DNA of 64,000 nucleotides from Gracilimonas sp. (GTDB lineage Bacteria > Bacteroidota > Rhodothermia > Balneolales > Balneolaceae): positions 1 through 64,000 of the forward strand of contig NZ_JAVJQO010000007.1 of the NCBI RefSeq assembly GCF_040218225.1, read 5' to 3'. The notes under the pieces were generated by a model that was given only the letters and a program-made list of their open reading frames with translations, had not been told where the DNA came from and ran no database searches. Shown one piece after another: positions 1 through 64,000 of this stretch (the stretch's first letter is position 1; each line of letters starts with the position of its first letter). Both the position numbers and the translations under genes were made by a program.

Positions 1-136
1 GTTTAGCTACCCCACCGTAGGTCTTCGCCATTACCGTGGTGATCGCCGCCGTCAAAGTCGTCTTGCCGTGGTCTACGTGTCCTATCGTTCCCACGTTCAC
101 ATGGGGCTTGTTCCGTTGAAAGGTCTCTTTTGCCAT
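1..136 (-). CDS. tuf: Elongation factor Tu (5' part, cut by window edge)
   Basis: The first 45 codons of EF-Tu read leftward from an ATG at 136 and run off the left edge. EF-Tu is the cytoplasmic GTPase that carries aminoacyl-tRNA to the ribosome. The visible part begins [20 protein letters not shown], followed by the P-loop GHVDHGKTT, which is diagnostic. It lies 34 bp downstream of fusA on the same strand, as the last visible gene of a classical str operon. Only the N-terminus is seen, so length and integrity cannot be judged. Confidence 0.96.
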
Positions 137-170
137 GATTACTTAATTTTATCTTAGTGTTTAATTTCTT

Positions 171-2312
171 TTATGATTGACTTTCAATGATTTCCTGAGC
201 AATTGCCTCAGGTACTTCAGTGTAGTCGAAGAATTCCATTGAGTATACCGCACGACCCTGTGTCGCAGATCTTAAGTCGGTTGAATAACCAAACATTTCA
301 GAAAGCGGTACATGAGCTTTAACGACTGAACCTTCATTATTCGAGTCCATGCTCTGCATAATTCCACGACGACTATTCAAGTCACCGATTACATCACCCA
401 TGTATTCTTCAGGAGTAATGATTTCTACCTTCATTACCGGCTCCAGAATTTTTGGCTTAGCTTTACGAGCTGAGTTTCTGAATCCAAGTTTCGCACATAA
501 TTCGAAACTCAATTGATCAGAGTCAACATCGTGGTAAGAACCATCATACAGGCGTACTCCAATATTTTCTACAGAGTAGTTAGCCTGAATACCAGCGCTC
601 AGCGCCTGCTGGAAACCTTTCATTACAGATGGAATAAATTCACGCGGAATATTACCACCTACAATTTCATTGATGAAAATAAATCCTTCTTCACGGGTAA
701 TTCGATCTTCATTGCCATCGTAATCTTCAAAGTCAGCCATTGGGCCAATTTCGAATGAGATATCAGCAAATTTACCACGACCACCAGTTTGCTTCTTGTA
801 GATTTCGCGGTGATCCACTTTTTGAGAGATGGTTTCTCGGTAAGAAACCTGAGGAGCACCTACATTAGCTTCTACTTTAAATTCACGCTTCAGACGATCA
901 ACAATAATCTCGAGGTGAAGCTCACCCATCCCGGCAATCGTAGTCTGACCTGTTTCATGATCAGTCTTAACCTGGAATGTTGGATCCTCTTCAGCCAGCT
1001 TCTGCAATCCGGTAGAAAGCTTCTCACTATCTGCTTTCGTTTTTGGCTCAACTGCCAATTTGATTACCGGCTCAGGGAAGGTGATTTGCTCAAGAATAAC
1101 CGGGTGATCTTCATCACAAAGAGTATCACCAGTATGCACATCTTTAATCCCAATAATAGCTGCAATGTCACCAGCCTGAATGTAATCTAAATCTTTTTTG
1201 TCATTCGCGTGCATCTCAAGCAAGCGACCAACACGCTCTCTGTTTCCGGTAGAAGAATTCAGGATATATGAACCTTTTTCTAAACGACCAGAATAAACTC
1301 GAGCAAAAGTCAACCTACCCACATAAGGGTCAGTCATAATTTTAAAAGCTAGTGCCGAGAAAGGCGCGTTAACATCCGGAGCCTTCTTCACTTCTTCTTC
1401 AGTTTCAGGGTCAATACCTTTTACCGGAGGAATGTCAAGCGGGTTAGGCATGAAATCCAATACGCGATCAAGCAGCACCTGAACACCTTTATTCTTCAGC
1501 GCTGTACCAAGCATTACCGGAGTAACCTTCTTGGCAATAGTTGCCTCTCGAAGGGCTTCAATAATTTCTTCTGCGCTAATCTCTTCTTCCATCAGGTATT
1601 TCTCCATCAAGGTATCACTCTGATCAGCAACCGCCTCGAGCATAATACCTCGATACTCTTCAGCCTTGGCTTTGAGATCTTCTGGAATCTCTACTACTTC
1701 ATATTTTGCCCCAAGAGATTCATCATCCCAGATGATGGCATTCATATTAATTAGGTCAACTACACCCTGAAAATCTGCCTCAGATCCGATTGGAATCTGA
1801 ATTGGGATAGGATTCGCATTCAGCTTCTCATCAAGCTCATCAATAACATTGTAGAAGTCAGCTCCTACTTTGTCCATCTTATTAACGAAGGCCATACAAG
1901 GAACTTCGTATTTATTAGCCTGACGCCAAACAGTCTCGGACTGTGGCTGAACAGCTCCAACAGAGTCAAGCACGAAAACTGCTCCATCCAATACACGCAA
2001 TGAACGCTCTACCTCAACGGTAAAGTCAACGTGACCAGGAGTATCAATAATATTAATTCGGTGATCTTTCCAGATACAGTGGGTAGCAGCAGAAGTAATA
2101 GTAATACCTCGCTCCTGCTCTTGCTCCATCCAATCCATAGTAGCGGCGCCATCATGCACCTCACCCAAACGGTGGCTACGACCAGTATAAAATAGGATAC
2201 GCTCGGTTACGGTTGTCTTACCAGCATCAATGTGAGCCATGATACCGATATTCCGCGTCCGGCGGATCTTATCTAAAATTTTTGGATCTGTTTTTTGCTT
2301 CGTTTCAGACAT
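171..2312 (-). CDS. fusA: Elongation factor G
   Basis: 713-residue translational GTPase that drives ribosomal translocation and, with RRF, recycling. The G1 motif AHIDAGKTT lies near residue 27, followed by the G2/G3 region with DTPGHVDF and the G4 motif NKMD. Domains II-V follow at the usual length for bacterial EF-G. The ATG start at 2312 follows rpsG by 25 bp. The rpsL-rpsG-fusA-tuf order is the canonical str operon, so this is the housekeeping EF-G rather than a paralogue such as EF-G2. No internal damage is seen. Confidence 0.97.
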
Positions 2313-2337
2313 AATACTTATTAATCAATAATCTCTT

Positions 2338-2805
2338 TTAGAATCTAAAGTGAGCAAATGCTTTGTTAGCGTCTGCCATACGGTGCGTCTCATCTTTCTT
2401 ACGAACAGCTCCGCCTTCATTATTTGATGCATCAATCAACTCTCTTGAAAGACGAATTGACATCGACTTATCATTTCTGGAACGCGCTGCCTTAATGAGC
2501 CACCTCATCCCAAGCGCAGTTCCTCTTTCCTGACGAACTTCTATAGGCACCTGGTAGGTAGCACCACCAACACGGCGTGACTTAACCTCAACTACAGGTG
2601 TTGAGTTCTGCAGAGCGTTGCGGAATACGTCGATTCCGGTTTCGCCTGTTTTCTCTTCAATAACTTCAAAAGCCTGATATACAATTTTGCGAGCAACATT
2701 CTTCTTACCGTCCCGCATCAGGTTGTTAACGAAACGAGTTACGAGCTTATCCTCAAAAATTGGATCCGCTTGCACATCTCGTTTTTCTGCTGTTTTTCTA
2801 CGCAT
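2338..2805 (-). CDS. rpsG: 30S ribosomal protein S7
   Basis: 155 residues, the normal length for S7, which nucleates assembly of the 30S head and contacts E-site tRNA and 16S rRNA. It begins MRRKTAEKRDVQADPIF; the conserved segment GGATYQVPIEVR lies in the middle and the C-terminus is the expected basic helix. It sits second in the str operon, 26 bp after rpsL and 25 bp before fusA. In other bacteria S7 represses translation of this operon; no such mRNA structure was tested here. Confidence 0.97.
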   Translation of the reverse strand: MRRKTAEKRDVQADPIFEDKLVTRFVNNLMRDGKKNVARKIVYQAFEVIEEKTGETGIDVFRNALQNSTPVVEVKSRRVGGATYQVPIEVRQERGTALGMRWLIKAARSRNDKSMSIRLSRELIDASNNEGGAVRKKDETHRMADANKAFAHFRF

Positions 2806-2831
2806 GCTCGATTAATCTTAATTTCTTAATG

Positions 2832-3206
2832 TTACCCTTTCGGCTTCTTGGTGCCATACAAACTACGGCTCTGAGTTCTACCCTCAACACCCGCAGTATC
2901 TAATGTTCCACGAATAATATGGTATCGAACACCCGGCAAATCTTTTACACGACCGCCGCGAATCAATACAATACTGTGTTCCTGTAAGTTGTGACCTTCA
3001 CCAGGAATGTAAGCCGAAACTTCAATCCCGTTAGTCAAACGTACACGAGCTACTTTACGCAATGCCGAGTTCGGCTTTTTAGGCGTAGTTGTATAAACGC
3101 GAGTACAAACACCACGCTTCTGCGGACAATTCTGCAACGCAGGAGCAGTTGTTTTACTTACCTTGCTTTTTCTACCTTTTCGTATGAGTTGTTGTATTGT
3201 AGGCAC
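2832..3206 (-). CDS. rpsL: 30S ribosomal protein S12 (GTG start)
   Basis: 124-residue S12, the decoding-centre protein. [12 protein letters not shown] opens the protein and [14 protein letters not shown] and [13 protein letters not shown] contain the two lysines at which streptomycin-resistance changes occur in other bacteria; both are the ordinary sensitive-type lysine. The start codon is GTG at 3206 (CAC on the plus strand). It is the first gene of the str operon and has a good Bacteroidota-type promoter about 40 bp upstream (3247-3279). Confidence 0.97.
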
Positions 3207-3246
3207 TGTTCAATTATTTGGTTATTGCCATCGAATCGAGAGCTTG

Positions 3247-3279
3247 CAAATATAGGGAACGTTACCACATGAATGCAAA
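3247..3279 (-). promoter_or_regulatory. Bacteroidota-type promoter of the str operon
   Basis: Read on the minus strand, TTTG (3276-3279) is followed by exactly 21 bases and then TATATTTG (3247-3254). This fits the Bacteroidota primary-sigma consensus TTTG-N19 to 21-TAnnTTTG. Transcription would begin near 3240, leaving a leader of roughly 35 nt before the rpsL GTG. Position and sequence are read directly; activity is inferred. Confidence 0.7.
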
Positions 3280-3397
3280 ATATTTATCTGAATTATTTCC
3301 TCTTTTTTCTAAAATCGGGTATCACACCCGTTACCTGTGAAAATTAACCTTAATTTTTGATCTATAATATATAGGTCGATATATAACTTTATATCAG

Positions 3398-5467
3398 TTG
3401 AAGCTTTCCGCATTATCTAATTTAAGCACCAAAAGGCTCGACGCATTAAGCGCAGAAGGAATCCATTCTATCAAGGATTTACTCAACTTTTTTCCCCGTC
3501 GTTATCTGGATCGCAGTAATACCCAAAAAATTAAGCACCTTGCAGGGTCAGGAGAAGAGATTACCGTTGCCGGCAAGGTTACAGATATTAATATGGCTGG
3601 ATATGGTAAGAAGAAAAGGTTAGAGGTTATTATAAACGATGGATCTGGAGACGTAAAGGGAGTTTGGTTCAGAGGTGTCGGCTATTTCAAAAAGTATTTC
3701 AACGAAGGTGATTTTGTTGCTTTCTATGGAGCTGCTAAACGCTATGGACGAACTATCTCCATTGCACATCCTGAAGTTGATAAGATCTCTTCCGACGATG
3801 ACCTTGACTCTTTTTCCCGCATCTTTCCAATTTATCCCGGAAGCAAAGCTTTAAGTAAAGCTCGTATCACAAGCAAATTGGTTCAAGGCTGGATGGAGCA
3901 GATTCTCAATAATGTGACACCCAGTGAATTTTTACCGGAATCCCTTATCTCGGAAATGAAGTTCCCGCAACGGCCGGAAGCTTATCGTATGATTCATTTT
4001 CCGGAAACACATAATGAGCACAAAAAGGCGCTCAACCGTTTTAAGTTTGAAGAACTTTTTTTGTTTGAGCTGAGTATGGAAAAGATCAACTATACGATAA
4101 AGGAAAAAGCCAACGGGCATGTGTTTAGTGAAACGGGAAACTACACTTCTAGATATTTCAATGAATTGCTTCCATTTGAACTAACCGATGGACAAAAATC
4201 TTCTCTGGCTGAAATAAAAAATGATGTTCGCTCCGGTAAGCAAATGAACCGTCTCATTCAGGGTGATGTGGGCGCCGGGAAAACCATCGTTGCCATTGGC
4301 GCAATGCTGATGGCTTTAGATAATGGATTTCAGGCTGCTTTTTTGGCTCCTACTGAAATCCTTGCTGAACAACATTACCGAACACTGAGTGAACACCTTA
4401 AAGAACTAGACATTAACATCCGTTTGCTAATCGGTTCACAGAAAAAAGCTTTACGAACGGATATTCTTACCGACATTGAAGGTGGGAACTGTAATATTGT
4501 TGTGGGAACGCATGCCATCATCCAGGAAACAGTAAGATTTCACAATCTGGGATTAGCCGTAATTGACGAGCAGCACCGTTTTGGAGTAAAGCAAAGATCG
4601 GACCTCCTTAATAAGGGAAGTCATCCACACATGTTGGTGATGAGCGCTACCCCTATTCCCCGTTCACTCGCCATGACGGTTTATGCTGATCTGGATGTAT
4701 CCGTTATTAAGGATTTACCCGCCGGACGAAAACCGATCAAAACTGCCATTCGCTCTAACAAAAAAAGAGATGATGTATATAATTTCGTCCAGCAGGAAGT
4801 TGCTGATGGCGGACAGGTGTATGTCGTTTACCCTCTGGTAGAAGAGTCCGAAGCACTTGATCTTAAAGACGCTACCGCAGGTTTTAAAAAACTCAAAAAA
4901 CAATTTCCCGATTTTAATATTGGACTGATTCACGGGCGAATGAAAACCGAAGAGAAAGATGAAACCATGAAGGCTTTCATAAAAAACGAAATACAGATCT
5001 TGGTTTCTACAACGGTAATTGAAGTTGGTGTAGATGTCCCGAATGCTTCCATTATGATTATCGAACATGCAGAACGATTTGGGCTTTCTCAGCTTCACCA
5101 GTTGCGCGGACGTATTGGCCGGGGGGAACGACAAAGCTATTGCATCCTGATGCCGGATGTAAAAGTGAGCAAGTCCGGAGCTTTTCGCTTAAAAACTATG
5201 GAAGAAACCAATGATGGGTTCCGGATTGCTGAGGCTGACCTTAAGCTTCGTGGACCGGGTGATTTCCTGGGAACCAAGCAAAGCGGTCTTCCTGATTTCA
5301 AATTTGCTGATATTGTAGAAGACCAGTTCCTGCTTGCCCAGGCCAAGGAAAAAGCCAAAGAGTTACTTACCGAAGACCCTCAGCTTCAGTTTCCTGAAAA
5401 CCAAACCCTTGAAAAAGTCTTCACCCCCTACTTTAAAGAGAAGGTGAAGTTTTACGGAATGGGGTAA
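3398..5467 (+). CDS. recG: ATP-dependent DNA helicase RecG (TTG start)
   Basis: 689-residue superfamily 2 helicase that remodels stalled replication forks and Holliday junctions. An N-terminal wedge/OB-fold region (about 50-150) precedes the helicase core with Walker A GDVGAGKT, the DEQH box in IDEQHRFG, SATPIPRSLAMT, and the C-terminal LRGRIGRG motif typical of RecG. The only reasonable start is TTG at 3398, preceded by an AT-rich leader. Its stop codon abuts the typA stop codon with no base between, so the two convergent genes have no room for a terminator. Confidence 0.96.
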   Translation: MKLSALSNLSTKRLDALSAEGIHSIKDLLNFFPRRYLDRSNTQKIKHLAGSGEEITVAGKVTDINMAGYGKKKRLEVIINDGSGDVKGVWFRGVGYFKKYFNEGDFVAFYGAAKRYGRTISIAHPEVDKISSDDDLDSFSRIFPIYPGSKALSKARITSKLVQGWMEQILNNVTPSEFLPESLISEMKFPQRPEAYRMIHFPETHNEHKKALNRFKFEELFLFELSMEKINYTIKEKANGHVFSETGNYTSRYFNELLPFELTDGQKSSLAEIKNDVRSGKQMNRLIQGDVGAGKTIVAIGAMLMALDNGFQAAFLAPTEILAEQHYRTLSEHLKELDINIRLLIGSQKKALRTDILTDIEGGNCNIVVGTHAIIQETVRFHNLGLAVIDEQHRFGVKQRSDLLNKGSHPHMLVMSATPIPRSLAMTVYADLDVSVIKDLPAGRKPIKTAIRSNKKRDDVYNFVQQEVADGGQVYVVYPLVEESEALDLKDATAGFKKLKKQFPDFNIGLIHGRMKTEEKDETMKAFIKNEIQILVSTTVIEVGVDVPNASIMIIEHAERFGLSQLHQLRGRIGRGERQSYCILMPDVKVSKSGAFRLKTMEETNDGFRIAEADLKLRGPGDFLGTKQSGLPDFKFADIVEDQFLLAQAKEKAKELLTEDPQLQFPENQTLEKVFTPYFKEKVKFYGMG

Positions 5468-7294
5468 TTAATTCTGCGCGCCTGCCTTCTGCTTCTCAGC
5501 TCTCTTCCGATCGTTGTGATCGAGATAGGTTTTGCGAATGCGCAAGGCTTTTGGAGTCACTTCAAGTAATTCGTCATTATCAATGAATTCTATACATTGC
5601 TCCAGACTCAATTTCTTTGCTTGATTAAGCTTCACAGAATCGGCTGTTTGAGTGGCACGGTGGTTCGTCAGGTTTTTCTTCTTAACCACATTTACTACCA
5701 TGTCGTCGCTTCGCTTATTCACGCCAACAACCTGTCCCATATAAACCGGATCTCCGGGTGCCACAAAAAACTCGCCCCGGTCCTGAACACCTTCCAGAGC
5801 ATAACCTGTCACATCTCCTTGCTCAAGAGCAATGAGTGCACCACGATTTCGTCCAGGGATTTCACCGGCGTAAGGCTCATAGCCATCAAATTGCTGGTGC
5901 ATGATTCCTGTTCCGCGGGTTTCGGTCAACATCTCTCCACGGAAGCCAATCAATCCACGGGAAGGTACACGGAATTGAATCCGGTTGTTTTCCCCTTCCT
6001 GACTCATCGAGGTCATAATACCTTTACGTTTTTGAAGGTTATCAATAACGCGGTTACTATAATCTGTTTGCACATCTACAACCACTTCCTCAACAGGTTC
6101 ATGAGTAACGCCATCCACTTCTTTAAATAAAACTTCCGGACGGGATACTGAAAACTCAAATCCTTCACGGCGCATGGTTTCAATCAAAATAGCCATCTGT
6201 AATTCTCCCCGTCCAGATACCTTATAGATATCCGGACTGTCAGTCGGCTCAACCCGCATAGCTACATTGGTTCGGGTTTCCCGGTAAAGACGGTCCTTTA
6301 ACTGATTTGAAGTCACATAGTCTCCCTCTTTTCCTGCAAACGGAGAGTTGTTTACCCTAAAATACATCGCGATAGTTGGCTGATCCAGATCTACGTATTC
6401 CAGTGGTTTCATATCAGAAGTGTCGGTCAGTGTATCTCCGATATTCACTTCTTCATAACCAGCCAGCGCAATGATGTCTCCAGCCTGGGCTTTTTCTACG
6501 GGTTCGCGTTGCAGTCCGTTAAAAGTAAATAGTTTTGTTGCACGGGCTTTCTCTTTTACATCGCCCTTGCCGTTCATTAAAGCCACTTCCTGGTTTATTT
6601 TGATGGTGCCTTGCTCAATACGTCCTACAGCAATTCGCCCCACATAGTCATTCCAGTCTATGCTGCTTACGAGCATCTTGAATTTTGATTCCGTGTCTTG
6701 TTCTGGTGCCGGAACATGCGCTACAATTTTATCCATCAACGGAGACAGATCTGTTCCTTCTTCTTCCAATTCTTCTTTGGCGATTCCTTCTTTGGCAATG
6801 GCGTAGAGAACCGGGAAATCAAGCTGTTCATTAGTAGCATCAAGCATCACAAACAGATCAAAAATCTCATCCAGAACCGCGTTAGGCCGGGCATCTTTCC
6901 GGTCAATTTTATTGATTACAACGATTGGTCGATATCCCAGACTCAGAGATTTTCTGAGAACAAACTTTGTTTGAGGAAGTGGACCTTCAGCAGCATCCAC
7001 CAGTAGAATTACCCCATTTACCATCTTCAGGATACGCTCAACTTCACCGCCAAAATCAGCGTGACCCGGAGTATCCACAATATTAATTTTTGTGTCTTTC
7101 CACTTTACCGCCGTGTTTTTAGAGCTGATTGTAATTCCACGCTCTTTTTCTAAATCGCCGGAATCCATTACCCGGTCTTCAACCTGTTGGTTCTCTCTGA
7201 ATGTTCCGCTTTGCTTTAAAATCTGATCGACTAGCGTAGTTTTGCCATGATCTACGTGAGCGATGATGGCGATATTTCTTAAATCTTGTGACAT
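5468..7294 (-). CDS. typA: Ribosome-associated GTPase TypA/BipA
   Basis: 608-residue translational GTPase of the EF-G/LepA superfamily, involved in 50S subunit assembly and stress adaptation. [12 protein letters not shown] is the P-loop, DTPGHADFGGEVER is G3, and NKIDR is G4. The C-terminal half has the BipA-specific GRGELQMAILIETMRREGFE and PSRGLIGFRGE segments. The ATG start is at 7294 and length is normal. It converges on recG with zero spacing. It is monocistronic as far as visible. Confidence 0.96.
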   Translation of the reverse strand: MSQDLRNIAIIAHVDHGKTTLVDQILKQSGTFRENQQVEDRVMDSGDLEKERGITISSKNTAVKWKDTKINIVDTPGHADFGGEVERILKMVNGVILLVDAAEGPLPQTKFVLRKSLSLGYRPIVVINKIDRKDARPNAVLDEIFDLFVMLDATNEQLDFPVLYAIAKEGIAKEELEEEGTDLSPLMDKIVAHVPAPEQDTESKFKMLVSSIDWNDYVGRIAVGRIEQGTIKINQEVALMNGKGDVKEKARATKLFTFNGLQREPVEKAQAGDIIALAGYEEVNIGDTLTDTSDMKPLEYVDLDQPTIAMYFRVNNSPFAGKEGDYVTSNQLKDRLYRETRTNVAMRVEPTDSPDIYKVSGRGELQMAILIETMRREGFEFSVSRPEVLFKEVDGVTHEPVEEVVVDVQTDYSNRVIDNLQKRKGIMTSMSQEGENNRIQFRVPSRGLIGFRGEMLTETRGTGIMHQQFDGYEPYAGEIPGRNRGALIALEQGDVTGYALEGVQDRGEFFVAPGDPVYMGQVVGVNKRSDDMVVNVVKKKNLTNHRATQTADSVKLNQAKKLSLEQCIEFIDNDELLEVTPKALRIRKTYLDHNDRKRAEKQKAGAQN

Positions 7295-7458
7295 TGAAGT
7301 ATTGTTTTTAATGAAATTCTCTTCTTGATTAACCCTGTTTATCTTCAGTGGCTTGTTACCAGAAAAGTTGCAAGCCTTAAAGATACGGGTATTTTGGTCA
7401 AATCCTTATTATTAAATTGAGAATTGTTTTCATAACGGACATCTAAACTTTAAACTTT

Positions 7459-8415
7459 ATGTTTATCCCCCTCTTATGGCTTACTCTTGGTCTCGTGCTA
7501 CTCATCAAAGGAGCCGACTGGCTGGTTGACGGAGCTTCTGCACTTGCCAAAAAATTCAACGTGTCTGACCTTGCCATTGGTTTAACCATTGTGGCTTTTG
7601 GCACTTCAGCTCCTGAATTGGTGGTTAATGTGATGGGCAGTATTGAAGGACATCATGAGATCGTATTCGCTAACATTATTGGCAGTAATAATTTTAATCT
7701 CCTCGTTATACTCGGCATTTCTGGCTTGATAACCCCTCTTTTGGTTCAGTCAAGTACGGTCTGGAAAGAAATCCCGCTTTCTTTGTTGGCCGCCGTGCTG
7801 CTGTTCTTTCTCGCTAATGACTTTTGGACGCCTGATTCTTACAGCGTTTCCCGTGTTGATGGATTCATCTTTCTGGCTTTGTTTGGAGCTTTTCTCTATT
7901 ACGTTTACAAGCAGCTTTCTTCTGATTCTGCTGAAGTTCCTAGTGAAGAAAAAACTTATTCTCAACTTAAGATCTGGGGATTCATAGTTGTTGGGCTAGC
8001 TGGTTTAGTTCTTGGTGGGCGCCTGGTTGTAAATAATGCTATCGAAATTGCAACGGTTTTGGGAATTAGTGAGAAAATTATCGGCCTGACTATCATTGCT
8101 GCTGGGACTTCTCTCCCTGAACTCGCCACCTCAATAGTAGCCGCTATGCGAAAAAATGTCGACATAGCCGTAGGGAATATTATCGGCTCTAATATCTTCA
8201 ATATCTTTTTAATTCTGGGCATAAGCTCCCTGGTCAATCCCATTCAATACAACCCTTCGTTTAATTCAGAACTATATCTATTGGCCGCCGGGACATTATT
8301 CCTATTTATAGGGATGTTTACCGGAGAAAAAAGGAAGCTAGACAGATGGGAGGCTGGAGTTTTACTTGCTTTATTTCTTGCCTACACTATTTTTCTTGTC
8401 TCTAAAGAACTATAA
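7459..8415 (+). CDS. Calcium/sodium antiporter (YrbG/CaCA family)
   Basis: 318-residue inner-membrane cation exchanger. Two homologous halves each carry the CaCA alpha repeat: GTSAPELVVN with IIGSNNFN (around 50-85) and GTSLPELATS with IIGSNIFN (around 215-250), the residues that bind Ca2+ and Na+. About ten hydrophobic segments are visible. Family members exchange Na+ for Ca2+; the physiological ion here is inferred. It ends at a strong intrinsic terminator and converges on a lipoprotein carbonic anhydrase. Confidence 0.9.
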   Translation: MFIPLLWLTLGLVLLIKGADWLVDGASALAKKFNVSDLAIGLTIVAFGTSAPELVVNVMGSIEGHHEIVFANIIGSNNFNLLVILGISGLITPLLVQSSTVWKEIPLSLLAAVLLFFLANDFWTPDSYSVSRVDGFIFLALFGAFLYYVYKQLSSDSAEVPSEEKTYSQLKIWGFIVVGLAGLVLGGRLVVNNAIEIATVLGISEKIIGLTIIAAGTSLPELATSIVAAMRKNVDIAVGNIIGSNIFNIFLILGISSLVNPIQYNPSFNSELYLLAAGTLFLFIGMFTGEKRKLDRWEAGVLLALFLAYTIFLVSKEL

Positions 8416-8443
8416 AAAAAGGGGCTCAACGTGCCCCTTTTTA
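8416..8443 (+). terminator. Intrinsic terminator after the antiporter
   Basis: A GGGGC/GCCCC stem, extended by A-U pairs, closes a loop of about 6 nt and is flanked by A-runs upstream and T-runs downstream. It starts directly after the antiporter stop codon. The A/T symmetry means it could also serve the carbonic anhydrase gene arriving from the other side. Confidence 0.85.
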
Positions 8444-8459
8444 TGTTTATGATTCCTGA

Positions 8460-9200
8460 TTAATTCAAGAATGTTACTTTCCCTGTATCCAGGTCATAGA
8501 AAGCGCCGGCAATTACCACCTCGCCATTTCTTTCAAGCTCAGCTATAATCGGGCTGTTTTTACGCATCTCTTCAATAGTATTCAGGACATTGTTATTCAC
8601 AACTTCGGTAACATAGTCGTTATTACTGCTGTTGCGGTCACCTGAATAGTTTGCAGTCATTTCAACAGCCGGCTCAATTTTATCAAGCATAGCTGTGATG
8701 TTACCCATTTCCACTCCGTCAATAGCTGCTTTAACAGCTCCACAGCTTTCATGCCCCATCACAACTACCACTTTGGAGCCTGCTACTGCTGTAGCAAATT
8801 CTGCGCTTCCGAGAATATCTTCATTTACGAAGTTACCGGCTACGCGTGCTACAAAAATGTCACCTACACCTTTGTCGAAAACATTTTCAACGGGAACCCG
8901 GCTATCAACACAGGAAAGTATAATAGCCTCAGGGTATTGCCCGCCTGAGGTAGCTTTTACCTGTGCCTGGTAATTTCTTGGGGTCAGGTTATTGTTCACG
9001 TAACGCTCGTTTCCTTCCCTAAGATCGGCCAGGATTTGCTCCGGAGTCAGGTTCTCCTGAGCTTCGCTGGTCAATACTTCACTTTTAAGCTGACTATTTG
9101 TGTTTTCGCTTTGTGGGTTATTTTTTGTTGTACAAGCGGTAAATACAAATAAAGATGCGATTAAAATCGACAGGGTATTATTTAACATTGTTTTTTTCAT
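8460..9200 (-). CDS. Exported lipoprotein beta-carbonic anhydrase
   Basis: 246 residues. A hydrophobic signal ends in the lipobox-like LFVFTAC, so Cys at about 23 is probably lipidated and the enzyme sits in the envelope. The beta-class zinc site is present: CVDSR (Cys plus the Asp-Arg dyad) near residue 97 and HESCG (His and Cys) about 55 residues later. It would interconvert CO2 and bicarbonate outside the inner membrane. ATG start at 9200. It converges on the Na+/Ca2+ antiporter, a suggestive but unproven pairing. Confidence 0.93.
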   Translation of the reverse strand: MKKTMLNNTLSILIASLFVFTACTTKNNPQSENTNSQLKSEVLTSEAQENLTPEQILADLREGNERYVNNNLTPRNYQAQVKATSGGQYPEAIILSCVDSRVPVENVFDKGVGDIFVARVAGNFVNEDILGSAEFATAVAGSKVVVVMGHESCGAVKAAIDGVEMGNITAMLDKIEPAVEMTANYSGDRNSSNNDYVTEVVNNNVLNTIEEMRKNSPIIAELERNGEVVIAGAFYDLDTGKVTFLN

Positions 9201-9377
9201 GGTCTTATCGAATAATTTATTTCAGGTAGAATAACGCCATCAGAAGATCGTATACCCTTATCTTCAGTCTGTTCGATTTACGAAAGGCACTACATCTCAC
9301 GCCAACCCAATAATGATGGACATAGTTATCCATTGGGAGGTTTTTTTAAAGAGATGGATGGCAAAATTTGCGGGTAT

Positions 9378-9677
9378 TCAGACCATGTCAGGCGGAGGGA
9401 GAGGCACTGGCGGTATGTACAAGTTTTCTCTATTCAGAGAAGTTCTGAAATATTTATTGTCACCATCAGAAATGATAGTATATCCATCTTCATGTTCAAT
9501 CTCATCTTCACTTCCCGGTTCCTCTATAATATCAGGCATGGGAATAGATGATGTTGCTACAGGAGAAGCAGCCGGACTGGCTGGAATCAGCCAGTCAAAC
9601 TCATGCATCATCGAAAATGTAAAAAACAACATTGTCGACAGCACTACTTGTAAGATGTATGTTTTATTCTGCTTCAT
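9378..9677 (-). CDS. Small proline-rich exported or membrane-anchored protein, unknown
   Basis: 99 codons from ATG at 9677. A hydrophobic N-terminus (about residues 7-26) looks like an uncleaved anchor or signal, followed by a Pro/Ala/Ser stretch, an acidic region (EEPGSEDEIEHEDG) and a proline-rich tail ending PPPDMV. I do not recognise it. The opposite strand also has an open frame here, but that frame lacks a plausible signal or composition. It is divergent from the TonB receptor. It could be a spurious ORF; the ordered layout of anchor, acidic and proline regions is the reason I keep it. Confidence 0.45.
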   Translation of the reverse strand: MKQNKTYILQVVLSTMLFFTFSMMHEFDWLIPASPAASPVATSSIPMPDIIEEPGSEDEIEHEDGYTIISDGDNKYFRTSLNRENLYIPPVPLPPPDMV

Positions 9678-9868
9678 GATTTAGCAATTTGCCCTCAGAA
9701 CTCAGACTTTAGATCCTCCGTTCCCAAAGTATGCCTTAATTTTTTCTGCTTACTGAAAAAAATAATATAAATCTGCTTTTTTTAAACCATTGCCCCGGAA
9801 CGGATTCAAAAAACCATACTGTTCTACATCCTAAATCGATTAATCCAAACAATCCCACTATTCTATTG

Positions 9869-12235
9869 ATGAGAGCTACCATTCTATTGATCATCATATT
9901 CTCAATTCCTGCAGAATCTCTTTTAGCACAATCTACCGGAACAATTACTGGAACTGTGACCGATGCCAAAACAGGTGAACCGCTGATTGGTGCAACTGTT
10001 ATTCTTGAAGGTACCAGCCTCGGTGATGCTACAAATTCTGATGGTCGCTACATCATCAATAACATCCCTACTATGACCTACAATGTGAAAGCCTCATATG
10101 TTGGTTTTGTATCTCAAACCAAGTTTAATGTGGTTGTACGCTCAGAGGGTAATATCGATCTGAACTTTACCCTTCAGGAACAGGTAAGTGAGCTTGATGA
10201 AGTAACCGTAACTCCCAACCCTTTCGAAAAAGAGGATGTCACTCCCTTATCTATTCAGAAGTTAAGCCAGGAAGAAATTGCAGCCTACCCAGGCGGTAAT
10301 AATGACATTGCCAAGGTAGTACAATCATTACCGGGCGTTTCCGGTTCGGTAGGCGGATTCCGTAATGATGTAATCATACGGGGAGGTGCACCCAATGAGA
10401 ATGTATACTACCTTGACGGGGTACCTATTCCCAATATTAATCACTTCTCCACCCAGGGAAGCGCCGGAGGTCCGGTTGGGTTACTGAATGTCTCTTTTTT
10501 CGAAGGAGTAACTTTAACCGCCAGTTCGTTTGGCGCTGAATACGATAATGTGCTTTCGGGTATCCTTCAGTTCAACCAAAGAAATGGAAATGCAAGAGAG
10601 TTTACTGGAAACCTCAGGGTGAGTTCAAGCGAGGCTGCTCTGACTATGGAAGGCCCTCTCCTAAAAGGTAAAGATACTGAAGCCAGCACCACTTACATAG
10701 CATCCGTCAGGCGCTCTTACCTTCAACTTCTTTTTGATGTAATCGGACTGCCTTTTCTACCCGACTACTGGGATTATCAATATAAAGTGAACCACAAGTT
10801 TGACCGCTACAACACGCTCTATATTACCGGAGTTGGTTCTGTTGACGATCTTGCCATCAATGATCTGGAAAAGTTTGATCCTGAGCAGGAGGCTATTCAA
10901 AACCAGATTCCTGTAATCCGTCAAAACAGTAATACCGTCGGCATTGGCTGGAAAAGGCAATTCAGGGATAATTCAGGATTTATGGAAACCGTGATAAGCA
11001 ATAACACCCTTGGTAATACTTTTTATCGGTACACCGACAACATAAACGAAACGGGTTTATATCTTAAAAATGAATCCAGAGAAACCGAAACTCATTTGCG
11101 ATACAGGGCTACAAAGTTTCTGGGTAACTGGACCAGCTCAGCAGGGTTTCTAGTCATTAATGCTGATTACTCCAATAGCACCGAGGACCTCATCAACAAT
11201 CGTCAATTTGAAACTGATTTAAACCTTTTCAGATATGGACTATTTGCTGAAACATCATCCTCTGCGTTTAATAACAGGCTTTCATTTTCATTTGGGATAA
11301 GAGCCGACGGCAATACCTTTTCAACGTCAGGCAATGAACTCTATAATACCTTAAGTCCCAGAGCGTCCCTGTCTTATTCACTCACCAAAAACCAAAACTG
11401 GACTTTGAATGCCTCCGCCGGCCGATATTATAAAATATTGCCATACACTACCATAGGTTTTCAAAATAATGCCGGATCTTTTATAAATAAGGATGCCTCC
11501 TATATCCAAAGCAATCATGCCGTATTAGGAATCGAGTATTTGGTGAATAAATCAGCCCGCATTTCGGTAGAAGGATTCTTTAAAAAATACGACGACTATC
11601 CAATCTCCACCACCGATAGTGTATCTCTTGCCAACAAAGGCGGTGGTTTTGAAGTACTGGGAAGTGAACCTATTCTCAGTGAAGGTAAAGGAAGAACATA
11701 TGGAATAGAGCTTCTTTTCCAGCAAAAATTTACCGGAAGTTTTTACGCCGTCACAGCATTCACCTTCTATAAGAGTGAATTCACTAATCTTTTAAGTGAT
11801 GAGTATGACCCTGCGGTGTGGGATAATGGAGTGCTTATCTCCTTGTTGGGTGGCTATAAGTTCGGCAACAACTGGGAAATTAGCGGACGTTATCGTTTCC
11901 TCGGCAAAGCACCTTATGCACCTGTTAATCAGGAAGCTACACTTAATAATTACCCAGCTGTGATCTTGGATTATAACCGTTTGGGTTCAGTTCGCCTGGA
12001 CCCTTTAAGTCAGCTTGACCTTCGTATCGACAAAAAGTGGAATTTTGAAAATATCAGCCTTGATATATTTCTTGAGGTTCAAAATGTACTTGCTCAAGCA
12101 AGTCCTTCTGAGCCGCGCTATGGTTTAAATCGGGATGAAAGCGGTGAGATTACTATGCCCAGAGAACTTGTTAGGGTTGACCTGAATGAGGAAGCCAGCG
12201 TACTGCCGTCCCTGGGTTTGGTTTTGAATTTCTAA
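9869..12235 (+). CDS. TonB-dependent outer-membrane receptor with carboxypeptidase-regulatory N-domain
   Basis: About 788 residues. A signal peptide ending around LLAQ is followed by a CarboxypepD-regulatory-like beta sandwich (GTVTDAKTGEPLIGATV), a plug domain (PGVSGSVGGFRNDVIIRGG) and a long barrel ending in phenylalanine, as outer-membrane barrels do. I take ATG at 9869 rather than the TTG one codon earlier. It would import a bulky ligand with TonB energy; no SusD-like partner, lipoprotein or siderophore gene is adjacent, so the substrate cannot be named. The next gene, rsgA, is unrelated in function. Confidence 0.88.
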   Translation: MRATILLIIIFSIPAESLLAQSTGTITGTVTDAKTGEPLIGATVILEGTSLGDATNSDGRYIINNIPTMTYNVKASYVGFVSQTKFNVVVRSEGNIDLNFTLQEQVSELDEVTVTPNPFEKEDVTPLSIQKLSQEEIAAYPGGNNDIAKVVQSLPGVSGSVGGFRNDVIIRGGAPNENVYYLDGVPIPNINHFSTQGSAGGPVGLLNVSFFEGVTLTASSFGAEYDNVLSGILQFNQRNGNAREFTGNLRVSSSEAALTMEGPLLKGKDTEASTTYIASVRRSYLQLLFDVIGLPFLPDYWDYQYKVNHKFDRYNTLYITGVGSVDDLAINDLEKFDPEQEAIQNQIPVIRQNSNTVGIGWKRQFRDNSGFMETVISNNTLGNTFYRYTDNINETGLYLKNESRETETHLRYRATKFLGNWTSSAGFLVINADYSNSTEDLINNRQFETDLNLFRYGLFAETSSSAFNNRLSFSFGIRADGNTFSTSGNELYNTLSPRASLSYSLTKNQNWTLNASAGRYYKILPYTTIGFQNNAGSFINKDASYIQSNHAVLGIEYLVNKSARISVEGFFKKYDDYPISTTDSVSLANKGGGFEVLGSEPILSEGKGRTYGIELLFQQKFTGSFYAVTAFTFYKSEFTNLLSDEYDPAVWDNGVLISLLGGYKFGNNWEISGRYRFLGKAPYAPVNQEATLNNYPAVILDYNRLGSVRLDPLSQLDLRIDKKWNFENISLDIFLEVQNVLAQASPSEPRYGLNRDESGEITMPRELVRVDLNEEASVLPSLGLVLNF

Positions 12236-12331
12236 TCAAGCACACCCTTTGCCCCATTGTTCCCGATCACGGACTTGGAAAACATTGGGCCTATCATTTA
12301 TCATTACCTATATTTGAAAAAAACCTGTGTA

Positions 12332-13393
12332 ATGACATTTGAAGAACTTGGATATAATAAAGCTGTAAACGCTTTAATCAACTTCAATGAGCCTGATTAT
12401 GAGCTTGGCCGGGTGATTATTGAACACAGAGACCGATACAGTGTTCAAACCCCAAACAATACATTTCAAGCCGAAATTACGGGCGGCTTGCGTTATACGG
12501 CCGAATCAAAGTCTGATCTGCCTGCCGTTGGTGACTGGGTTAAACTTTCCGTATTTGATGACAAATCCGCAGTTATTCATGAAATATTTCCCCGTTTCTC
12601 AATTCTTGAGCGCCAGGCGGTGGGAAAGTTTGGCGAAAAACAGATTATCGCCACAAACGTAGATGTTGCTTTTATCATGCAGGCTGTTGGTCATGATTTT
12701 AACCTAAACCGGCTGGAAAGATATTTAACTGTTTGTACTGCTTCGTCCATCAAGCCCATCATTGTTTTAAGTAAAATTGATCTGATTGGCCGTGAAGAAA
12801 TAAATCAACTTACCAAGTCTATAAAAGCAAGGATTAAAGACATCCTTGTTTATCCTATTAGTAATCAAACATTATCCGGGTACGAAAAACTAAAAAAGAC
12901 CATTATTTCAGGGAACACCTATTGTATTCTTGGATCATCAGGTGTTGGGAAATCATCTTTGACCAACAATCTTCTTCAAAAACAAAAAATGGATGTAAAT
13001 TCCGTTAGTGAAAGTACGAGTAAAGGAAAGCATACCACCAGCCACCGTGAATTGATTGTGCTTCCTGAGGGTGGTGTTCTTGTAGACACTCCAGGTATGC
13101 GCGAGCTTGGTATAACCGGAGGTTCAGAAGGGATTGAACATACTTTTGGTAAGATTTCAATTCTTGCAAAAAACTGCAGTTTTAATGACTGCAAGCATAT
13201 GGAGGAACCGGGTTGTGCGGTGTTAGAAGCTCTGGAATCGGGTGAACTTGATCAGGCATCTTATGAAAACTATCATAAACTAAAACGTGAACAAGCCCAT
13301 TTCTCAAGCACTATTGCTGAGCGCCGCGCAAAAGATAAAAAGCAGGGAAAACTGTACAAACGAATTCAGGAAGAAAAAAGAAAAAGAAGGTAA
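12332..13393 (+). CDS. rsgA: Ribosome small-subunit-dependent GTPase RsgA
   Basis: About 353 residues from ATG at 12332; an in-frame upstream extension to 12257 has no family match in composition, so I use the internal ATG giving MTFEELGYNKAV. RsgA checks late 30S maturation. The GTPase is circularly permuted: the G4-like VLSKIDL precedes the P-loop GSSGVGKSSL and G3 DTPGMRELG. An OB-fold lies before it (about 25-85), and a C-terminal zinc knuckle of Cys-Cys-His-Cys type lies in NCSFNDCKHMEEPGC. All hallmarks are intact. The SDR gene follows two bases after the stop. Confidence 0.94.
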   Translation: MTFEELGYNKAVNALINFNEPDYELGRVIIEHRDRYSVQTPNNTFQAEITGGLRYTAESKSDLPAVGDWVKLSVFDDKSAVIHEIFPRFSILERQAVGKFGEKQIIATNVDVAFIMQAVGHDFNLNRLERYLTVCTASSIKPIIVLSKIDLIGREEINQLTKSIKARIKDILVYPISNQTLSGYEKLKKTIISGNTYCILGSSGVGKSSLTNNLLQKQKMDVNSVSESTSKGKHTTSHRELIVLPEGGVLVDTPGMRELGITGGSEGIEHTFGKISILAKNCSFNDCKHMEEPGCAVLEALESGELDQASYENYHKLKREQAHFSSTIAERRAKDKKQGKLYKRIQEEKRKRR

Positions 13394-13395
13394 TC

Positions 13396-14172
13396 ATGGA
13401 TTTAGAAATTAGTAATCAACGATTTCTTATTTGCGGAGCATCCAGTGGTTTCGGGCGGGCCGTAGCAGAACAATTATTAAATGAAGAGGCAAATATCATA
13501 GCCGTTGCCCGAGGGAAAGAAAAGCTTCAGGAATTGGAGGGCGAATTTCCAAGTCAGGTACAAACTGTTATCGGAGATCTTACCGATGAAAAAACACGGG
13601 ATGAGATCGAATCGATTTTAACCGATCAACAACTTCATGGGGCATTAATTAATGCCGGAGGACCACCAGCCTTGTCAGCCATGGAAACTTCTCTTGAGCA
13701 ATGGGATGATGCTTATCAAACTGTTCTTCGCTGGAAAGTAGACCTTACCAAGCGGTTGGTTCCACATTTTAAAAGATATGAGTATGGACGGATTTTGTTC
13801 GTTGAAAGCCAGTCTATCAAGCAACCTATTCCATCACTTGTTCTGAGCAATTCCTTTCGTGCTGCTGTAGCCGGTTTTGCCAAAACACTTTCCCTTGAAA
13901 TTGCACAAGAAGGCATCACTGTAAATCTTCTTGCACCCGGATCGCATGAAACTCCGGCTATCGATCGGGTAATTCAAAAAAGAGCGGAAGAGTCAGGAAA
14001 ATCATTTGATGAAGTAAAAGCGGACATGGAGAAAAGTATACCCGTAGGCAGAATGGGAACCGGAGAAGAATTTGCGACACTGGCAACCTGGCTTTTGTCA
14101 CCTCATTCCGGATATGTAACCGGACAAACTATTAGTCATGATGGTGGGAACATTAAAGGCTTGTTTGGTTGA
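13396..14172 (+). CDS. SDR-family oxidoreductase with altered catalytic Tyr/Lys
   Basis: 258-residue Rossmann-fold protein. The cofactor loop GASSGFG (14-20) and NAGG (86-89) are conserved, and Ser138/Ser140 lie where the catalytic serine is expected. The YxxxK signature is replaced: the positions aligning with Tyr and Lys read Ser151 and Arg155 (SNSFRAAV). It starts two bases after rsgA, so the two are probably co-transcribed. It may be a non-classical SDR that uses other residues, or a binding protein; substrate unknown. Confidence 0.87.
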   Translation: MDLEISNQRFLICGASSGFGRAVAEQLLNEEANIIAVARGKEKLQELEGEFPSQVQTVIGDLTDEKTRDEIESILTDQQLHGALINAGGPPALSAMETSLEQWDDAYQTVLRWKVDLTKRLVPHFKRYEYGRILFVESQSIKQPIPSLVLSNSFRAAVAGFAKTLSLEIAQEGITVNLLAPGSHETPAIDRVIQKRAEESGKSFDEVKADMEKSIPVGRMGTGEEFATLATWLLSPHSGYVTGQTISHDGGNIKGLFG

Positions 14173-14181
14173 AAACCAGAA

Positions 14182-15192
14182 TTAGTTCAACACTGTAAAG
14201 TAAGCCACGGCTTTAGGCTGAAAACTTCGGAGCCTGAGCTCAAACTGCTCGGCAGTCTGCTCAATATCCGGGGTAACGAAACCGGTTGAGTCTTCCAGAA
14301 TTTTAGAATAAGGCACATACACTTCATAAGGCCTTATTTTTTCTACTTCAGCATACTGCTCTATAGGTACATCAAACCTAATGGTTACTGAAGAGGGGTT
14401 GTAGTTCACATTTTGTCCACGAGGCAAGCCTCTTGTACGAATATAAACCGTAGTCTCCCCTTCGGTAAATTCAGACACATCTGCATTAAAGGTAATCTCA
14501 TTTTCAGAAAGCTCAACAATACCATTCGCGTCTTCCAGGGGTAGTGTTGCTGAAATATCATCACGAATGTCTCCCAGCCTCAATGTATCCTGAACTTCCC
14601 ACTCAATAATATCAACAATGCGAGACTCTGCCCCTGTAACCGTTATGCTGTCGGGACTGTACGTAGGGCTGCCAACCAGTCCAAACCGGCTTTGAAAATT
14701 AAGATCAGTGTTAATCTTAACCGGCACTTTCTTAGATATTTTAGGTTCCATGTTTACCGATAGCAGCAAAGGCTGAACCTTGGCAACATCAATTTCCTGT
14801 AAATAACTGAGTCGCTGGCGAACCTGATCAAACAGATTAATCTCACTCTCTTCAATATTAATAACCACTGTTGGCGGATCGTTATAAAGATTTAGCAATT
14901 GCCAGCCATCTCCCGAAACGCTTACCTGCACAAACTCAGGAAGGTCTTCCGTCAAAGCCATATTCTCGGGTACATTTCCTGGTTCAACAGGAATATTTAT
15001 TGTGATGTTAAAGCTTCCACTCAAATTCACAATAAACCACAGTGAAATGGCCATTATATATGCCCCTACAAAAACAATCACCTTTTCCCGCCTGATGAAA
15101 CGCATTTCCGTTTCTTCTGTACCGGGCTTTGTGCCGGGCTTCAGAAAAGCCTTAAGCCTATTTATAAATTCATTATCCGTGATGTCAGCCAT
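14182..15192 (-). CDS. YbbR-like domain protein (CdaR-like)
   Basis: 336 residues. A cytoplasmic N-terminus of about 35 residues is followed by one membrane helix (VIVFVGAYIMAISLWFIVNL), then an extracytoplasmic region built of YbbR-like repeats; motifs such as VPVKINTDL and ITVTGAESRI are typical. YbbR/CdaR proteins in Firmicutes regulate the c-di-AMP cyclase CdaA; no cyclase gene is next to it here, so that role is only a family possibility. ATG start at 15192, 34 bp after the DUF721 gene, in the recF-DUF721-YbbR series on the minus strand. Confidence 0.82.
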   Translation of the reverse strand: MADITDNEFINRLKAFLKPGTKPGTEETEMRFIRREKVIVFVGAYIMAISLWFIVNLSGSFNITINIPVEPGNVPENMALTEDLPEFVQVSVSGDGWQLLNLYNDPPTVVINIEESEINLFDQVRQRLSYLQEIDVAKVQPLLLSVNMEPKISKKVPVKINTDLNFQSRFGLVGSPTYSPDSITVTGAESRIVDIIEWEVQDTLRLGDIRDDISATLPLEDANGIVELSENEITFNADVSEFTEGETTVYIRTRGLPRGQNVNYNPSSVTIRFDVPIEQYAEVEKIRPYEVYVPYSKILEDSTGFVTPDIEQTAEQFELRLRSFQPKAVAYFTVLN

Positions 15193-15226
15193 AGCCGAAT
15201 ATAGATGCAGGATTAAGGTTAATCAA

Positions 15227-15520
15227 CTAACTACGCACGATGATGTCGCCAATGACATCTCCTTTTACTTTAGCATTTAATTTTTTGGCAATGCTAAACC
15301 GATTTCCATGAATTTCATGTCTCCACGAAGGATGCTTCACTCTCATTACCAGTTTATTTCCTTCAAAATGAAGGTCTTCTACTTCCGAAGCCATTCGTTT
15401 GCCGACCACTTCTTCAAAAGCTGAAAGAATCATCCCCTGCTTGAGTTTCTTTTTCTGAGGAAATTTTTCCAGAAACTCTTCAAGAACGGATGCTAACGAT
15501 TTTGGCGTATCAAATCTCAT
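15227..15520 (-). CDS. DUF721 (DciA-like) protein
   Basis: 97-residue basic protein with the DUF721 layout: an N-terminal helix (SLASVLEEFLEKFPQKKKL), GMILSAFEEVVGKRMA, then LVMRVKHPSWRHEIH. DciA-type DUF721 proteins help load the replicative helicase DnaB in bacteria lacking DnaC. Its ATG directly abuts the recF stop codon with no spacing, implying translational coupling to a recombination/replication gene, which fits that role. Assignment to the domain family is firm; the DciA function is inferred. Confidence 0.85.
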   Translation of the reverse strand: MRFDTPKSLASVLEEFLEKFPQKKKLKQGMILSAFEEVVGKRMASEVEDLHFEGNKLVMRVKHPSWRHEIHGNRFSIAKKLNAKVKGDVIGDIIVRS

Positions 15521-16654
15521 TTATTTAACAACCTCACTTATCTTACCAGCTTCTACTTTATACAACCGGTTGTTTGTTCCATCAAAGGTAACATAATCCT
15601 GGAAAGGAACCGGATTAGCAGAAGTTATAAATATTTGACCTTTATGTTGTTGAAGCGCGTCTAATAAAATTTCTGTTTTCTTCGGATCTAAATCCCCAAA
15701 CGCATCATCGAGCATCAATATGGGTAAATCATCAAGCTCATCAGAGTAATAATGAAGTTGAGCCAGCTTCAGTGACAGCGCAAAAAGCCGATGCTGTCCC
15801 TGTGATCCAAACCGGCGAAGCTCAAAATCATCCAGGTAAAAAACAATCTCATCTCTGTGTGGACCAATGGTCGTAATCTCGCGTTCTATTTCCTTGGGTT
15901 GAGCCGACTCCAACTGATCATAATATTCCTTCTCAATAGCTTCCACATCAGCTGAAGGAGTACAAAATGTTTGATACTCCAGATTGGTAGTTAAGTCCAT
16001 ACCTGAAATCATTGCATAATCTTTTTCAAGATATGCTTTCAGGTTCTCAAGCACTTCATGTCGTTTGGCTACAATCCTCGCTCCGGCCTCAACAAGCTGG
16101 ACGTTCCAGGGTTCAAGGTATGCTTCCAGTACTGAAACGGGTCCACGATATTCCTGAAGCAAAGAATTCCGCTGTCTCCGCACTCTGCGATATTCAATTA
16201 AATCGCGAAGGTATGCTGGAGAAATCTGGCTTATAAATGCATCGATAAAACTACGCCGTTCGGTCGGACCTTCCAACGTTAGCTTTTTGTCATCAGGAGT
16301 TAATGTTACAACCGGAACCATGCCAATTAAATCAGATAGGCGTTCGAGTGGCGAATCGTTCACAAAGATTTTTTTCCCATCTCCGCGCGAGTAAGAACAA
16401 GACACATCAAATTCAGACCGTATCTGGCCTTCAAAATGACCTTTAATCATGAAATAGCTTTCATCCTGATTCACTACATACATATCGGTATTGGAAACGA
16501 AACTTCGTGACATGCAAAGATAATGAATCGCGTCAATCAGGCTGGTTTTGCCAGATCCATTCGGGCCGATAATGACATTCAGATGAGGTGCCCAATCAAT
16601 CTTGGTTTCCAGATGATTCCGAAAATTAAGTAGTTCTGTGTGGGTATTTCGCAT
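15521..16654 (-). CDS. recF: DNA replication and repair protein RecF
   Basis: 377 residues. RecF is an SMC-like ATPase that directs RecOR loading of RecA at gaps. Walker A is GPNGSGKTSL near residue 32; the ABC-type signature is in FGSQGQHRLFALSLKLAQ, followed by Walker B PILMLDDAFGDLD. ATG start at 16654. In many bacteria recF sits beside dnaA-dnaN; here it is about 6 kb from dnaA and paired with DUF721. A terminator of the preceding gene (16705-16738) lies upstream, so recF likely has its own promoter. Confidence 0.95.
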   Translation of the reverse strand: MRNTHTELLNFRNHLETKIDWAPHLNVIIGPNGSGKTSLIDAIHYLCMSRSFVSNTDMYVVNQDESYFMIKGHFEGQIRSEFDVSCSYSRGDGKKIFVNDSPLERLSDLIGMVPVVTLTPDDKKLTLEGPTERRSFIDAFISQISPAYLRDLIEYRRVRRQRNSLLQEYRGPVSVLEAYLEPWNVQLVEAGARIVAKRHEVLENLKAYLEKDYAMISGMDLTTNLEYQTFCTPSADVEAIEKEYYDQLESAQPKEIEREITTIGPHRDEIVFYLDDFELRRFGSQGQHRLFALSLKLAQLHYYSDELDDLPILMLDDAFGDLDPKKTEILLDALQQHKGQIFITSANPVPFQDYVTFDGTNNRLYKVEAGKISEVVK

Positions 16655-16704
16655 ACATTACATGGTACGCATTCTAATGGTTTTAAGCAGATTCATTTCA
16701 CACA

Positions 16705-16738
16705 AAAAGAGCCGCCTTTGGTGAAAAGGACGGCTCAG
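16705..16738 (-). terminator. Intrinsic terminator of the DUF3592 gene
   Basis: On the minus strand a GAGCC...GGCTC stem with an inner CCTTT/AAAGG helix is followed by TTTTT. It sits between the DUF3592 gene and recF, both on the minus strand, and so would separate their transcription. Confidence 0.75.
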
Positions 16739-16790
16739 AAAAAGCTACTATGTATTCAGTAAGAGCGATCCCAGGACAACTCCTTACAAA

Positions 16791-17795
16791 TTAATTTAAT
16801 TTCTTTCTTCTGCGGAAAGCTGAAACCGATGCCGCCACCCCGGCAGATCCAAATAAAATTCCAAAAAGACCCACAAAAATTGAAATCGCCCAGTTAAAAA
16901 TACCCTTATCAATAATGGCGTTATTTGGATTATCAGGAGCATGGAGCACCTCAACAGTCTCACCTTGGCTGTAAGAAGGCGGGTTACTCCCGGTATCATG
17001 CCGAAAAGTAATAGCTTCAAATGAACCACTCGGGGAATATTCTACAATGGGGTAATACGTATAACCATCGTCGCTTCTGCTTTCATGAAAATCAATGACG
17101 GTACCAGTAGCTGGAATGGCATCCTGCAAAAAATGATAGCGCTCTACTCCCAGATATATTCCCAAACCGATTATACCCAGTCCAACTATAGTGAATACCG
17201 GCCCTATAATCTTTGTCACATTAGATTGATCAGCAGAAACCTGCTGTATTTTAACCGGTTCTCTGATTACATTTTCAGAGGTATCCTGATTGTCTTTGTC
17301 AATACTTTTTACAACTTCCTTCAATTCATCCAGAGAATCAATTCCTTTAGACTTCAACACTTTGCGCATAGAAATAGCAATGAGAAAAAAGATGCCCAAA
17401 GAGTATATAACATTCCATTTGGAGAAGTTGAATACCGAAAAGAAGACGAGGCAGAAAACACCACCAAACACCATTAAGAAAAGCCCGGCAAAATACGGCA
17501 TATTCGATTTCAAGCGGGGAGTTTTGCCTGCTATGTACAAAACATTTACCTCTTCCCCTATCTGGTAAGAAGGACTGCTGCTTCCATATCTGGAGGTGAA
17601 ATCACCAAAGTAACTTTGCACTACCGGATTGTACATTGTATTCCCTTTAGAGCCAGTAGAAGTTTTGAAGCCGGTTATTTTACCTTTGGTTTCTGCCGCA
17701 AGCCTTACATAACTGATGTGGTCGTAAATCAGATAAACCCCAAGGCCAAATACAAAACTGCCGATTATAAAGAATAGTATTTCCATGCCCCACAT
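16791..17795 (-). CDS. Membrane protein with two DUF3592 domains
   Basis: 334 residues with two similar halves. Each has a membrane helix, then a DUF3592-type beta domain: first with YNPVVQSYFGDFTS and SYQIGEEVNVLY, then with YYPIVEYSPSG and SYSQGETVEVLH. About four to six membrane segments are visible (near 5-22, 100-145, 205-225, 300-320). The duplication is clear by eye. No enzymatic function is known for the domain. The start could be ATG at 17795 or the better-placed ATG at 17786. Confidence 0.8.
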   Translation of the reverse strand: MWGMEILFFIIGSFVFGLGVYLIYDHISYVRLAAETKGKITGFKTSTGSKGNTMYNPVVQSYFGDFTSRYGSSSPSYQIGEEVNVLYIAGKTPRLKSNMPYFAGLFLMVFGGVFCLVFFSVFNFSKWNVIYSLGIFFLIAISMRKVLKSKGIDSLDELKEVVKSIDKDNQDTSENVIREPVKIQQVSADQSNVTKIIGPVFTIVGLGIIGLGIYLGVERYHFLQDAIPATGTVIDFHESRSDDGYTYYPIVEYSPSGSFEAITFRHDTGSNPPSYSQGETVEVLHAPDNPNNAIIDKGIFNWAISIFVGLFGILFGSAGVAASVSAFRRRKKLN

Positions 17796-17808
17796 TTAAC
17801 AAAACTGC

Positions 17809-17842
17809 ATAAAAAAAGCCATCACTAATGTGACGGCTTTTC
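17809..17842 (-). terminator. Intrinsic terminator of enolase
   Basis: Minus-strand hairpin AAAAGCCGTCAC-loop-GTGATGGCTTTT followed by a T-run, placed about 20-50 bp after the enolase stop. One G-U/mismatch position interrupts the stem. Confidence 0.8.
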
Positions 17843-17863
17843 AATGGTAAGTACTTGGGTTTC

Positions 17864-19171
<1,308 letters not shown>

Positions 19172-19189
19172 TTAGTGAGATTAATAGCT

Positions 19190-19197
19190 CAAAGGTA
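19190..19197 (-). promoter_or_regulatory. Possible -7 element of the eno promoter
   Basis: Minus-strand TACCTTTG matches the Bacteroidota TAnnTTTG element and lies 40 bp before the eno ATG. No exact TTTG was seen 19-21 bp further upstream, so the call is weak. Confidence 0.4.
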
Positions 19198-19285
19198 CCA
19201 CGATTTAACATGTACTTAAAGCCATTTCGCACTAAGTTTTGTAACTTTGTTGAAGATTGTATTAACACTAAAACATTTTTTCATT

Positions 19286-19978
19286 TTGTCTCAACATCCC
19301 TGGATTATTCTTTTTGATATAGATGGTACCCTTCTCACAGTTGACAGTAAATTTAATCGCAGCCATCTGCGCAAAATTCTTGATGAACTAAATATCGACT
19401 ACCCTGACATGGAAAGTGATTCATTTTCGGGAAGAACGGATCACGATATTTTCACTTCATTTTTAGTGAATCATGACTTCGATGAAAGCCTGTATCAGGA
19501 ATACAAATCACTCTATCTCGATTATTTGCAAAATGTACTTCTCACACAGAAGAAAAGGGTGACAAGGCTCCCTCATATCGATGAAGCTCTTGAGTATTTT
19601 TTTGAAGGTGATTTCATTTGTGGTCTTTTGACTGGCAATTATCCTCAGGCTGCTCATATTAAACTAAAGGCAGCTGACGTAGACCGGGAATTCTCTTTTG
19701 GCGCGTTTGGTGAATTCGAAAAAGACCGAAATAAATTACCTCAACTGGCCATTGATGAAGTTCAAAAGATTTATGATTTCAATCCTGATCCATCCCGTTT
19801 TATTATTTTAGGTGATACCCCACGAGATGTTGAGTGTGCCAAGAATTCCGGCATGAAATGTGTAGCCGTTACAACCGGAAAATATGACCGGGAAGAACTA
19901 TCAGAACATGCACCAGACCTGATCATAGAGAATTTGGCAAATCCCGAAAAATGGTTTACTGAGGTTATCAGAAGTTAG
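19286..19978 (+). CDS. HAD-superfamily hydrolase (phosphatase-like)
   Basis: About 230 residues from TTG at 19286 (MSQHPWIILFDIDGT); an in-frame TTG at 19247 would add a hydrophobic stretch before the HAD motif and overlaps a TAACTTTG promoter-like element at 19242-19249, so the inner start is preferred. Motif I is FDIDGTLL with both catalytic aspartates, motif II is in CGLLTGN, and motif IV is LGDTPRDVECA. This is the phosphoglycolate phosphatase-like branch; the substrate is unknown. It converges on the outer-membrane protein gene. Confidence 0.85.
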   Translation: MSQHPWIILFDIDGTLLTVDSKFNRSHLRKILDELNIDYPDMESDSFSGRTDHDIFTSFLVNHDFDESLYQEYKSLYLDYLQNVLLTQKKRVTRLPHIDEALEYFFEGDFICGLLTGNYPQAAHIKLKAADVDREFSFGAFGEFEKDRNKLPQLAIDEVQKIYDFNPDPSRFIILGDTPRDVECAKNSGMKCVAVTTGKYDREELSEHAPDLIIENLANPEKWFTEVIRS

Positions 19979-19979
19979 A

Positions 19980-20840
19980 TTACCACATCCAGCCAAAAAT
20001 AAGTGTGATTTGAGCCGTACCGAAATATTTACGGGGATCGTTGGCTTTTTCCAGTGGGGCCTGTCCTACACTACCATCTGATAGAAAAACAGGGACTGTA
20101 TTGGACTCAGAAATCCCGCAAGGATTTAACGGCTGCTGATTGATCCGGTTCAGATCTGGCTGGCAGGGTTCCAATACCTGTATTCCGTCTGAGAAATAAT
20201 TCATAGTATACCCGAATTGCACACTAGACAAATTCGAGAACTTCTCTCCAAAATCAATTCCCAAAACGAACTCCCCACCAAAACCCCAATGGCTTTTTGA
20301 GTCTCCCCATCCTGAAAAAATATCATTTAATCTTTCAGACCGTCCATAAATTCCGGAATCGTTTTCCCGGAACCCATTCTCAGTAGTGTCATTGAAATAC
20401 GCATAGGATAAAGCATAGGTAGGTCCGGCACTTAAAGAGCTATATACTCGGAAGTTGTCTGAAATTTCTTCTGCAAAGAATCTTTTTTTCAAACCTATGT
20501 ACAATGGAACAGCCAAAACCCGCCGGTATTTTTCGGGCACGGTCTTAAAACCAAAGGTATAGTCAATAAATGTTTGCTCTGTTGGGTCTTTTAACCCCAT
20601 CATTTTCAACGTAACCAAGGCCTCTGTATAAGAGTTTAACCCAAACCGGAACTGCCCTCCAACGCCTACTCCAAAATCGTTTAATGAAATATTGAAGCCA
20701 AATCCTGTTCTGTACCCTTCGTCGTATAAATTTCTCGGAACTTCTTTTTTCTGAACATCTGGCTCACCAAACTGTGCAAAAGCATGATTCCCAACCCCAA
20801 AAAGAGAAAATAAAAACGTAAAAAAGATCAATTTTTTCAT
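19980..20840 (-). CDS. Predicted outer-membrane beta-barrel protein, unknown
   Basis: About 286 residues from ATG at 20840 (a TTG lies one codon earlier). A clear signal peptide ends near NHAFAQ. The rest alternates polar and aromatic residues in short strands (GYRTGFGFNISL, GGQFRFGLN, FGTAQITLIFGWMW) and ends in an aromatic-rich strand, typical of small outer-membrane barrels in this group. I cannot assign a named family. The HAD gene's stop is one base away on the other strand. Confidence 0.72.
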   Translation of the reverse strand: MKKLIFFTFLFSLFGVGNHAFAQFGEPDVQKKEVPRNLYDEGYRTGFGFNISLNDFGVGVGGQFRFGLNSYTEALVTLKMMGLKDPTEQTFIDYTFGFKTVPEKYRRVLAVPLYIGLKKRFFAEEISDNFRVYSSLSAGPTYALSYAYFNDTTENGFRENDSGIYGRSERLNDIFSGWGDSKSHWGFGGEFVLGIDFGEKFSNLSSVQFGYTMNYFSDGIQVLEPCQPDLNRINQQPLNPCGISESNTVPVFLSDGSVGQAPLEKANDPRKYFGTAQITLIFGWMW

Positions 20841-20998
20841 CAAAAAAGTGGGTTTATGAATGTTTTGAGTGCATTGTCAGTTTTGTAAACGAAAATTTGC
20901 CGTTTTTCTTATTGCCTTAAAGCAATAACCTGTTATTTTCAGCACAAATTTCGATACACACAACATTCCTTTAAAATAATTAATTCAAGCTACAAAGC

Positions 20999-21385
20999 AT
21001 GAATTCACACACAACTTATTTTGTATTTGGGCCAACTGCAACGCTTCGCAGGATGTCTTCTAAATTATTCAAAGAACATCCGCCTAAATTTTTATACGAG
21101 TACTCTCCGGAAGAATCTTCAGAAACGATCTATGTAGCCGTATATGAAGAGTATGAAAAACAAATCAACTCCAGTGTTACACTTACTTGTATTGTTGAAA
21201 GTTTGGGTAAGCACAATAAAATTGTACTTAAAAAAACCGGTGGGCGCATGGGATTCCGTGGCAGTTCTCTGTCCGAAGAAAGAAATGTAGAGTCTAATGT
21301 AATTGACTTTATTCTTGATTTCTCCAAGCGTCACGGACTTACTCTACAGGAAGAACAGCCTCCAAAGCAAGCTGAGGAAGAATAA
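20999..21385 (+). CDS. Conserved-looking small protein upstream of prmC, unknown
   Basis: 128 residues, ATG at 20999, no signal peptide or membrane helix. An alternating strand/helix pattern with TYFVFGPTATLRR at the start and a C-terminal acidic tail (PPKQAEEE). I do not recognise the family. Its stop lies three bases before the prmC ATG, so the two genes are almost certainly co-transcribed, which may tie it to translation or to the dnaA-side cluster. Ordinary codon use argues it is real. Confidence 0.7.
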   Translation: MNSHTTYFVFGPTATLRRMSSKLFKEHPPKFLYEYSPEESSETIYVAVYEEYEKQINSSVTLTCIVESLGKHNKIVLKKTGGRMGFRGSSLSEERNVESNVIDFILDFSKRHGLTLQEEQPPKQAEEE

Positions 21386-21388
21386 TTC

Positions 21389-22249
21389 ATGCCCAAAGCA
21401 CCTTCCGTCTGGACGGTTCTTAGCATGTTGGAGTGGGCTACTGACTTTTTCGAAGACAAACACGTCAAGTCGCCACGAATGAGCATTGAGTGGCTGCTTG
21501 CCGATGTGCTTGATGTCAAAAGACTTGATTTATACCTGATTTATGATCGCCCTCTTTCTTCTGAGGAATTGGATATTTTGCGTCCACTTGTTAAACGACG
21601 AGCCGCCCATGAACCCCTTCAGTATATTACCGGGCATACCGACTTTCATAATGTCAAAATAATTGTTGAACCAGGCGTCCTTATACCAAGACAAGAAACC
21701 GAAGAGATGGTTGCCTGGATTTTGGAGCTTTATCCGGAAGATAGTGAACTCTCCGTTTTGGATATCGGAACAGGTTCCGGCTGCATCCCTGTAGCTTTAA
21801 AAAAATCACAGCCAAACTGGAAAGTTTTTGCGACTGATATCTCAGAAAATGCTTTATCAATAGCCAAAAAAAATGCAGCCCGGAATAAGGTCGATATCCA
21901 TTTTGCAAAAGATGATCTTTTCAAACCAGCCGCTTTTCAGGATCAAAAGTTTGACCTGATTATATCCAATCCGCCATACATTTTACACAACGAGAAATCT
22001 TCCCTCGATAAAGAGGTTAAAAATTATGAACCAACAGAAGCATTATTCTGTGAATCTACTCAAAAAATGTACGGTGCACTTGAAAAGCTAAGCTCAAGTT
22101 TATTGCATTCAGAGGGAACCGTTTTTTTAGAGCTTCATGAGAAATATGCGGAAGAAGTTTTAAATTTGTTCGCTGAACGGAGCTGGACCGCAGAACTGAG
22201 AAAAGATTACGGTCAAAAACCCCGGTTTTTAAAAGCAAGAAAAGCTTGA
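21389..22249 (+). CDS. prmC: Peptide chain release factor N5-glutamine methyltransferase
   Basis: 286 residues. PrmC methylates the GGQ glutamine of RF1/RF2 using S-adenosylmethionine. The N-terminal helical domain recognises the release factor; the Rossmann domain has VLDIGTGSGCIPVAL (SAM loop, about residue 115) and the catalytic NPPYI motif near 192. VLIPRQETEEMV is the family-specific segment before motif I. It follows the small unknown gene by 3 bp and precedes the noncoding dnaA-upstream region. Confidence 0.94.
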   Translation: MPKAPSVWTVLSMLEWATDFFEDKHVKSPRMSIEWLLADVLDVKRLDLYLIYDRPLSSEELDILRPLVKRRAAHEPLQYITGHTDFHNVKIIVEPGVLIPRQETEEMVAWILELYPEDSELSVLDIGTGSGCIPVALKKSQPNWKVFATDISENALSIAKKNAARNKVDIHFAKDDLFKPAAFQDQKFDLIISNPPYILHNEKSSLDKEVKNYEPTEALFCESTQKMYGALEKLSSSLLHSEGTVFLELHEKYAEEVLNLFAERSWTAELRKDYGQKPRFLKARKA

Positions 22250-22630
22250 TTTAAAACTAATTTTTTTATTCTCACCCAGCGTTTTTCAATCGCACTTCAA
22301 AATGTGGAAAACTTGTGGAAAAAAAATTAACCTTAAATTTACCTCATACTGATAAAGGTTAATTCAGTGTTACGGCAATGTTAACCGCTGTCAAGAGAAA
22401 CTTTAGAATTTTTCGCAAAAACCTTTAAAGTATTGAAGCCCAATACATTATAGATTATTTTTGAATGTGGATAACTTTTCTTCATTGACCAAACTGGCGT
22501 TTGACAAGTGCGGGATAAATTGGCATTTTCACGGCAGAACAAAATCAGCATACGCACTTCTTCTTGTGGATAACTGGTTTTGGTTTGATCTGATAACATT
22601 AAGTTTACACCTGAAGGGGGATTAGGGAAA
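22250..22630 (+). other. oriC: Probable replication origin region (dnaA upstream)
   Basis: A 381-bp noncoding, AT-rich stretch directly before dnaA. Two exact DnaA boxes (TGTGGATAA, i.e. TTATCCACA on the minus strand) are at 22466-22474 and 22565-22573; two one-mismatch boxes (TGTGGAAAA) are at 22303-22311 and 22314-22322. An inverted repeat TTAACCTT (22327-22334) / AAGGTTAA (22355-22362) and a further TTAACC at 22381 lie between them. Four same-orientation boxes in one gap is what an oriC or an autoregulated dnaA promoter would show. Origin activity is inferred. Confidence 0.6.
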
Positions 22631-24076
22631 TTGCACGAGCTTTCGGTTGAATCGGCATGGGAAAAATGCCTGGATATTATTAAGGACAACATCAGCTATC
22701 AGAAGTATAAATCTTGGTTTGAGCCGATTAAACCAGTGTCTCTGAAAGACAATACGCTTACCGTTCAGGTGCCTAGTCAGTTTTGGTATGAATGGCTGGA
22801 AGAGCACTACTATAATATGCTTCGCTCAACTCTGGCAAAAGTACTCGGTCCTGAAGGTAAATTGGAGTACTCAATTGTGATGGAGAAGTCTGATCAGTTT
22901 GAGCACAACCGGTCGGTTAGAATGCCGCAACGCCCTATGGGACCTGTACAACCTCAGGAATCAAATGGCTATCCCGAATACCATCCCGACCGTATTGAAA
23001 ATCCGTTTGTAATTCCCGGAATACGAAAGACAAAAATTGACTCAAATCTTAATAACAATTACGTATTTGAGCGCTTCATCGAAGGGGACTGTAATCGACT
23101 GGCCCGTTCCGCTGCCATGGCCATAGCTGACAATCCGGGAAGTAATTCTTTCAATCCATTTTTTGTATATGGTCCTACCGGTTTAGGTAAAACTCACCTT
23201 GTTCAAAGCATTGGCAATAAGATTAAGGAAAAGTTTGGAGACGAGAAATCTGTTCTTTATATATCTTCCGAAGCTTTCACCAACGAATTTGTTCACGCTA
23301 TTCGAAATAACCGTGCCAGCGAGTTTTCCATGTTTTACCGGAACATCGATGTGCTGATGGTTGATGACATTCAGTTCTTTAGCGGAAAAGAAAAAACACA
23401 GGAAGAGTTCTTCCATATTTTTAATGCGCTTCATCAGGATGGCAAGCAAATTATTCTGAGTAGTGATCGTGCTCCAAAAGATGTACCAGATATTGAAGAG
23501 CGATTAATTTCCCGTTTTGGCTGGGGATTGAGTGCAGATTTGAAAATGCCAGAATATGAAACCCGTTACGCTATTTTAGAGCGGAAGGCGAACGATAACG
23601 GCATCGAAATTGACCCGCAAATCATTGAGTTCATCGCACACAATTTTAAATCAAATGTGCGTGACCTGGAAGGAGCTATTATTAAATTACTGGCTCATGC
23701 TTCCCTACAGAATATAGATGACATCGACCTGGCCATGGCCAAGCGTGTTCTTAAAGACATGGTCAAAGAATCCAACACCCAGATTTCCATCGAATCTATT
23801 CAAAATTATGTGTGTGATTATTTTGGCATCGACACCAACAAAGTACGCGAGAAAACAAGAAAGCAGGAAATTGTAGAAGCTCGTCAGATTGCAATGTATC
23901 TCTCCAAGAAATTCACTAAATCCAGCTTAAAAACGATTGGGTTACACTTCGGAGGCCGGGATCATTCTACCGTAATTCACGCTATCTCAACAGTAGAAGA
24001 GCGCATCTCTACCAGTGCCAAACATAAGCGCATGGTCGAAGAACTTCATCAGCGTATAGAAGTAGCCAGCCTTTAA
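22631..24076 (+). CDS. dnaA: Chromosomal replication initiator DnaA (TTG start)
   Basis: 481-residue AAA+ initiator that binds DnaA boxes and opens oriC. Domain I begins SAWEKCLDIIKDNIS; domain III has Walker A GPTGLGKTHL (about residue 182) and Walker B VDDIQFF; domain IV ends with the DnaA signature GGRDHSTVIHA. A short domain II linker (about 85-125) carries NPFVIPGIRK. The start is TTG at 22631 after a GGGGGATTAGGGAAA leader. folB follows three bases later, so dnaA heads a small operon. Confidence 0.96.
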   Translation: MHELSVESAWEKCLDIIKDNISYQKYKSWFEPIKPVSLKDNTLTVQVPSQFWYEWLEEHYYNMLRSTLAKVLGPEGKLEYSIVMEKSDQFEHNRSVRMPQRPMGPVQPQESNGYPEYHPDRIENPFVIPGIRKTKIDSNLNNNYVFERFIEGDCNRLARSAAMAIADNPGSNSFNPFFVYGPTGLGKTHLVQSIGNKIKEKFGDEKSVLYISSEAFTNEFVHAIRNNRASEFSMFYRNIDVLMVDDIQFFSGKEKTQEEFFHIFNALHQDGKQIILSSDRAPKDVPDIEERLISRFGWGLSADLKMPEYETRYAILERKANDNGIEIDPQIIEFIAHNFKSNVRDLEGAIIKLLAHASLQNIDDIDLAMAKRVLKDMVKESNTQISIESIQNYVCDYFGIDTNKVREKTRKQEIVEARQIAMYLSKKFTKSSLKTIGLHFGGRDHSTVIHAISTVEERISTSAKHKRMVEELHQRIEVASL

Positions 24077-24079
24077 CTC

Positions 24080-24439
24080 ATGGACACCCTCACTATCAAA
24101 GGGATGAAGTTCAGGGCATTTCACGGAGTGCATGAACATGAGAAAAAAGAGGGCAACAATTTTGAAGTAGATGTGATTTTTGCGTCTGATCTTGTACCGC
24201 CGGGCAAATCAGATCAGCTTTCAGATGCCATCGACTACACTAAAGTTCATGAAATCTGTACAGAAATTATGGAAGGCGAATCAGTAGATCTGATCGAACA
24301 TCTATGCTATCGGATCGGCAATAAAATCTCGGAGACGTTTCCTGAGCACTCTTCATTTGACGTAAGCGTTCGCAAACTATCACCTCCCCTTTCTTCTGCT
24401 ACTGAATTTACTGAAGCGAGGATGTCATGGCCCAGGTAG
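24080..24439 (+). CDS. folB: Dihydroneopterin aldolase
   Basis: 119 residues, normal length. FolB converts 7,8-dihydroneopterin to 6-hydroxymethyl-dihydropterin in folate synthesis. The opening LTIKGMKFRAFHGVHEHEKK with the catalytic Tyr position occupied by Phe-His-Gly context, DAIDYTKVHEIC, and LIEHLCYRIGN (with the active-site Glu-His) are diagnostic. It overlaps the folK start by 13 bp, a typical coupled folB-folK pair, and lies three bases after dnaA. Confidence 0.92.
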   Translation: MDTLTIKGMKFRAFHGVHEHEKKEGNNFEVDVIFASDLVPPGKSDQLSDAIDYTKVHEICTEIMEGESVDLIEHLCYRIGNKISETFPEHSSFDVSVRKLSPPLSSATEFTEARMSWPR

Positions 24440-24915
24440 TCATAGCCCTTGGCTCTAATCTCAGCAATCCTCATCGACAACTTCAAACGGCAGCTTCATT
24501 TTTGGAAATCCTTGCTGACCGGGGAATCAAAACATCTGTAATCTATAAATCTGAACCCGTTGGCCCTTCAGAGAATGATTTTTTAAACGGAGTGATCGCA
24601 TTAGAAACTTCATTATCTCCTGAACAACTATTTGAAGAGTTGAAAGCTCAGGAAAAAAAACAGGGGCGCCCATCCCGCTACCCCAAGTGGACAGCCCGGA
24701 CTATAGATTTGGATATAATTGCCTATGATGACTTGGTCGTTGAAACAGATACCCTTATCATTCCCCATCAGGAATACACCCGGCGTTTATTTGTTCTATT
24801 GCCTTTAAGAGATGTTTTTCCAGACTGGAAAGATCCCGTTTCCGCTCAGCACGTGGATACTTTAATAGAACAAGCCCCGGATCTCGAAATTGTTAGAACA
24901 ACCTTGAACTGGTAG
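24427..24915 (+). CDS. folK: 6-hydroxymethyl-7,8-dihydropterin pyrophosphokinase
   Basis: 162 residues. HPPK transfers pyrophosphate from ATP to hydroxymethyl-dihydropterin, the step after FolB. VIALGSNLSNP opens the protein; YKSEPVGPSENDFLNGV and the Mg2+/ATP-binding RTIDLDIIAYDD segment are the family signature, followed by IPHQEYTRRLFVLLPL. The start ATG at 24427 lies within the folB end. The following kinase gene begins three bases after its stop. Confidence 0.93.
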   Translation: MAQVVIALGSNLSNPHRQLQTAASFLEILADRGIKTSVIYKSEPVGPSENDFLNGVIALETSLSPEQLFEELKAQEKKQGRPSRYPKWTARTIDLDIIAYDDLVVETDTLIIPHQEYTRRLFVLLPLRDVFPDWKDPVSAQHVDTLIEQAPDLEIVRTTLNW

Positions 24916-24918
24916 CTG

Positions 24919-25560
24919 ATGTCCAATTCTTATGATTTTATTGCCATTGAAGGCGTAATTGGAGCCGGAAAAACTTCACTCGCTTCCTTATTGGCTGAGC
25001 GGCAGAATGCCCGATTGGTATTGGAGGAATTTGAAGACAATCCTTTCCTCCCAAAATTTTATGAAGACCGTGAGCGATACGCTTTTCAGACTCAGCTGGC
25101 TTTTTTGGCAAGTCGCTTTAAGCAACAGCAAAACATGATGAGCCAGGATCTGTTTCATCAGTTTACAATCTCGGATTATATTTTTGATAAAGACCGGATT
25201 TTTGCCCGCTTGAATTTGGACCAGGATGAACTGGCTCTTTATGATAACATTTTCAACATCATGACGGGTATAGCAGCACAACCCGACCTCATTATATTTA
25301 TTCAGTCTTCGGTAGACCGTCTGATGGAAAACATTGAGAAGCGCGGACGTGATTACGAACGAAATATCACACCCGAATATCTGAAAGAATTAAATGATGC
25401 TTACAATCATTTTTTCCACCATTATAATCGAGCTCCCCTTATTATTCTGAATGCTTCTGAGATAGATTTTGTCAATAATAAAGAGCACCTGAGTTACATT
25501 GAAGAACAGATTTTTGAAAAGCCGGTTCACACCAATACTCACATTCATATTGCACCCTGA
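24919..25560 (+). CDS. Deoxynucleoside kinase
   Basis: 213 residues of the dCK/dGK/dNK family, which phosphorylate deoxynucleosides in nucleotide salvage. The P-loop is EGVIGAGKTSLA (about 10-21); the DRIFA and the lid-like EKRGRDYERN segments follow at the expected spacing. It cannot be told from sequence by eye whether dA, dG or broader specificity applies. It is co-linear with dnaA-folB-folK at 3-bp spacing, so dNTP and folate supply genes are tied to the replication initiator. Confidence 0.88.
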   Translation: MSNSYDFIAIEGVIGAGKTSLASLLAERQNARLVLEEFEDNPFLPKFYEDRERYAFQTQLAFLASRFKQQQNMMSQDLFHQFTISDYIFDKDRIFARLNLDQDELALYDNIFNIMTGIAAQPDLIIFIQSSVDRLMENIEKRGRDYERNITPEYLKELNDAYNHFFHHYNRAPLIILNASEIDFVNNKEHLSYIEEQIFEKPVHTNTHIHIAP

Positions 25561-25565
25561 GAACC

Positions 25566-25757
25566 ATGCTTAAGTTTATATTTTTTAGCATTGTATTTTT
25601 CCTTTTGGTGAGATATATCAATCGATTGTTCTTACCTTCCAATAAGCGACAACAAAATTTCAATCCGTTTAGAGGCGGCGGATCACAAAATCGGCGAAAT
25701 CGCTTTGATGAAATTGAAGAAGCCGAATACGAAGATCTTTCAAATAAAGACAATTAA
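25566..25757 (+). CDS. Small single-pass membrane protein (DUF4834-like)
   Basis: 63 residues: one N-terminal membrane helix (about 3-20, FIFFSIVFFLLVRYI), then a positively charged, Arg/Asn/Gly-rich linker and an acidic tail. The size and layout resemble DUF4834 proteins found at similar loci in Bacteroidota, but this is a resemblance, not a proven match. It starts five bases after the kinase gene and ends nine before the TPR gene, so it is very likely a real operon member. Confidence 0.7.
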   Translation: MLKFIFFSIVFFLLVRYINRLFLPSNKRQQNFNPFRGGGSQNRRNRFDEIEEAEYEDLSNKDN

Positions 25758-25766
25758 ACATATTCC

Positions 25767-26312
25767 ATGAATTTCGAAGAGAAACTGAATAAAGGATTTG
25801 AATTATTAAGGGAAAAAGACATCGATTATGCCCTTGATGTAGCCAGAGAGTTACAAAAGGAACAACCTGACTCTCATGAAGCCTGGTACCTTGAAGCTCT
25901 GGTGATGCAGCAGCTCAACCAATGGAGCCACAGTATAGAAGCTATTGAGAAAGCATTGGAATTGGATGATGACAATGCCGCTTATTACAACCTTCGGGGG
26001 AATGTTCGCATGCAGCTTGAAAAACTGGATGGGGCTGAAGAAGATTTTGATAAAGCCATTGAACTTAATGACACCTCAGCGGCTCACCGCAACAAAGTGA
26101 TGCTGATGCTGATGACCGACCGTGGACAGGAAGCCATCCCCTATTTGATTGAGCGGATCAAGAAAGATCCTAAAGATGCTGAAAACTGGATTCTGATGGG
26201 AGACATGATTAAGAAAGGCGGTCAGACTGATAAAGCCCGCACGTATTATGAGCAGGCTCTTAAAATCGATCCTGAAAACGATTACGCAAAGCGTCAGCTC
26301 GAAGAAGAGTAG
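25767..26312 (+). CDS. Tetratricopeptide-repeat protein
   Basis: 181 residues made of about four to five TPR units (for example AWYLEALVMQQLNQWSHSIEAIEKALEL and the AENWILMGDMIKKGG unit), each ending in an acidic or Pro residue as usual. No signal peptide, so it is probably cytoplasmic and a protein-protein scaffold. It is the last gene of the dnaA cluster; a noncoding stretch and tRNA-Leu follow. The partner is unknown. Confidence 0.85.
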   Translation: MNFEEKLNKGFELLREKDIDYALDVARELQKEQPDSHEAWYLEALVMQQLNQWSHSIEAIEKALELDDDNAAYYNLRGNVRMQLEKLDGAEEDFDKAIELNDTSAAHRNKVMLMLMTDRGQEAIPYLIERIKKDPKDAENWILMGDMIKKGGQTDKARTYYEQALKIDPENDYAKRQLEEE

Positions 26313-26469
26313 AACACCAAACAAAGAACAATCACATTCAACATTGAATGATGAAGTGTTTGTTACGACACAGAGCTTAGAACTTTAGGCCGAAACGAAT
26401 CGTCTTATGATTGCATAATAACAATTCGCCTAAGCCTGAAGTATATCTGAAAAGGTGTACACACAGCAA

Positions 26470-26500
26470 AACCCATTCATTAAATTGGATGGGTTTTTTT
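26470..26500 (+). terminator. Intrinsic terminator after the dnaA-TPR cluster
   Basis: ACCCATTCA pairs with TGGATGGGT around a 6-nt loop and is followed by a run of seven T. It lies 160 bp after the TPR stop; the bases between (26313-26469) hold no gene I can support. Confidence 0.8.
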
Positions 26501-26510
26501 GTGTGAATCA

Positions 26511-26543
26511 ATTGAATTTTGAAAGCTAAAAGTGCTATCTTTG
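26511..26543 (+). promoter_or_regulatory. Bacteroidota-type promoter of tRNA-Leu
   Basis: ATTG (26511-26514), exactly 21 bases, then TATCTTTG (26536-26543), matching TAnnTTTG. The tRNA 5' end is 23 bp downstream, so a start near 26549 gives a short leader. Confidence 0.65.
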
Positions 26544-26565
26544 TCGCCCTTCATTTACTACCAAT

Positions 26566-26652
26566 GCTCACGTGGCGGAACTGGTAGACGCGTGCGCTTG
26601 AGGGGCGTATGGCCTAACGGCCGTGGAGGTTCGATTCCTCTCGTGAGCACCA
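26566..26652 (+). tRNA. tRNA-Leu (anticodon GAG)
   Basis: An 87-nt tRNA with seven-base acceptor stem GCTCACG/CGTGAGC, D-arm with GGCGGAACTGGTAGACGC, anticodon loop TTGAGGG flanked by TGCGC/GCGTA, a long variable arm (GGCC-TAAC-GGCC) that marks a class II tRNA, and T-arm GGAGG-TTCGATT-CCTCT. The anticodon is GAG, reading CUC/CUU leucine codons. A discriminator A and genomically encoded CCA end it. It is a single gene with its own promoter and terminator. Confidence 0.95.
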
Positions 26653-26658
26653 GATTAG

Positions 26659-26697
26659 AAAGCCTGTTTCTTGAATAAAGAGACAGGCTTTTTTATT
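26659..26697 (+). terminator. Intrinsic terminator after tRNA-Leu
   Basis: AAGCCTGTTTCTT and AAAGAGACAGGCTT form a 12-14 bp stem with a short loop, then TTTTTTATTT. It begins 7 bp after the tRNA CCA end. Confidence 0.88.
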
Positions 26698-26895
26698 TCT
26701 TTATATTGTTATCCAAGTTCTTCTATTTCTTATTAATTGAACTATGACTTCAATCTGACTTCTCATTTACTGCGTATCATATACATGTGTGTACAAATCT
26801 ATTCTACTCAAGGAAACGAAGTATTGCGAAGTATTTGTTCTGTCCACGTAATAGAATCGAAGTAAATGTTGTCTATTTTATGAATCTCAAATAAG

Positions 26896-27552
26896 ATGAA
26901 GGTTGGTATGACAAAATCATTTTTTATAACCGGACTTATTTTAAGTCTTTCAACACTATCATTATCAGCTCAGGATATGGATATGGATATGAATAAAGAA
27001 AAGAATTTAGAGAAAGCTACTTTTGGCGCAGGTTGTTTTTGGTGCGTTGAAGCTATTTATGAATTGGTAGAAGGTATCGAACATGTAGAATCGGGCTATT
27101 CAGGCGGGCATGTTGAAAATCCTTCCTATAAAGAAGTTACAACTGGTACAACCGGACATGCCGAAGTTGCCAGAATTCACTTCGATCCCGACGTGATTTC
27201 ATATGAAGAACTGCTTGAAGTGCTATGGCATACACATAACCCCACTACACTAAACCGACAGGGAAATGATGTTGGGCCACAATACCGCTCGGTGATTTTC
27301 TATCATAATGAAGAACAGAAGGAAATTGCAGAGAAATCGTTGAAGAAAACGGATGAATCTGATTTATGGGAAGATCCGATTGTAACTAAAATTCAGCCGC
27401 TCGAAAACTACTATGTAGCTGAGAACTATCACCAGAATTATTTTGAGAATAATCCCAATGCCGGATATTGCTCGTTCGTTATAGCTCCGAAAGTGAAGAA
27501 ATTTAAAAAGGAATTCAGCTATTTGTTGAAGGATAAAGAGAAAGTGAACTAA
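26896..27552 (+). CDS. msrA: Exported peptide methionine sulfoxide reductase A
   Basis: 218 residues with a signal peptide (residues 1-25, ending LSLSAQ) followed by an Asp/Met-rich linker. The catalytic GCFWC motif is intact; the HVESGYSGGHVENPSY, TGHAEVARIHFDP and YRSVIFYH segments are typical MsrA. It reduces S-epimers of methionine sulfoxide, here probably in the periplasm rather than the cytoplasm. ATG at 26896; an ATG four codons later is also possible. No msrB is adjacent. Ends at its own terminator. Confidence 0.94.
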   Translation: MKVGMTKSFFITGLILSLSTLSLSAQDMDMDMNKEKNLEKATFGAGCFWCVEAIYELVEGIEHVESGYSGGHVENPSYKEVTTGTTGHAEVARIHFDPDVISYEELLEVLWHTHNPTTLNRQGNDVGPQYRSVIFYHNEEQKEIAEKSLKKTDESDLWEDPIVTKIQPLENYYVAENYHQNYFENNPNAGYCSFVIAPKVKKFKKEFSYLLKDKEKVN

Positions 27553-27572
27553 TATTCTACTCAGTTAATTAC

Positions 27573-27609
27573 AAGTCCTGTACTTTAGAGGGGTGCGGGA
27601 CTTTTTTTA
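27573..27609 (+). terminator. Intrinsic terminator after msrA
   Basis: AAGTCC pairs with GGACTT around an 18-20 nt loop and is followed by seven T. Confidence 0.65.
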
Positions 27610-27664
27610 TATCCCTGCTACATGTATTATATGTTGTTAACATATTTGTTATAACAAACAAAAA

Positions 27665-28765
27665 ATGAAATATACCTACACCTTTCTTCTTTCCATCTTA
27701 TGTATTGGGGCAGCTTTTGCACAGGAACCTGATACCACAATGACATTCGAAGAATATGACCCGGAGTCTACGCTGGTAGTTCCTGGCGAGAAAGTTACTG
27801 AAGCAAAATATCCCTTTGTAGATATTCACAGCCACCTCTGGCGAATGGCTTCCATGGATCTGAAAAAAACCACCCGACAGATGGACAGCCTTAATATGAA
27901 AGTGCTGGTCAACCTGAGTGGCCGGTCTGGTGAAACATTAAAAGCCATGGTTGATGCTGCCAGAGAACAAGCTCCCGGTCGTTTCATCGTTTTTGCCAAT
28001 ATCGATTTTGATGGAATTGATAAGCCGGACTGGACAGAACGTACGGTAGCTCAACTTGAACAGGACTATGAGAATGGAGCGCGTGGGTTGAAGATTTTCA
28101 AAAACCTTGGACTTACCGTCTTGGATTCAAAAGGAAATCGCGTACATACCGATGATCCTAGAATTGATCCGGTTTGGGCTAAAGCTGGAGAGCTTGGCAT
28201 GCCCGTACTCATTCATACCGGAGAACCCGCCGTATTCTGGGCCCCTATTGATGAGCACAACGAACGCTGGCTTGAAATGAAGCAGTTTCCAAGTCGCCAT
28301 CGTGGGGATTCCACCCGATACCCAAGCTGGGAGGTGGTGATGCAGGAACAATGGAATGTATTCCGTAAGCACCCTGAAACTACCTTTATAAACGCCCATT
28401 TTGGCTGGATGGCAAACAATCTCACCCGCCTTGGTGAGCATCTGGATGAGTTCCCGAATGTATATACCGAAACTGCCGCTATTATTGCAGAACTTGGTCG
28501 TCAACCCCGCTTTGCCAAAGAATTTTTCATCAAGTATCAGGATCGTTTACTATTCGGAAAAGACACTTACCGGCCGCATGAGTATCACACCTATTTCAGA
28601 GTGCTGGAAAGTGATGACGAATATTTCGACTATTTCCGAAGACGACACGCTTTTTGGCAAATGTATGGATTGGATTTGCCAAATGAAGTGTTACGAAAAG
28701 TGTACTACAAAAATGCCTTAAAGATTTTACCAGATATCGACGAATCTTTATTTAAAACAAACTAA
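27665..28765 (+). CDS. Exported amidohydrolase-family protein
   Basis: 366 residues with a signal peptide ending near AAFA-Q. The TIM-barrel amidohydrolase fold shows DIHSHLW (HxH metal site, about residue 57), LIHTGEP, INAHFGWM and GKDTY, the last with the metal-ligand Asp. This is the amidohydrolase_2 (decarboxylase/lactonase-like) branch; substrate unknown. Export is unusual for the family but common for this group of bacteria. The DUF2911 gene follows after 23 bp, suggesting co-transcription. Confidence 0.87.
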   Translation: MKYTYTFLLSILCIGAAFAQEPDTTMTFEEYDPESTLVVPGEKVTEAKYPFVDIHSHLWRMASMDLKKTTRQMDSLNMKVLVNLSGRSGETLKAMVDAAREQAPGRFIVFANIDFDGIDKPDWTERTVAQLEQDYENGARGLKIFKNLGLTVLDSKGNRVHTDDPRIDPVWAKAGELGMPVLIHTGEPAVFWAPIDEHNERWLEMKQFPSRHRGDSTRYPSWEVVMQEQWNVFRKHPETTFINAHFGWMANNLTRLGEHLDEFPNVYTETAAIIAELGRQPRFAKEFFIKYQDRLLFGKDTYRPHEYHTYFRVLESDDEYFDYFRRRHAFWQMYGLDLPNEVLRKVYYKNALKILPDIDESLFKTN

Positions 28766-28788
28766 CCAATAATTAAAATCAAGGAATC

Positions 28789-29349
28789 ATGAAAAAGTTA
28801 ATACAACTTTGTTTTTTAATGGTGCTATCTGCTTTATTTGTAGCTGAAACAGCTATGGCCCAGGAACGAGGTAGCTCTGAACCAAGGACGAGTCCAAATG
28901 CATCCGTTAGCCAGACCATTGGCACTACTGAAGTAACCATAACCTATGGTCGGCCAGCCATTAAAGGTCGTTCTTATTTTGGAGATGGTTCAGATTTAGC
29001 TCCATCAGGACAGGTTTGGAGAACCGGAGCCAACGAATCTGCAGCTATTACTTTTTCAGATGATGTAATGGTAGGTGGTAAGAAAGTTGAAGCCGGCACC
29101 TATTCTTTGTATTCAATGCCAAGCGGCAAAGAGTGGACTATTATCTTAAACAATAAGTTATCCTGGGGAACACAGTATGACATGGGAGAAGACTATGTTA
29201 GGGTTCCAGCAGCTGTTGTAAATAACGACGCTCCAATGATGGAATGGTTTGCCATTTATTTTGACAGCCTTTCATCTGATAAAGCTCATTTGAATTTACA
29301 CTGGGGAACTACAAAAGTAGCTGTTCCCATTACTACTGGTAACATGTAA
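28789..29349 (+). CDS. Exported DUF2911 protein
   Basis: 186 residues with a signal peptide ending ETAMA-Q. The DUF2911 hallmarks ITYGRPAIKGR, WRTGANESA and AGTYSLYSMP are clear. The family is envelope-located and common in Bacteroidota; no biochemical role is established. It follows the amidohydrolase by 23 bp and ends at a strong terminator. Confidence 0.88.
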   Translation: MKKLIQLCFLMVLSALFVAETAMAQERGSSEPRTSPNASVSQTIGTTEVTITYGRPAIKGRSYFGDGSDLAPSGQVWRTGANESAAITFSDDVMVGGKKVEAGTYSLYSMPSGKEWTIILNNKLSWGTQYDMGEDYVRVPAAVVNNDAPMMEWFAIYFDSLSSDKAHLNLHWGTTKVAVPITTGNM

Positions 29350-29370
29350 TTTTATTTTTCTATAAATCAA

Positions 29371-29408
29371 AAAAAAGCCCGGCACATTAATTTGTACCGG
29401 GCTTTTCT
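29371..29408 (+). terminator. Intrinsic terminator after the DUF2911 gene
   Basis: AAGCCCGG and CCGGGCTT form an 8-bp GC-rich stem, preceded by A-run and followed by TTC. It also separates this operon from the SRP RNA arriving on the other strand. Confidence 0.8.
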
Positions 29409-29430
29409 ATTTTATCTGGTAAAATAAAAA

Positions 29431-29532
29431 ATGGGCAAGCGACCTATATCACGCCGCTACGACCAGATTACCGCTGCTGCGTTCCCGCCCTGACGGAGTT
29501 CAAAGGGAGCTGGCTGTATAGGACTTGCCCAA
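29431..29532 (-). ncRNA. ffs: Signal recognition particle RNA (small bacterial type)
   Basis: Read on the minus strand, GGGCAAG at the 5' end pairs with CTTGCCC at the 3' end to close a single long hairpin of about 100 nt. The apical part contains GTCAGGGCGGGAACGCAGCA, the conserved SRP domain IV asymmetric and symmetric internal loops that bind Ffh. A T-rich stretch follows the 3' end. This RNA and Ffh deliver nascent membrane proteins to FtsY. It lies alone between two plus-strand genes; a TTG-N21-TATCTTAA upstream is a possible weak promoter. Confidence 0.9.
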
Positions 29533-29685
29533 GACCTTTAAGATAAGGGTTATTCGGTTCCACTATCAAGATGAATTTACAGAAAAATTATCGGGATACA
29601 ACATGCCATACATAAAAACTTGTTGTTAATGATATCAGCTTTCGGTAAATGAGAATACAATATTCACATTAAACGGAGGTGCATT

Positions 29686-30378
29686 ATGTTAGAGGAAATC
29701 CAAAGTGTATTAGTAGAGTCGTATAATACTTTTTTCAATGAATTAGCTTCTTTTTTACCCAGCCTGATTGGGGCCATTTTAATCCTTATTGTAGGCTGGA
29801 TAATTGCCAAATTAGTACAAACAGCCGCTGTAAAACTTTTGAAGTTAATACGTTTAGATGTCGTAACAGAGAAAGCAAAAATCGACAAGTTTCTAAAGGA
29901 TGGTGGAAGCAAAAAATCTGCCATAGATATACTCGGCAGTATTATCTACTGGCTGATTATGTTGATAGTAATCCTGGCAGGGTTAAATACGCTGGGACTA
30001 AGTGTAGCGTCTGAATTATTCAACCAAATCATCCTTTACATTCCAAATGTAATAGTAGCTGTTTTAGCACTTATTTTTGGTGTATTCCTGGCAGGATTTA
30101 TCGCTCAGGTTGTGAGCACTTACTTGAGCAACATTGGAGTCAGACAAGCAAATATGGTAGGAGCCATCGCAAAATATGCGATCATATTATTTGTCGTATC
30201 TCTTTCACTTACACAACTAAGTATCGGTGAGCAGTTAGTAACTAATGCTTTTCTGCTTTTATTTGGAGCTGCTTGCCTTGCTCTGGGACTTGCCTTTGGT
30301 TTAGGTGGTAAGGAATGGGCTGCCGGTGTAATAGAAAAATTAGCCAGTCAGGCTGAAAATTCACCACCGCATGAATAA
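29686..30378 (+). CDS. Mechanosensitive-channel-type TM-repeat membrane protein
   Basis: 230 residues with about five membrane helices and the repeat ILIVGWIIAKLV / LIFGVFLAGFIAQVV seen in the conserved TM-helix domain of MscS-related proteins. The C-terminal LALGLAFGLGGKEWA resembles the pore-lining helix region, but the MscS beta domain is missing, so it is a short CmpX-like type rather than a full MscS channel. A GGAGG Shine-Dalgarno sits eight bases before the ATG, stronger than most in this window. Confidence 0.8.
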   Translation: MLEEIQSVLVESYNTFFNELASFLPSLIGAILILIVGWIIAKLVQTAAVKLLKLIRLDVVTEKAKIDKFLKDGGSKKSAIDILGSIIYWLIMLIVILAGLNTLGLSVASELFNQIILYIPNVIVAVLALIFGVFLAGFIAQVVSTYLSNIGVRQANMVGAIAKYAIILFVVSLSLTQLSIGEQLVTNAFLLLFGAACLALGLAFGLGGKEWAAGVIEKLASQAENSPPHE

Positions 30379-30397
30379 GTAAATTCGTATCTTATTT

Positions 30398-30432
30398 GAG
30401 CCTCCCAATTTAACCTTGGGAGGCTTTTTTAT
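30398..30432 (+). terminator. Intrinsic terminator after the TM-repeat protein
   Basis: AGCCTCCCAA pairs with TTGGGAGGCT around a short TTTAACC loop, followed by T6. It ends about 20 bp before the next gene. Confidence 0.9.
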
Positions 30433-30449
30433 TATGTTTGAAATCTATT

Positions 30450-31025
30450 ATGACTGAATTACCCTTTTTCGTACTCCCCATACTCATCTTTTTTGCCCGC
30501 ATTGCTGACGTTTCTCTTGGAACATTACGTATAACAATGGTCTCCCGGGGTTATAAATGGCAATCGGCTCTTCTCGGGTTTTTTGAAGTGCTCATCTGGG
30601 TCATTGTAGTTGCACAGCTTCTTAAAAACCTCAATCACTGGGTGAATTATATAGCCTATGCTGCCGGTTTTTCAGCCGGAACGTTCATCGGGCTTTATAT
30701 AGAAGACAAAATGAAAGTAGGAACCGTATTGGTGCGTATTATTACCCTGAACAAGTCTGAAGAGCTTATTGAGGCTTTGAAAGAGGCAGGAATTGCCTTA
30801 ACCAGTATCGATGCCAAAGGTGGATTCAATGATGTAAAAGTCATTTTTACGGTAATGAAGAGAAAAAAACTGAACAAAGTTTTTAACATTGTAAAAGATA
30901 TCGACCCTGAAGCATTTTTCTCTACAGAAGATGTAAAATACTCCAATAAACACCATGATCACTTGGTGAATCCCAATGACCGGAGTCCAATCGATCGTCT
31001 CTTGAGAATTCGGAAAGGGTTATAA
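30450..31025 (+). CDS. DUF2179/UPF0316 membrane protein
   Basis: About 191 residues from ATG at 30450 (an upstream in-frame TTG at 30438 falls against the terminator and is not used). Three N-terminal membrane helices carry the family signature RIADVSLGTLRITMVSRG, followed by a soluble DUF2179 domain (SIDAKGGFNDVKVIFTVMKRKKL). Function of the family is unknown; DUF2179 domains are thought to be small regulatory modules. Confidence 0.85.
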   Translation: MTELPFFVLPILIFFARIADVSLGTLRITMVSRGYKWQSALLGFFEVLIWVIVVAQLLKNLNHWVNYIAYAAGFSAGTFIGLYIEDKMKVGTVLVRIITLNKSEELIEALKEAGIALTSIDAKGGFNDVKVIFTVMKRKKLNKVFNIVKDIDPEAFFSTEDVKYSNKHHDHLVNPNDRSPIDRLLRIRKGL

Positions 31026-31098
31026 CTAAAACCGATATCCAACTTTTCTCCCGGGCTCTCCAAGTACCTACATCCCAATGTAGAAATTGAATCTCTTT

Positions 31099-31827
31099 TT
31101 AAAAGGTGATGCCCAGACCCAACTGAAAAATTATCATATCGGTTTTAGACCGGAAGGTTTCATAAGTCACTCTACCGTTATTGACTTGAATGGAGCCTTC
31201 TTTGAGATATTCAGCTTCTTTTCCGGATAAATAACGAATCCCCAAATTGATGTATGTGGTCTTAGAGCTAATCATCTCGTTTCCATCTTCGCTGATTTTA
31301 GGCTCTTTATTCCGATTATCAGCAATTCTTATCATTACCCCCGCTCCTCCGCCCCAGGCAAGCGCTGCATCATCAAAATTTGTATCAGAGGCTATAGGGT
31401 CAGAAGAAGAATTATTTCGTTCACTGATGGTAGTTTCTGTAAAAAAATAATTAAACCCAAACAGGCCTTCAGCATATGGCCTTAAAAAACCTGACGGAGG
31501 TTGTATTTTGCCTTTAACAAAAAGCTGAAACAGGTTATAACTATTCTCAACTCTAACTCGAAGATCCGGGATATTTGAACTGATAGGTTCTTCCCTGCTA
31601 TCCACACCAAAATTCATAAAGTTAAAATCAAGTCCTGTACTGAGGGGTGTGTTTTTAAACCGGTAGAATGCATTCAGGTTCACACCAAAGCCTACCCGAT
31701 CGATGCTCTCCTTGTATTCGCCTTGTGGATTGGCGAGCTGTAAATTACCTTCAATTATAAATTCTTGTGCAACTATCACATTTGAGGCAACAAGAATGAG
31801 GATCAGGGTAAAAAATATCTCTCTCAT
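31099..31827 (-). CDS. Predicted outer-membrane beta-barrel protein
   Basis: 242 residues; signal peptide ending NVIVAQ. Short alternating amphipathic strands (GFGVNLNAFYRF, GLDFNFMNFG, INLGIRYLSG) and a C-terminal strand ending LGLGITF with terminal phenylalanine support an eight-stranded-type barrel of the outer-membrane beta-barrel superfamily. No specific function can be given. It stands alone after a 73-bp gap from the convergent DUF2179 gene. Confidence 0.75.
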   Translation of the reverse strand: MREIFFTLILILVASNVIVAQEFIIEGNLQLANPQGEYKESIDRVGFGVNLNAFYRFKNTPLSTGLDFNFMNFGVDSREEPISSNIPDLRVRVENSYNLFQLFVKGKIQPPSGFLRPYAEGLFGFNYFFTETTISERNNSSSDPIASDTNFDDAALAWGGGAGVMIRIADNRNKEPKISEDGNEMISSKTTYINLGIRYLSGKEAEYLKEGSIQVNNGRVTYETFRSKTDMIIFQLGLGITF

Positions 31828-31984
31828 AATTCTATTAAAATTATATTGTTATCTGATTTCCGAAATCAATCCCCTAACCAAAAGAAAAGCTCTGTTATAA
31901 AACTGGTTAGGTTATTGAAACCCAATGAATTATCAGATAATGTACGAGAACGGATCTAATAATTCATAATAAAAAATTTAAAGC

Positions 31985-32404
31985 TCACTCCCCATTCAAG
32001 GTAACCAGCAGTTTTCTGGAACCGCCATGATTTCGATGCTCGCATAGATACACTCCCTGCCATGTGCCCAGATTAAACCGGCCATTGGTAATAGGAATAG
32101 AAACAGATGAACCCAACAACGAACTTTTGATATGAGAGGTCATGTCGTCGGTACCTTCAAGTGTATGCTCATAGAGCGAAGTGTCTTCCGGTACTGCCCG
32201 GTTAAAGTGCGATTCAAAATCTCTGCGTACAGATGGATCGGCATTTTCATTGATCGTTAAACCCGCACTGGTATGTTTGATAAAGATGTGCGCCAGCCCG
32301 GTTTGGATATCTTTGATTTCCGGAATCTCTCTTAGAATTTCATCTGTAACAATATGATATCCACGTGATTTTGGAGAGAGCTTAACTTCTTTCTGAATCC
32401 ACAT
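31985..32404 (-). CDS. YjbQ/UPF0047 family protein
   Basis: 139 residues. The family signature is complete: HTSAGLTINENADPSVRRD, HTLEGTDDMTSHIKSSL, and the C-terminal GRFNLGTWQGVYLCEHR. Crystal structures of relatives show a trimer with a conserved His metal-like site, and some members have weak thiamine-phosphate synthase activity; the cellular role is unsettled. It is the last gene of a minus-strand run with ispH and an aminopeptidase. Confidence 0.9.
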   Translation of the reverse strand: MWIQKEVKLSPKSRGYHIVTDEILREIPEIKDIQTGLAHIFIKHTSAGLTINENADPSVRRDFESHFNRAVPEDTSLYEHTLEGTDDMTSHIKSSLLGSSVSIPITNGRFNLGTWQGVYLCEHRNHGGSRKLLVTLNGE

Positions 32405-32486
32405 TTTTCGTTCTTTCGTTTTTGGTGTATTCGCTAATCATTGCTCTGGATAGGATAAATCAATTAGGGAATACCGATTAAACAGC

Positions 32487-33737
32487 TCAGGCTTCTTCCG
32501 CCTCGAGTTTATCCTCGAAAGGGGCTATAACTTCATTAATTTCTCTGGTTCCTTCAAAGTAATCCAAAACCTGAAGCAATACCTCATCTACTAAAACATC
32601 AGGGCAGGAAGCACCCGAAGTCAAAGCAATTTTCAATGGTTTTTTATCAGAAGGAATCCAGTCTTTGGTTTCTTTCATTTCTTTATCCCACTGATTGAAA
32701 TGCCTGACCGCATCAGGCGAAAGCTCTCCCTTATCCCGAACGTGATAGGTAGGAAACTGATGCTCTAAAATTTCAACCAGATGCATCGTATTGGATGAGT
32801 TGTACCCGCCAACCACAATAGCTAAGTCTGCATCTGTTTCAGCAAGAGCCAGAGTTGCCGACTGATTTTCATTGGTGGCATAGCATAGTGTGTCAGAGGT
32901 ATCGGCAAAGTGATCAAGAATATCTGCTTCTCCATACCTCTTGATGGCTGCTTCTCTCAGAATCTCCATCACCCTTTGGGTCTCGGTTGCAAGCATCGTG
33001 GTTTGGTTGATCACCCCGAAGCGCACCATGTCTTCCAATGGGTTGAAACCGGGCGTTGATTTATGGCCAAAGTATTTTTCGAAATCTGAAAGCGGACGAT
33101 CTTCAGTTAAAATATCTGCAAGAATATGAGCTTCCTCAGGATTTAAAACCACAACTACTTCTGAATGGTCAGCACTATGTGAAAACGTAGCCCGTGTTTC
33201 CTCATGCCTATGTTTACCATGAACCACCAAGCTGTAATCTTTCTTACCAAGCTGCTTCCCCCTTTTCCAGACTTTCTCTACAAAAGGACACGTGGTGTTA
33301 TATTGATAGGGGTCAATTCCTACTTCTTTCAGCTGTTCTTGTATTTCGAGTGTGGTTCCAAAAGCTGGTACAATTACAATGTCGTCTGAATTCAGGGATG
33401 AAATCGGGATGCGTTCGGTTCCGTCCGTATCAAACAAAAACTTCACTCCTCTTTTTAGTAAATCCTCATTCACCGTTGGATTGTGAATCATCTCACTAAG
33501 CAGATAGATATTCTTATCTGGATTTTCAGCCACGGTTCGATAGGCAATATCAATAGCATTTTCCACACCGTAGCAGAACCCAAAAAATCGCGGAATATAA
33601 AATTGTACCGGCCCGAAATCGAGCATAGTCGGTTCGAGATCCTTTTTCATCGGATCGATGATTTTCGTCGCCTCTTTCACCTTTCGGATAATCGGCGACT
33701 GGTACATTTCCGGTATGTCAAATTTCTTTCTTGCCAA
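32487..33737 (-). CDS. ispH: 4-hydroxy-3-methylbut-2-enyl diphosphate reductase, long form
   Basis: 416 residues, against about 310 for the E. coli type. IspH makes IPP and DMAPP in the last step of the MEP pathway through a 4Fe-4S cluster. Cluster cysteines are Cys55 (RFFGFCYGVENA), Cys150 (NTTCPFVEKVW) and Cys285 (TLCYATNENQ); HGKHRHEET carries an active-site His. An extra cysteine, Cys378, sits in SGASCPD. The extra length is an N-terminal extension and an internal insertion, as in the plant and cyanobacterial long class. Start is TTG at 33737; an ATG at 33707 is an alternative. Confidence 0.93.
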   Translation of the reverse strand: MARKKFDIPEMYQSPIIRKVKEATKIIDPMKKDLEPTMLDFGPVQFYIPRFFGFCYGVENAIDIAYRTVAENPDKNIYLLSEMIHNPTVNEDLLKRGVKFLFDTDGTERIPISSLNSDDIVIVPAFGTTLEIQEQLKEVGIDPYQYNTTCPFVEKVWKRGKQLGKKDYSLVVHGKHRHEETRATFSHSADHSEVVVVLNPEEAHILADILTEDRPLSDFEKYFGHKSTPGFNPLEDMVRFGVINQTTMLATETQRVMEILREAAIKRYGEADILDHFADTSDTLCYATNENQSATLALAETDADLAIVVGGYNSSNTMHLVEILEHQFPTYHVRDKGELSPDAVRHFNQWDKEMKETKDWIPSDKKPLKIALTSGASCPDVLVDEVLLQVLDYFEGTREINEVIAPFEDKLEAEEA

Positions 33738-33781
33738 TGTTCTTTGCTGAGTTTATTTCGTTATTCGGTTTCAGAACAAAT

Positions 33782-35119
33782 TTAACCCGTTATCAATTTC
33801 TCCACTTCTGTTCTTTCCTTTGGTACATCCGTGAGGTTTTCGAATCCATCCTCTGTTACCACAATATTATCCTCAATCCGGATACCGCCAAACTCAAACA
33901 TTTTGGTCAGTTTATCGACATTCAGGAATTTGGATTGATTATCATCTTCAATAGCAGGAATCAGTAGTGCGGGCACGAAATAGCAGCCCGGTTCAATAGT
34001 CACAACCATTCCTGGTTGCAGGTCTCTTCTGGCACGGAGAAATTTAATTCCCGGCCGATCGATGCGTTCCACTCCTTTTGGATAACCGCCTACATCATGG
34101 GTATCTAATCCAAGAAAGTGACCCAGACCGTGTGGGAAGAACAGAGCAAAAATGTTGTTTTCCATCATGTCATCTACCGAGCCTTTAACCAAGTCTGCTT
34201 CTTTCAGTCCCTCCATAATTGTTCGGGCTGCATGCATATGCAGATCTTCCATTTTTACCCCGGGCTCAATTTTCTCGATAGATGAATTTAAAGCAGCAAG
34301 AACAGCATCATATACACCGGCCTGCAGATCTGTAAATTTTCCATTTGCCGGGTAAGTCCTTGTGATATCAGAAGCATACCCCTGGTACTCATGTCCGGCA
34401 TCAAGCAGAAATAAATCACCGTCTTTAATCTGGCTGGTGTTTTCTACATAATGAAGAATGGCACTGTTTTTTCCTCCCGCAAAAATACCGTTGTAAGCAT
34501 CTTGCTGAAGCCCATTTTCATACTGAATTTTGGTAAACAGAGCCTTTAGTTCGTACTCATACATACCCGGCTTAATGGCTTTCATAACTTCCGTATGTGC
34601 CAGATTATTCACTTTTGCGGCCTTACGCATATACACCAGCTCTTCGTCTGTTTTTAGCACCCGGCAATACGTAAGGGCATCATGTAAAGCTTCTACATCT
34701 GCTTCGAAACCACGATTCAGATCTTCAATCAGTTCTGCATCCGCTTCATTTAAACAATACACCTTATCCGGCTTAATCCTGTTCATTACAGTCAGAATTT
34801 CATTCGCATAGTGCAGATGATCCGGCTGGTATTGCTCCTGATATGTTTCCAAAGATTTAACATAACCATGCCACACCGCATATTGTGCATCCCGCTTGGG
34901 TACAAAAAGGTGATACTCTTCCGTTTTCAGATCCAGGATCAGTGCACATTCTGGCTCATTCACTCCGGTGAGATACCAAAAATTGGATTCCTGGCGGAAT
35001 GGGTATTCGTAATCCGTTTCATTTCGGTAGAGGATATCCGAACCCTGGATAAATACAACTCCATTCTGGCCTTCATCAAATAGTGAAAATAGTTTTTCGC
35101 GGTGCTTCTGATGCATCAT
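33782..35119 (-). CDS. pepP: Xaa-Pro aminopeptidase (aminopeptidase P, M24)
   Basis: 445 residues. The N-terminal creatinase-like domain (about 1-165) precedes the pita-bread catalytic domain. All five di-metal ligands of the M24B class are visible: LDAGHEYQGYASDITRTYP (two Asp), HGLGHFLGLDTHD (His), TIEPGCYF (Glu) and GIRIEDNIVV (Glu). It removes N-terminal residues preceding proline, in the cytoplasm (no signal peptide). First of three minus-strand genes pepP-ispH-yjbQ with gaps of 44 and 82 bp. Confidence 0.92.
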   Translation of the reverse strand: MMHQKHREKLFSLFDEGQNGVVFIQGSDILYRNETDYEYPFRQESNFWYLTGVNEPECALILDLKTEEYHLFVPKRDAQYAVWHGYVKSLETYQEQYQPDHLHYANEILTVMNRIKPDKVYCLNEADAELIEDLNRGFEADVEALHDALTYCRVLKTDEELVYMRKAAKVNNLAHTEVMKAIKPGMYEYELKALFTKIQYENGLQQDAYNGIFAGGKNSAILHYVENTSQIKDGDLFLLDAGHEYQGYASDITRTYPANGKFTDLQAGVYDAVLAALNSSIEKIEPGVKMEDLHMHAARTIMEGLKEADLVKGSVDDMMENNIFALFFPHGLGHFLGLDTHDVGGYPKGVERIDRPGIKFLRARRDLQPGMVVTIEPGCYFVPALLIPAIEDDNQSKFLNVDKLTKMFEFGGIRIEDNIVVTEDGFENLTDVPKERTEVEKLITG

Positions 35120-35191
35120 TACTATATAAGATTGATTGTTTTTGAGGATACCAAGAATACCAAAATACCTAACTAATATCGACTCAGCGAC

Positions 35192-36106
35192 TCAGGAATG
35201 TTGGCTTAACAGATCAGGAAACCTTTTGGCTAACCCGCTGATGTTTTTGTCAAAACCGAACTCTATTTCTTCGCTTAAGTCCAGTTTGTAAACACCCTTT
35301 GCTGAATGAACCTCTGCCGGTTCAGTTTCATTCTCTGCCATTGATTTCAAAGATATAGTACAAAAAGCTATGTTTGCTCCTTTATCATTCAGAACAACAT
35401 TCAGTCGCGTATCTCCAGCTGGATTTACCGAAAAACTCAAGGCTACTCGCTGGGTTTCGTTCACTCCAAAAATGCGGTAGTAATGAGCCAGTGCAAATTC
35501 AGAAGGAGAATCATCAAAACTCAAATATTTGATGGGCTGATTCGGAGTTTTATATAGTTGAATACAGGATTCAACTGCAAATGATTTAGCCTTAGGATTT
35601 ATCTTCTCTCCTATAAACCCCCGTTCTGTCCAATAATTTAAATCCGGAGTTACTTCTTTGGTTGCTTGAAATAGTTCAGGAGGCTCATCCAATAGTTCAA
35701 CTTTTTCGCCTTCAACTTCAAACCAGAAATCAAGGGTTCCATTGCTTACCAGCAAAAATGGAGCTCCCACTTTTTGGTTATATCTGGCTATCTGAATAGC
35801 TGTTTTTTCATTCAGTTTAATGTCCGGGGCTTTGCACTCGACCAGCAGCAGCGGTTTAAAGTTGCTATCATAGCAAATAACATCGGTGCGTGAAGAGGAT
35901 TTATCGCCGGGCAACTTTACGGGGCTCTCAAAAGAAATGCGGGAAGTTGACATACCGGCTTCCAGTATCAGGTAGTCTACCAATGCAAGACGAACCCGCT
36001 CTTCAGGGCGGATAGCAAACGTCGTTTTCAGAATCGGATTCCAGAGGCGTTTCTCTGCATCTCTGAACTTGAACTGAGGAAAATGTGAAAGAGCTTTGCT
36101 TAACAA
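35192..36106 (-). CDS. Orphan HsdR-N-like nuclease-fold protein (TTG start)
   Basis: 304 residues. The N-terminal half resembles the type I restriction R-subunit N-terminal (HsdR_N_2) domain and shows the PD-(D/E)xK pattern SSRTDVICYDSNFKPLLLVECKAP, i.e. Asp near 75 and ExK near 90. The C-terminal 150 residues have no domain I recognise. Helicase, specificity and methylase subunits are all absent nearby, so this is not a restriction system. It could act in DNA metabolism or be a stand-alone defence nuclease. Start is TTG at 36106; no nearby ATG competes. Confidence 0.72.
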   Translation of the reverse strand: MLSKALSHFPQFKFRDAEKRLWNPILKTTFAIRPEERVRLALVDYLILEAGMSTSRISFESPVKLPGDKSSSRTDVICYDSNFKPLLLVECKAPDIKLNEKTAIQIARYNQKVGAPFLLVSNGTLDFWFEVEGEKVELLDEPPELFQATKEVTPDLNYWTERGFIGEKINPKAKSFAVESCIQLYKTPNQPIKYLSFDDSPSEFALAHYYRIFGVNETQRVALSFSVNPAGDTRLNVVLNDKGANIAFCTISLKSMAENETEPAEVHSAKGVYKLDLSEEIEFGFDKNISGLAKRFPDLLSQHS

Positions 36107-36228
36107 AGATTTTGCGTTTAAGTAACATTTCAGCTTTCAAAAAAGATACTCACCAAGAGTATAAAAAAGGTAGTACCTAAATCACTCTGCCGTCATCCTG
36201 AATTTATTTCACGATCTGAAATGGAAAA

Positions 36229-36254
36229 GATGCTGAATCAAATTCAGCATCACA
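36229..36254 (-). terminator. Hairpin terminator after yidC
   Basis: Minus-strand GATGCTGAAT-loop-ATTCAGCATC followed by TTTT, 20-45 bp past the yidC stop. The hairpin is half of a palindromic element whose other half (GTCATCCTGAATTT, 36192) faces it, so a REP-like repeat may have been taken over as terminator. Confidence 0.65.
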
Positions 36255-36274
36255 ACATATTAACACAAACCAAG

Positions 36275-38077
36275 CTATGCCTTGGCCTCTTCTTTATCTC
36301 CATGCAGACTTCGCTTAATGAAGAACTGCTGAATAATGGAAAGCACGTTGAATACGAGATAGTATAAACTCAATCCAGCTGCAAAATTGTTGAATATAAA
36401 CAATAACATAACCGGGAAGATATACTGAAGCATCTTCATTTGTCCAGCCATTGGGCTGCTTCCACCGCCACCGCTCATACCACCGGTCAATTTACTTTGA
36501 ACCATCATAGCAGCTGTCATTAGCAGTACAAATCCGGCAATGCTTTCACCTAAAAATGGAATACTGAATGGCAGGCTTATTATGTAATCAGGAGCGGAAA
36601 GGTCATTTGCCCATAAAAATTGTTCCTGCCTAATCAGGATTGAATTCTGAAAATACCGCCAAAGGGTAATTAAAATCGGGAACTGCAAGAGGTTGGGTAA
36701 ACAGCCGCCCAGCGGGTTTACCTTGTTCTTTCTGTACAGGTCCATCGTTGCTTTTTGCTGCTTCTGTGGATTGTCTTTGTACTTCTCCTGTATTTCCTTC
36801 ATCTGGGGCTGCAGCTCACCCATGGCAGCCATACTTTTGTAACTTTTGTAGGTCAGTGGAGAAAGAACCAGCTTCACTAAGGCCGCAAATACAATAATAA
36901 TAACCCCGAAGTTGGAAATAAATCCTGACAGAAATTCAAAAAATGGAATCACCAACCATTTAACAAATGGATCAGAAAACCAACGCAACCAGCTCCATCC
37001 AATATCCACCATATCATAAGCATGATCATCCACCTTTACGATTTCTCGGTATTTCATTGGCCCAACATACAGCTGGAATGCAGTCGATCCCTGGTCATCC
37101 AAATCAGTACGGATAGATGACTTGTATCGGTGCTCGGTATTTTGGTTGTCAATAGCGCCGGTTACTTCGCCGGTCAACATAGCGGCATCGGTAGGCGAAA
37201 GTGGCTTAATAAGCTGGGTAAAAAACTTGGTTTTGGTAGCAGCCCAGTCAATATTCCCATTAATGGTATTTTCTTCACGACCGGCTTCATCCAGCTTAAA
37301 TTGCTCCAGTTCTCCTCCTGCATAAACATACGCTGAAGTTGCCAGTGCATCCTGTGTGTGATCCTTTTCTGTGAATCGGAGTGGAGAAGTCCAGCCAAAA
37401 TCGATACTTCTTCCCACTACATAATCCTGCAGCCCAACAAACTGTACATCTACATCAATCTCATAATTATTGCCGTTGAGCAAATAAGTTAAAATGACTT
37501 CCCGACCATCCTGAAGCTCCAGTTCATACCGGATTTCACGTTGCTCACCGGAAGAAATATTCATGCTTGAACCGGGAGTAACTTGTTCAAATAAAATATT
37601 CTGGGTTTCCACATTGTAATTTTCTGTGGAGAGAAACCCGATGTTGTAAGCTGAATGTGCTGTATCAGCAATCAGCTGGACGGGGCGGCCATCCCAGGTA
37701 TCATAGTTATTGAGAATAAATGAATTAGGACCTGCCCCACGGTTGGTAAATGTGACGGTGTAAAGCGGGGTAGTAACCTCGATTTCTGTTTCTTCGGTTA
37801 CCGGACTGTTTGCAAATAATCCCCTAACCTCCGGAGCTTCATCCTGTTCTTCGCTTATCGTTTGCTCACGGGGTTGATCTTGCTGTTGTTCATCTTCAGC
37901 TACAGCTGTTCGATCTAAAGAATCTTGCCGGTTTTGTTCTATTAGGGCGAGGCTATCCTGCACCGCCTGTTCTTTGCGCTGATTTGCCAGTTCTTCTTCG
38001 GATGGCATCGTGAAATAAAACCATCCCAACATGAGTAGAAAAATTAAGACAAATCCGGTTGCGGTATTCTTATCCAA
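36275..38077 (-). CDS. yidC: Membrane protein insertase YidC (TTG start)
   Basis: 600 residues, Gram-negative long form. TM1 (about 6-22) is followed by a Glu/Gln-rich linker, the large periplasmic beta-supersandwich domain (about 80-350) and five C-terminal helices. LGGCLPNLLQFPILITLWRYF is the conserved core, and the hydrophilic-groove arginine lies in LVLSPLTYKSYKSM region. YidC inserts and folds inner-membrane proteins with or without Sec. TTG start at 38077, 12 bp after rnpA. yidD, usual between rnpA and yidC, is missing. Confidence 0.95.
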   Translation of the reverse strand: MDKNTATGFVLIFLLMLGWFYFTMPSEEELANQRKEQAVQDSLALIEQNRQDSLDRTAVAEDEQQQDQPREQTISEEQDEAPEVRGLFANSPVTEETEIEVTTPLYTVTFTNRGAGPNSFILNNYDTWDGRPVQLIADTAHSAYNIGFLSTENYNVETQNILFEQVTPGSSMNISSGEQREIRYELELQDGREVILTYLLNGNNYEIDVDVQFVGLQDYVVGRSIDFGWTSPLRFTEKDHTQDALATSAYVYAGGELEQFKLDEAGREENTINGNIDWAATKTKFFTQLIKPLSPTDAAMLTGEVTGAIDNQNTEHRYKSSIRTDLDDQGSTAFQLYVGPMKYREIVKVDDHAYDMVDIGWSWLRWFSDPFVKWLVIPFFEFLSGFISNFGVIIIVFAALVKLVLSPLTYKSYKSMAAMGELQPQMKEIQEKYKDNPQKQQKATMDLYRKNKVNPLGGCLPNLLQFPILITLWRYFQNSILIRQEQFLWANDLSAPDYIISLPFSIPFLGESIAGFVLLMTAAMMVQSKLTGGMSGGGGSSPMAGQMKMLQYIFPVMLLFIFNNFAAGLSLYYLVFNVLSIIQQFFIKRSLHGDKEEAKA

Positions 38078-38089
38078 AAGTACAGATGT

Positions 38090-38521
38090 TTAAATAGGTG
38101 AAGGTTTGGAAGTCAGTTTGGAGCGTAGTTGTTTGAGTAAGTCAGTGACGTTACGCTCAACTATATCAAAAGTTAGATCAGCTTGTTTTGCCATAAAAAC
38201 ATAGTGGAGTCCCATTTCAGTTATTTCAGGCAATTCGGTAATGATATGTTGGTTAATTCGGTAAGCTTCGCGCAGAAGTCGCTTGGTGCGTATACGCTGA
38301 ACAGCTTTACCAATTTTTTTTGGAGCGATGAAGCCAACAAGAATATTCCTATCGGCATCGGGATATGTGGTGTAGCGAAGGTTTACTTCTTTTGAAGTAA
38401 GAAGAGAGGAGCTTGAAAACAGCTCCTCAAAATTTCGCCTGCCACGTAAAATGTGAGATTTAGATAAAGTAAATCTGCGATCAGGAGAATCCGTAAGGTT
38501 ACTTCGCTCCTTTTCTCTCAT
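38090..38521 (-). CDS. rnpA: Ribonuclease P protein component
   Basis: 143 residues. The protein subunit aids RNase P RNA in 5' processing of pre-t[24 protein letters not shown] is the substrate-facing start, and [13 protein letters not shown] is the conserved RNR-like helix with Ile in place of the usual Asn. The ATG at 38521 lies inside the end of rpmH (23-bp overlap); no other ATG, GTG or TTG occurs in the next 15 codons, so the overlap is probably real. Confidence 0.93.
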
Positions 38522-38657
38522 CGCTAACGGTTAGCTTATGACGGCCTTTCTTGCGACGGTTTTTCAATGTCTTACGTCCATTTTTGGTAGACATACGTTC
38601 GCGGAAACCGTGTTTGTTCTTTCGCTTCTTGTTACTTGGTTGGTACGTGCGTTTCAT
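38499..38657 (-). CDS. rpmH: 50S ribosomal protein L34
   Basis: A 52-codon gene from ATG at 38657 to TAA at 38499, found by reading the minus strand. It begins [19 protein letters not shown] and continues with [18 protein letters not shown], the diagnostic L34 sequence with near-total conservation. It overlaps rnpA by 23 bp and starts the rpmH-rnpA-yidC unit. The C-terminal eight residues (VSDERKGAK) exceed the typical 44-46 residue length, and this tail is exactly the part overlapping rnpA. Confidence 0.96.
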
Positions 38658-38825
38658 GAATTAGGATATTTTGCATTCAATTTCTTATCCGAAAAAGGCT
38701 TTAAATATAAAGAGAATCTCAGAAAAAACAGAACTATTATTTATATGTTTCATGTTCTCTTATGAGTACCATGAAAAATAGATTAAATGCCTTTCTTAAT
38801 AATGGTACTATCAGCAATTCGGTTG

Positions 38826-41123
38826 TTAATCAATACCGGTTTTAATCGACAGATATGGCAATAGAGGTGTTTGATTTACCCGCTGAAGGGTGTTTAAATC
38901 GAAGCTGAAAATATTATCTCTGTCATAAGCATTTATTATTCCTATTTCACTTTCAATAAACCAATCATCAAATTCAAAACTCCGATTCACAGACACATCA
39001 AGCCTGTGGTAATAGGGAAGTCTGGCTCCAAATGGCCTTGTATAATAGACATTCCCAATTCCAGTATTTTCAGTAACATCTTGAAAAGGTACTCGCACGG
39101 CCAGATCATAGCCAAAAACACGCGTAAATGGTTGCCCACTCCCCAACTCCCAGCGTAAATTTGTAGTAAAACCGGCAATTTTGTAGCTAAAAATTGCATT
39201 CAGCTTATGTCTTTGGTCATGTGCCGGAGAATAACTGAATATAGTTTCATTCACCCAAGCTCCAAGATCTCCAGAGTCTGCTTCATATTTAATTTTAGAC
39301 CATCCATACCCTAGTGAAGCATAAAATGCACTTTTAGCGTACTTAACTCGAACGTCAAACCCATAAGAAGAGCTATTTGCCAGAGCTGTCTGAAGAGCAA
39401 TTCTAGCCACCGGAGTCCATGTAGAAACCGGGATATTCCGCCCCCCTTTAGTGTATGCCTCAATATTAGCCACAAAAGACTTCCCCCACCTCTGTTGATA
39501 TCCAAATATAGCATGATCAGAAGTTTGTAATGGGTCTCCTCGCTCCGCCGGTCTGATGATAGTAAAAACCGAACCTACATCCCGTTGATCACTAACCCCT
39601 GTAGTAAGCTGAACATAACGGCCCAGCGCCAAACTTAGCTCCTGACTGTCTGTTCCATCGGGCCGGAACGAGGCCCGGAATCTTGGTTCAAAGCTGAATG
39701 GAGTATCCAAAGATGCCTGAGAGGCAATACCCGGCTTAATTGAGATATACTTGTTCGGGTCCCAATCTCCCGAAAAAAACAAATTAACTGTAGGAGACAA
39801 ATAATCAATTTCAGCTATCGAAGTGAATTTCTCATCCAATTCAACTTCATACGACCTGAAATTAATACCAAACCCATAATTAAAGAGCACACCGAATAAC
39901 TCTTGCTGGAAATCCGTATTCATATAAAACTGATTCACCTCAGAATAACGTTCTACATTCTCTTCCGTACCTTCCTGATTGGTATAACTGGTATAGCCTG
40001 CGGTAAACTCGATGGGATATTCAAAATTCGGATCAAAGCCGAAACAGCGCGTTCCAATCACTTTGTTAGACCACGAGTGCCGAACTTCATTATAGGGTAC
40101 AATTTCACCTTCATCCTGAGTATAAACACCTGTCACGCTGCAGAGGGCATTTTGAAGCTGCAAGGTATATCGCCCTAAAACATCGCTAAATCTAAGTGGT
40201 ACGCTTTCTCCAATAAGCTCTGGTGAAATACTCTCTATGGTTGACTTCCTCGCCATTACTAAAAGTGACTGCTGGTCTTTTACAAGTGGGCCTTCCACCA
40301 ATATTGAGGTCAGATATGGACTTACTGACCCACTTGCTCCAAACCTCTTCATATTGCCCGGTCGCAGGTTGATATCAATAACAGCAGATGTAATTCCTGA
40401 ATACTCTGCACCAAACCCACCAGCATACATATCCACGTTTTGGACAATCTCTTCTGAAAAAGCAGAATACAGATTTGAAATGTGAAAGGGTTTCACAATC
40501 AATAGATTATCCACTAGAATTTGATTCTGGACCGGAGTTCCTCCCCTCACAAACAGATCTCCTCCCCGGTCACCTGTTGTAATCACTCCTGGTTCAACTT
40601 GAAGATAAGAACCTAAATCGCCATCAACGCCGGGTGTTGGTACACGAGCAATATCGATATCTGAAACCCTGCGAATACCTGCCTGTCCAGATCTTGCCAG
40701 GCGTTGCCCTTCTACTGTTACCTCATCTAGTTCGCCTGCCTTCTGCTTTAACGAAACTCTGATGTTTTCCCGGAAACCTTGTACAACGTTAATTCTTTTT
40801 TGAAAGAGTTCATATCCTATATAGCTAATCTCTAATTGATAAGATCTTCCTGTTATCACTTTTCTGATCTCACAAAACCCATCTGTGTTAGTTACACAAT
40901 TATATAATATTTCCTCTTTTTCGATGTCATAAATAATAACATTTGCCCCTATTAACGGACTCCCGTCTACTTCAGAGATTACAACTGCCTGCACGATTGT
41001 TGTATTTTGATTCTGTGCGGTAACCGTCAGGTTTAATGAAAAAAGAGCTAACATAAGTGCAAAACACCTGCTATTACAGAATGTGTTTAGCCTGTTAACT
41101 TTAAATAGGTCTGTTAAAATCAT
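38826..41123 (-). CDS. TonB-dependent receptor with carboxypeptidase-regulatory domain
   Basis: 765 residues. Signal peptide to about residue 37 (ending TVTAQ), carboxypeptidase-regulatory-like domain (VISEVDGSPLIGANVI), plug (GDLGSYLQVEPGVITTGDRGGDLFVRGG) and barrel to the C-terminus. Its ATG overlaps the stop of the DUF4249-like lipoprotein by four bases (ATGA), so the two are translationally coupled. This pairing is common in Bacteroidota and probably imports one ligand, unknown here. Confidence 0.87.
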   Translation of the reverse strand: MILTDLFKVNRLNTFCNSRCFALMLALFSLNLTVTAQNQNTTIVQAVVISEVDGSPLIGANVIIYDIEKEEILYNCVTNTDGFCEIRKVITGRSYQLEISYIGYELFQKRINVVQGFRENIRVSLKQKAGELDEVTVEGQRLARSGQAGIRRVSDIDIARVPTPGVDGDLGSYLQVEPGVITTGDRGGDLFVRGGTPVQNQILVDNLLIVKPFHISNLYSAFSEEIVQNVDMYAGGFGAEYSGITSAVIDINLRPGNMKRFGASGSVSPYLTSILVEGPLVKDQQSLLVMARKSTIESISPELIGESVPLRFSDVLGRYTLQLQNALCSVTGVYTQDEGEIVPYNEVRHSWSNKVIGTRCFGFDPNFEYPIEFTAGYTSYTNQEGTEENVERYSEVNQFYMNTDFQQELFGVLFNYGFGINFRSYEVELDEKFTSIAEIDYLSPTVNLFFSGDWDPNKYISIKPGIASQASLDTPFSFEPRFRASFRPDGTDSQELSLALGRYVQLTTGVSDQRDVGSVFTIIRPAERGDPLQTSDHAIFGYQQRWGKSFVANIEAYTKGGRNIPVSTWTPVARIALQTALANSSSYGFDVRVKYAKSAFYASLGYGWSKIKYEADSGDLGAWVNETIFSYSPAHDQRHKLNAIFSYKIAGFTTNLRWELGSGQPFTRVFGYDLAVRVPFQDVTENTGIGNVYYTRPFGARLPYYHRLDVSVNRSFEFDDWFIESEIGIINAYDRDNIFSFDLNTLQRVNQTPLLPYLSIKTGID

Positions 41124-41929
41124 TCCGGAAAAGAAAGTTTGGTTGCTAAAGTATCCTGATAATAACTGCCAAAGCGCTTTGAAGTCTCCAGAATGTCAAA
41201 AGACTCAACAAAGAGTTTCTCATAAAAACCCGGGCCGTAATGAGAAATACTCACCAAATACTCCTCTCCATTTATGTCTTCACAGGTTACCTCGTCCTCA
41301 AAGTTCGCTGGGATACCTCCCAAAAGCCCCCCGGGGTTATAGGTGATCTCATATTCGTTATTCGCACCTTCATTAGTAACCCTGAACACATCTGGTTCCA
41401 TCCAGTATCTACCCCTGAAAGGCACACCAATACTCACCGTTACTGTTCCTGTCTGAACGTTACTAAGGGTAATGGTTACCGGAGTAAAGCAACTATTTAC
41501 TTCAGGTGTCACTTCAAAGACGGCTTTGTTTGGGGAAGTCATATCCAGCACGACCTGCCGCCCGTCAGAGCGGGTCACATAAATTCGGTAATCATTATCG
41601 GGAACTATAGATTGGGTAACCTCAAAATTATGCACATATACCCCATCAGCCTCTTTCCTGATACTCGTTAATGTTTCTGAAAATCCAGAATTTATGTTTT
41701 CAAGAACAACTTCAGCATCAAGTTCTTCGGTTGCTTCAAGGGTAAAAGGTGCATTTAAATCACGCACACGAATATAATTTACCTGAGCATCTATATCGAT
41801 TGCACCATAAATCGAAAATATCCCCAGGTCTTTATCAACCGGATCAACGGAATTATCGCACGCTCCAAATGAGATCAACAGGAGTACAGAGAGTAAAAAC
41901 TTTAGTCTGCAAAAATTTCTTTTCGTCAT
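41120..41929 (-). CDS. DUF4249-like lipoprotein partnered with a TonB receptor
   Basis: About 269 residues from ATG at 41929 (an in-frame ATG at 41956 would add nine residues before the signal). The signal ends in the lipobox LLISFGAC, then DNSVDPVDKD, so it is probably a surface lipoprotein. The rest is beta-rich; FSIYGAIDIDAQVNYIRVRDL and the two conserved cysteines near 165 and 235 match the DUF4249 style. It overlaps the downstream TonB receptor by 4 bp. Likely a ligand-capture partner of that receptor. Confidence 0.72.
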   Translation of the reverse strand: MTKRNFCRLKFLLSVLLLISFGACDNSVDPVDKDLGIFSIYGAIDIDAQVNYIRVRDLNAPFTLEATEELDAEVVLENINSGFSETLTSIRKEADGVYVHNFEVTQSIVPDNDYRIYVTRSDGRQVVLDMTSPNKAVFEVTPEVNSCFTPVTITLSNVQTGTVTVSIGVPFRGRYWMEPDVFRVTNEGANNEYEITYNPGGLLGGIPANFEDEVTCEDINGEEYLVSISHYGPGFYEKLFVESFDILETSKRFGSYYQDTLATKLSFPE

Positions 41930-42105
41930 TGTTAAGGATTTGAAAACATTTTCCACAATTTATGTGTATAGGTTATAACCGATAATAAACAAGCATTTTA
42001 GTTTTGTATTTTAATCAGAAGCTACATCTTGAAATGCGTATTTATTAAGGTTAACACAAATTGACTCTTAGTTCTAGTTAAACTAAAAAATTACCGCGCC
42101 AACTT

Positions 42106-42888
42106 ATGCGAATATCAATTTTATTTACTGGTGTATACCTTTTGGTTTTAACGCTTTTGTATTCAAATGCAGACGGACAAACATTAAGTAATGCCGATTC
42201 TATATCACAAAAAGCTGCTGAATATTTTTATGAATCGGAAGAAAAGAAATCACTTCAAAATTACCTAAAAGTCCTTGAGATTGAACCGGATAATTTTGAA
42301 GCTCTTTGGCATACCAGCCTTCTTTATGCGCGGGTTGGTTACAGGTATGAATCGGAAGCCGAAATGATAGAGAACTACCAGAAAGCTTTGAGCTACGCAG
42401 AGAAAACACTTAAACTTTACCCTGACGAAGGTTATTCTCATTTTGTATATGCTGTTTCTAATGGGCGGATATCCGACGTTTCGGACTCACAAACGCGGAT
42501 TAAAAAATCTCATCTCGTTAAAAAACATGCCGAAAAAGCCGTTCAACTACTTCCCGAATATGCTCCTGCCTGGCATTTGCTTGGGCTTTGGCATAGTAAA
42601 ATAGCCAATGTAGGATCTGCCAGGCAGTTTGCAGCAGGTTTATTTTCGGAAGGATTGCCGGAGGGTGCCTCCAATCAAAAAGCTGTTGAATACATGCAAA
42701 AAGCAATCCGGATTCAACCTGAGCAAACCCTCCGTTATAAATTAGATCTAGCACGCCATTACGAACGAGCCGGGCAAAACACTAAAGCCATTCAAACTCT
42801 TAAAGAAATTGTTCAAATCGCTCCAAACAATGATATTGACCGCTGGAACCTGGAACGAGCCAGAGATCTGTTACAGAAACTCCAATAA
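42106..42888 (+). CDS. Exported tetratricopeptide-repeat protein
   Basis: 260 residues. A signal peptide ending NADGQ is followed by about four TPR-like units (NYLKVLEIEPDNFEALW, YAEKTLKLYPDEGYSHF, YMQKAIRIQPEQTLRYK, TLKEIVQIAPNND). It probably acts in the periplasm as a scaffold. It lies divergently from the DUF4249-TonB pair and before the CotH gene, with no tight operon link to either. Confidence 0.82.
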   Translation: MRISILFTGVYLLVLTLLYSNADGQTLSNADSISQKAAEYFYESEEKKSLQNYLKVLEIEPDNFEALWHTSLLYARVGYRYESEAEMIENYQKALSYAEKTLKLYPDEGYSHFVYAVSNGRISDVSDSQTRIKKSHLVKKHAEKAVQLLPEYAPAWHLLGLWHSKIANVGSARQFAAGLFSEGLPEGASNQKAVEYMQKAIRIQPEQTLRYKLDLARHYERAGQNTKAIQTLKEIVQIAPNNDIDRWNLERARDLLQKLQ

Positions 42889-43011
42889 GTTCTTCTTTCT
42901 GCCCTCCGGAAGTTAAAATATTCCTAACGCATTCTGCCTGAGGTAATTTCTTATCTTTTTCTGTTCTTAAACGATAACCTTGCTGATATTCAAGGCTAAT
43001 AATCTATCCCT

Positions 43012-46005
43012 ATGAAAAGACCTCTTTCTATAGTACTTCTTCTTTTAATTACCTTTGTGCCTGCACATGCCCAAATTAAGATCAATGAAATCGTTGCATC
43101 CAATGGCTCCTCACATGCCGATGAAAATGAAGAAAACGATGACTGGGTAGAAATCTATAATGCGGGATCAGTATCCATTAATTTTGGTGGGATGTATGTC
43201 TCTGATGATCCTGAGGAAATTGACAAGTGGCAAATTCCGACTAACCAAGCTGCAAGCACAACTATTGCCCCCGGCGAATATCTTATTCTTTGGTTTGATG
43301 AGGATACCGACCAGGGTCCTTTGCACGTAGACACCAAACTAAGCGCGGGCGGAGAGTTTGTAATCCTAACTGATAAAGATGGTTCTACACGAATTGACTC
43401 AGTCTCTTTTGGAGAACAAACCGAAGATGTTTCCTGGGGAAGAACTCCGGATGGAACCGGAACCTTTAAATTCCTGAACCCAACTCCTGCTGCAAGCAAC
43501 AACGGAAGCCAGATTGAGGAACAGGCAGATACACCAACTTTTTCTTTGGAATCCGGATTCTACGCAGGTTCACAGGTTATAGGTATTTCTGCCTCCTCAG
43601 AAAATGCCGAGATCAGATACACCACCGGAGGTGCTGTTCCGACCGAAAGCTCAACCCTTTATGAAGGCCCAATCACCATCGACACATCATCAGTGATTAG
43701 AGCAATTGCTATTGAATCTGGATTGGCAGCCAGCCCTGTTGCTACCAATAGCTACTTTTTTGAAGATCCACACACCATCCCCGTTGTCTCTTTTGTGATG
43801 GAACCGGACAGCCTGTTTGATTACGAAAAAGGAATGTATGCGATTGGCGATACCGCTGAAACCACCGGCAGCTTCCCTTATTTTGGGGCAAATTATTATC
43901 AGGAGTGGGAATACCCCGTACACCTGGAATACATTGCAGAAAGCGGAGCTATTGAATTCGAATTTGATGCGGGAGCAAGCATAGCTGGTAATTTCAGTCG
44001 CGGTTTTCACAAAAAGTCGTTCACCATTAACAATAATGCGGAATATGGCGTTGATGAATTAGAGTATGAACTTTTTCCTCAAAATGACTACGACAAATAC
44101 GACGGATTTCAGTTACGCGCCGGAGCCGAAGAGCGCTCCCGACTGCTAAATGAATTGATGTACACCATCAACCTGCAATGGAATCATAAAAATGCCATGC
44201 AGGCCTATGAGCCTGTCATCCTGTATATTAACGGGAAGTACTGGGGAATTTATAATTTACAGGAGCGTAAAAGTGATGATTTTGTAGAATCGCGTTATGG
44301 CTATAATGACATAGACATGATCAAAGATTATGATGAAGTTAAAGATGGAAATTATGATGCTTACGAAGACTTACTGAATATTTTTCAGGATGAATCCCTT
44401 TCTGAGCCTGAGTTTTTCACTTTGGCCGATTCGCTGATTGATCTGGAAAGCTTCACCGATCATTGGATTTACCAGGTGTATACTTCGCATGGCGATCCCA
44501 ATAATCTGCGATACTGGAGGCCTCAGGAAATGGGCGGGAAATGGCATTATGTTTCCCATGATTTCGACTGGTGGAGGAATCTCGACAATGAACCCGGAAC
44601 TTACCTGCCGGTTTTTACTAATTATCTGAGCGAGGAACCGGCTGGTTTTTGGCTCATTGGGCGCATGATCCAAAACCCGACATACAGAGAAATTTTCCTG
44701 AACCGGTTGGCTGATATGCTGAATACCGCTTTTAAACCTGATTATGTGATCGGCTTAATCGACTCCATCGACACGGCCATCAACCCGGAAATGTCCCGCG
44801 ATATTGAGCGATGGAATGATGGATGGGAAACCATCAGTGGTAAAAACCGGGAATACAGTATGGAGTATTTTTACTACGGTCTTGGCGAAGCAGATTATGG
44901 TCTGGCTGTGCCTTATGTACTGGATTATCCGGGGCATATTTATGCTGAAATTCAGGACACACTGAATACCGATACGGTTCGGGTTACATTGGTGCAATCT
45001 ACAGAAGCTAATGTTCAGCTCAATTCCATCAGCCCGGACATTTCTGAAGAAAACTGGTCGGGTCTTTATTTTGAAAATACTTCTATAACCCTGCAAGCCA
45101 ACCCTAATTTGGGGCTTGAGCTGGAAGCATGGCTTGTTGATGGAGAAGTAGCCGGAACGGGCAATCAGCTTTCTCTTGAACTTGGCACTGCTCCTGTTGA
45201 GATAGAAGCCAGTTTCCGAGAGATTCAAAATGATGAAATTGTGATTAACGAGATCAATTATAACTCCAGCGATGATGCAGAAGCAGGAGATTGGATTGAG
45301 CTCTATAATTATTCTTCAAATGCCATTGACGTTTCTGGCTGGATATATAAAGACGAAGATGATACCCACGAGTTTGTAATTCCGTCAGGCGTCACTATTG
45401 CCGCAAATGGATATTTAGTGCTTTCGAACGACACCACCGCTTTCAGGGAAATTCACTCCGAAGCTACTTTCGTTAAAGGTGAAGTTGATTTTGGATTGGC
45501 CGGGGGAAGCGACCAGGTTCGGATTTACAATTCCAGTGGTTCTCTCATTGATACGGTTGAATATGACGACGAGTCACCCTGGCCAACCGAACCTGATGGG
45601 AATGGATATACACTGTCACTTAAAAACTTTGATCTGGATAACACTCTCGCAGCAAGTTGGGAAGCCTCTTCAGAACCGGGTGGAACTCCGGGTGCTTCCA
45701 ATGATGGTCTTATAAATAGCATAGAAGATGATGAACTTCCTAAAGCTTTCTCACTCAATCAGAATTACCCGAACCCATTCAACCCGACAACCAACATATC
45801 TTTTAATTTGACGAATGCCGGGAAGGTGACACTAAGCGTGTATAATATGCTTGGGCAGGAAGTCCAGAAATTGGTGAATGAGCCCATGAACAGCGGAGCA
45901 CATACCATTACTTTTGATGCCAAGCAGTTACCAAGTGGGGTCTACATCTATCGCCTGACATCCGGCAAGATGTCTGAAACCAAAAAAATGATCCTGCTGA
46001 AATAA
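43012..46005 (+). CDS. Secreted modular CotH-kinase-like protein with lamin-tail domains and type IX sorting domain
   Basis: 997 residues. Signal peptide (1-20), lamin-tail domain (about 22-165, KINEIVASNGSSHADENEEND), a chitobiase/hexosaminidase C-type domain (about 180-260), a CotH-like atypical protein-kinase domain (about 265-610, with HYVSHDFDWWRN), a second lamin-tail domain (about 745-880, EIVINEINYNSSDDA) and a C-terminal sorting domain beginning SLNQNYPNPFNPTT. It should be exported by Sec, then by the type IX system, and be cell-surface bound or released. CotH kinases phosphorylate proteins in spore coats; the target here is unknown. Confidence 0.9.
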   Translation: MKRPLSIVLLLLITFVPAHAQIKINEIVASNGSSHADENEENDDWVEIYNAGSVSINFGGMYVSDDPEEIDKWQIPTNQAASTTIAPGEYLILWFDEDTDQGPLHVDTKLSAGGEFVILTDKDGSTRIDSVSFGEQTEDVSWGRTPDGTGTFKFLNPTPAASNNGSQIEEQADTPTFSLESGFYAGSQVIGISASSENAEIRYTTGGAVPTESSTLYEGPITIDTSSVIRAIAIESGLAASPVATNSYFFEDPHTIPVVSFVMEPDSLFDYEKGMYAIGDTAETTGSFPYFGANYYQEWEYPVHLEYIAESGAIEFEFDAGASIAGNFSRGFHKKSFTINNNAEYGVDELEYELFPQNDYDKYDGFQLRAGAEERSRLLNELMYTINLQWNHKNAMQAYEPVILYINGKYWGIYNLQERKSDDFVESRYGYNDIDMIKDYDEVKDGNYDAYEDLLNIFQDESLSEPEFFTLADSLIDLESFTDHWIYQVYTSHGDPNNLRYWRPQEMGGKWHYVSHDFDWWRNLDNEPGTYLPVFTNYLSEEPAGFWLIGRMIQNPTYREIFLNRLADMLNTAFKPDYVIGLIDSIDTAINPEMSRDIERWNDGWETISGKNREYSMEYFYYGLGEADYGLAVPYVLDYPGHIYAEIQDTLNTDTVRVTLVQSTEANVQLNSISPDISEENWSGLYFENTSITLQANPNLGLELEAWLVDGEVAGTGNQLSLELGTAPVEIEASFREIQNDEIVINEINYNSSDDAEAGDWIELYNYSSNAIDVSGWIYKDEDDTHEFVIPSGVTIAANGYLVLSNDTTAFREIHSEATFVKGEVDFGLAGGSDQVRIYNSSGSLIDTVEYDDESPWPTEPDGNGYTLSLKNFDLDNTLAASWEASSEPGGTPGASNDGLINSIEDDELPKAFSLNQNYPNPFNPTTNISFNLTNAGKVTLSVYNMLGQEVQKLVNEPMNSGAHTITFDAKQLPSGVYIYRLTSGKMSETKKMILLK

Positions 46006-46066
46006 TTTATGCCATGTATTTGGCATAAAAGAGATGTACGTAAAAGACAAGCAAGTAGCGATTGTG

Positions 46067-46162
46067 GTCATTCCCGCGAAGGCGGGAATCTACATATAAT
46101 CATAGAATCAGCTTTTGATTATTAAAAGACAATTAGATTTCGGGCATTCGCCGCGAAATGAC
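46067..46162. repeat. Paired palindromic intergenic element (copy A)
   Basis: The left palindrome reads GTCATTCCCGCGAAGGCGGG plus AATCT; the right reads ATTTCG-GGC-ATTC-GCC-G-CGAAAT-GAC. Together they bracket an AT-rich centre in the cotH-glyQS gap. The right hairpin is matched by copy B at 53792-53881 with compensatory base changes. The left half is like the dRS3/REP type of repeat known from other bacteria. Confidence 0.8.
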
Positions 46163-46232
46163 TACTAAACCAACCTTTAAAATAGCTACCTGATTGCCGT
46201 ACATAAACCAATTAAGCTTATCCGGTTAGGGT

Positions 46233-47924
46233 TCATTCCGGCTTCCAGTCTTTCATGCCATCCCGAATCACTTCTGCCAACTTTGAAACCGGCACGCGCT
46301 CCTGACTCATATCATCACGATAACGAATAGTCACGGTATCTTCGCCTTCGGATTCTACTCCATCGAAATCTACTGTAACACAAAACGGTGTTCCGGCTTC
46401 ATCCTGCCGACGATAGCGTTTCCCGATAGATCCTGAATCATCATAAAGTACGGAGAATTCTTCACGCAGATCTTTCTCAATTTTATGGGCCAGATCCTGC
46501 AACTTGTCTTTTTTGATGAGCGGGAAAATACCCACCTGAGTCGGTGCCAGCTTTGGATTCATTTTCAGCACCGTTCGGGTATCGCCATCCACTTCTTCTT
46601 CACGATAGGCATCACAAAGCACCATTAATGTGAGGCGATCCAGTCCAACCGATGTTTCAATCACATAAGGAACAAAACGCTCCTGGTTTTTCTGGTCGAA
46701 GTAGTCCAGTTTTTTGCCTGAAAATTCAGCGTGCTGAGTCAGGTCAAAATCAGTTCGATTGTGAATTCCCTCCACTTCCTGCCAGCCAATTGGATATTTA
46801 TACTGAATGTCGGCCGCAGCACGGGCATAATGTGCAAGCTTATCTTCAGGATGTGGGGCAGTTCTCAGATTCTCTTCGCGGATACCCATAAACTTATGCC
46901 ACTCAAGTCGCTTCTCCAGCCATTTTTCATATTCCTCTTCATCGGTTCCCGGCTTCACGAAATATTGCATTTCCATCTGTTCAAATTCCCGCATACGGAA
47001 TACAAACTGTCGGGCCACAACTTCATTTCGAAATGCTTTTCCAGTTTGAGCGATACCAAAAGGGATGGTAGTTCGGGAGGTATCCATCACGTTTTTGTAG
47101 TTCACAAATATTCCCTGAGCAGTTTCAGGCCTTAGATAAACGCCATCTTCATCGGTTGAAGTGGAACCAAACTGGGTTTTAAACATCAGGTTGAACTGAC
47201 GGACTTCGGTCCAATCGAACGCACCCGATTCTGGTGCCCGGATTTCGTTCTCCATGATGATCTCGTACAAGTCTTCTGTAAGGCTTTTTCGGGAACCGGC
47301 AGTGAGCAGATTATAGTAAAGCCCAATAATTTCATTAAGCTGATTCACAAATTTCTCTGGATGTGGAAATTCTGCATCAACTTCTTTTAACTGTTTATTA
47401 ATTTGATTGAATGAAGATACCATCACTTCATTTTCAACACCCGATGAATCTTGATATGATTCTTGTACTTGACTTACTTTTTCTTCAATTGAAGAAACTA
47501 CATCGGCAATAATTTTTCTGTATTTTTCTGTTTTTATTTTGTTTGAATCATTTACAAAATCAAAGAAATCATCAACAAACTTTTTTTCCAATTTATGGAT
47601 ATGCTGCTCGATAAGCATATCAGCCCGATAGCGTTTTTTGGATTGCTTGTCATCGATCATTGGATCGTTAAAGCCACCCACGTGACCACTGGCTTCCCAC
47701 ACTTTGGGGTGCATAAAAATAGCGGCGTCCACCCCAACAATATTATCATGCCGGCGGGTCATCTCTTTCCACCAGGCATCGCGGATATTTCTTTTGAGTT
47801 CTACACCAAGAGGACCATAGTCATATACAGCACTAAGTCCGCCGTAAATTTCTGAGGATTGGAAAATGAAACCACGGGCTTTCGCCAGTGATACAATTTT
47901 ATCGAGACTGTCCAAATTCGACAT
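46233..47924 (-). CDS. glyQS: Glycine-tRNA ligase (single-chain class II)
   Basis: 563 residues, class II synthetase charging tRNA-Gly. Motif 1 follows YGPLGVELKRNIRDAWW; motif 2 is FRNEVVARQFVFRMREFEQMEM-type; motif 3 is in ETSVGLDRLTLMVL. The C-terminal anticodon-binding domain has APTQVGIFPL. An insertion of roughly 150 residues (about 120-240), Lys/Glu-rich and coiled-coil-like, interrupts the catalytic domain after GGFNDPMID, as in the eukaryote-like alpha2 class. ATG start at 47924; a TATCTTTG element lies 38-45 bp upstream. Confidence 0.95.
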   Translation of the reverse strand: MSNLDSLDKIVSLAKARGFIFQSSEIYGGLSAVYDYGPLGVELKRNIRDAWWKEMTRRHDNIVGVDAAIFMHPKVWEASGHVGGFNDPMIDDKQSKKRYRADMLIEQHIHKLEKKFVDDFFDFVNDSNKIKTEKYRKIIADVVSSIEEKVSQVQESYQDSSGVENEVMVSSFNQINKQLKEVDAEFPHPEKFVNQLNEIIGLYYNLLTAGSRKSLTEDLYEIIMENEIRAPESGAFDWTEVRQFNLMFKTQFGSTSTDEDGVYLRPETAQGIFVNYKNVMDTSRTTIPFGIAQTGKAFRNEVVARQFVFRMREFEQMEMQYFVKPGTDEEEYEKWLEKRLEWHKFMGIREENLRTAPHPEDKLAHYARAAADIQYKYPIGWQEVEGIHNRTDFDLTQHAEFSGKKLDYFDQKNQERFVPYVIETSVGLDRLTLMVLCDAYREEEVDGDTRTVLKMNPKLAPTQVGIFPLIKKDKLQDLAHKIEKDLREEFSVLYDDSGSIGKRYRRQDEAGTPFCVTVDFDGVESEGEDTVTIRYRDDMSQERVPVSKLAEVIRDGMKDWKPE

Positions 47925-47961
47925 GTGAGTGTTTTTTGCAATTCAAAAATCTTGTGAGCGC

Positions 47962-47969
47962 CAAAGATA
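47962..47969 (-). promoter_or_regulatory. Possible -7 element of glyQS
   Basis: Minus-strand TATCTTTG matches TAnnTTTG and lies 38-45 bp before the glyQS ATG. No convincing TTTG is seen 19-21 bp upstream. Confidence 0.4.
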
Positions 47970-48039
47970 AGCATATGAACATCGAATGTGGAATATTGAA
48001 CAAGGAATTTTGAACAGTTACTCTTCTACTTCTTATTTA

Positions 48040-48140
48040 CATCCAGATCCCTGCCTTCGCAGGTATGACAAAGTCTTCTTGGTTTTAGAAAATTTCTCCA
48101 CTTCAACCCTCCCGTCATTCCCGCGTAGGCGGGAATCTCA
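48040..48140. repeat. Two facing REP-like palindromes (copy C)
   Basis: At 48040-48069 the minus strand reads GTCATACCTGCGAAGGCAGG plus GATCTGGATG; at 48114-48140 the plus strand reads GTCATTCCCGCGTAGGCGGG plus AATCTCA. They are inverted relative to each other, about 45 bp apart, and belong to the family at 46067 and 53792. They lie in the 493-bp glyQS-nth gap (47925-48417), which otherwise holds the element at 48232 and no gene. Confidence 0.75.
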
Positions 48141-48231
48141 TTATTCCCAGAAACTCACAATTATAGATCAAGGTTACTTCTGTGGATTGGATTATTTATG
48201 TTTGGGATGATTATTCATATATCCTTTTGCG

Positions 48232-48381
48232 TTGTCATCCTGAGCGTTTAAATTTTCTTTAAGGTATTTAGGTTTAATGCGAAGGATCTCAAAATCTACA
48301 TTATTGAATACTTCAAATTTTGAGATCCCTCGTGTTCATGTTTAGAATCCTTTATATGATATTTTGCACTCGGGATGACAA
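48232..48381. repeat. 150-bp MITE-like inverted-repeat element
   Basis: Terminal 15-bp inverted repeats: TTGTCATCCTGAGCG at 48232-48246 and CACTCGGGATGACAA at 48367-48381 (two mismatches). An inner palindrome GGATCTCAAAAT (48284-48295) / ATTTTGAGATCC (48317-48328) sits in the middle. No ORF is inside. It looks like the widespread GTCATCCTGAGC intergenic family; no transposase is nearby. Confidence 0.72.
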
Positions 48382-48417
48382 CAGGAAGGAATTTTAACTT
48401 CATACTTGAACCCATTC

Positions 48418-49128
48418 ATGTCCAAAAAAGAAGAGCCAAAACTTCCAAAGCTCCCCAAGAAGTCCAAAGAGCAGAAAGAGCGTGCGGAAGAAATTCTGAA
48501 AGAGTTATATATCCATTATCCGGATCCGCATTGCGAGTTGAATCATCGAAACCCATTTGAGCTACTGATTGCAACTATCCTGAGTGCGCAATGCACAGAT
48601 GTGCGCGTGAACAAAACAACGCCTGCTCTTTTTGAGACCTACCCTACTCCAGAACTGATGAAAGATGCGCCGCTGGAGGAATTGGAAGAATTAGTCCGCT
48701 CCACCGGATTCTACCGGAATAAGGCAAAATCGCTTAAAGAGACTTCACAGATTTTAGTTGAAGAGTTTGATGGAGAAGTTCCGCAGAACATGAAAGATTT
48801 ACTGAAACTTCGTGGAGCTGCAAGAAAAACAGCAAATGTAGTTTTGGGGAATGCTTTTAACATCAATGTCGGTGTTGTTGTTGATACCCATGTAAAGCGT
48901 ATTTCGAATCGGTTTGGCCTCACCAAAGAAAAAAAGAATACCAATAAAATTGAGAAAGACCTGATGGCTTTATTTCCCCGCGAAAACTGGACCGATCTAT
49001 CGCACCTGATGATTCATCATGGCCGAAATGCTTGTAAAGCGCGGATTTCTGAGGCACCGGATCATCCCTTGTGCAAGAAATATGGCAAGAATTGCGAATG
49101 CCGAAAAATGCGAACAGAAGAACATTGA
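48418..49128 (+). CDS. nth: Endonuclease III homologue with altered iron-sulfur and HhH motifs
   Basis: 236 residues from ATG at 48418 (an in-frame TTG at 48406 gives four more). Endonuclease III excises oxidised pyrimidines and nicks the site. Catalytic Lys137 (ARKTANVV) and Asp156 (VVVDTHVKRISNRFGL) are present. Two features differ: the HhH turn reads LRGAARKT instead of LPGVGRKT, and the four C-terminal cysteines (206, 219, 226, 228) are spaced C-x12-C-x6-C-x-C instead of C-x6-C-x2-C-x5-C, so the 4Fe-4S cluster may be rearranged or absent. A Lys-rich N-terminus extends it. Confidence 0.9.
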   Translation: MSKKEEPKLPKLPKKSKEQKERAEEILKELYIHYPDPHCELNHRNPFELLIATILSAQCTDVRVNKTTPALFETYPTPELMKDAPLEELEELVRSTGFYRNKAKSLKETSQILVEEFDGEVPQNMKDLLKLRGAARKTANVVLGNAFNINVGVVVDTHVKRISNRFGLTKEKKNTNKIEKDLMALFPRENWTDLSHLMIHHGRNACKARISEAPDHPLCKKYGKNCECRKMRTEEH

Positions 49129-49170
49129 ACAAGGAACATCCAATAATGACCGCTGAAGTATTTTCTTTCT

Positions 49171-50463
49171 ATGGCAGATAAAATTTTTAATTCCTTCACC
49201 GACCCTATTCCGCCGCTCAGGTATGAAATTCAGATCATCCCCGTAAAACAAAATGGCGAGACCTTCCTGTATTTTCAGGACCAGTTTGGGTATGCACAAT
49301 CCGACTTTGCAGTTCCTTACTCGGCTCAATCTCTGTTTAACTTATTTGATGGCAGCCGAAGCGTAGAAGACATTCTGGAGTTCAGCGCTGAGAAAATTAC
49401 CAAGGAGCAGGTGCTGGAATACGTGCAGTTTCTGGATGAAAAGGCTTTACTTCATTCTCCGTATTTCAAGGAACATGCCAGCAAGACCGAGAAAGAATAT
49501 GAAGAATCTGATGTACACCCTTCCAATACCTATGGCATTTCCTACCCTGAGGATCCGGAAGAACTGAAGCACTTTCTGAATGAAGCCTTTGAGAAACTTC
49601 CAACAACCGAACCGGTTGAATCGGCCAGAGCCCTTTATGCTCCTCACATTGACTACCGCGTTGGGTTGAACAGTTATGTTAAAGCCTTCTCTTCCATCAA
49701 AAACCTAAAACCTAAAAGAGTCGTTATTCTGGCCACTTCCCATTACTCGGGTCTATATCCGGAAGTCTATGAAGAGCATCCTTTTGTTATTTCAAACAAG
49801 GATTTTGAGTTGGTGAATGGCACGGTAAAAGCAGACCGGGAGGTTATTCGGGAGATCGCGGATCAAATCCACGAAGACAAAACCAATAACGAAAGTCATT
49901 CCGCGGCGAAAGCCGGAATCTCCAATGCAGACTATGGCATCACCTTTCACGACCGGGCACATCGAATTGAACACAGTATTGAGCTTCACCTCCTCTTGCT
50001 GAACCATTTATGGGATCATGAATTCAAAATTATTCCAATCGTCGTGGGCAGCCTTGAAGAATTATTCTATAAAGCCGACGGCTTTCAGGGTCAACAAGTT
50101 GAACAGTTTTCAGGCCTCATGAATAAACTATTCGGTGATGATAAAGACACCTTTTTTTGCATCAGTGGTGACCTGGCCCATGTAGGAAAGAAATTCGGAG
50201 ATGATCAACCCGCAAAAGAATTGTTCGAGGAAATCCGCTCTTTTGATGAAGATTTCCTCGATTTTGGGGCTGAAGGAAATCCTGATAAAATCCTTGAGTT
50301 GATGAGCCAGAAATATGATCCCTATCGAACCTGTGGCTACCCTCCTTTGTTTTCTTTTCTGAAAGCATTCCCAAACCTATCCGGAGAAATCCTCACTTAT
50401 GATATCTGGGATGAGGAAGAACGGGAAAGCGGCGTAAGCTTTGGCTCTATTCTCTATCGTTAA
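49171..50463 (+). CDS. Memo-like protein (AmmeMemoRadiSam system protein B) with N-terminal extension
   Basis: 430 residues. The C-terminal 270 residues are a MEMO1-like domain: APHIDYRVG, LATSHYSGLYP, FHDRAHRIEHSIELHLLLLNHL and ISGDLAHVGKKFG carry the conserved metal-site-like His/Asp residues. The first 110 residues form a separate winged-helix-like domain with FDGSRSVEDILEF. The AMMECR1 and radical SAM partners that often accompany it are not adjacent. Function of the bacterial family is unsettled. It ends in a long hairpin facing gldC. Confidence 0.87.
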   Translation: MADKIFNSFTDPIPPLRYEIQIIPVKQNGETFLYFQDQFGYAQSDFAVPYSAQSLFNLFDGSRSVEDILEFSAEKITKEQVLEYVQFLDEKALLHSPYFKEHASKTEKEYEESDVHPSNTYGISYPEDPEELKHFLNEAFEKLPTTEPVESARALYAPHIDYRVGLNSYVKAFSSIKNLKPKRVVILATSHYSGLYPEVYEEHPFVISNKDFELVNGTVKADREVIREIADQIHEDKTNNESHSAAKAGISNADYGITFHDRAHRIEHSIELHLLLLNHLWDHEFKIIPIVVGSLEELFYKADGFQGQQVEQFSGLMNKLFGDDKDTFFCISGDLAHVGKKFGDDQPAKELFEEIRSFDEDFLDFGAEGNPDKILELMSQKYDPYRTCGYPPLFSFLKAFPNLSGEILTYDIWDEEERESGVSFGSILYR

Positions 50464-50468
50464 TTCAA

Positions 50469-50521
50469 AATGAAAAATTCAGAATTTAAAATTAGTCTCA
50501 GCCAATTTTGAATTTTTCATT
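50469..50521. terminator. Bidirectional AT-rich hairpin between the Memo and gldC genes
   Basis: AATGAAAAATTCAGAATT pairs with AATTTTGAATTTTTCATT (one mismatch) around about 17 nt. It lies between converging genes and overlaps the gldC stop codon. AT-rich, so its strength as a terminator is uncertain; the same sequence style recurs in Bacteroidota genomes. Confidence 0.5.
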
Positions 50522-50849
50522 ATTCCTTGATTTCCATTTTCTCGGCAAAATAGTGACAAAAGTCGCGCATATCACCCGTAATGCGTTCATCTTTTGTAGC
50601 ACGTTCTAAGGTATCTGCCATAGTAACCAAGGTTTGGTGGAAGAAAATTTTCATTTCGTCCACCGTCATTTCTTTGGTCCACAAATCCAGTTTCAGGGTG
50701 TCTTTGTTGTGGGCATCCCAGAGGGAAAGCAGCATGGCCCGGCAGTGCGCTTCGTCTTTGCCTTGCAAGTCGGAAGCATTCCATACAATATTGGTGGGTA
50801 CATTATCTTTGTCCAGTTCAACGGTAATGTTAATCTCTTTCTTCTGCAT
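50520..50849 (-). CDS. gldC: Gliding motility protein GldC
   Basis: 109 residues, ATG at 50849. INITVELDKDNVPTNIVWNASD, KAMLLSLWD-type (here RAMLLSLWDAHNKDTLKLDLWTKEM) and FFHQTLVTMADTLERAT are the GldC signature. GldC is a small cytoplasmic protein first found as needed for gliding in Flavobacterium; it is also present in many non-gliding Bacteroidota-group genomes. No other gld or por gene is adjacent, so motility cannot be inferred. Confidence 0.92.
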   Translation of the reverse strand: MQKKEINITVELDKDNVPTNIVWNASDLQGKDEAHCRAMLLSLWDAHNKDTLKLDLWTKEMTVDEMKIFFHQTLVTMADTLERATKDERITGDMRDFCHYFAEKMEIKE

Positions 50850-50976
50850 GATTTCAGTCTTTTTAAATTCAGCTCAAAACTAAGGGTTTCTGGAATTATT
50901 AACTTATCTCAATTCATAAAACCAATATGCGAAGCCCTGAAGGACTTCGATTGCTTACCGGAATTCATTCGGGACA

Positions 50977-51131
50977 TGTCATTGCGAGGAGTCTCAAAAA
51001 GCGAATCCAAGTTTAGAATGAATTCCGACGAGGCAATCTCCTGATCACAATAACCCTAACTCTTCTATGAGTTCGCTGCGTCGAAAAAGTCTGGGTTCTG
51101 GGTATGAGATATGATACTCCTCGCGATGACA
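50977..51131. repeat. 155-bp MITE-like inverted-repeat element
   Basis: Terminal 16-bp inverted repeats TGTCATTGCGAGGAGT (50977-50992) and ACTCCTCGCGATGACA (51116-51131), one mismatch. No ORF inside. It fills much of the 384-bp gldC-ABC-F gap (50850-51233), where I see no gene. Similar GTCATTGCGAGGAG ends occur in many unrelated bacteria. Confidence 0.75.
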
Positions 51132-51233
51132 GTCTTGAATAGATAATTGGACAAGGATTAATTTCATTCTGAACACAATTAATCCATATTTTCAGCCTCG
51201 CTGCATTTTTTAACTCATGACTTTCATCAAACT

Positions 51234-53201
51234 TTGTTAGCACTCGAAAACATCACCTTACATTTGGGCGACCGTGAGCTCCTCGACGGCGTAAGCACCT
51301 TCATCAATCCCGGTGAGCGCATTGGTCTTGTGGGCCCAAACGGCGCCGGGAAATCCACCCTGCTTAAAATTATTATGGGGATTCAGGAGTGCGATGAGGG
51401 CAGCGTGGCCTTATCTAATGAGGAAAGTCTGGGCTATCTCCCACAGGATGGCGTTGATCCGGATTTTACCCTGACTGTGATAGAAGAAGTGGAATCTGCC
51501 TTTGCTGAATTATTTGAGCTTGAGATGAAAGTAAAATCCGTTCAGGAAAAGCTGGCTGAAGTTGATCACGACAGTAAAGAATACGAGCGACTGATGGAAC
51601 GCTACGGAAAACTTCAGACCGAACTTGAGTCATCAGGTTTGTATGGACTCCGGGCTGAAGTGGAAAAAGTGCTAATGGGACTGGGTTTCAACGAAGAAGA
51701 TTTCCACCGCAGCACGTCTGAATTCAGCGGGGGCTGGCTGATGCGTATTGCCCTGGCTAAGTTGCTCCTTAAGAGACCAACCTATTTGTTATTGGATGAG
51801 CCGACCAATCACCTGGATATTGAATCGCTTCAATGGATGGAGAATTTTCTGAATTCGTATGAAGGCGCTGTAGTTGTGGTTTCTCACGACAAGGCTTTTC
51901 TGGACACCATAACTAACCGGACTCTGGCATTAAGAAGTGGTGAAATCAGCGATTATGCCGGCAACTATTCATTCTATGAGAAAAAGTGGGAAGAGGAAAA
52001 AGAGCTCCTGCTGAATGCCAAGAAGAATCAGGAAAAGAAAATCCAGCAAACGCAGGAATTTATCGACCGCTTCCGGTATAAAGCTTCGAAAGCCAGCCAG
52101 GTACAAAGCCGGGTGAAACAGCTCGAAAAAATGGATCGCATTGAACTGGAAGAAGAACAGAATAAAGTTTCCTTCCGGTTTCCGGAACCTCCCCGAAGCG
52201 GACAAGTGGTTATGAAGCTCGAAAATCTTCACAAAAGTTATGATGATACACAGGTCTTTGAAGGCATTGATTATGAAATTGAACGAGGCGATAAAATTGC
52301 GGTGGTTGGACCAAACGGTGCCGGGAAATCAACATTAATCCGGATTCTAGCTGGAATGGAACCCCACCAAAAAGGCGATCGTGTTGAAGGCCACAATGTA
52401 ACGGTCAATTATTTTGCCCAACACCAGGCCGATGAACTCAACCCAAAAAAAGACGCTCTTGAAACCCTTCAGGAAGCTGGCGCCGATGTGAAAGAAAGCC
52501 GTCTTCGAACCATCCTTGGCTGTTTTCTTTTCCAGGGAGATGACGTATTTAAAAAAGTAAAGGTATTATCCGGTGGAGAAAAAAGCCGGCTGGCATTGGC
52601 CAAAATGCTACTCTCTCCGGCCAATCTGCTGATTTTTGATGAGCCGACGAATCACCTGGATATGAGTAGCAAGAACATCCTTCAACAGGCTATTCAGCAG
52701 TATGAAGGTACCGTCGTGATTGTATCACACGACAGGGACTTCCTCGACCCTATTGTGGACAAAGTTCTGGATGTTCAACCGGGTTATATCAAAACGTATT
52801 TGGGGAATGTGTCTTACTATCTAACCCGTAAACAAGAGGAAGCTGAGGCAAAATCAGAACAACCTGCGCCTCAAAAAGAGTCTAAAGAAGACAATCAGCT
52901 TTCCCGAAAAGAGCAGCGCCGCATTGAAGCTGAGCGACGTAATGAGCTGAGTCGGCGGACCAAACCCATCCGAAAAAAACTGGAATCTGTTGAACAGGCA
53001 ATAGAACAAAAAGAATTAAGGAAAGCTGAAATCGAAGAAGAGATGACCAAGCCGGATTTCTACGACGATGCAGAGAATGTGAAAAAATTCTCATTAGAAT
53101 ATGATCAACTCAAAGCCGACCTTACAGACCATTATTCGAAGTGGGAAGAATATCAGAGCCGCATTGAAGTAATCGAAGAGGAAATGGCGGTTGATCATTG
53201 A
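51234..53201 (+). CDS. ABC-F family ATPase (TTG start)
   Basis: 655 residues with two ABC cassettes and no membrane domain. First: GPNGAGKSTL (about 36), SGGWLMRIALA, LLLDEPTNHLDI. Second: GPNGAGKSTL (about 355), SGGEKSRLALAK, LIFDEPTNHLDM. The linker between them is Lys/Glu-rich and alpha-helical as in ribosome-acting ABC-F proteins; a C-terminal coiled coil (about 545-650) matches the YdiF/Uup type. These proteins act on the ribosome (translation factors or antibiotic protection). Start TTG at 51234, few bases from an in-frame leader. The next gene overlaps its end only if started at 53191. Confidence 0.92.
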   Translation: MLALENITLHLGDRELLDGVSTFINPGERIGLVGPNGAGKSTLLKIIMGIQECDEGSVALSNEESLGYLPQDGVDPDFTLTVIEEVESAFAELFELEMKVKSVQEKLAEVDHDSKEYERLMERYGKLQTELESSGLYGLRAEVEKVLMGLGFNEEDFHRSTSEFSGGWLMRIALAKLLLKRPTYLLLDEPTNHLDIESLQWMENFLNSYEGAVVVVSHDKAFLDTITNRTLALRSGEISDYAGNYSFYEKKWEEEKELLLNAKKNQEKKIQQTQEFIDRFRYKASKASQVQSRVKQLEKMDRIELEEEQNKVSFRFPEPPRSGQVVMKLENLHKSYDDTQVFEGIDYEIERGDKIAVVGPNGAGKSTLIRILAGMEPHQKGDRVEGHNVTVNYFAQHQADELNPKKDALETLQEAGADVKESRLRTILGCFLFQGDDVFKKVKVLSGGEKSRLALAKMLLSPANLLIFDEPTNHLDMSSKNILQQAIQQYEGTVVIVSHDRDFLDPIVDKVLDVQPGYIKTYLGNVSYYLTRKQEEAEAKSEQPAPQKESKEDNQLSRKEQRRIEAERRNELSRRTKPIRKKLESVEQAIEQKELRKAEIEEEMTKPDFYDDAENVKKFSLEYDQLKADLTDHYSKWEEYQSRIEVIEEEMAVDH

Positions 53202-53205
53202 GGTT

Positions 53206-53733
53206 ATGGATTACAGAATTTATATAACAAGCTTATTACTGTTGATGGCTGCTTTTTTAGGCTGCTCATCTTCTGAGAAAACCGTATCTGAGACTGAAAA
53301 TATGGTTCAGGAAGAAACTCAACCCGATGAGCGTATTTCCCTGAACATCAATGAGGCCGTGTATTTTGACTTTTTTAAGTACGACACCACCTGGACCGGT
53401 GAATTGACTGTTTATACACTGAATGCCGAGGGAGAGAAAGTAGTGCAATCGGAATATGTATCTGCACAGGATAGTTCCTGGAATGATTTCGATTTATTCG
53501 TGGATTTTCTAAAGCTCTACCAAATTCAGCCCCAAAATGAAATCGATGGCTGGGTGCCGGATTCCGGTCAGCTGCCCCGCCGGGTGTACAGCTTCGAAGT
53601 TTTTGATGGCGATACCACCCGCTCCTATTCTTATCAGGACCCGGAAAATGATCTCCGGGATTACTGGGAGGCACAGAACTTGCTTACCTTTGTGACGTTT
53701 GTGCAGAATGACTTGCGGTGGGTTGAGAAGTAG
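53206..53733 (+). CDS. Lipoprotein of unknown function
   Basis: 175 residues from ATG at 53206, preceded by GAGG; an upstream in-frame TTG at 53191 overlaps the ABC-F end and is not preferred. The signal ends in the lipobox LMAAFLGC, then SSSEKT. The mature part has a beta-rich pattern with FDFFKYDTTWTGELTVY and a late RSYSYQDPENDLRDYWEA. I do not recognise a domain. It sits four bases after the ABC-F stop, so it is probably co-transcribed. Confidence 0.72.
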   Translation: MDYRIYITSLLLLMAAFLGCSSSEKTVSETENMVQEETQPDERISLNINEAVYFDFFKYDTTWTGELTVYTLNAEGEKVVQSEYVSAQDSSWNDFDLFVDFLKLYQIQPQNEIDGWVPDSGQLPRRVYSFEVFDGDTTRSYSYQDPENDLRDYWEAQNLLTFVTFVQNDLRWVEK

Positions 53734-53791
53734 AACATTGAATAACGAACACTCAACATTTAATGTTGAAGTTTTTCTTGTCCATTGATCA

Positions 53792-53881
53792 GTCATTCCT
53801 GCGAAGGCAGGAATCTGGATGTTAGAAATACATCAATACTTATTTTAGCACCACGATCTCGGGCATTCGCCGCGAGATGAC
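53792..53881. repeat. Paired palindromic intergenic element (copy B)
   Basis: The left palindrome reads GTCATTCCTGCGAAGGCAGG plus AATCT; the right reads ATCTCG-GGC-ATTC-GCC-G-CGAGAT-GAC. It has the same layout and almost the same length as copy A at 46067. Left stem C-to-T is matched by G-to-A, and right stem T-to-C by A-to-G, so both hairpins keep their pairing. Confidence 0.82.
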
Positions 53882-53885
53882 AAGT

Positions 53886-54311
53886 TTATTTAGCAAAAAT
53901 CTGTTCTTTGTTTTGAAAGGCCTTGAACTCCAGTGCATTTCCACTTGGATCGAGAAAAAACATCGTGGCCTGCTCGCCGGGCTCTCCTTTAAAACGAATG
54001 TACGGCTCTATCACAAATTCGATATCTGCTGCTTTTAGCTTGTCGGCAAGCTCTTGCCATTCGTCCATTTCCAGGATCACACCAAAATGACGAACCGGCA
54101 CACCATGACCATCCACCGCATTCATCGCAGATTCTCTGGCTTCGTCCGGGCTTAAATGCGCTACAACCTGATGTCCCCACATATTGAAGTCAATCCAGCT
54201 ATCTGAACTCCGCCCGGTCTCACATCCCAGTAAATCATGGTAAAACTTATAGGATTCTTCAAGGTCTTTAACCGGAAATGCAAGGTGGAAGGGATTCGTT
54301 GTGTTACTCAT
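53886..54311 (-). CDS. VOC-family (glyoxalase/dioxygenase-like) protein
   Basis: 141 residues with two beta-alpha-beta-beta-beta modules. [25 protein letters not shown] opens the first, [21 protein letters not shown] the second, and [15 protein letters not shown] ends it with the usual Glu metal ligand; a His lies at 9. The family includes glyoxalases, dioxygenases and resistance proteins, so the substrate cannot be named. ATG start at 54311, alone between two plus-strand genes. Confidence 0.87.
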
Positions 54312-54355
54312 AATGTTGATTATCTTAAAAATTACACGCCAATAATACTACACTC

Positions 54356-55111
54356 ATGAAATCAAAGAAAATAGAATTTACCGGCAGCCTTGGAGATACA
54401 CTTTCAGCCAAACTAGATCTTCCTGAAAAAGAACAAAAAGGGACTGTTCTTTTTGCTCACTGCTTTACCTGTTCCAAAAACCTGAAAGTAATGAGCAATA
54501 TTACCTCTATTCTTGCTGAGATGGGTTTTGCTACCTTTCGGTTTGATTTTACGGGATTGGGTGAAAGTGATGGAGATTTCTCCAACACCAACTTTTCATC
54601 CAATGTGGATGATTTAGTCGCTGCCTATAAATATTTAGAGTCTGAAGGCCATGCACCTGCGATTTTAGCCGGACATTCACTGGGTGGCGCAGCCGTTTTA
54701 CAAGCAGCTCACCAAATGGAATCCGTGAAAGCCGTAGCCACCATTGCAGCGCCTGCCCATCCTGCTCACGTTCGCGAAAATTTCAGTATGCACCTGGACG
54801 AAATTGAAGAAAAAGGAGAGGCTGAAGTCACCCTTGCTGGGCGAAAATTCGCCATTAAGAAACAATTTCTGGATGACCTTAAAGAAGCCCGGATGTCTGA
54901 TTTCATAAAAAAGCTAGACCGCGCTTTGATGATCTTCCATTCTCCGCTCGACAACACCGTGGGTATCGATAATGCCTCTATGATTTTTAATGCAGCAAAA
55001 CATCCCAAAAGTTTTGTATCCTTGGACGAGGCCGGCCACCTGCTTTCCGACGATAAAGACAGCAAATATGTGGGTAAAGTACTGGCTACGTGGGCGGAAA
55101 AATACATCTAA
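54356..55111 (+). CDS. Alpha/beta hydrolase
   Basis: 251 residues. Nucleophile elbow is GHSLGGAA (Ser about 104), with FAHCFTCSKNLK before it and the catalytic His in DEAGHLLS near 227. The acid residue is likely Asp in FHSPLDNTVG. The layout resembles OsmC-associated hydrolases of Bacteroidota, but no OsmC domain or neighbour is present. No signal peptide. The SBF transporter follows after 15 bp. Confidence 0.87.
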   Translation: MKSKKIEFTGSLGDTLSAKLDLPEKEQKGTVLFAHCFTCSKNLKVMSNITSILAEMGFATFRFDFTGLGESDGDFSNTNFSSNVDDLVAAYKYLESEGHAPAILAGHSLGGAAVLQAAHQMESVKAVATIAAPAHPAHVRENFSMHLDEIEEKGEAEVTLAGRKFAIKKQFLDDLKEARMSDFIKKLDRALMIFHSPLDNTVGIDNASMIFNAAKHPKSFVSLDEAGHLLSDDKDSKYVGKVLATWAEKYI

Positions 55112-55126
55112 TTTGGGAATTGAAAC

Positions 55127-56053
55127 ATGAATGAATCAATAGATGCGCTTCAGTTAAATCTGGGCACCGGCGGGTTGCATATAATGAATGTCTCGCTGGC
55201 TGTCATCATGTTTGGAGTAGCCCTGGAGCTTACCGTCGATGATTTCAAAAAAGTAGCCAAAAACCCTAAGGGCACTATTTTAGGTTTAATTTCCCAGTTT
55301 CTTTTACTTCCCGCTCTCACTTATGTGTTAGTCCTTGTCATGGAGCCACACCCAAGTTTTGCCTTGGGGATGATGATGGTTGCTGCTTGCCCCGGAGGAA
55401 ATATATCCAACTTCTTCTCTCTTTTAGCGAAAGGAAATGCGGCCTTATCTGTAAGTATGACGGCCTTTGCCACCTTACTCTCCATTTTTATGACCCCTTT
55501 TAATTTTGCCTTTTGGGCTAGTTTACACGGCCCTACCAACGCCATTCTTACTGAAATTCATCTCGATCTCTTTGAAGTATTTCGCATTATCATTTTAATT
55601 CTTGGCATCCCGCTTATTCTTGGGATGACACTGCGTCACTTTAAAGGCGAGTTTTCACAAAAAATTTCTCCGTATATCAAGAATTTTGGGATTATCTTTT
55701 TTGCAGGATTTGTGATTGTCGCTTTCAGCATGAATTTCGACCACTTCATAAACTATGTGCATCTTGTTATAGCTGTAGTCTTTTTACATAACGCTATTGC
55801 ACTTTCAAGCGGATATGGGCTTGGCTATCTTTTTAAACTCCCAAAACCTGACCGAAAATCTATCGCCATCGAAACAGGAATTCAAAATTCCGGTTTGGGA
55901 TTATTGCTGATTTTCAATTTCTTTGACGGACTTGGCGGTATGGCTTTAGTTGCTGCCTGGTGGGGCATTTGGCACATCGTGGCGGGACTGAGCATCGGAT
56001 GGTATTGGTCAATCGGAAAATCAACCTTACAACGCAAATTCAGTAATGCGTAG
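55127..56053 (+). CDS. SBF (bile-acid:sodium symporter-like) family transporter
   Basis: 308 residues with about nine to ten hydrophobic helices. VALELTVDDFKKVAKNPKG and CPGGNISNFFSLLAKGNAALSVSMT are the SBF signature; the crossover-helix region reads ETGIQNSGLGLLLI, where Na+ is bound in relatives. The family moves organic anions such as bile salts, pantoate or pyruvate; the substrate is unknown. Its end overlaps the next gene's start by eight bases. Confidence 0.88.
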   Translation: MNESIDALQLNLGTGGLHIMNVSLAVIMFGVALELTVDDFKKVAKNPKGTILGLISQFLLLPALTYVLVLVMEPHPSFALGMMMVAACPGGNISNFFSLLAKGNAALSVSMTAFATLLSIFMTPFNFAFWASLHGPTNAILTEIHLDLFEVFRIIILILGIPLILGMTLRHFKGEFSQKISPYIKNFGIIFFAGFVIVAFSMNFDHFINYVHLVIAVVFLHNAIALSSGYGLGYLFKLPKPDRKSIAIETGIQNSGLGLLLIFNFFDGLGGMALVAAWWGIWHIVAGLSIGWYWSIGKSTLQRKFSNA

Positions 56054-57314
56054 AAAAAATTATTTGTGGTATCAATTTTGGCGGCATGCAATAGTAGGTA
56101 ACGGACTCAAAGTCTTTTATAAAAAGATGCAGCTTACAGGGCGTGAAGATCTCCCCAAGGATAAGCCTCTCCTTTTTGTTCCTAATCACCAGAACTCTTT
56201 TATGGATGCTTTTTTGGTGACAACAAACCTTAAGCAGGTTATGTACTTTTTGACGCGGGCTAAGGCTTTCAATCCACCGATTATGGGTTGGTTTTTAAGG
56301 TCGCTGAATATGCTTCCGGTTTATCGTGTTCGGGATGGATTTAGCTCTGTTCAAAAGAATAACGCCATTTTTGATCTGTGTTATGATTATTTGAATAATC
56401 AGGACTCCGTTTTGGTGTTTGCTGAAGCTAATCACAACTTGAAACGCCGGATTCGGCCTTTAAGTAAAGGGTTTACCCGAATTGCCTTTGGGGCAGAAGA
56501 AAAATATGGCTGGGATTTAGACATGCAGATTGTTCCTGTCGGTGTCAATTATTCAAGTCATCGTGAGGGGAGAAATCATGTTCATATTAAATTTGGAGAG
56601 TGTATTCCGGTAAGCAAGTTTAAAGAAGCTTTCGTTGAAGATGAAAATGAAGCCAGCATGCAGATGAAAGAAGAGGTTTCTGATGCAATGAAGAAGCTGG
56701 TCTTCCATGTTGAGGATCTTGAGGAATACTCGGTTCATAAAATTTTATGGGATGAGCTCGAACCTGATGATACCATTATCACCAATCCGGATATATCCAA
56801 TGCCCGCATCCAAAAGACAAGTGCTCATCTTACTCCAGAACTGATTGAAGAAGCAAAAGAATTAGATAAACTTGCTGATACACACAACATTTCCCTCAAA
56901 CATGTAGGCCTTGGCAAGCAAGTTGGAGCCAAAGACATTCTGCTGTCTCCATTCCACTTCTTTTCGTTTGTTAACAACCTTATTCCTTATCAACCTATCA
57001 AATACCTAATCTCAAAAGTTATCAAAGATCACGCTTTTGATGCATCTATTAAATATATCTCTGCCCTGTTTTTGCTCCCTATCTTTTACGCCATCGTGGC
57101 TTCTGTTTTAGCGATAGCCGGGGTAAATTCAATGTACATCTATGCATATTTAGCCCTTAGCGTACTTACGGCCCCTCTTTTTACCCGTGCGAAAGAGTTG
57201 TTTACCAAAAATTCAGCCCAGCAGATAGAGGAATCCAAACCGACTGTATTTCAGGAAATCAAGTCTCGGCTAGAGGCTTTTAAAGAGTTACGGAAGACTA
57301 TTTTAAATGAATGA
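56046..57314 (+). CDS. Acyltransferase of the PlsC/LPLAT family with C-terminal membrane domain
   Basis: 422 residues. The acyltransferase motif NHQNSFMD (HxxxxD, near residue 40) is intact, with VFAEANHNLK at the position of the EG motif and VPVGVNYSSH later. The last 150 residues carry two to three membrane helices (about 310-375). The first half looks like 1-acylglycerol-3-phosphate acyltransferases, but the acceptor is not certain. It overlaps the SBF transporter by 8 bp and is probably translationally coupled. Confidence 0.87.
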   Translation: MRRKNYLWYQFWRHAIVGNGLKVFYKKMQLTGREDLPKDKPLLFVPNHQNSFMDAFLVTTNLKQVMYFLTRAKAFNPPIMGWFLRSLNMLPVYRVRDGFSSVQKNNAIFDLCYDYLNNQDSVLVFAEANHNLKRRIRPLSKGFTRIAFGAEEKYGWDLDMQIVPVGVNYSSHREGRNHVHIKFGECIPVSKFKEAFVEDENEASMQMKEEVSDAMKKLVFHVEDLEEYSVHKILWDELEPDDTIITNPDISNARIQKTSAHLTPELIEEAKELDKLADTHNISLKHVGLGKQVGAKDILLSPFHFFSFVNNLIPYQPIKYLISKVIKDHAFDASIKYISALFLLPIFYAIVASVLAIAGVNSMYIYAYLALSVLTAPLFTRAKELFTKNSAQQIEESKPTVFQEIKSRLEAFKELRKTILNE

Positions 57315-57370
57315 AGCCCACTCGCTTAGTGTTTATCTACCGAACTCAAATAAAAAAATAGATTCACGAA

Positions 57371-57910
57371 ATGAAGCTCTTTACTTTTTTCGCTGCCATT
57401 TTATTTGCAGCATCAGCATGTACGCAACAGACTGAAACTGAAACGACCACTAAGAATTCGGATACTCAACATTCTGAATTAGTAGCTACAGTAATGCAAG
57501 TGGGTGACAGCAATGTTGACGGTTCTGTTACCTTTAGCAAAGCTGAAAATGGTGTCAGAATCAAAGGAAATTTTAAGGGGCTTGAGCCTGGTAATCATGG
57601 TTTCCACATCCACCAATATGGAGACTGCACAGCTGAGGACGGAACCAGTGCGGGCGGGCATTTCAATCCGACAAATAACAATCATGGTGCTCCCAGCGAC
57701 ATGGAACGTCACATGGGTGACTTAGGAAATATCGAAGCCAATGAAGATAGAATGGCTACCGTAGATTATGTAGATGAAACTGTAACCCTCAACCAAATTT
57801 TGGGACGGGGAATCATCATTCACGCAGGTGAAGATGATTTAACTTCTCAACCAACCGGAGCAGCAGGAAGCCGTGTGGCTTGCGGTGTAATTGGAGTAGC
57901 TCAGAAGTAG
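57371..57910 (+). CDS. sodC: Cu/Zn superoxide dismutase, lipoprotein
   Basis: 179 residues. The signal ends in the lipobox LFAASAC, followed by a Thr/Glu linker. All metal ligands are visible: GFHIHQYGDC (two Cu His), AGGHFNPTNNNHG (bridging and Zn His), RHMGDLGN (Zn His, Asp) and IIIHAGEDD (Cu His); cysteines for the disulfide are in GDC and ACGVIG. It detoxifies superoxide in the envelope. ATG start at 57371. It converges on ptsI, leaving two bases between stops. Confidence 0.94.
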   Translation: MKLFTFFAAILFAASACTQQTETETTTKNSDTQHSELVATVMQVGDSNVDGSVTFSKAENGVRIKGNFKGLEPGNHGFHIHQYGDCTAEDGTSAGGHFNPTNNNHGAPSDMERHMGDLGNIEANEDRMATVDYVDETVTLNQILGRGIIIHAGEDDLTSQPTGAAGSRVACGVIGVAQK

Positions 57911-57912
57911 CC

Positions 57913-59622
57913 TTATTTTTTCCACTCTTCGTAGACGCTTTCCAGCTCTTCAGAAGAAGATAATTCAAGGGCGGATTTCGCTAGCTTTTCGAAGTCCGCT
58001 TTTGTCTTTGATTGAAGAAGCTCACCGATGCCGGATATAGATTTGGGCACCATACTAAGCTCTTTAATCCCCAGGCCAATAAGACAAGCCGCCCCAATCT
58101 CATCTCCCGCTAACTCTCCACAAACGCTTACATCAATGCCTGCTTTTTCAGCTCCTTTAACCGTCATCTTAATCAATTTTAGCACCGATGGGTGGTAATG
58201 CTGAAAAAGATTACAAATCCGCTCATTACCCCGATCGACAGCCAAAGTATATTGTGTCAGGTCATTAGTACCCACACTTAGAAAGTCTACTTCTTTAGCA
58301 AATTGATGAGCTGAAAGTGCCACACTTGGTACTTCGACCATTAGTCCGAGCGGCACATTTTCTTCAAATTCTATCCCCTCTGAGTTGAGCTTATGCTTTG
58401 CTTCTTCTAGCTCTTTTTTGATCTCGGCAACTTCATTTATCACTGAAACCATGGGAACTAAAATGCGAATCTGGCCGGGATATTTTGCCGCTGTTTTTAA
58501 AATTGCTTTAAGCTGATTCTGAAGTAATTCTTTCTCATCAAGCAGCAAGCGAATACCTCTCCACCCCAAAAATGGATTCCCTTCTTTAACAGTTCTTCCA
58601 CTGGTCTTATCTCCACCTATATCAAACAAACGTATAGTTACTGCCCCGTTTGTCCCCTTCAGAATAGTACTATAAAAAGCCTCCTGCTCTTCCATGCTTT
58701 TTCGAAGGCGATGGCCAAACAAAAGACTCTCTGTTCTCAGCAAGCCAATTCCTTGAGCACCATGCTCTTTAATCTTAGGTACTTCTGCTTCAAATTCAAT
58801 GTTGGCTGTGATTTTGACAGGAACACCATCTGATGTCTCAAAACTATCGGGTTTCTTCTTTTTCTTCTTAGCGGCTTTGGCTGCCTTTTTACGATAATTG
58901 GATATTGTTTTACGTGACGGATTTAATATCAGGATTCCTTCAGCTGCATCAAGCACCACTGTTTTATCATTCAACACTTCCTTAGTCGCTTTTTCAGCAC
59001 TCACTATACAAGGAATTCCAAGTGACTTAGCAATAATTGCCGCATGAGAAGTTACCCCTCCTTTCTCCATTACCAGGCCAATAGCTCCGTCTTCATAATA
59101 AGAAACCAGGTCGGTAGGACTAATTTCCCGCGCTACAATAAGCGAACCTTTCTTTATCGATTTCTTGTTTTGCTGATTACAAACCAGACTTATAAAACGG
59201 TCACGAATATCTTCAAGATCAACAATCCGCTGCCGGAACAACTCAGAACCACTCTCTTTTAACCGTTCTATGAAAAGGCAGTAGGTTTGATAAATGGCAA
59301 AATCGACACTAAGCAACTTCCTCTCTATAATTTCAAATACACTTTTTTCAATCTCACCATCCTGAATAATTTGCTTTTGAGTGTCTATTATTTCAGCCGA
59401 GCCGGCATCATTTAATTCATCAGCCATAAGCTGCAACTCTTCAATAAGGCTTTCTTTTGCCTTTAAAAAACGCTCCTTATGCTTTTTTACAGCCGACTTT
59501 TTTATAGAGGTGGGTGTTACTGTCTTCGACTCCGAATTAAGTAATACAGCCTTACCAATAGCCACACCTGATCCGACACTACGCCCTTTTAAAGTAATTT
59601 CAGTGGTATTAGTGGCTTCCAT
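57913..59622 (-). CDS. ptsI: Phosphoenolpyruvate-protein phosphotransferase (EI)
   Basis: 569 residues, normal for Enzyme I. It takes phosphate from PEP and passes it to HPr. The active His193 lies in GGVTSHAAIIAKSLGIPCIV; the PEP-binding domain has GIGLLRTESLLFG, GVDFLSVGTNDLTQYTLAVDR-like (here EVDFLSVGTNDLTQYTLAVDR) and SVCGELAGD with the catalytic Cys. A Lys-rich run lies in the linker near 245 (KKAAKAAKKKKKKPDSF). ptsH precedes it by 17 bp on the same strand. No EII permease is nearby. Confidence 0.94.
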   Translation of the reverse strand: MEATNTTEITLKGRSVGSGVAIGKAVLLNSESKTVTPTSIKKSAVKKHKERFLKAKESLIEELQLMADELNDAGSAEIIDTQKQIIQDGEIEKSVFEIIERKLLSVDFAIYQTYCLFIERLKESGSELFRQRIVDLEDIRDRFISLVCNQQNKKSIKKGSLIVAREISPTDLVSYYEDGAIGLVMEKGGVTSHAAIIAKSLGIPCIVSAEKATKEVLNDKTVVLDAAEGILILNPSRKTISNYRKKAAKAAKKKKKKPDSFETSDGVPVKITANIEFEAEVPKIKEHGAQGIGLLRTESLLFGHRLRKSMEEQEAFYSTILKGTNGAVTIRLFDIGGDKTSGRTVKEGNPFLGWRGIRLLLDEKELLQNQLKAILKTAAKYPGQIRILVPMVSVINEVAEIKKELEEAKHKLNSEGIEFEENVPLGLMVEVPSVALSAHQFAKEVDFLSVGTNDLTQYTLAVDRGNERICNLFQHYHPSVLKLIKMTVKGAEKAGIDVSVCGELAGDEIGAACLIGLGIKELSMVPKSISGIGELLQSKTKADFEKLAKSALELSSSEELESVYEEWKK

Positions 59623-59639
59623 GATAAGTATTGAGACTG

Positions 59640-59912
59640 TTATTCGTCTTCCATTCCAAATTTATTCTCTACAAGATCAACTATAGCATCCATTGCGTCC
59701 TGCTCATCAGGACCATCTACTTCTAACTCCAGTTCAGCACCACATTCAGCTGCCAGGGTCATAACCCCTAATATACTTTTCCCATTAACCCGATACCCAT
59801 AGCTATGAATAAAAAAATCGGACTTAAACTTGCTTGCAAGTTTCACCAGCGACGCCGAAGGACGCGCATGCAAACCTGCTGAATTTATTATGGTTACTTT
59901 CTTTTTAATCAT
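59640..59912 (-). CDS. ptsH: HPr phosphocarrier protein
   Basis: 90 residues. His15 in SAGLHARPSA is the phosphate-accepting residue for Enzyme I. Ser46 in GKSILGVMTLA is the regulatory serine used by HPr kinase/phosphorylase in Gram-positives and many other bacteria. ATG start at 59912. It pairs with ptsI; with no EII gene in sight the pair may be regulatory or serve distant permeases. Confidence 0.94.
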   Translation of the reverse strand: MIKKKVTIINSAGLHARPSASLVKLASKFKSDFFIHSYGYRVNGKSILGVMTLAAECGAELELEVDGPDEQDAMDAIVDLVENKFGMEDE

Positions 59913-60085
59913 GTAGACAAAATAGTTTCTTAAAATGGAAATAAAATATGCAAGATGCCAAGTTTTTGAACCTAAAATATTGAACCTCCATTCTCAAAAG
60001 AGTCAATATTTCTAACTTATTTAAAAACCGATTAATCTTTCACCCAATGTTTCTTAAATTCAATCGAACCAAATAATATGTATAT

Positions 60086-60373
60086 ATGTCTGTAACTGAA
60101 AAAGATGTTCGCTATATGGCCGATTTGGCCCGGCTCCAGCTTGCCGAAGATGAAGTAAAATCCTTTGCCCAGGATATGAATAAAATTCTGGATTACATGG
60201 AGAGATTAGATGAGTTAGACACTTCTGATGTTGAACCGCTCGAACATGTGATTGATCTTGAAAGCCGTCTCAGAAAAGACGAAGCCAAAGAACCCCTTTC
60301 GCATGAAGATGCTCTTAAAAATGCCCCTGATGCCGACAGTGATTATTTCCGCGTTCCAAAAGTGATTGAATAA
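60086..60373 (+). CDS. gatC: Aspartyl/glutamyl-tRNA amidotransferase subunit C
   Basis: 95 residues. GatC stabilises GatAB, which converts Glu-tRNA(Gln) and Asp-tRNA(Asn). DVRYMADLARLQLAEDEVKSFAQDMNKILDYMERLDELDTSDVEP is diagnostic and the C-terminus ends DSDYFRVPKVIE. gatA and gatB are not in the window, so the subunits are scattered or encoded elsewhere. ATG at 60086. The next gene starts 10 bp after its stop. Confidence 0.93.
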   Translation: MSVTEKDVRYMADLARLQLAEDEVKSFAQDMNKILDYMERLDELDTSDVEPLEHVIDLESRLRKDEAKEPLSHEDALKNAPDADSDYFRVPKVIE

Positions 60374-60383
60374 ACCCACCCAC

Positions 60384-62858
60384 ATGTCAGACAAAAACAA
60401 TTCCGCCCAACAGGATTTCTTTACCAAACTACCAGAAAGCCGTCAGCACATCATCGCGCTGGCTATACTTTTCCTGATTCCATTTTTTCTGTTTACCGCA
60501 GCTACAATAGGAGGAAAAGAGTTTCAGAGACATGATATAACTCAATGGAGAGCCGGGGCTGAATCAGCATATGAATATGAAGAACAAGTTGGAGAACAAA
60601 CACTCTGGCTTCCTAATATGTTTATTGGAATGCCTGCATATGTGGTTTCCGTTAAAACACAGGTTCCTCACTTAGATAGATTAGCTGGATTGTTTAAAAA
60701 TATATATCCTGCCTTTCAATACTGGATATTATTTTCGGGAATGTATCTGCTATTAATTTTGATGGGGTTAAAACCACTTTCTGCTTTGTTTGGAAGTATT
60801 TTATATGGTCTCACCTCATATTTCCCCATAATTATTGCGGCAGGTCATACCTCCAAGTTTGTTGCTCTTGCATTTGCTCCGTGGGTTATTTCAGGTTACT
60901 GGTATTTAACAAGGAGAGATAATAAAATTGCCGGATTATTACTTTTCTCTGCCGCACTTGCTCTTGAATTTAGAGCTGGTCACCCTCAAATAACATACTA
61001 CTTCTTTTATTTATTAGGGCTTTTATGGGTCTTCGATACCTGGAAAGCATATCAACAAAATGAAATTAAAAAATGGGCTTTCACGACGGGGATTCTTGCT
61101 ATCGGCGCCATTATAGGATTTTTAGGCAATGCTGAGCGACTCTTGCCTCTGCAAGAATATTCTGAATTTAGCACCCGTGGGGGCTCTGCTATTGAAAATA
61201 CTGAAGGGCTTGATTCAGGTTATGCCTTTGCATGGTCGCAGGGTATTAAGGAAACATTTACAGTTTTAATACCCAACTTATTTGGAGGAGCCTCACCGGA
61301 ATATTGGGGCCAAAAATCTTTTACTTCCGGGCCTCATTACTTTGGGATACTTTCACTGCCATTTATTTTGATAGCTCTTCTAAGACAGCGTAGCAAAATC
61401 ATGTATGTCTTTTTTGCCGCTGGTACCTTGGGAATTTTGTTCTCATGGGGAGGAAACTTCAGGCTATTAAATGAGTTTGCCTTCGACTACATCCCTTTCT
61501 TTGACAAATTTAGAGCACCGGAAACCTGGCTGGCTTTTACAGCCTTTTGCTATGCTGCTGTTGCTGCATTCGGAGCTGATTGGTTTTTAGATTTTGTAAA
61601 GCAGAAGTCCGCAGATATTAAAAAACTCTATATGCCTTTCGGAGTGGCTGCGGCAATTTTTGTATTCCTGTTTGTACAGGTAAATTCTCTGGAGTATGCC
61701 AAGCCGGGAGAAGTACAAAATATTGCCAATCAGATTGCTCAACAAAATCAGGTAAGTCCTGAAAACCCTCAGGTAAAACAGCGAGCTGTTCAGTACGTGA
61801 ATTCCACACTCGTACCGGAAAGGGAGGATAAAGCTAAAAGTGACCTTCTGAGATCGGTAATCTTTTTTGTGGTAGCCGGGGGAATTCTCTTTGTGGTATT
61901 CAGAGGAAAACTATCATCCGAAATAGGCATGTTAATCATTGTCTTTTTGGCAACAATAGACATGATCAATGTTGATAAAAGATACGTGCCGGAAGAAACT
62001 TTTGTAGCTGGCAATGTCGATCCTGTAAAAACAATACTTTCACAAAAACGTCCTTTGGATACATTTATTCAGGAGAACATTTCAGATAACACAAGCTATC
62101 CTTACCGGGTACTCCCATTGTTAGATAATGCCTTCAACAATGCCATACCTGCTTATTTCTACCCTTCAATAGGAGGTTATTCGGGTGCAAAACTCAGTAT
62201 CACCCAGGATGTCATTGACCAGGGAGGCCCGTTGTTTAAAGGGCAATTTGGACTTAATACTAACCTGCTTAGCCTCTTAAATGTTAAATACCTTACGTAT
62301 CGCAGAGGATTAAACATTCCCGGTTATATAGTGGCATTCGAGAGCCCTCAGGGTGTGGTTTATGAGAACACAGCTGTATTGCCTAAAGCCTTTTTTGTTG
62401 ATTCGGTGATCACAGTACAAGAACCTGTTATGGCATATGAATATTTAAATCCTGGAAAAATCGATTTTGCAAAAACAGCTGTTGTTGAAACATCTGAGTC
62501 TATTTCAATTAAAAAGGACTCCTTATCCAGCGTCAATGTGGTAGAATATTCTGCACCTGAAATTAAGCTGGAAGTGAACCGAAGTGAACCAGGCTTTTTA
62601 GTATTAAGTGAAGTTTATTACCCCGCCGGATGGATTGCTGAACTGAATGGAGAAGAAGTCCCTATTTATAAAACCAACTATCTTCTTAGAGGATTGGCGG
62701 TGCCAGAAGGAAACCACACCATTACTCTAAGGTTTGAACCATCGATTTATAGCCTTGGACTTACTTTGTCATGGATATCACTTGGTATACAGCTACTCTT
62801 GGCAGGGTTTGTAGGTTTCACTTTTTTCAGAAACAGGTTTACAGGTGGCACAAACTAA
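60384..62858 (+). CDS. YfhO-like polytopic membrane protein
   Basis: About 824 residues from ATG at 60384 (a TTG at 60366 would overlap gatC). About twelve to fourteen hydrophobic helices, several with GT-C-like spacing, and a large extracytoplasmic region near 560-780 with FAFDYIPFFDKFRAPETW upstream and GYSGAKLSITQDVID and NVKYLTYRRGL. YfhO proteins belong to the GT-C-like group and in some Firmicutes are needed to glycosylate lipoteichoic acid; in this organism the acceptor is unknown. Its stop overlaps the start of the following glycosyltransferase. Confidence 0.85.
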   Translation: MSDKNNSAQQDFFTKLPESRQHIIALAILFLIPFFLFTAATIGGKEFQRHDITQWRAGAESAYEYEEQVGEQTLWLPNMFIGMPAYVVSVKTQVPHLDRLAGLFKNIYPAFQYWILFSGMYLLLILMGLKPLSALFGSILYGLTSYFPIIIAAGHTSKFVALAFAPWVISGYWYLTRRDNKIAGLLLFSAALALEFRAGHPQITYYFFYLLGLLWVFDTWKAYQQNEIKKWAFTTGILAIGAIIGFLGNAERLLPLQEYSEFSTRGGSAIENTEGLDSGYAFAWSQGIKETFTVLIPNLFGGASPEYWGQKSFTSGPHYFGILSLPFILIALLRQRSKIMYVFFAAGTLGILFSWGGNFRLLNEFAFDYIPFFDKFRAPETWLAFTAFCYAAVAAFGADWFLDFVKQKSADIKKLYMPFGVAAAIFVFLFVQVNSLEYAKPGEVQNIANQIAQQNQVSPENPQVKQRAVQYVNSTLVPEREDKAKSDLLRSVIFFVVAGGILFVVFRGKLSSEIGMLIIVFLATIDMINVDKRYVPEETFVAGNVDPVKTILSQKRPLDTFIQENISDNTSYPYRVLPLLDNAFNNAIPAYFYPSIGGYSGAKLSITQDVIDQGGPLFKGQFGLNTNLLSLLNVKYLTYRRGLNIPGYIVAFESPQGVVYENTAVLPKAFFVDSVITVQEPVMAYEYLNPGKIDFAKTAVVETSESISIKKDSLSSVNVVEYSAPEIKLEVNRSEPGFLVLSEVYYPAGWIAELNGEEVPIYKTNYLLRGLAVPEGNHTITLRFEPSIYSLGLTLSWISLGIQLLLAGFVGFTFFRNRFTGGTN

Positions 62859-64000
62859 AAAGGTCCTGATTATAACCTATTACTGGCCTCCCAGTGGAGG
62901 ATCTGGTGTTCAGCGGTGGGTTAAATTTGCTAAATATCTCAGAGAATTTGGCTGGGAACCGATTATTTACACCCCTTCAAATCCCGAAAGACCTGCTATA
63001 GACCACTCTCTTTCTAAGGATGTTCCTAAAGACTTAACCGTTATTAAACAACCAATATGGGAACCTTACATATTCTACAAAAAACTGGTCGGCCTTAAAA
63101 AAGACGAAAAGCTTGGCTCAGGTTTGATGAAAACCGGGAAAGAATCATCTTTTTTTCATTCTTTATCTGTCTGGATAAGGGGAAATTTCTTTATTCCCGA
63201 TGCCCGTAAATTTTGGATTCGCCCTTCCGTAAAGTTCTTAACTGATCACTTAAGAGATAACCCCGTTGACGCAATAATATCTACCGGACCTCCGCACTCG
63301 ATGCATATGATTGCGATGAATGTTACTAAACAAATTTCCATCCCCTGGCTGGCAGACTTCCGCGACCCCTGGACCAATATTGATTTTTTTGAGGAACTAA
63401 GGCTATCTAAGTATGCTCGGAAAAAACATCATAAGCTGGAAAGTAAAGTTCTTAAAACCGCTGATGATTTGGTCGTAATCAGCCCTACCATGAAAAAGGA
63501 ATTTCAGGAAATTACCAATACACCTGTTTCTGTTGTGCCTAATGGTTTTGATAAGGATGATTTTAGTGAAGAAAGTTATCACCCTGATTCTGTTTTTTCC
63601 CTTTCTCACGTTGGAATGATGACACCCACACGTAATCCGCAGGTTCTATGGGAGACACTCAGTGAACTAAGCAAAGAGAACCACCATTTCCGTAATAATT
63701 TCAAGCTTCGATTAATCGGTAAGATTGATGGAACCATAAAAGAAGATATTGACCGGTTTAACATTCAGCATTTGGTTCAATTTGAGAGTTATGTACCGCA
63801 CAATGAAATCATCAGGATACAACAGCAATCTGATGCTCTTCTTCTAATTATAAATAATACACCAAATGCTCCTTTAATTTTAACCGGCAAATTGTTTGAA
63901 TACCTCGCAGCTAAGCGACCTATCATTTGTCTGAGTCCTGTTGATGGAGACGCAAAGGAAGTAATTGACGAAACAAAAGCCGGTAGGTTTATTCTATATT
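62845..64000 (+). CDS. GT4-type glycosyltransferase (3' end beyond window)
   Basis: At least 385 codons from GTG at 62845, open to the right edge. It reads VLIITYYWPPSGGSGVQRWV, with WLADFRDPWTNI, DDLVVISPTMKKEF and VVPNGFDKDDF in the N-terminal domain and IQQQSDALLLIINNTPN then GKLFEYLAAKRPI in the C-terminal sugar-nucleotide domain (the conserved E is the Glu in FEYLAA). This is the GT4/GT-B retaining class used for surface polysaccharides. It overlaps the YfhO end by 14 bp. The remainder is outside the window. Confidence 0.9.
   Translation, partial: MAQTKKVLIITYYWPPSGGSGVQRWVKFAKYLREFGWEPIIYTPSNPERPAIDHSLSKDVPKDLTVIKQPIWEPYIFYKKLVGLKKDEKLGSGLMKTGKESSFFHSLSVWIRGNFFIPDARKFWIRPSVKFLTDHLRDNPVDAIISTGPPHSMHMIAMNVTKQISIPWLADFRDPWTNIDFFEELRLSKYARKKHHKLESKVLKTADDLVVISPTMKKEFQEITNTPVSVVPNGFDKDDFSEESYHPDSVFSLSHVGMMTPTRNPQVLWETLSELSKENHHFRNNFKLRLIGKIDGTIKEDIDRFNIQHLVQFESYVPHNEIIRIQQQSDALLLIINNTPNAPLILTGKLFEYLAAKRPIICLSPVDGDAKEVIDETKAGRFILY

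Follow-up and report, generated by a model that had tools for sequence, protein, structure and literature searches.

The closest described system to the protein analysed here is Bacillus CotH (structures 5jd9 and 5jda, family PF08757), a spore-coat protein. In one study, the characterised CotH has proteins as its substrate, the B. subtilis variants D228Q and D251A are inactive, and Fam20C, which like the candidate exported kinase considered below is secreted and has an atypical fold, is described as a distant relative of CotH (PMC7821199); a Fam20 review does not mention CotH (PMC7948968). CotH proteins also occur in other settings. The cellulosomal protein Cthe_0239 of Clostridium thermocellum, in print since 2018, consists of two lamin-tail domains (LTDs), an Fn3 and a CotH domain, in that order (PMC6083626). 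A 2025 review describes the role of cellulosomal CotH as not clear, possibly structural and also regulatory through kinase activity, and cites work from 2023 in which CotH kinases from fungal cellulosomes were expressed and characterised (PMC12484212). The CotH proteins of Mucor (Mucorales) are predicted to be predominantly extracellular, and a motif of R. delemar CotH2/CotH3 is described as a ligand of a host receptor (PMC9973265). In certain streptococci and clostridia, CotH genes adjoin the operon for the polysaccharide Pel (PMC7112168), an SH3-CotH protein is found in a stalk-forming group (PMC8250860), and in a survey of the Legionella kinome, four families that group with FAM20/CotH are suggested to phosphorylate lipids (PMC9758233). 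The preliminary description of the present locus had expected extracellular protein phosphorylation via type IX secretion to be a little-described activity. It overstated how unusual the arrangement is, since the union of LTD and CotH is in print for the cellulosomal protein and extracellular CotH has been reported in cellulosomes and predicted in the Mucorales. In the literature covered, which takes in few subscription journals, nothing was found that joins CotH to type IX secretion (T9SS) in the sense of this protein, and the titles and abstract openings among the matches listed for CotH and extracellular phosphorylation name no bacterial CotH. A match retrieved for CotH and type IX secretion concerns Rhizopus peptides.

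The gene under study occupies positions 43012-46005 on the forward strand of the window, the whole 64,000-nucleotide stretch of Gracilimonas sp. DNA that was analysed; it starts with ATG and encodes a product of 997 aa. A putative Sec signal peptide (residues ~1-21, 43012..43074, +) was recognised by eye from a charged start followed by a hydrophobic run and AHAQ, and the full-length model places a helix at residues 2-14, within this segment. The first LTD (residues ~17-134, 43060..43413, +) matches PF00932 with 59.6 bits, above cut-off, and is followed by a domain resembling the C-terminal domain of chitobiase/beta-hexosaminidase (residues 180-245, 43549..43746, +; CHB_HEX_C_1, PF13290, E 1.2e-16; fold match 8ayr_A, Z 12.3). 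The CotH kinase core extends by fold over residues 255-652 (43774..44967, +; PF08757 together with a fold match to 5jd9) and contains the stretch recognised by Pfam (residues 324-603, 43981-44820, +), where PF08757 scores E 4.4e-32 and 112.3 bits (cut-off 23.8). Beyond the core lies a divergent, weakly matched InlB B-repeat-like domain (residues 683-738, 45058..45225, +; Flg_new_2, PF18998, E 0.0009, below cut-off with 19.6 vs 23.6 bits), which is beta-rich in the predicted models of both the core and the full-length protein. The LTD profile of Pfam aligns to two stretches (E 1.3e-35), the best of which is the second LTD (residues 740-851, 45229..45564, +; PF00932, with a fold match to lamin A/C, 3gef_A), and NCBIfam and Pfam agree on a C-terminal T9SS type A sorting domain (residues 919-994, 45766..45993, +; TIGR04183, E 4.7e-15; Por_Secre_tail, PF18962, E 3.4e-13, above cut-off). 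The order of modules given in the preliminary description (lamin-tail, chitobiase C-like, CotH kinase-like, lamin-tail, sorting domain) is thus borne out by the Pfam and NCBIfam matches, and every module that it listed was found; the sub-threshold Flg_new_2 stretch between the core and the second LTD had been missed. As opposed to Bacillus CotH, the CotH of the window forms a single domain within a protein that is probably secreted. This protein shares with Cthe_0239 a probable extracellular setting and the combination of CotH with lamin-tail domains and a beta module, and differs from that cellulosome component in that its CotH core has an LTD on either side and a T9SS sorting domain stands at its end (PMC6083626).

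Our preferred reading, to which we assign a probability of roughly 55%, is that the gene encodes an exported CotH-family protein kinase active on the cell surface or in the matrix. Sec would carry the protein to the periplasm and T9SS would then move it across the outer membrane, where the sorting domain may be removed or exchanged for an anchor. The lamin-tail and chitobiase-C-like beta modules would hold the CotH core at the surface or in the matrix, and the core would bind a nucleotide and transfer phosphate from it to a hydroxyl, most likely that of a Ser or Thr in a surface or secreted protein, with D495 as the putative catalytic base and N498 and D517 as candidate residues for the metal.

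Fold prediction, proposed in the preliminary description as a check on the CotH kinase-like core, was run for residues 165-740 from an alignment of 68 sequences and yielded a model with a mean pLDDT of 89.8 and a pTM of 0.89. On this model, the core has a CotH-type kinase-like fold: comparison with B. cereus CotH (5jd9, VIA-align) gives Z 32.0, with 324 of 358 residues aligned at an rmsd of 2.6 and 16% identity, and a Foldseek search, which gives E 2.0e-13 for CotH, returns two matches at E <= 0.001, both of them B. cereus CotH entries. The full-length model (pLDDT 83.1, pTM 0.69, the latter making the mutual placement of its domains unreliable) again matches 5jd9, with Z 30.9; CotH also comes first when this model is submitted to Foldseek, and the other low E-values belong mostly to long repetitive beta proteins with TM-scores of ~0.1. 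The likeness to Bacillus CotH takes in the whole core fold, the catalytic Asp, the loop Asn and the DFG-like Asp. After CotH, the kinase folds nearest the core model in VIA-align are those of PI4KII-alpha (Z 12.3), CtkA (11.1) and PI3 kinases, and Fam20C does not figure among the 50 fold matches listed, an absence that excludes nothing. This ranking allows for an enzyme that has a kinase fold yet acts on something other than protein or by a different chemistry, such as phosphorylation of glycans or lipids, AMPylation or glutamylation, and the lipid phosphorylation suggested for the four Legionella families (PMC9758233) and the CotH genes beside the Pel operon (PMC7112168) point the same way. 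We hold this to be quite unlikely, given a Z of 12 against 32 for CotH, the protein substrate described for the characterised relative (PMC7821199), and a search of the neighbourhood in which no polysaccharide operon was recognised beside the gene or its orthologs, neighbours having been compared with the window genes and not all named. The same gap between CotH (Z 32.0) and the next kinase (PI4KII-alpha, 12.3) favours a protein kinase of the CotH type, which is weakened by the 16% identity to B. cereus CotH, since members of the kinase superfamily can diverge in function.

Searches of solved structures by sequence, with the full protein and with a profile of an alignment (A1) of 24 sequences, did not find CotH, and the sequence link to the solved protein ran instead through canonical relatives, in addition to the fold matches. 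A canonical CotH of the Balneolaceae aligns with B. cereus CotH so that an Asp in the motif NFD and a DYD motif stand 23 residues apart, the same separation as between D228 and D251, and in a profile-profile alignment of the protein's own group with this canonical group (E 1.5e-20) D495 pairs with the NFD Asp and D517-F-D519 with DYD. The match obtained with a short CotH subgroup (L137) in the search for this link was marginal. Through this chain of profile alignments, D495 (44494..44496, +) is the presumptive catalytic Asp, equivalent to D228 of B. subtilis CotH, and the DFG-like motif D517-F-D519 (44560..44568, +) supplies in D517 the equivalent of D251. An alignment (A2) of the window protein with 67 of its 80 nearest relatives, from which three sequences had failed a length filter and ten, mostly of long or gappy extent, had been removed by hand and with no written criterion, has D495, D517 and the catalytic-loop Asn N498 (44503..44505, +) in 68 of 68 sequences and D519 in 67 of 68. 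R369 (44116..44118, +) and N407 are likewise invariant in the core (68/68 each), E418 (44263..44265, +) is Glu in 66 and Asp in 2, and K335 (44014..44016, +) is Lys in 59 and Arg in 9. K335 may be the nucleotide-binding Lys and E418 the Glu that pairs with it; together with R369, these candidates for ATP binding in the N-lobe are named from conservation. The columns of D495, N498, D517, R369 and N407 are also invariant in two 40-member alignments (A3 and A4, the latter matched to the key residues by residue spacing) that together take in all 80 relatives.

These counts are to be read with the way in which the relatives were gathered in mind. The 80 sequences were fetched by the patterns NG-YWG and KW...DxD, so that the conservation of D517 and D519 among them is partly conditioned, and that of D495 and N498 is not. 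In A1, which stems from a whole-genome protein search and draws its 24 sequences from the 31 loci L001 and L003-L032, N498, D517 and D519 are present in all 24 sequences and the D495 column reaches >=90%, the exception seen being L022. This lack of invariance weakens the kinase reading, as does the catalytic loop itself: Asp and Asn are three residues apart (D+3) in the window protein, two fewer than in B. cereus CotH and many relatives, where the spacing is five. A reading in which the catalytic Asp has been lost was considered here, in that the loop reads HGDPNN against NxDWPxNN in many relatives and a gapless alignment from the Asn puts a His at the Asp position. We rejected it because the family contains loops of different length (D+3, D+4, D+5 and longer), because other D+3 members occur (the Clostridia loci L050, L051, L057, L059, L095 and L103, and also L064 and L122), and because the position holds Asp in 68/68 sequences, a count that rests for D495 on the placement of gaps by the aligner. 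The alignments therefore indicate that the catalytic Asp and the DFG-like Asp are both retained in the CotH core; the preliminary description had named the loss of the catalytic Asp and of the ATP-binding residues relative to CotH as grounds for abandoning its proposal, and for the Asp no such loss is seen, since the equivalents of both D228 and D251 are kept, whereas for ATP binding there are the candidates named above from conservation. That D228Q and D251A inactivate B. subtilis CotH (PMC7821199), that D495, N498 and D517 are kept in all 68 sequences and across A3 and A4, and that the eight key residues tested, K335 among them, are all kept in 8/8 orthologs, favours a working kinase.

The strongest rival to an exported kinase is a mainly structural role, in which CotH catalysis is lost or incidental and the beta modules of a surface protein bind matrix, polysaccharide or other cells. 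The LTD and the chitobiase-C-like domain both belong to the beta modules, and a genome-wide search with the LTD profile returns 15 matches (14 above cut-off) in 8 ORFs. The second LTD superposes on the Ig fold of lamin A/C (3gef_A, Z 11.2, 109 residues aligned, rmsd 2.7; lamin range Z 10-11), being outscored by a Bacteroides DUF4876 protein (4q1z, Z 12.2), and thus has the lamin Ig fold by structure; the first LTD is assigned by profile. The partly structural role considered for cellulosomal CotH (PMC12484212) and the host-receptor ligand motif of R. delemar (PMC9973265) also favour a structural or adhesive role. Comparison of orthologs speaks to both sides. Core identity ranges from 63 to 88%, and conservation is highest in the core in five of eight comparisons; it is highest in the first LTD for L007 and L008 and in the chitobiase-like domain for L010, which supports a structural role and weakens the kinase reading. 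Core dN is 0.08-0.28 against a dS of at least 1.85 (not computable in three of the eight orthologs), so that synonymous sites are near saturation and purifying selection is established, not a precise dN/dS ratio. A scaffold would, however, hardly need the catalytic Asp, Asn and DFG-like Asp that are invariant across divergent relatives and in 8/8 orthologs, and we judge the mainly structural role to be somewhat unlikely.

The case for export of the proposed kinase rests on its genomic context. The host genome (3.54 Mb in 11 contigs, with two CotH genes) encodes SprA (1535 bits in a profile search) and a PorU-like sortase (1084 bits), the two components searched for as T9SS machinery, along with 60 T9SS sorting tails, among which that of the gene at 43012-46005 ranks first by E-value. 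The type IX secretion context assumed in the preliminary description is thus present, export is plausible, and the protein is probably secreted. The C-terminus of the full-length model resembles T9SS C-terminal domains (mirolase, Z 9.4; PorU, 9.4; NucA, 8.9), a match that is non-specific by itself because beta-sandwiches of unrelated proteins tie with them. ATP is scarce outside cells, which counts against an extracellular kinase; Fam20C, as opposed to the window protein, is eukaryotic and fed with ATP in the Golgi lumen. T9SS cargo crosses the periplasm folded, and the protein might accordingly fold and act there, or on other T9SS cargo before export, for which the 60 sorting tails offer many possible co-exported substrates. 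Nor, to our knowledge, should free ATP be expected in the periplasm, and we think such a location very unlikely; it concerns place, not chemistry, and is compatible with the other readings. For the exported kinase, a broader and still unlikely extension is that such proteins form an extracellular layer of protein phosphorylation in Balneolota and Bacteroidota, with the kinase anchored through its LTD and chitobiase-like modules beside co-exported T9SS cargo, which would be phosphorylated with ATP released into the matrix.

A contig scan confirmed at least 563 relatives, of which the nearest 80 were kept; they come from Bacteroidota, Calditrichota, Marinimicrobia, Ignavibacteria, Clostridia, Myxococcota, Verrucomicrobia, Planctomycetes and others. 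CotH is present in 80/80, CHB in 78/80, LTD in 75/80 and a T9SS tail in 41/80, fractions that describe the protein's own subfamily and not all CotH proteins, because the 80 are those nearest the query; in nine of them the ORF is cut by the contig end. The window protein has a Por_Secre_tail match, as opposed to 39 of these relatives, and lacks an extra stretch in the first LTD with which the core starts near residue 350-420, vs ~170, in about 30 of the 80. By these domain matches, the arrangement is not special; the preliminary description overstated its case in calling it unusual, and it is the common layout of the subfamily. Hence, the window protein is an intact, well-preserved member of a large, common and probably secreted CotH subfamily, and not a new kind of system. 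The phosphorylation target and ATP supply of secreted CotH kinases are accordingly a question for the whole family, and, with this layout found in many phyla, extracellular kinases would be present in many environmental bacteria should the activity prove real. With its catalytic residues and T9SS context intact, the protein makes a reasonable test case, although many of the 563 or more confirmed relatives would serve equally well and nothing favours this gene over them.

PF08757 is present in 65 of 145 genomes sampled from the class. Full-length orthologs (57-82% identity) occur in eight of 56 other genomes searched, all of the same family, and in five of ten genomes of the genus, the host included; one of the five genus genomes lacking it is only 83% complete. 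The gene is therefore not essential to the genus, and this patchy presence weakens the exported-kinase reading. All 57 genomes match the full protein somewhere, including G002, G004 and G006 of the genus, in which PF08757 was not found, so that shared tails or LTDs can produce a full-protein match where CotH is absent. Among named relatives, the nearest is a locus (L043) in a Balneolaceae MAG, with 63% identity in the best segment; it apparently lies on the same contig as the ortholog L011. Within the host genome itself, a paralog at C6:628975 (L001, 854 aa) shares with the window protein the CotH domain, an LTD, a T9SS tail, a chitobiase-like start (by eye) and the D, N and DxD residues, and differs from it in lacking the N-terminal LTD and in its longer catalytic loop (DWPANN), with 28% identity between the two in A1.

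The neighbourhoods of the eight orthologs were compared by BLAST with 15 window genes, some neighbour labels (such as DUF4249 and MnmE) being presumptive. Neither a functional operon nor a substrate-like neighbour was seen at these eight loci, which weakens the exported-kinase reading. Glycyl-tRNA synthetase adjoins the gene in six of the eight (in one case across a small ORF), a TPR protein is adjoining or one ORF away in three, and a TonB-receptor pair recurs at two; the other neighbours vary.

Within kinases, the spacing between the catalytic Asp and the Asn of the catalytic loop is usually constant. Among the CotH relatives, the alignment of 67 of them with the window protein reveals that this spacing varies: the window protein (44494-44505) conserves the two residues at D+3, a length that it shares with several Clostridia, and D+4, D+5 or longer spacings occur in other relatives. 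There is also a subgroup of short CotH proteins of 457-542 aa (loci L133, 2964-4337; L137, 3050-4501; and L138, 3715-5343), in which the active site, as read by eye, is worded differently (NxDAYRLS ... WDFN). On this reading, the position of D519, the second Asp of the DFG-like motif, may be occupied by Asn in this subgroup.

A second point of divergence lies upstream of the CotH core, which begins at about position 350-420 in some 30 of the 80 nearest relatives (of at least 563 confirmed), as opposed to about 170. In all four late-core relatives scanned with Pfam (L045, 2657-3790; L073, 2676-3770; L061, 2633-3760; L107, 2684-3760), the match to the first lamin-tail domain ends early, between positions 74 and 87 of the 109-position profile, and the sequence beyond it yields no significant Pfam match. 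Hence, about 190 aa of unnamed sequence appear to be nested inside the first lamin-tail domain of these relatives, whereas the window protein lacks such a stretch. Elsewhere in the source genome, a 1928-aa ORF (contig C6, 603043-607368) contains six consecutive lamin-tail domain matches.

The neighborhood of the gene also differs among loci. In three ortholog loci an additional ORF of about 150-170 aa, which looks like a lipoprotein, adjoins CotH (L123, 5772-6284; L124, 9135-9611; L125, 6253-6711); when the L124 copy was compared with the window by tblastn, no convincing match emerged (best E 0.33). In the window, the gene at 38829-41956 is TonB-dependent-receptor-like and carries a carboxypeptidase-regulatory-like domain (Pfam). 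An unnamed gene adjoins it on the same strand, and relatives of both genes lie near the ortholog in two of the eight loci compared (L123 and L124).
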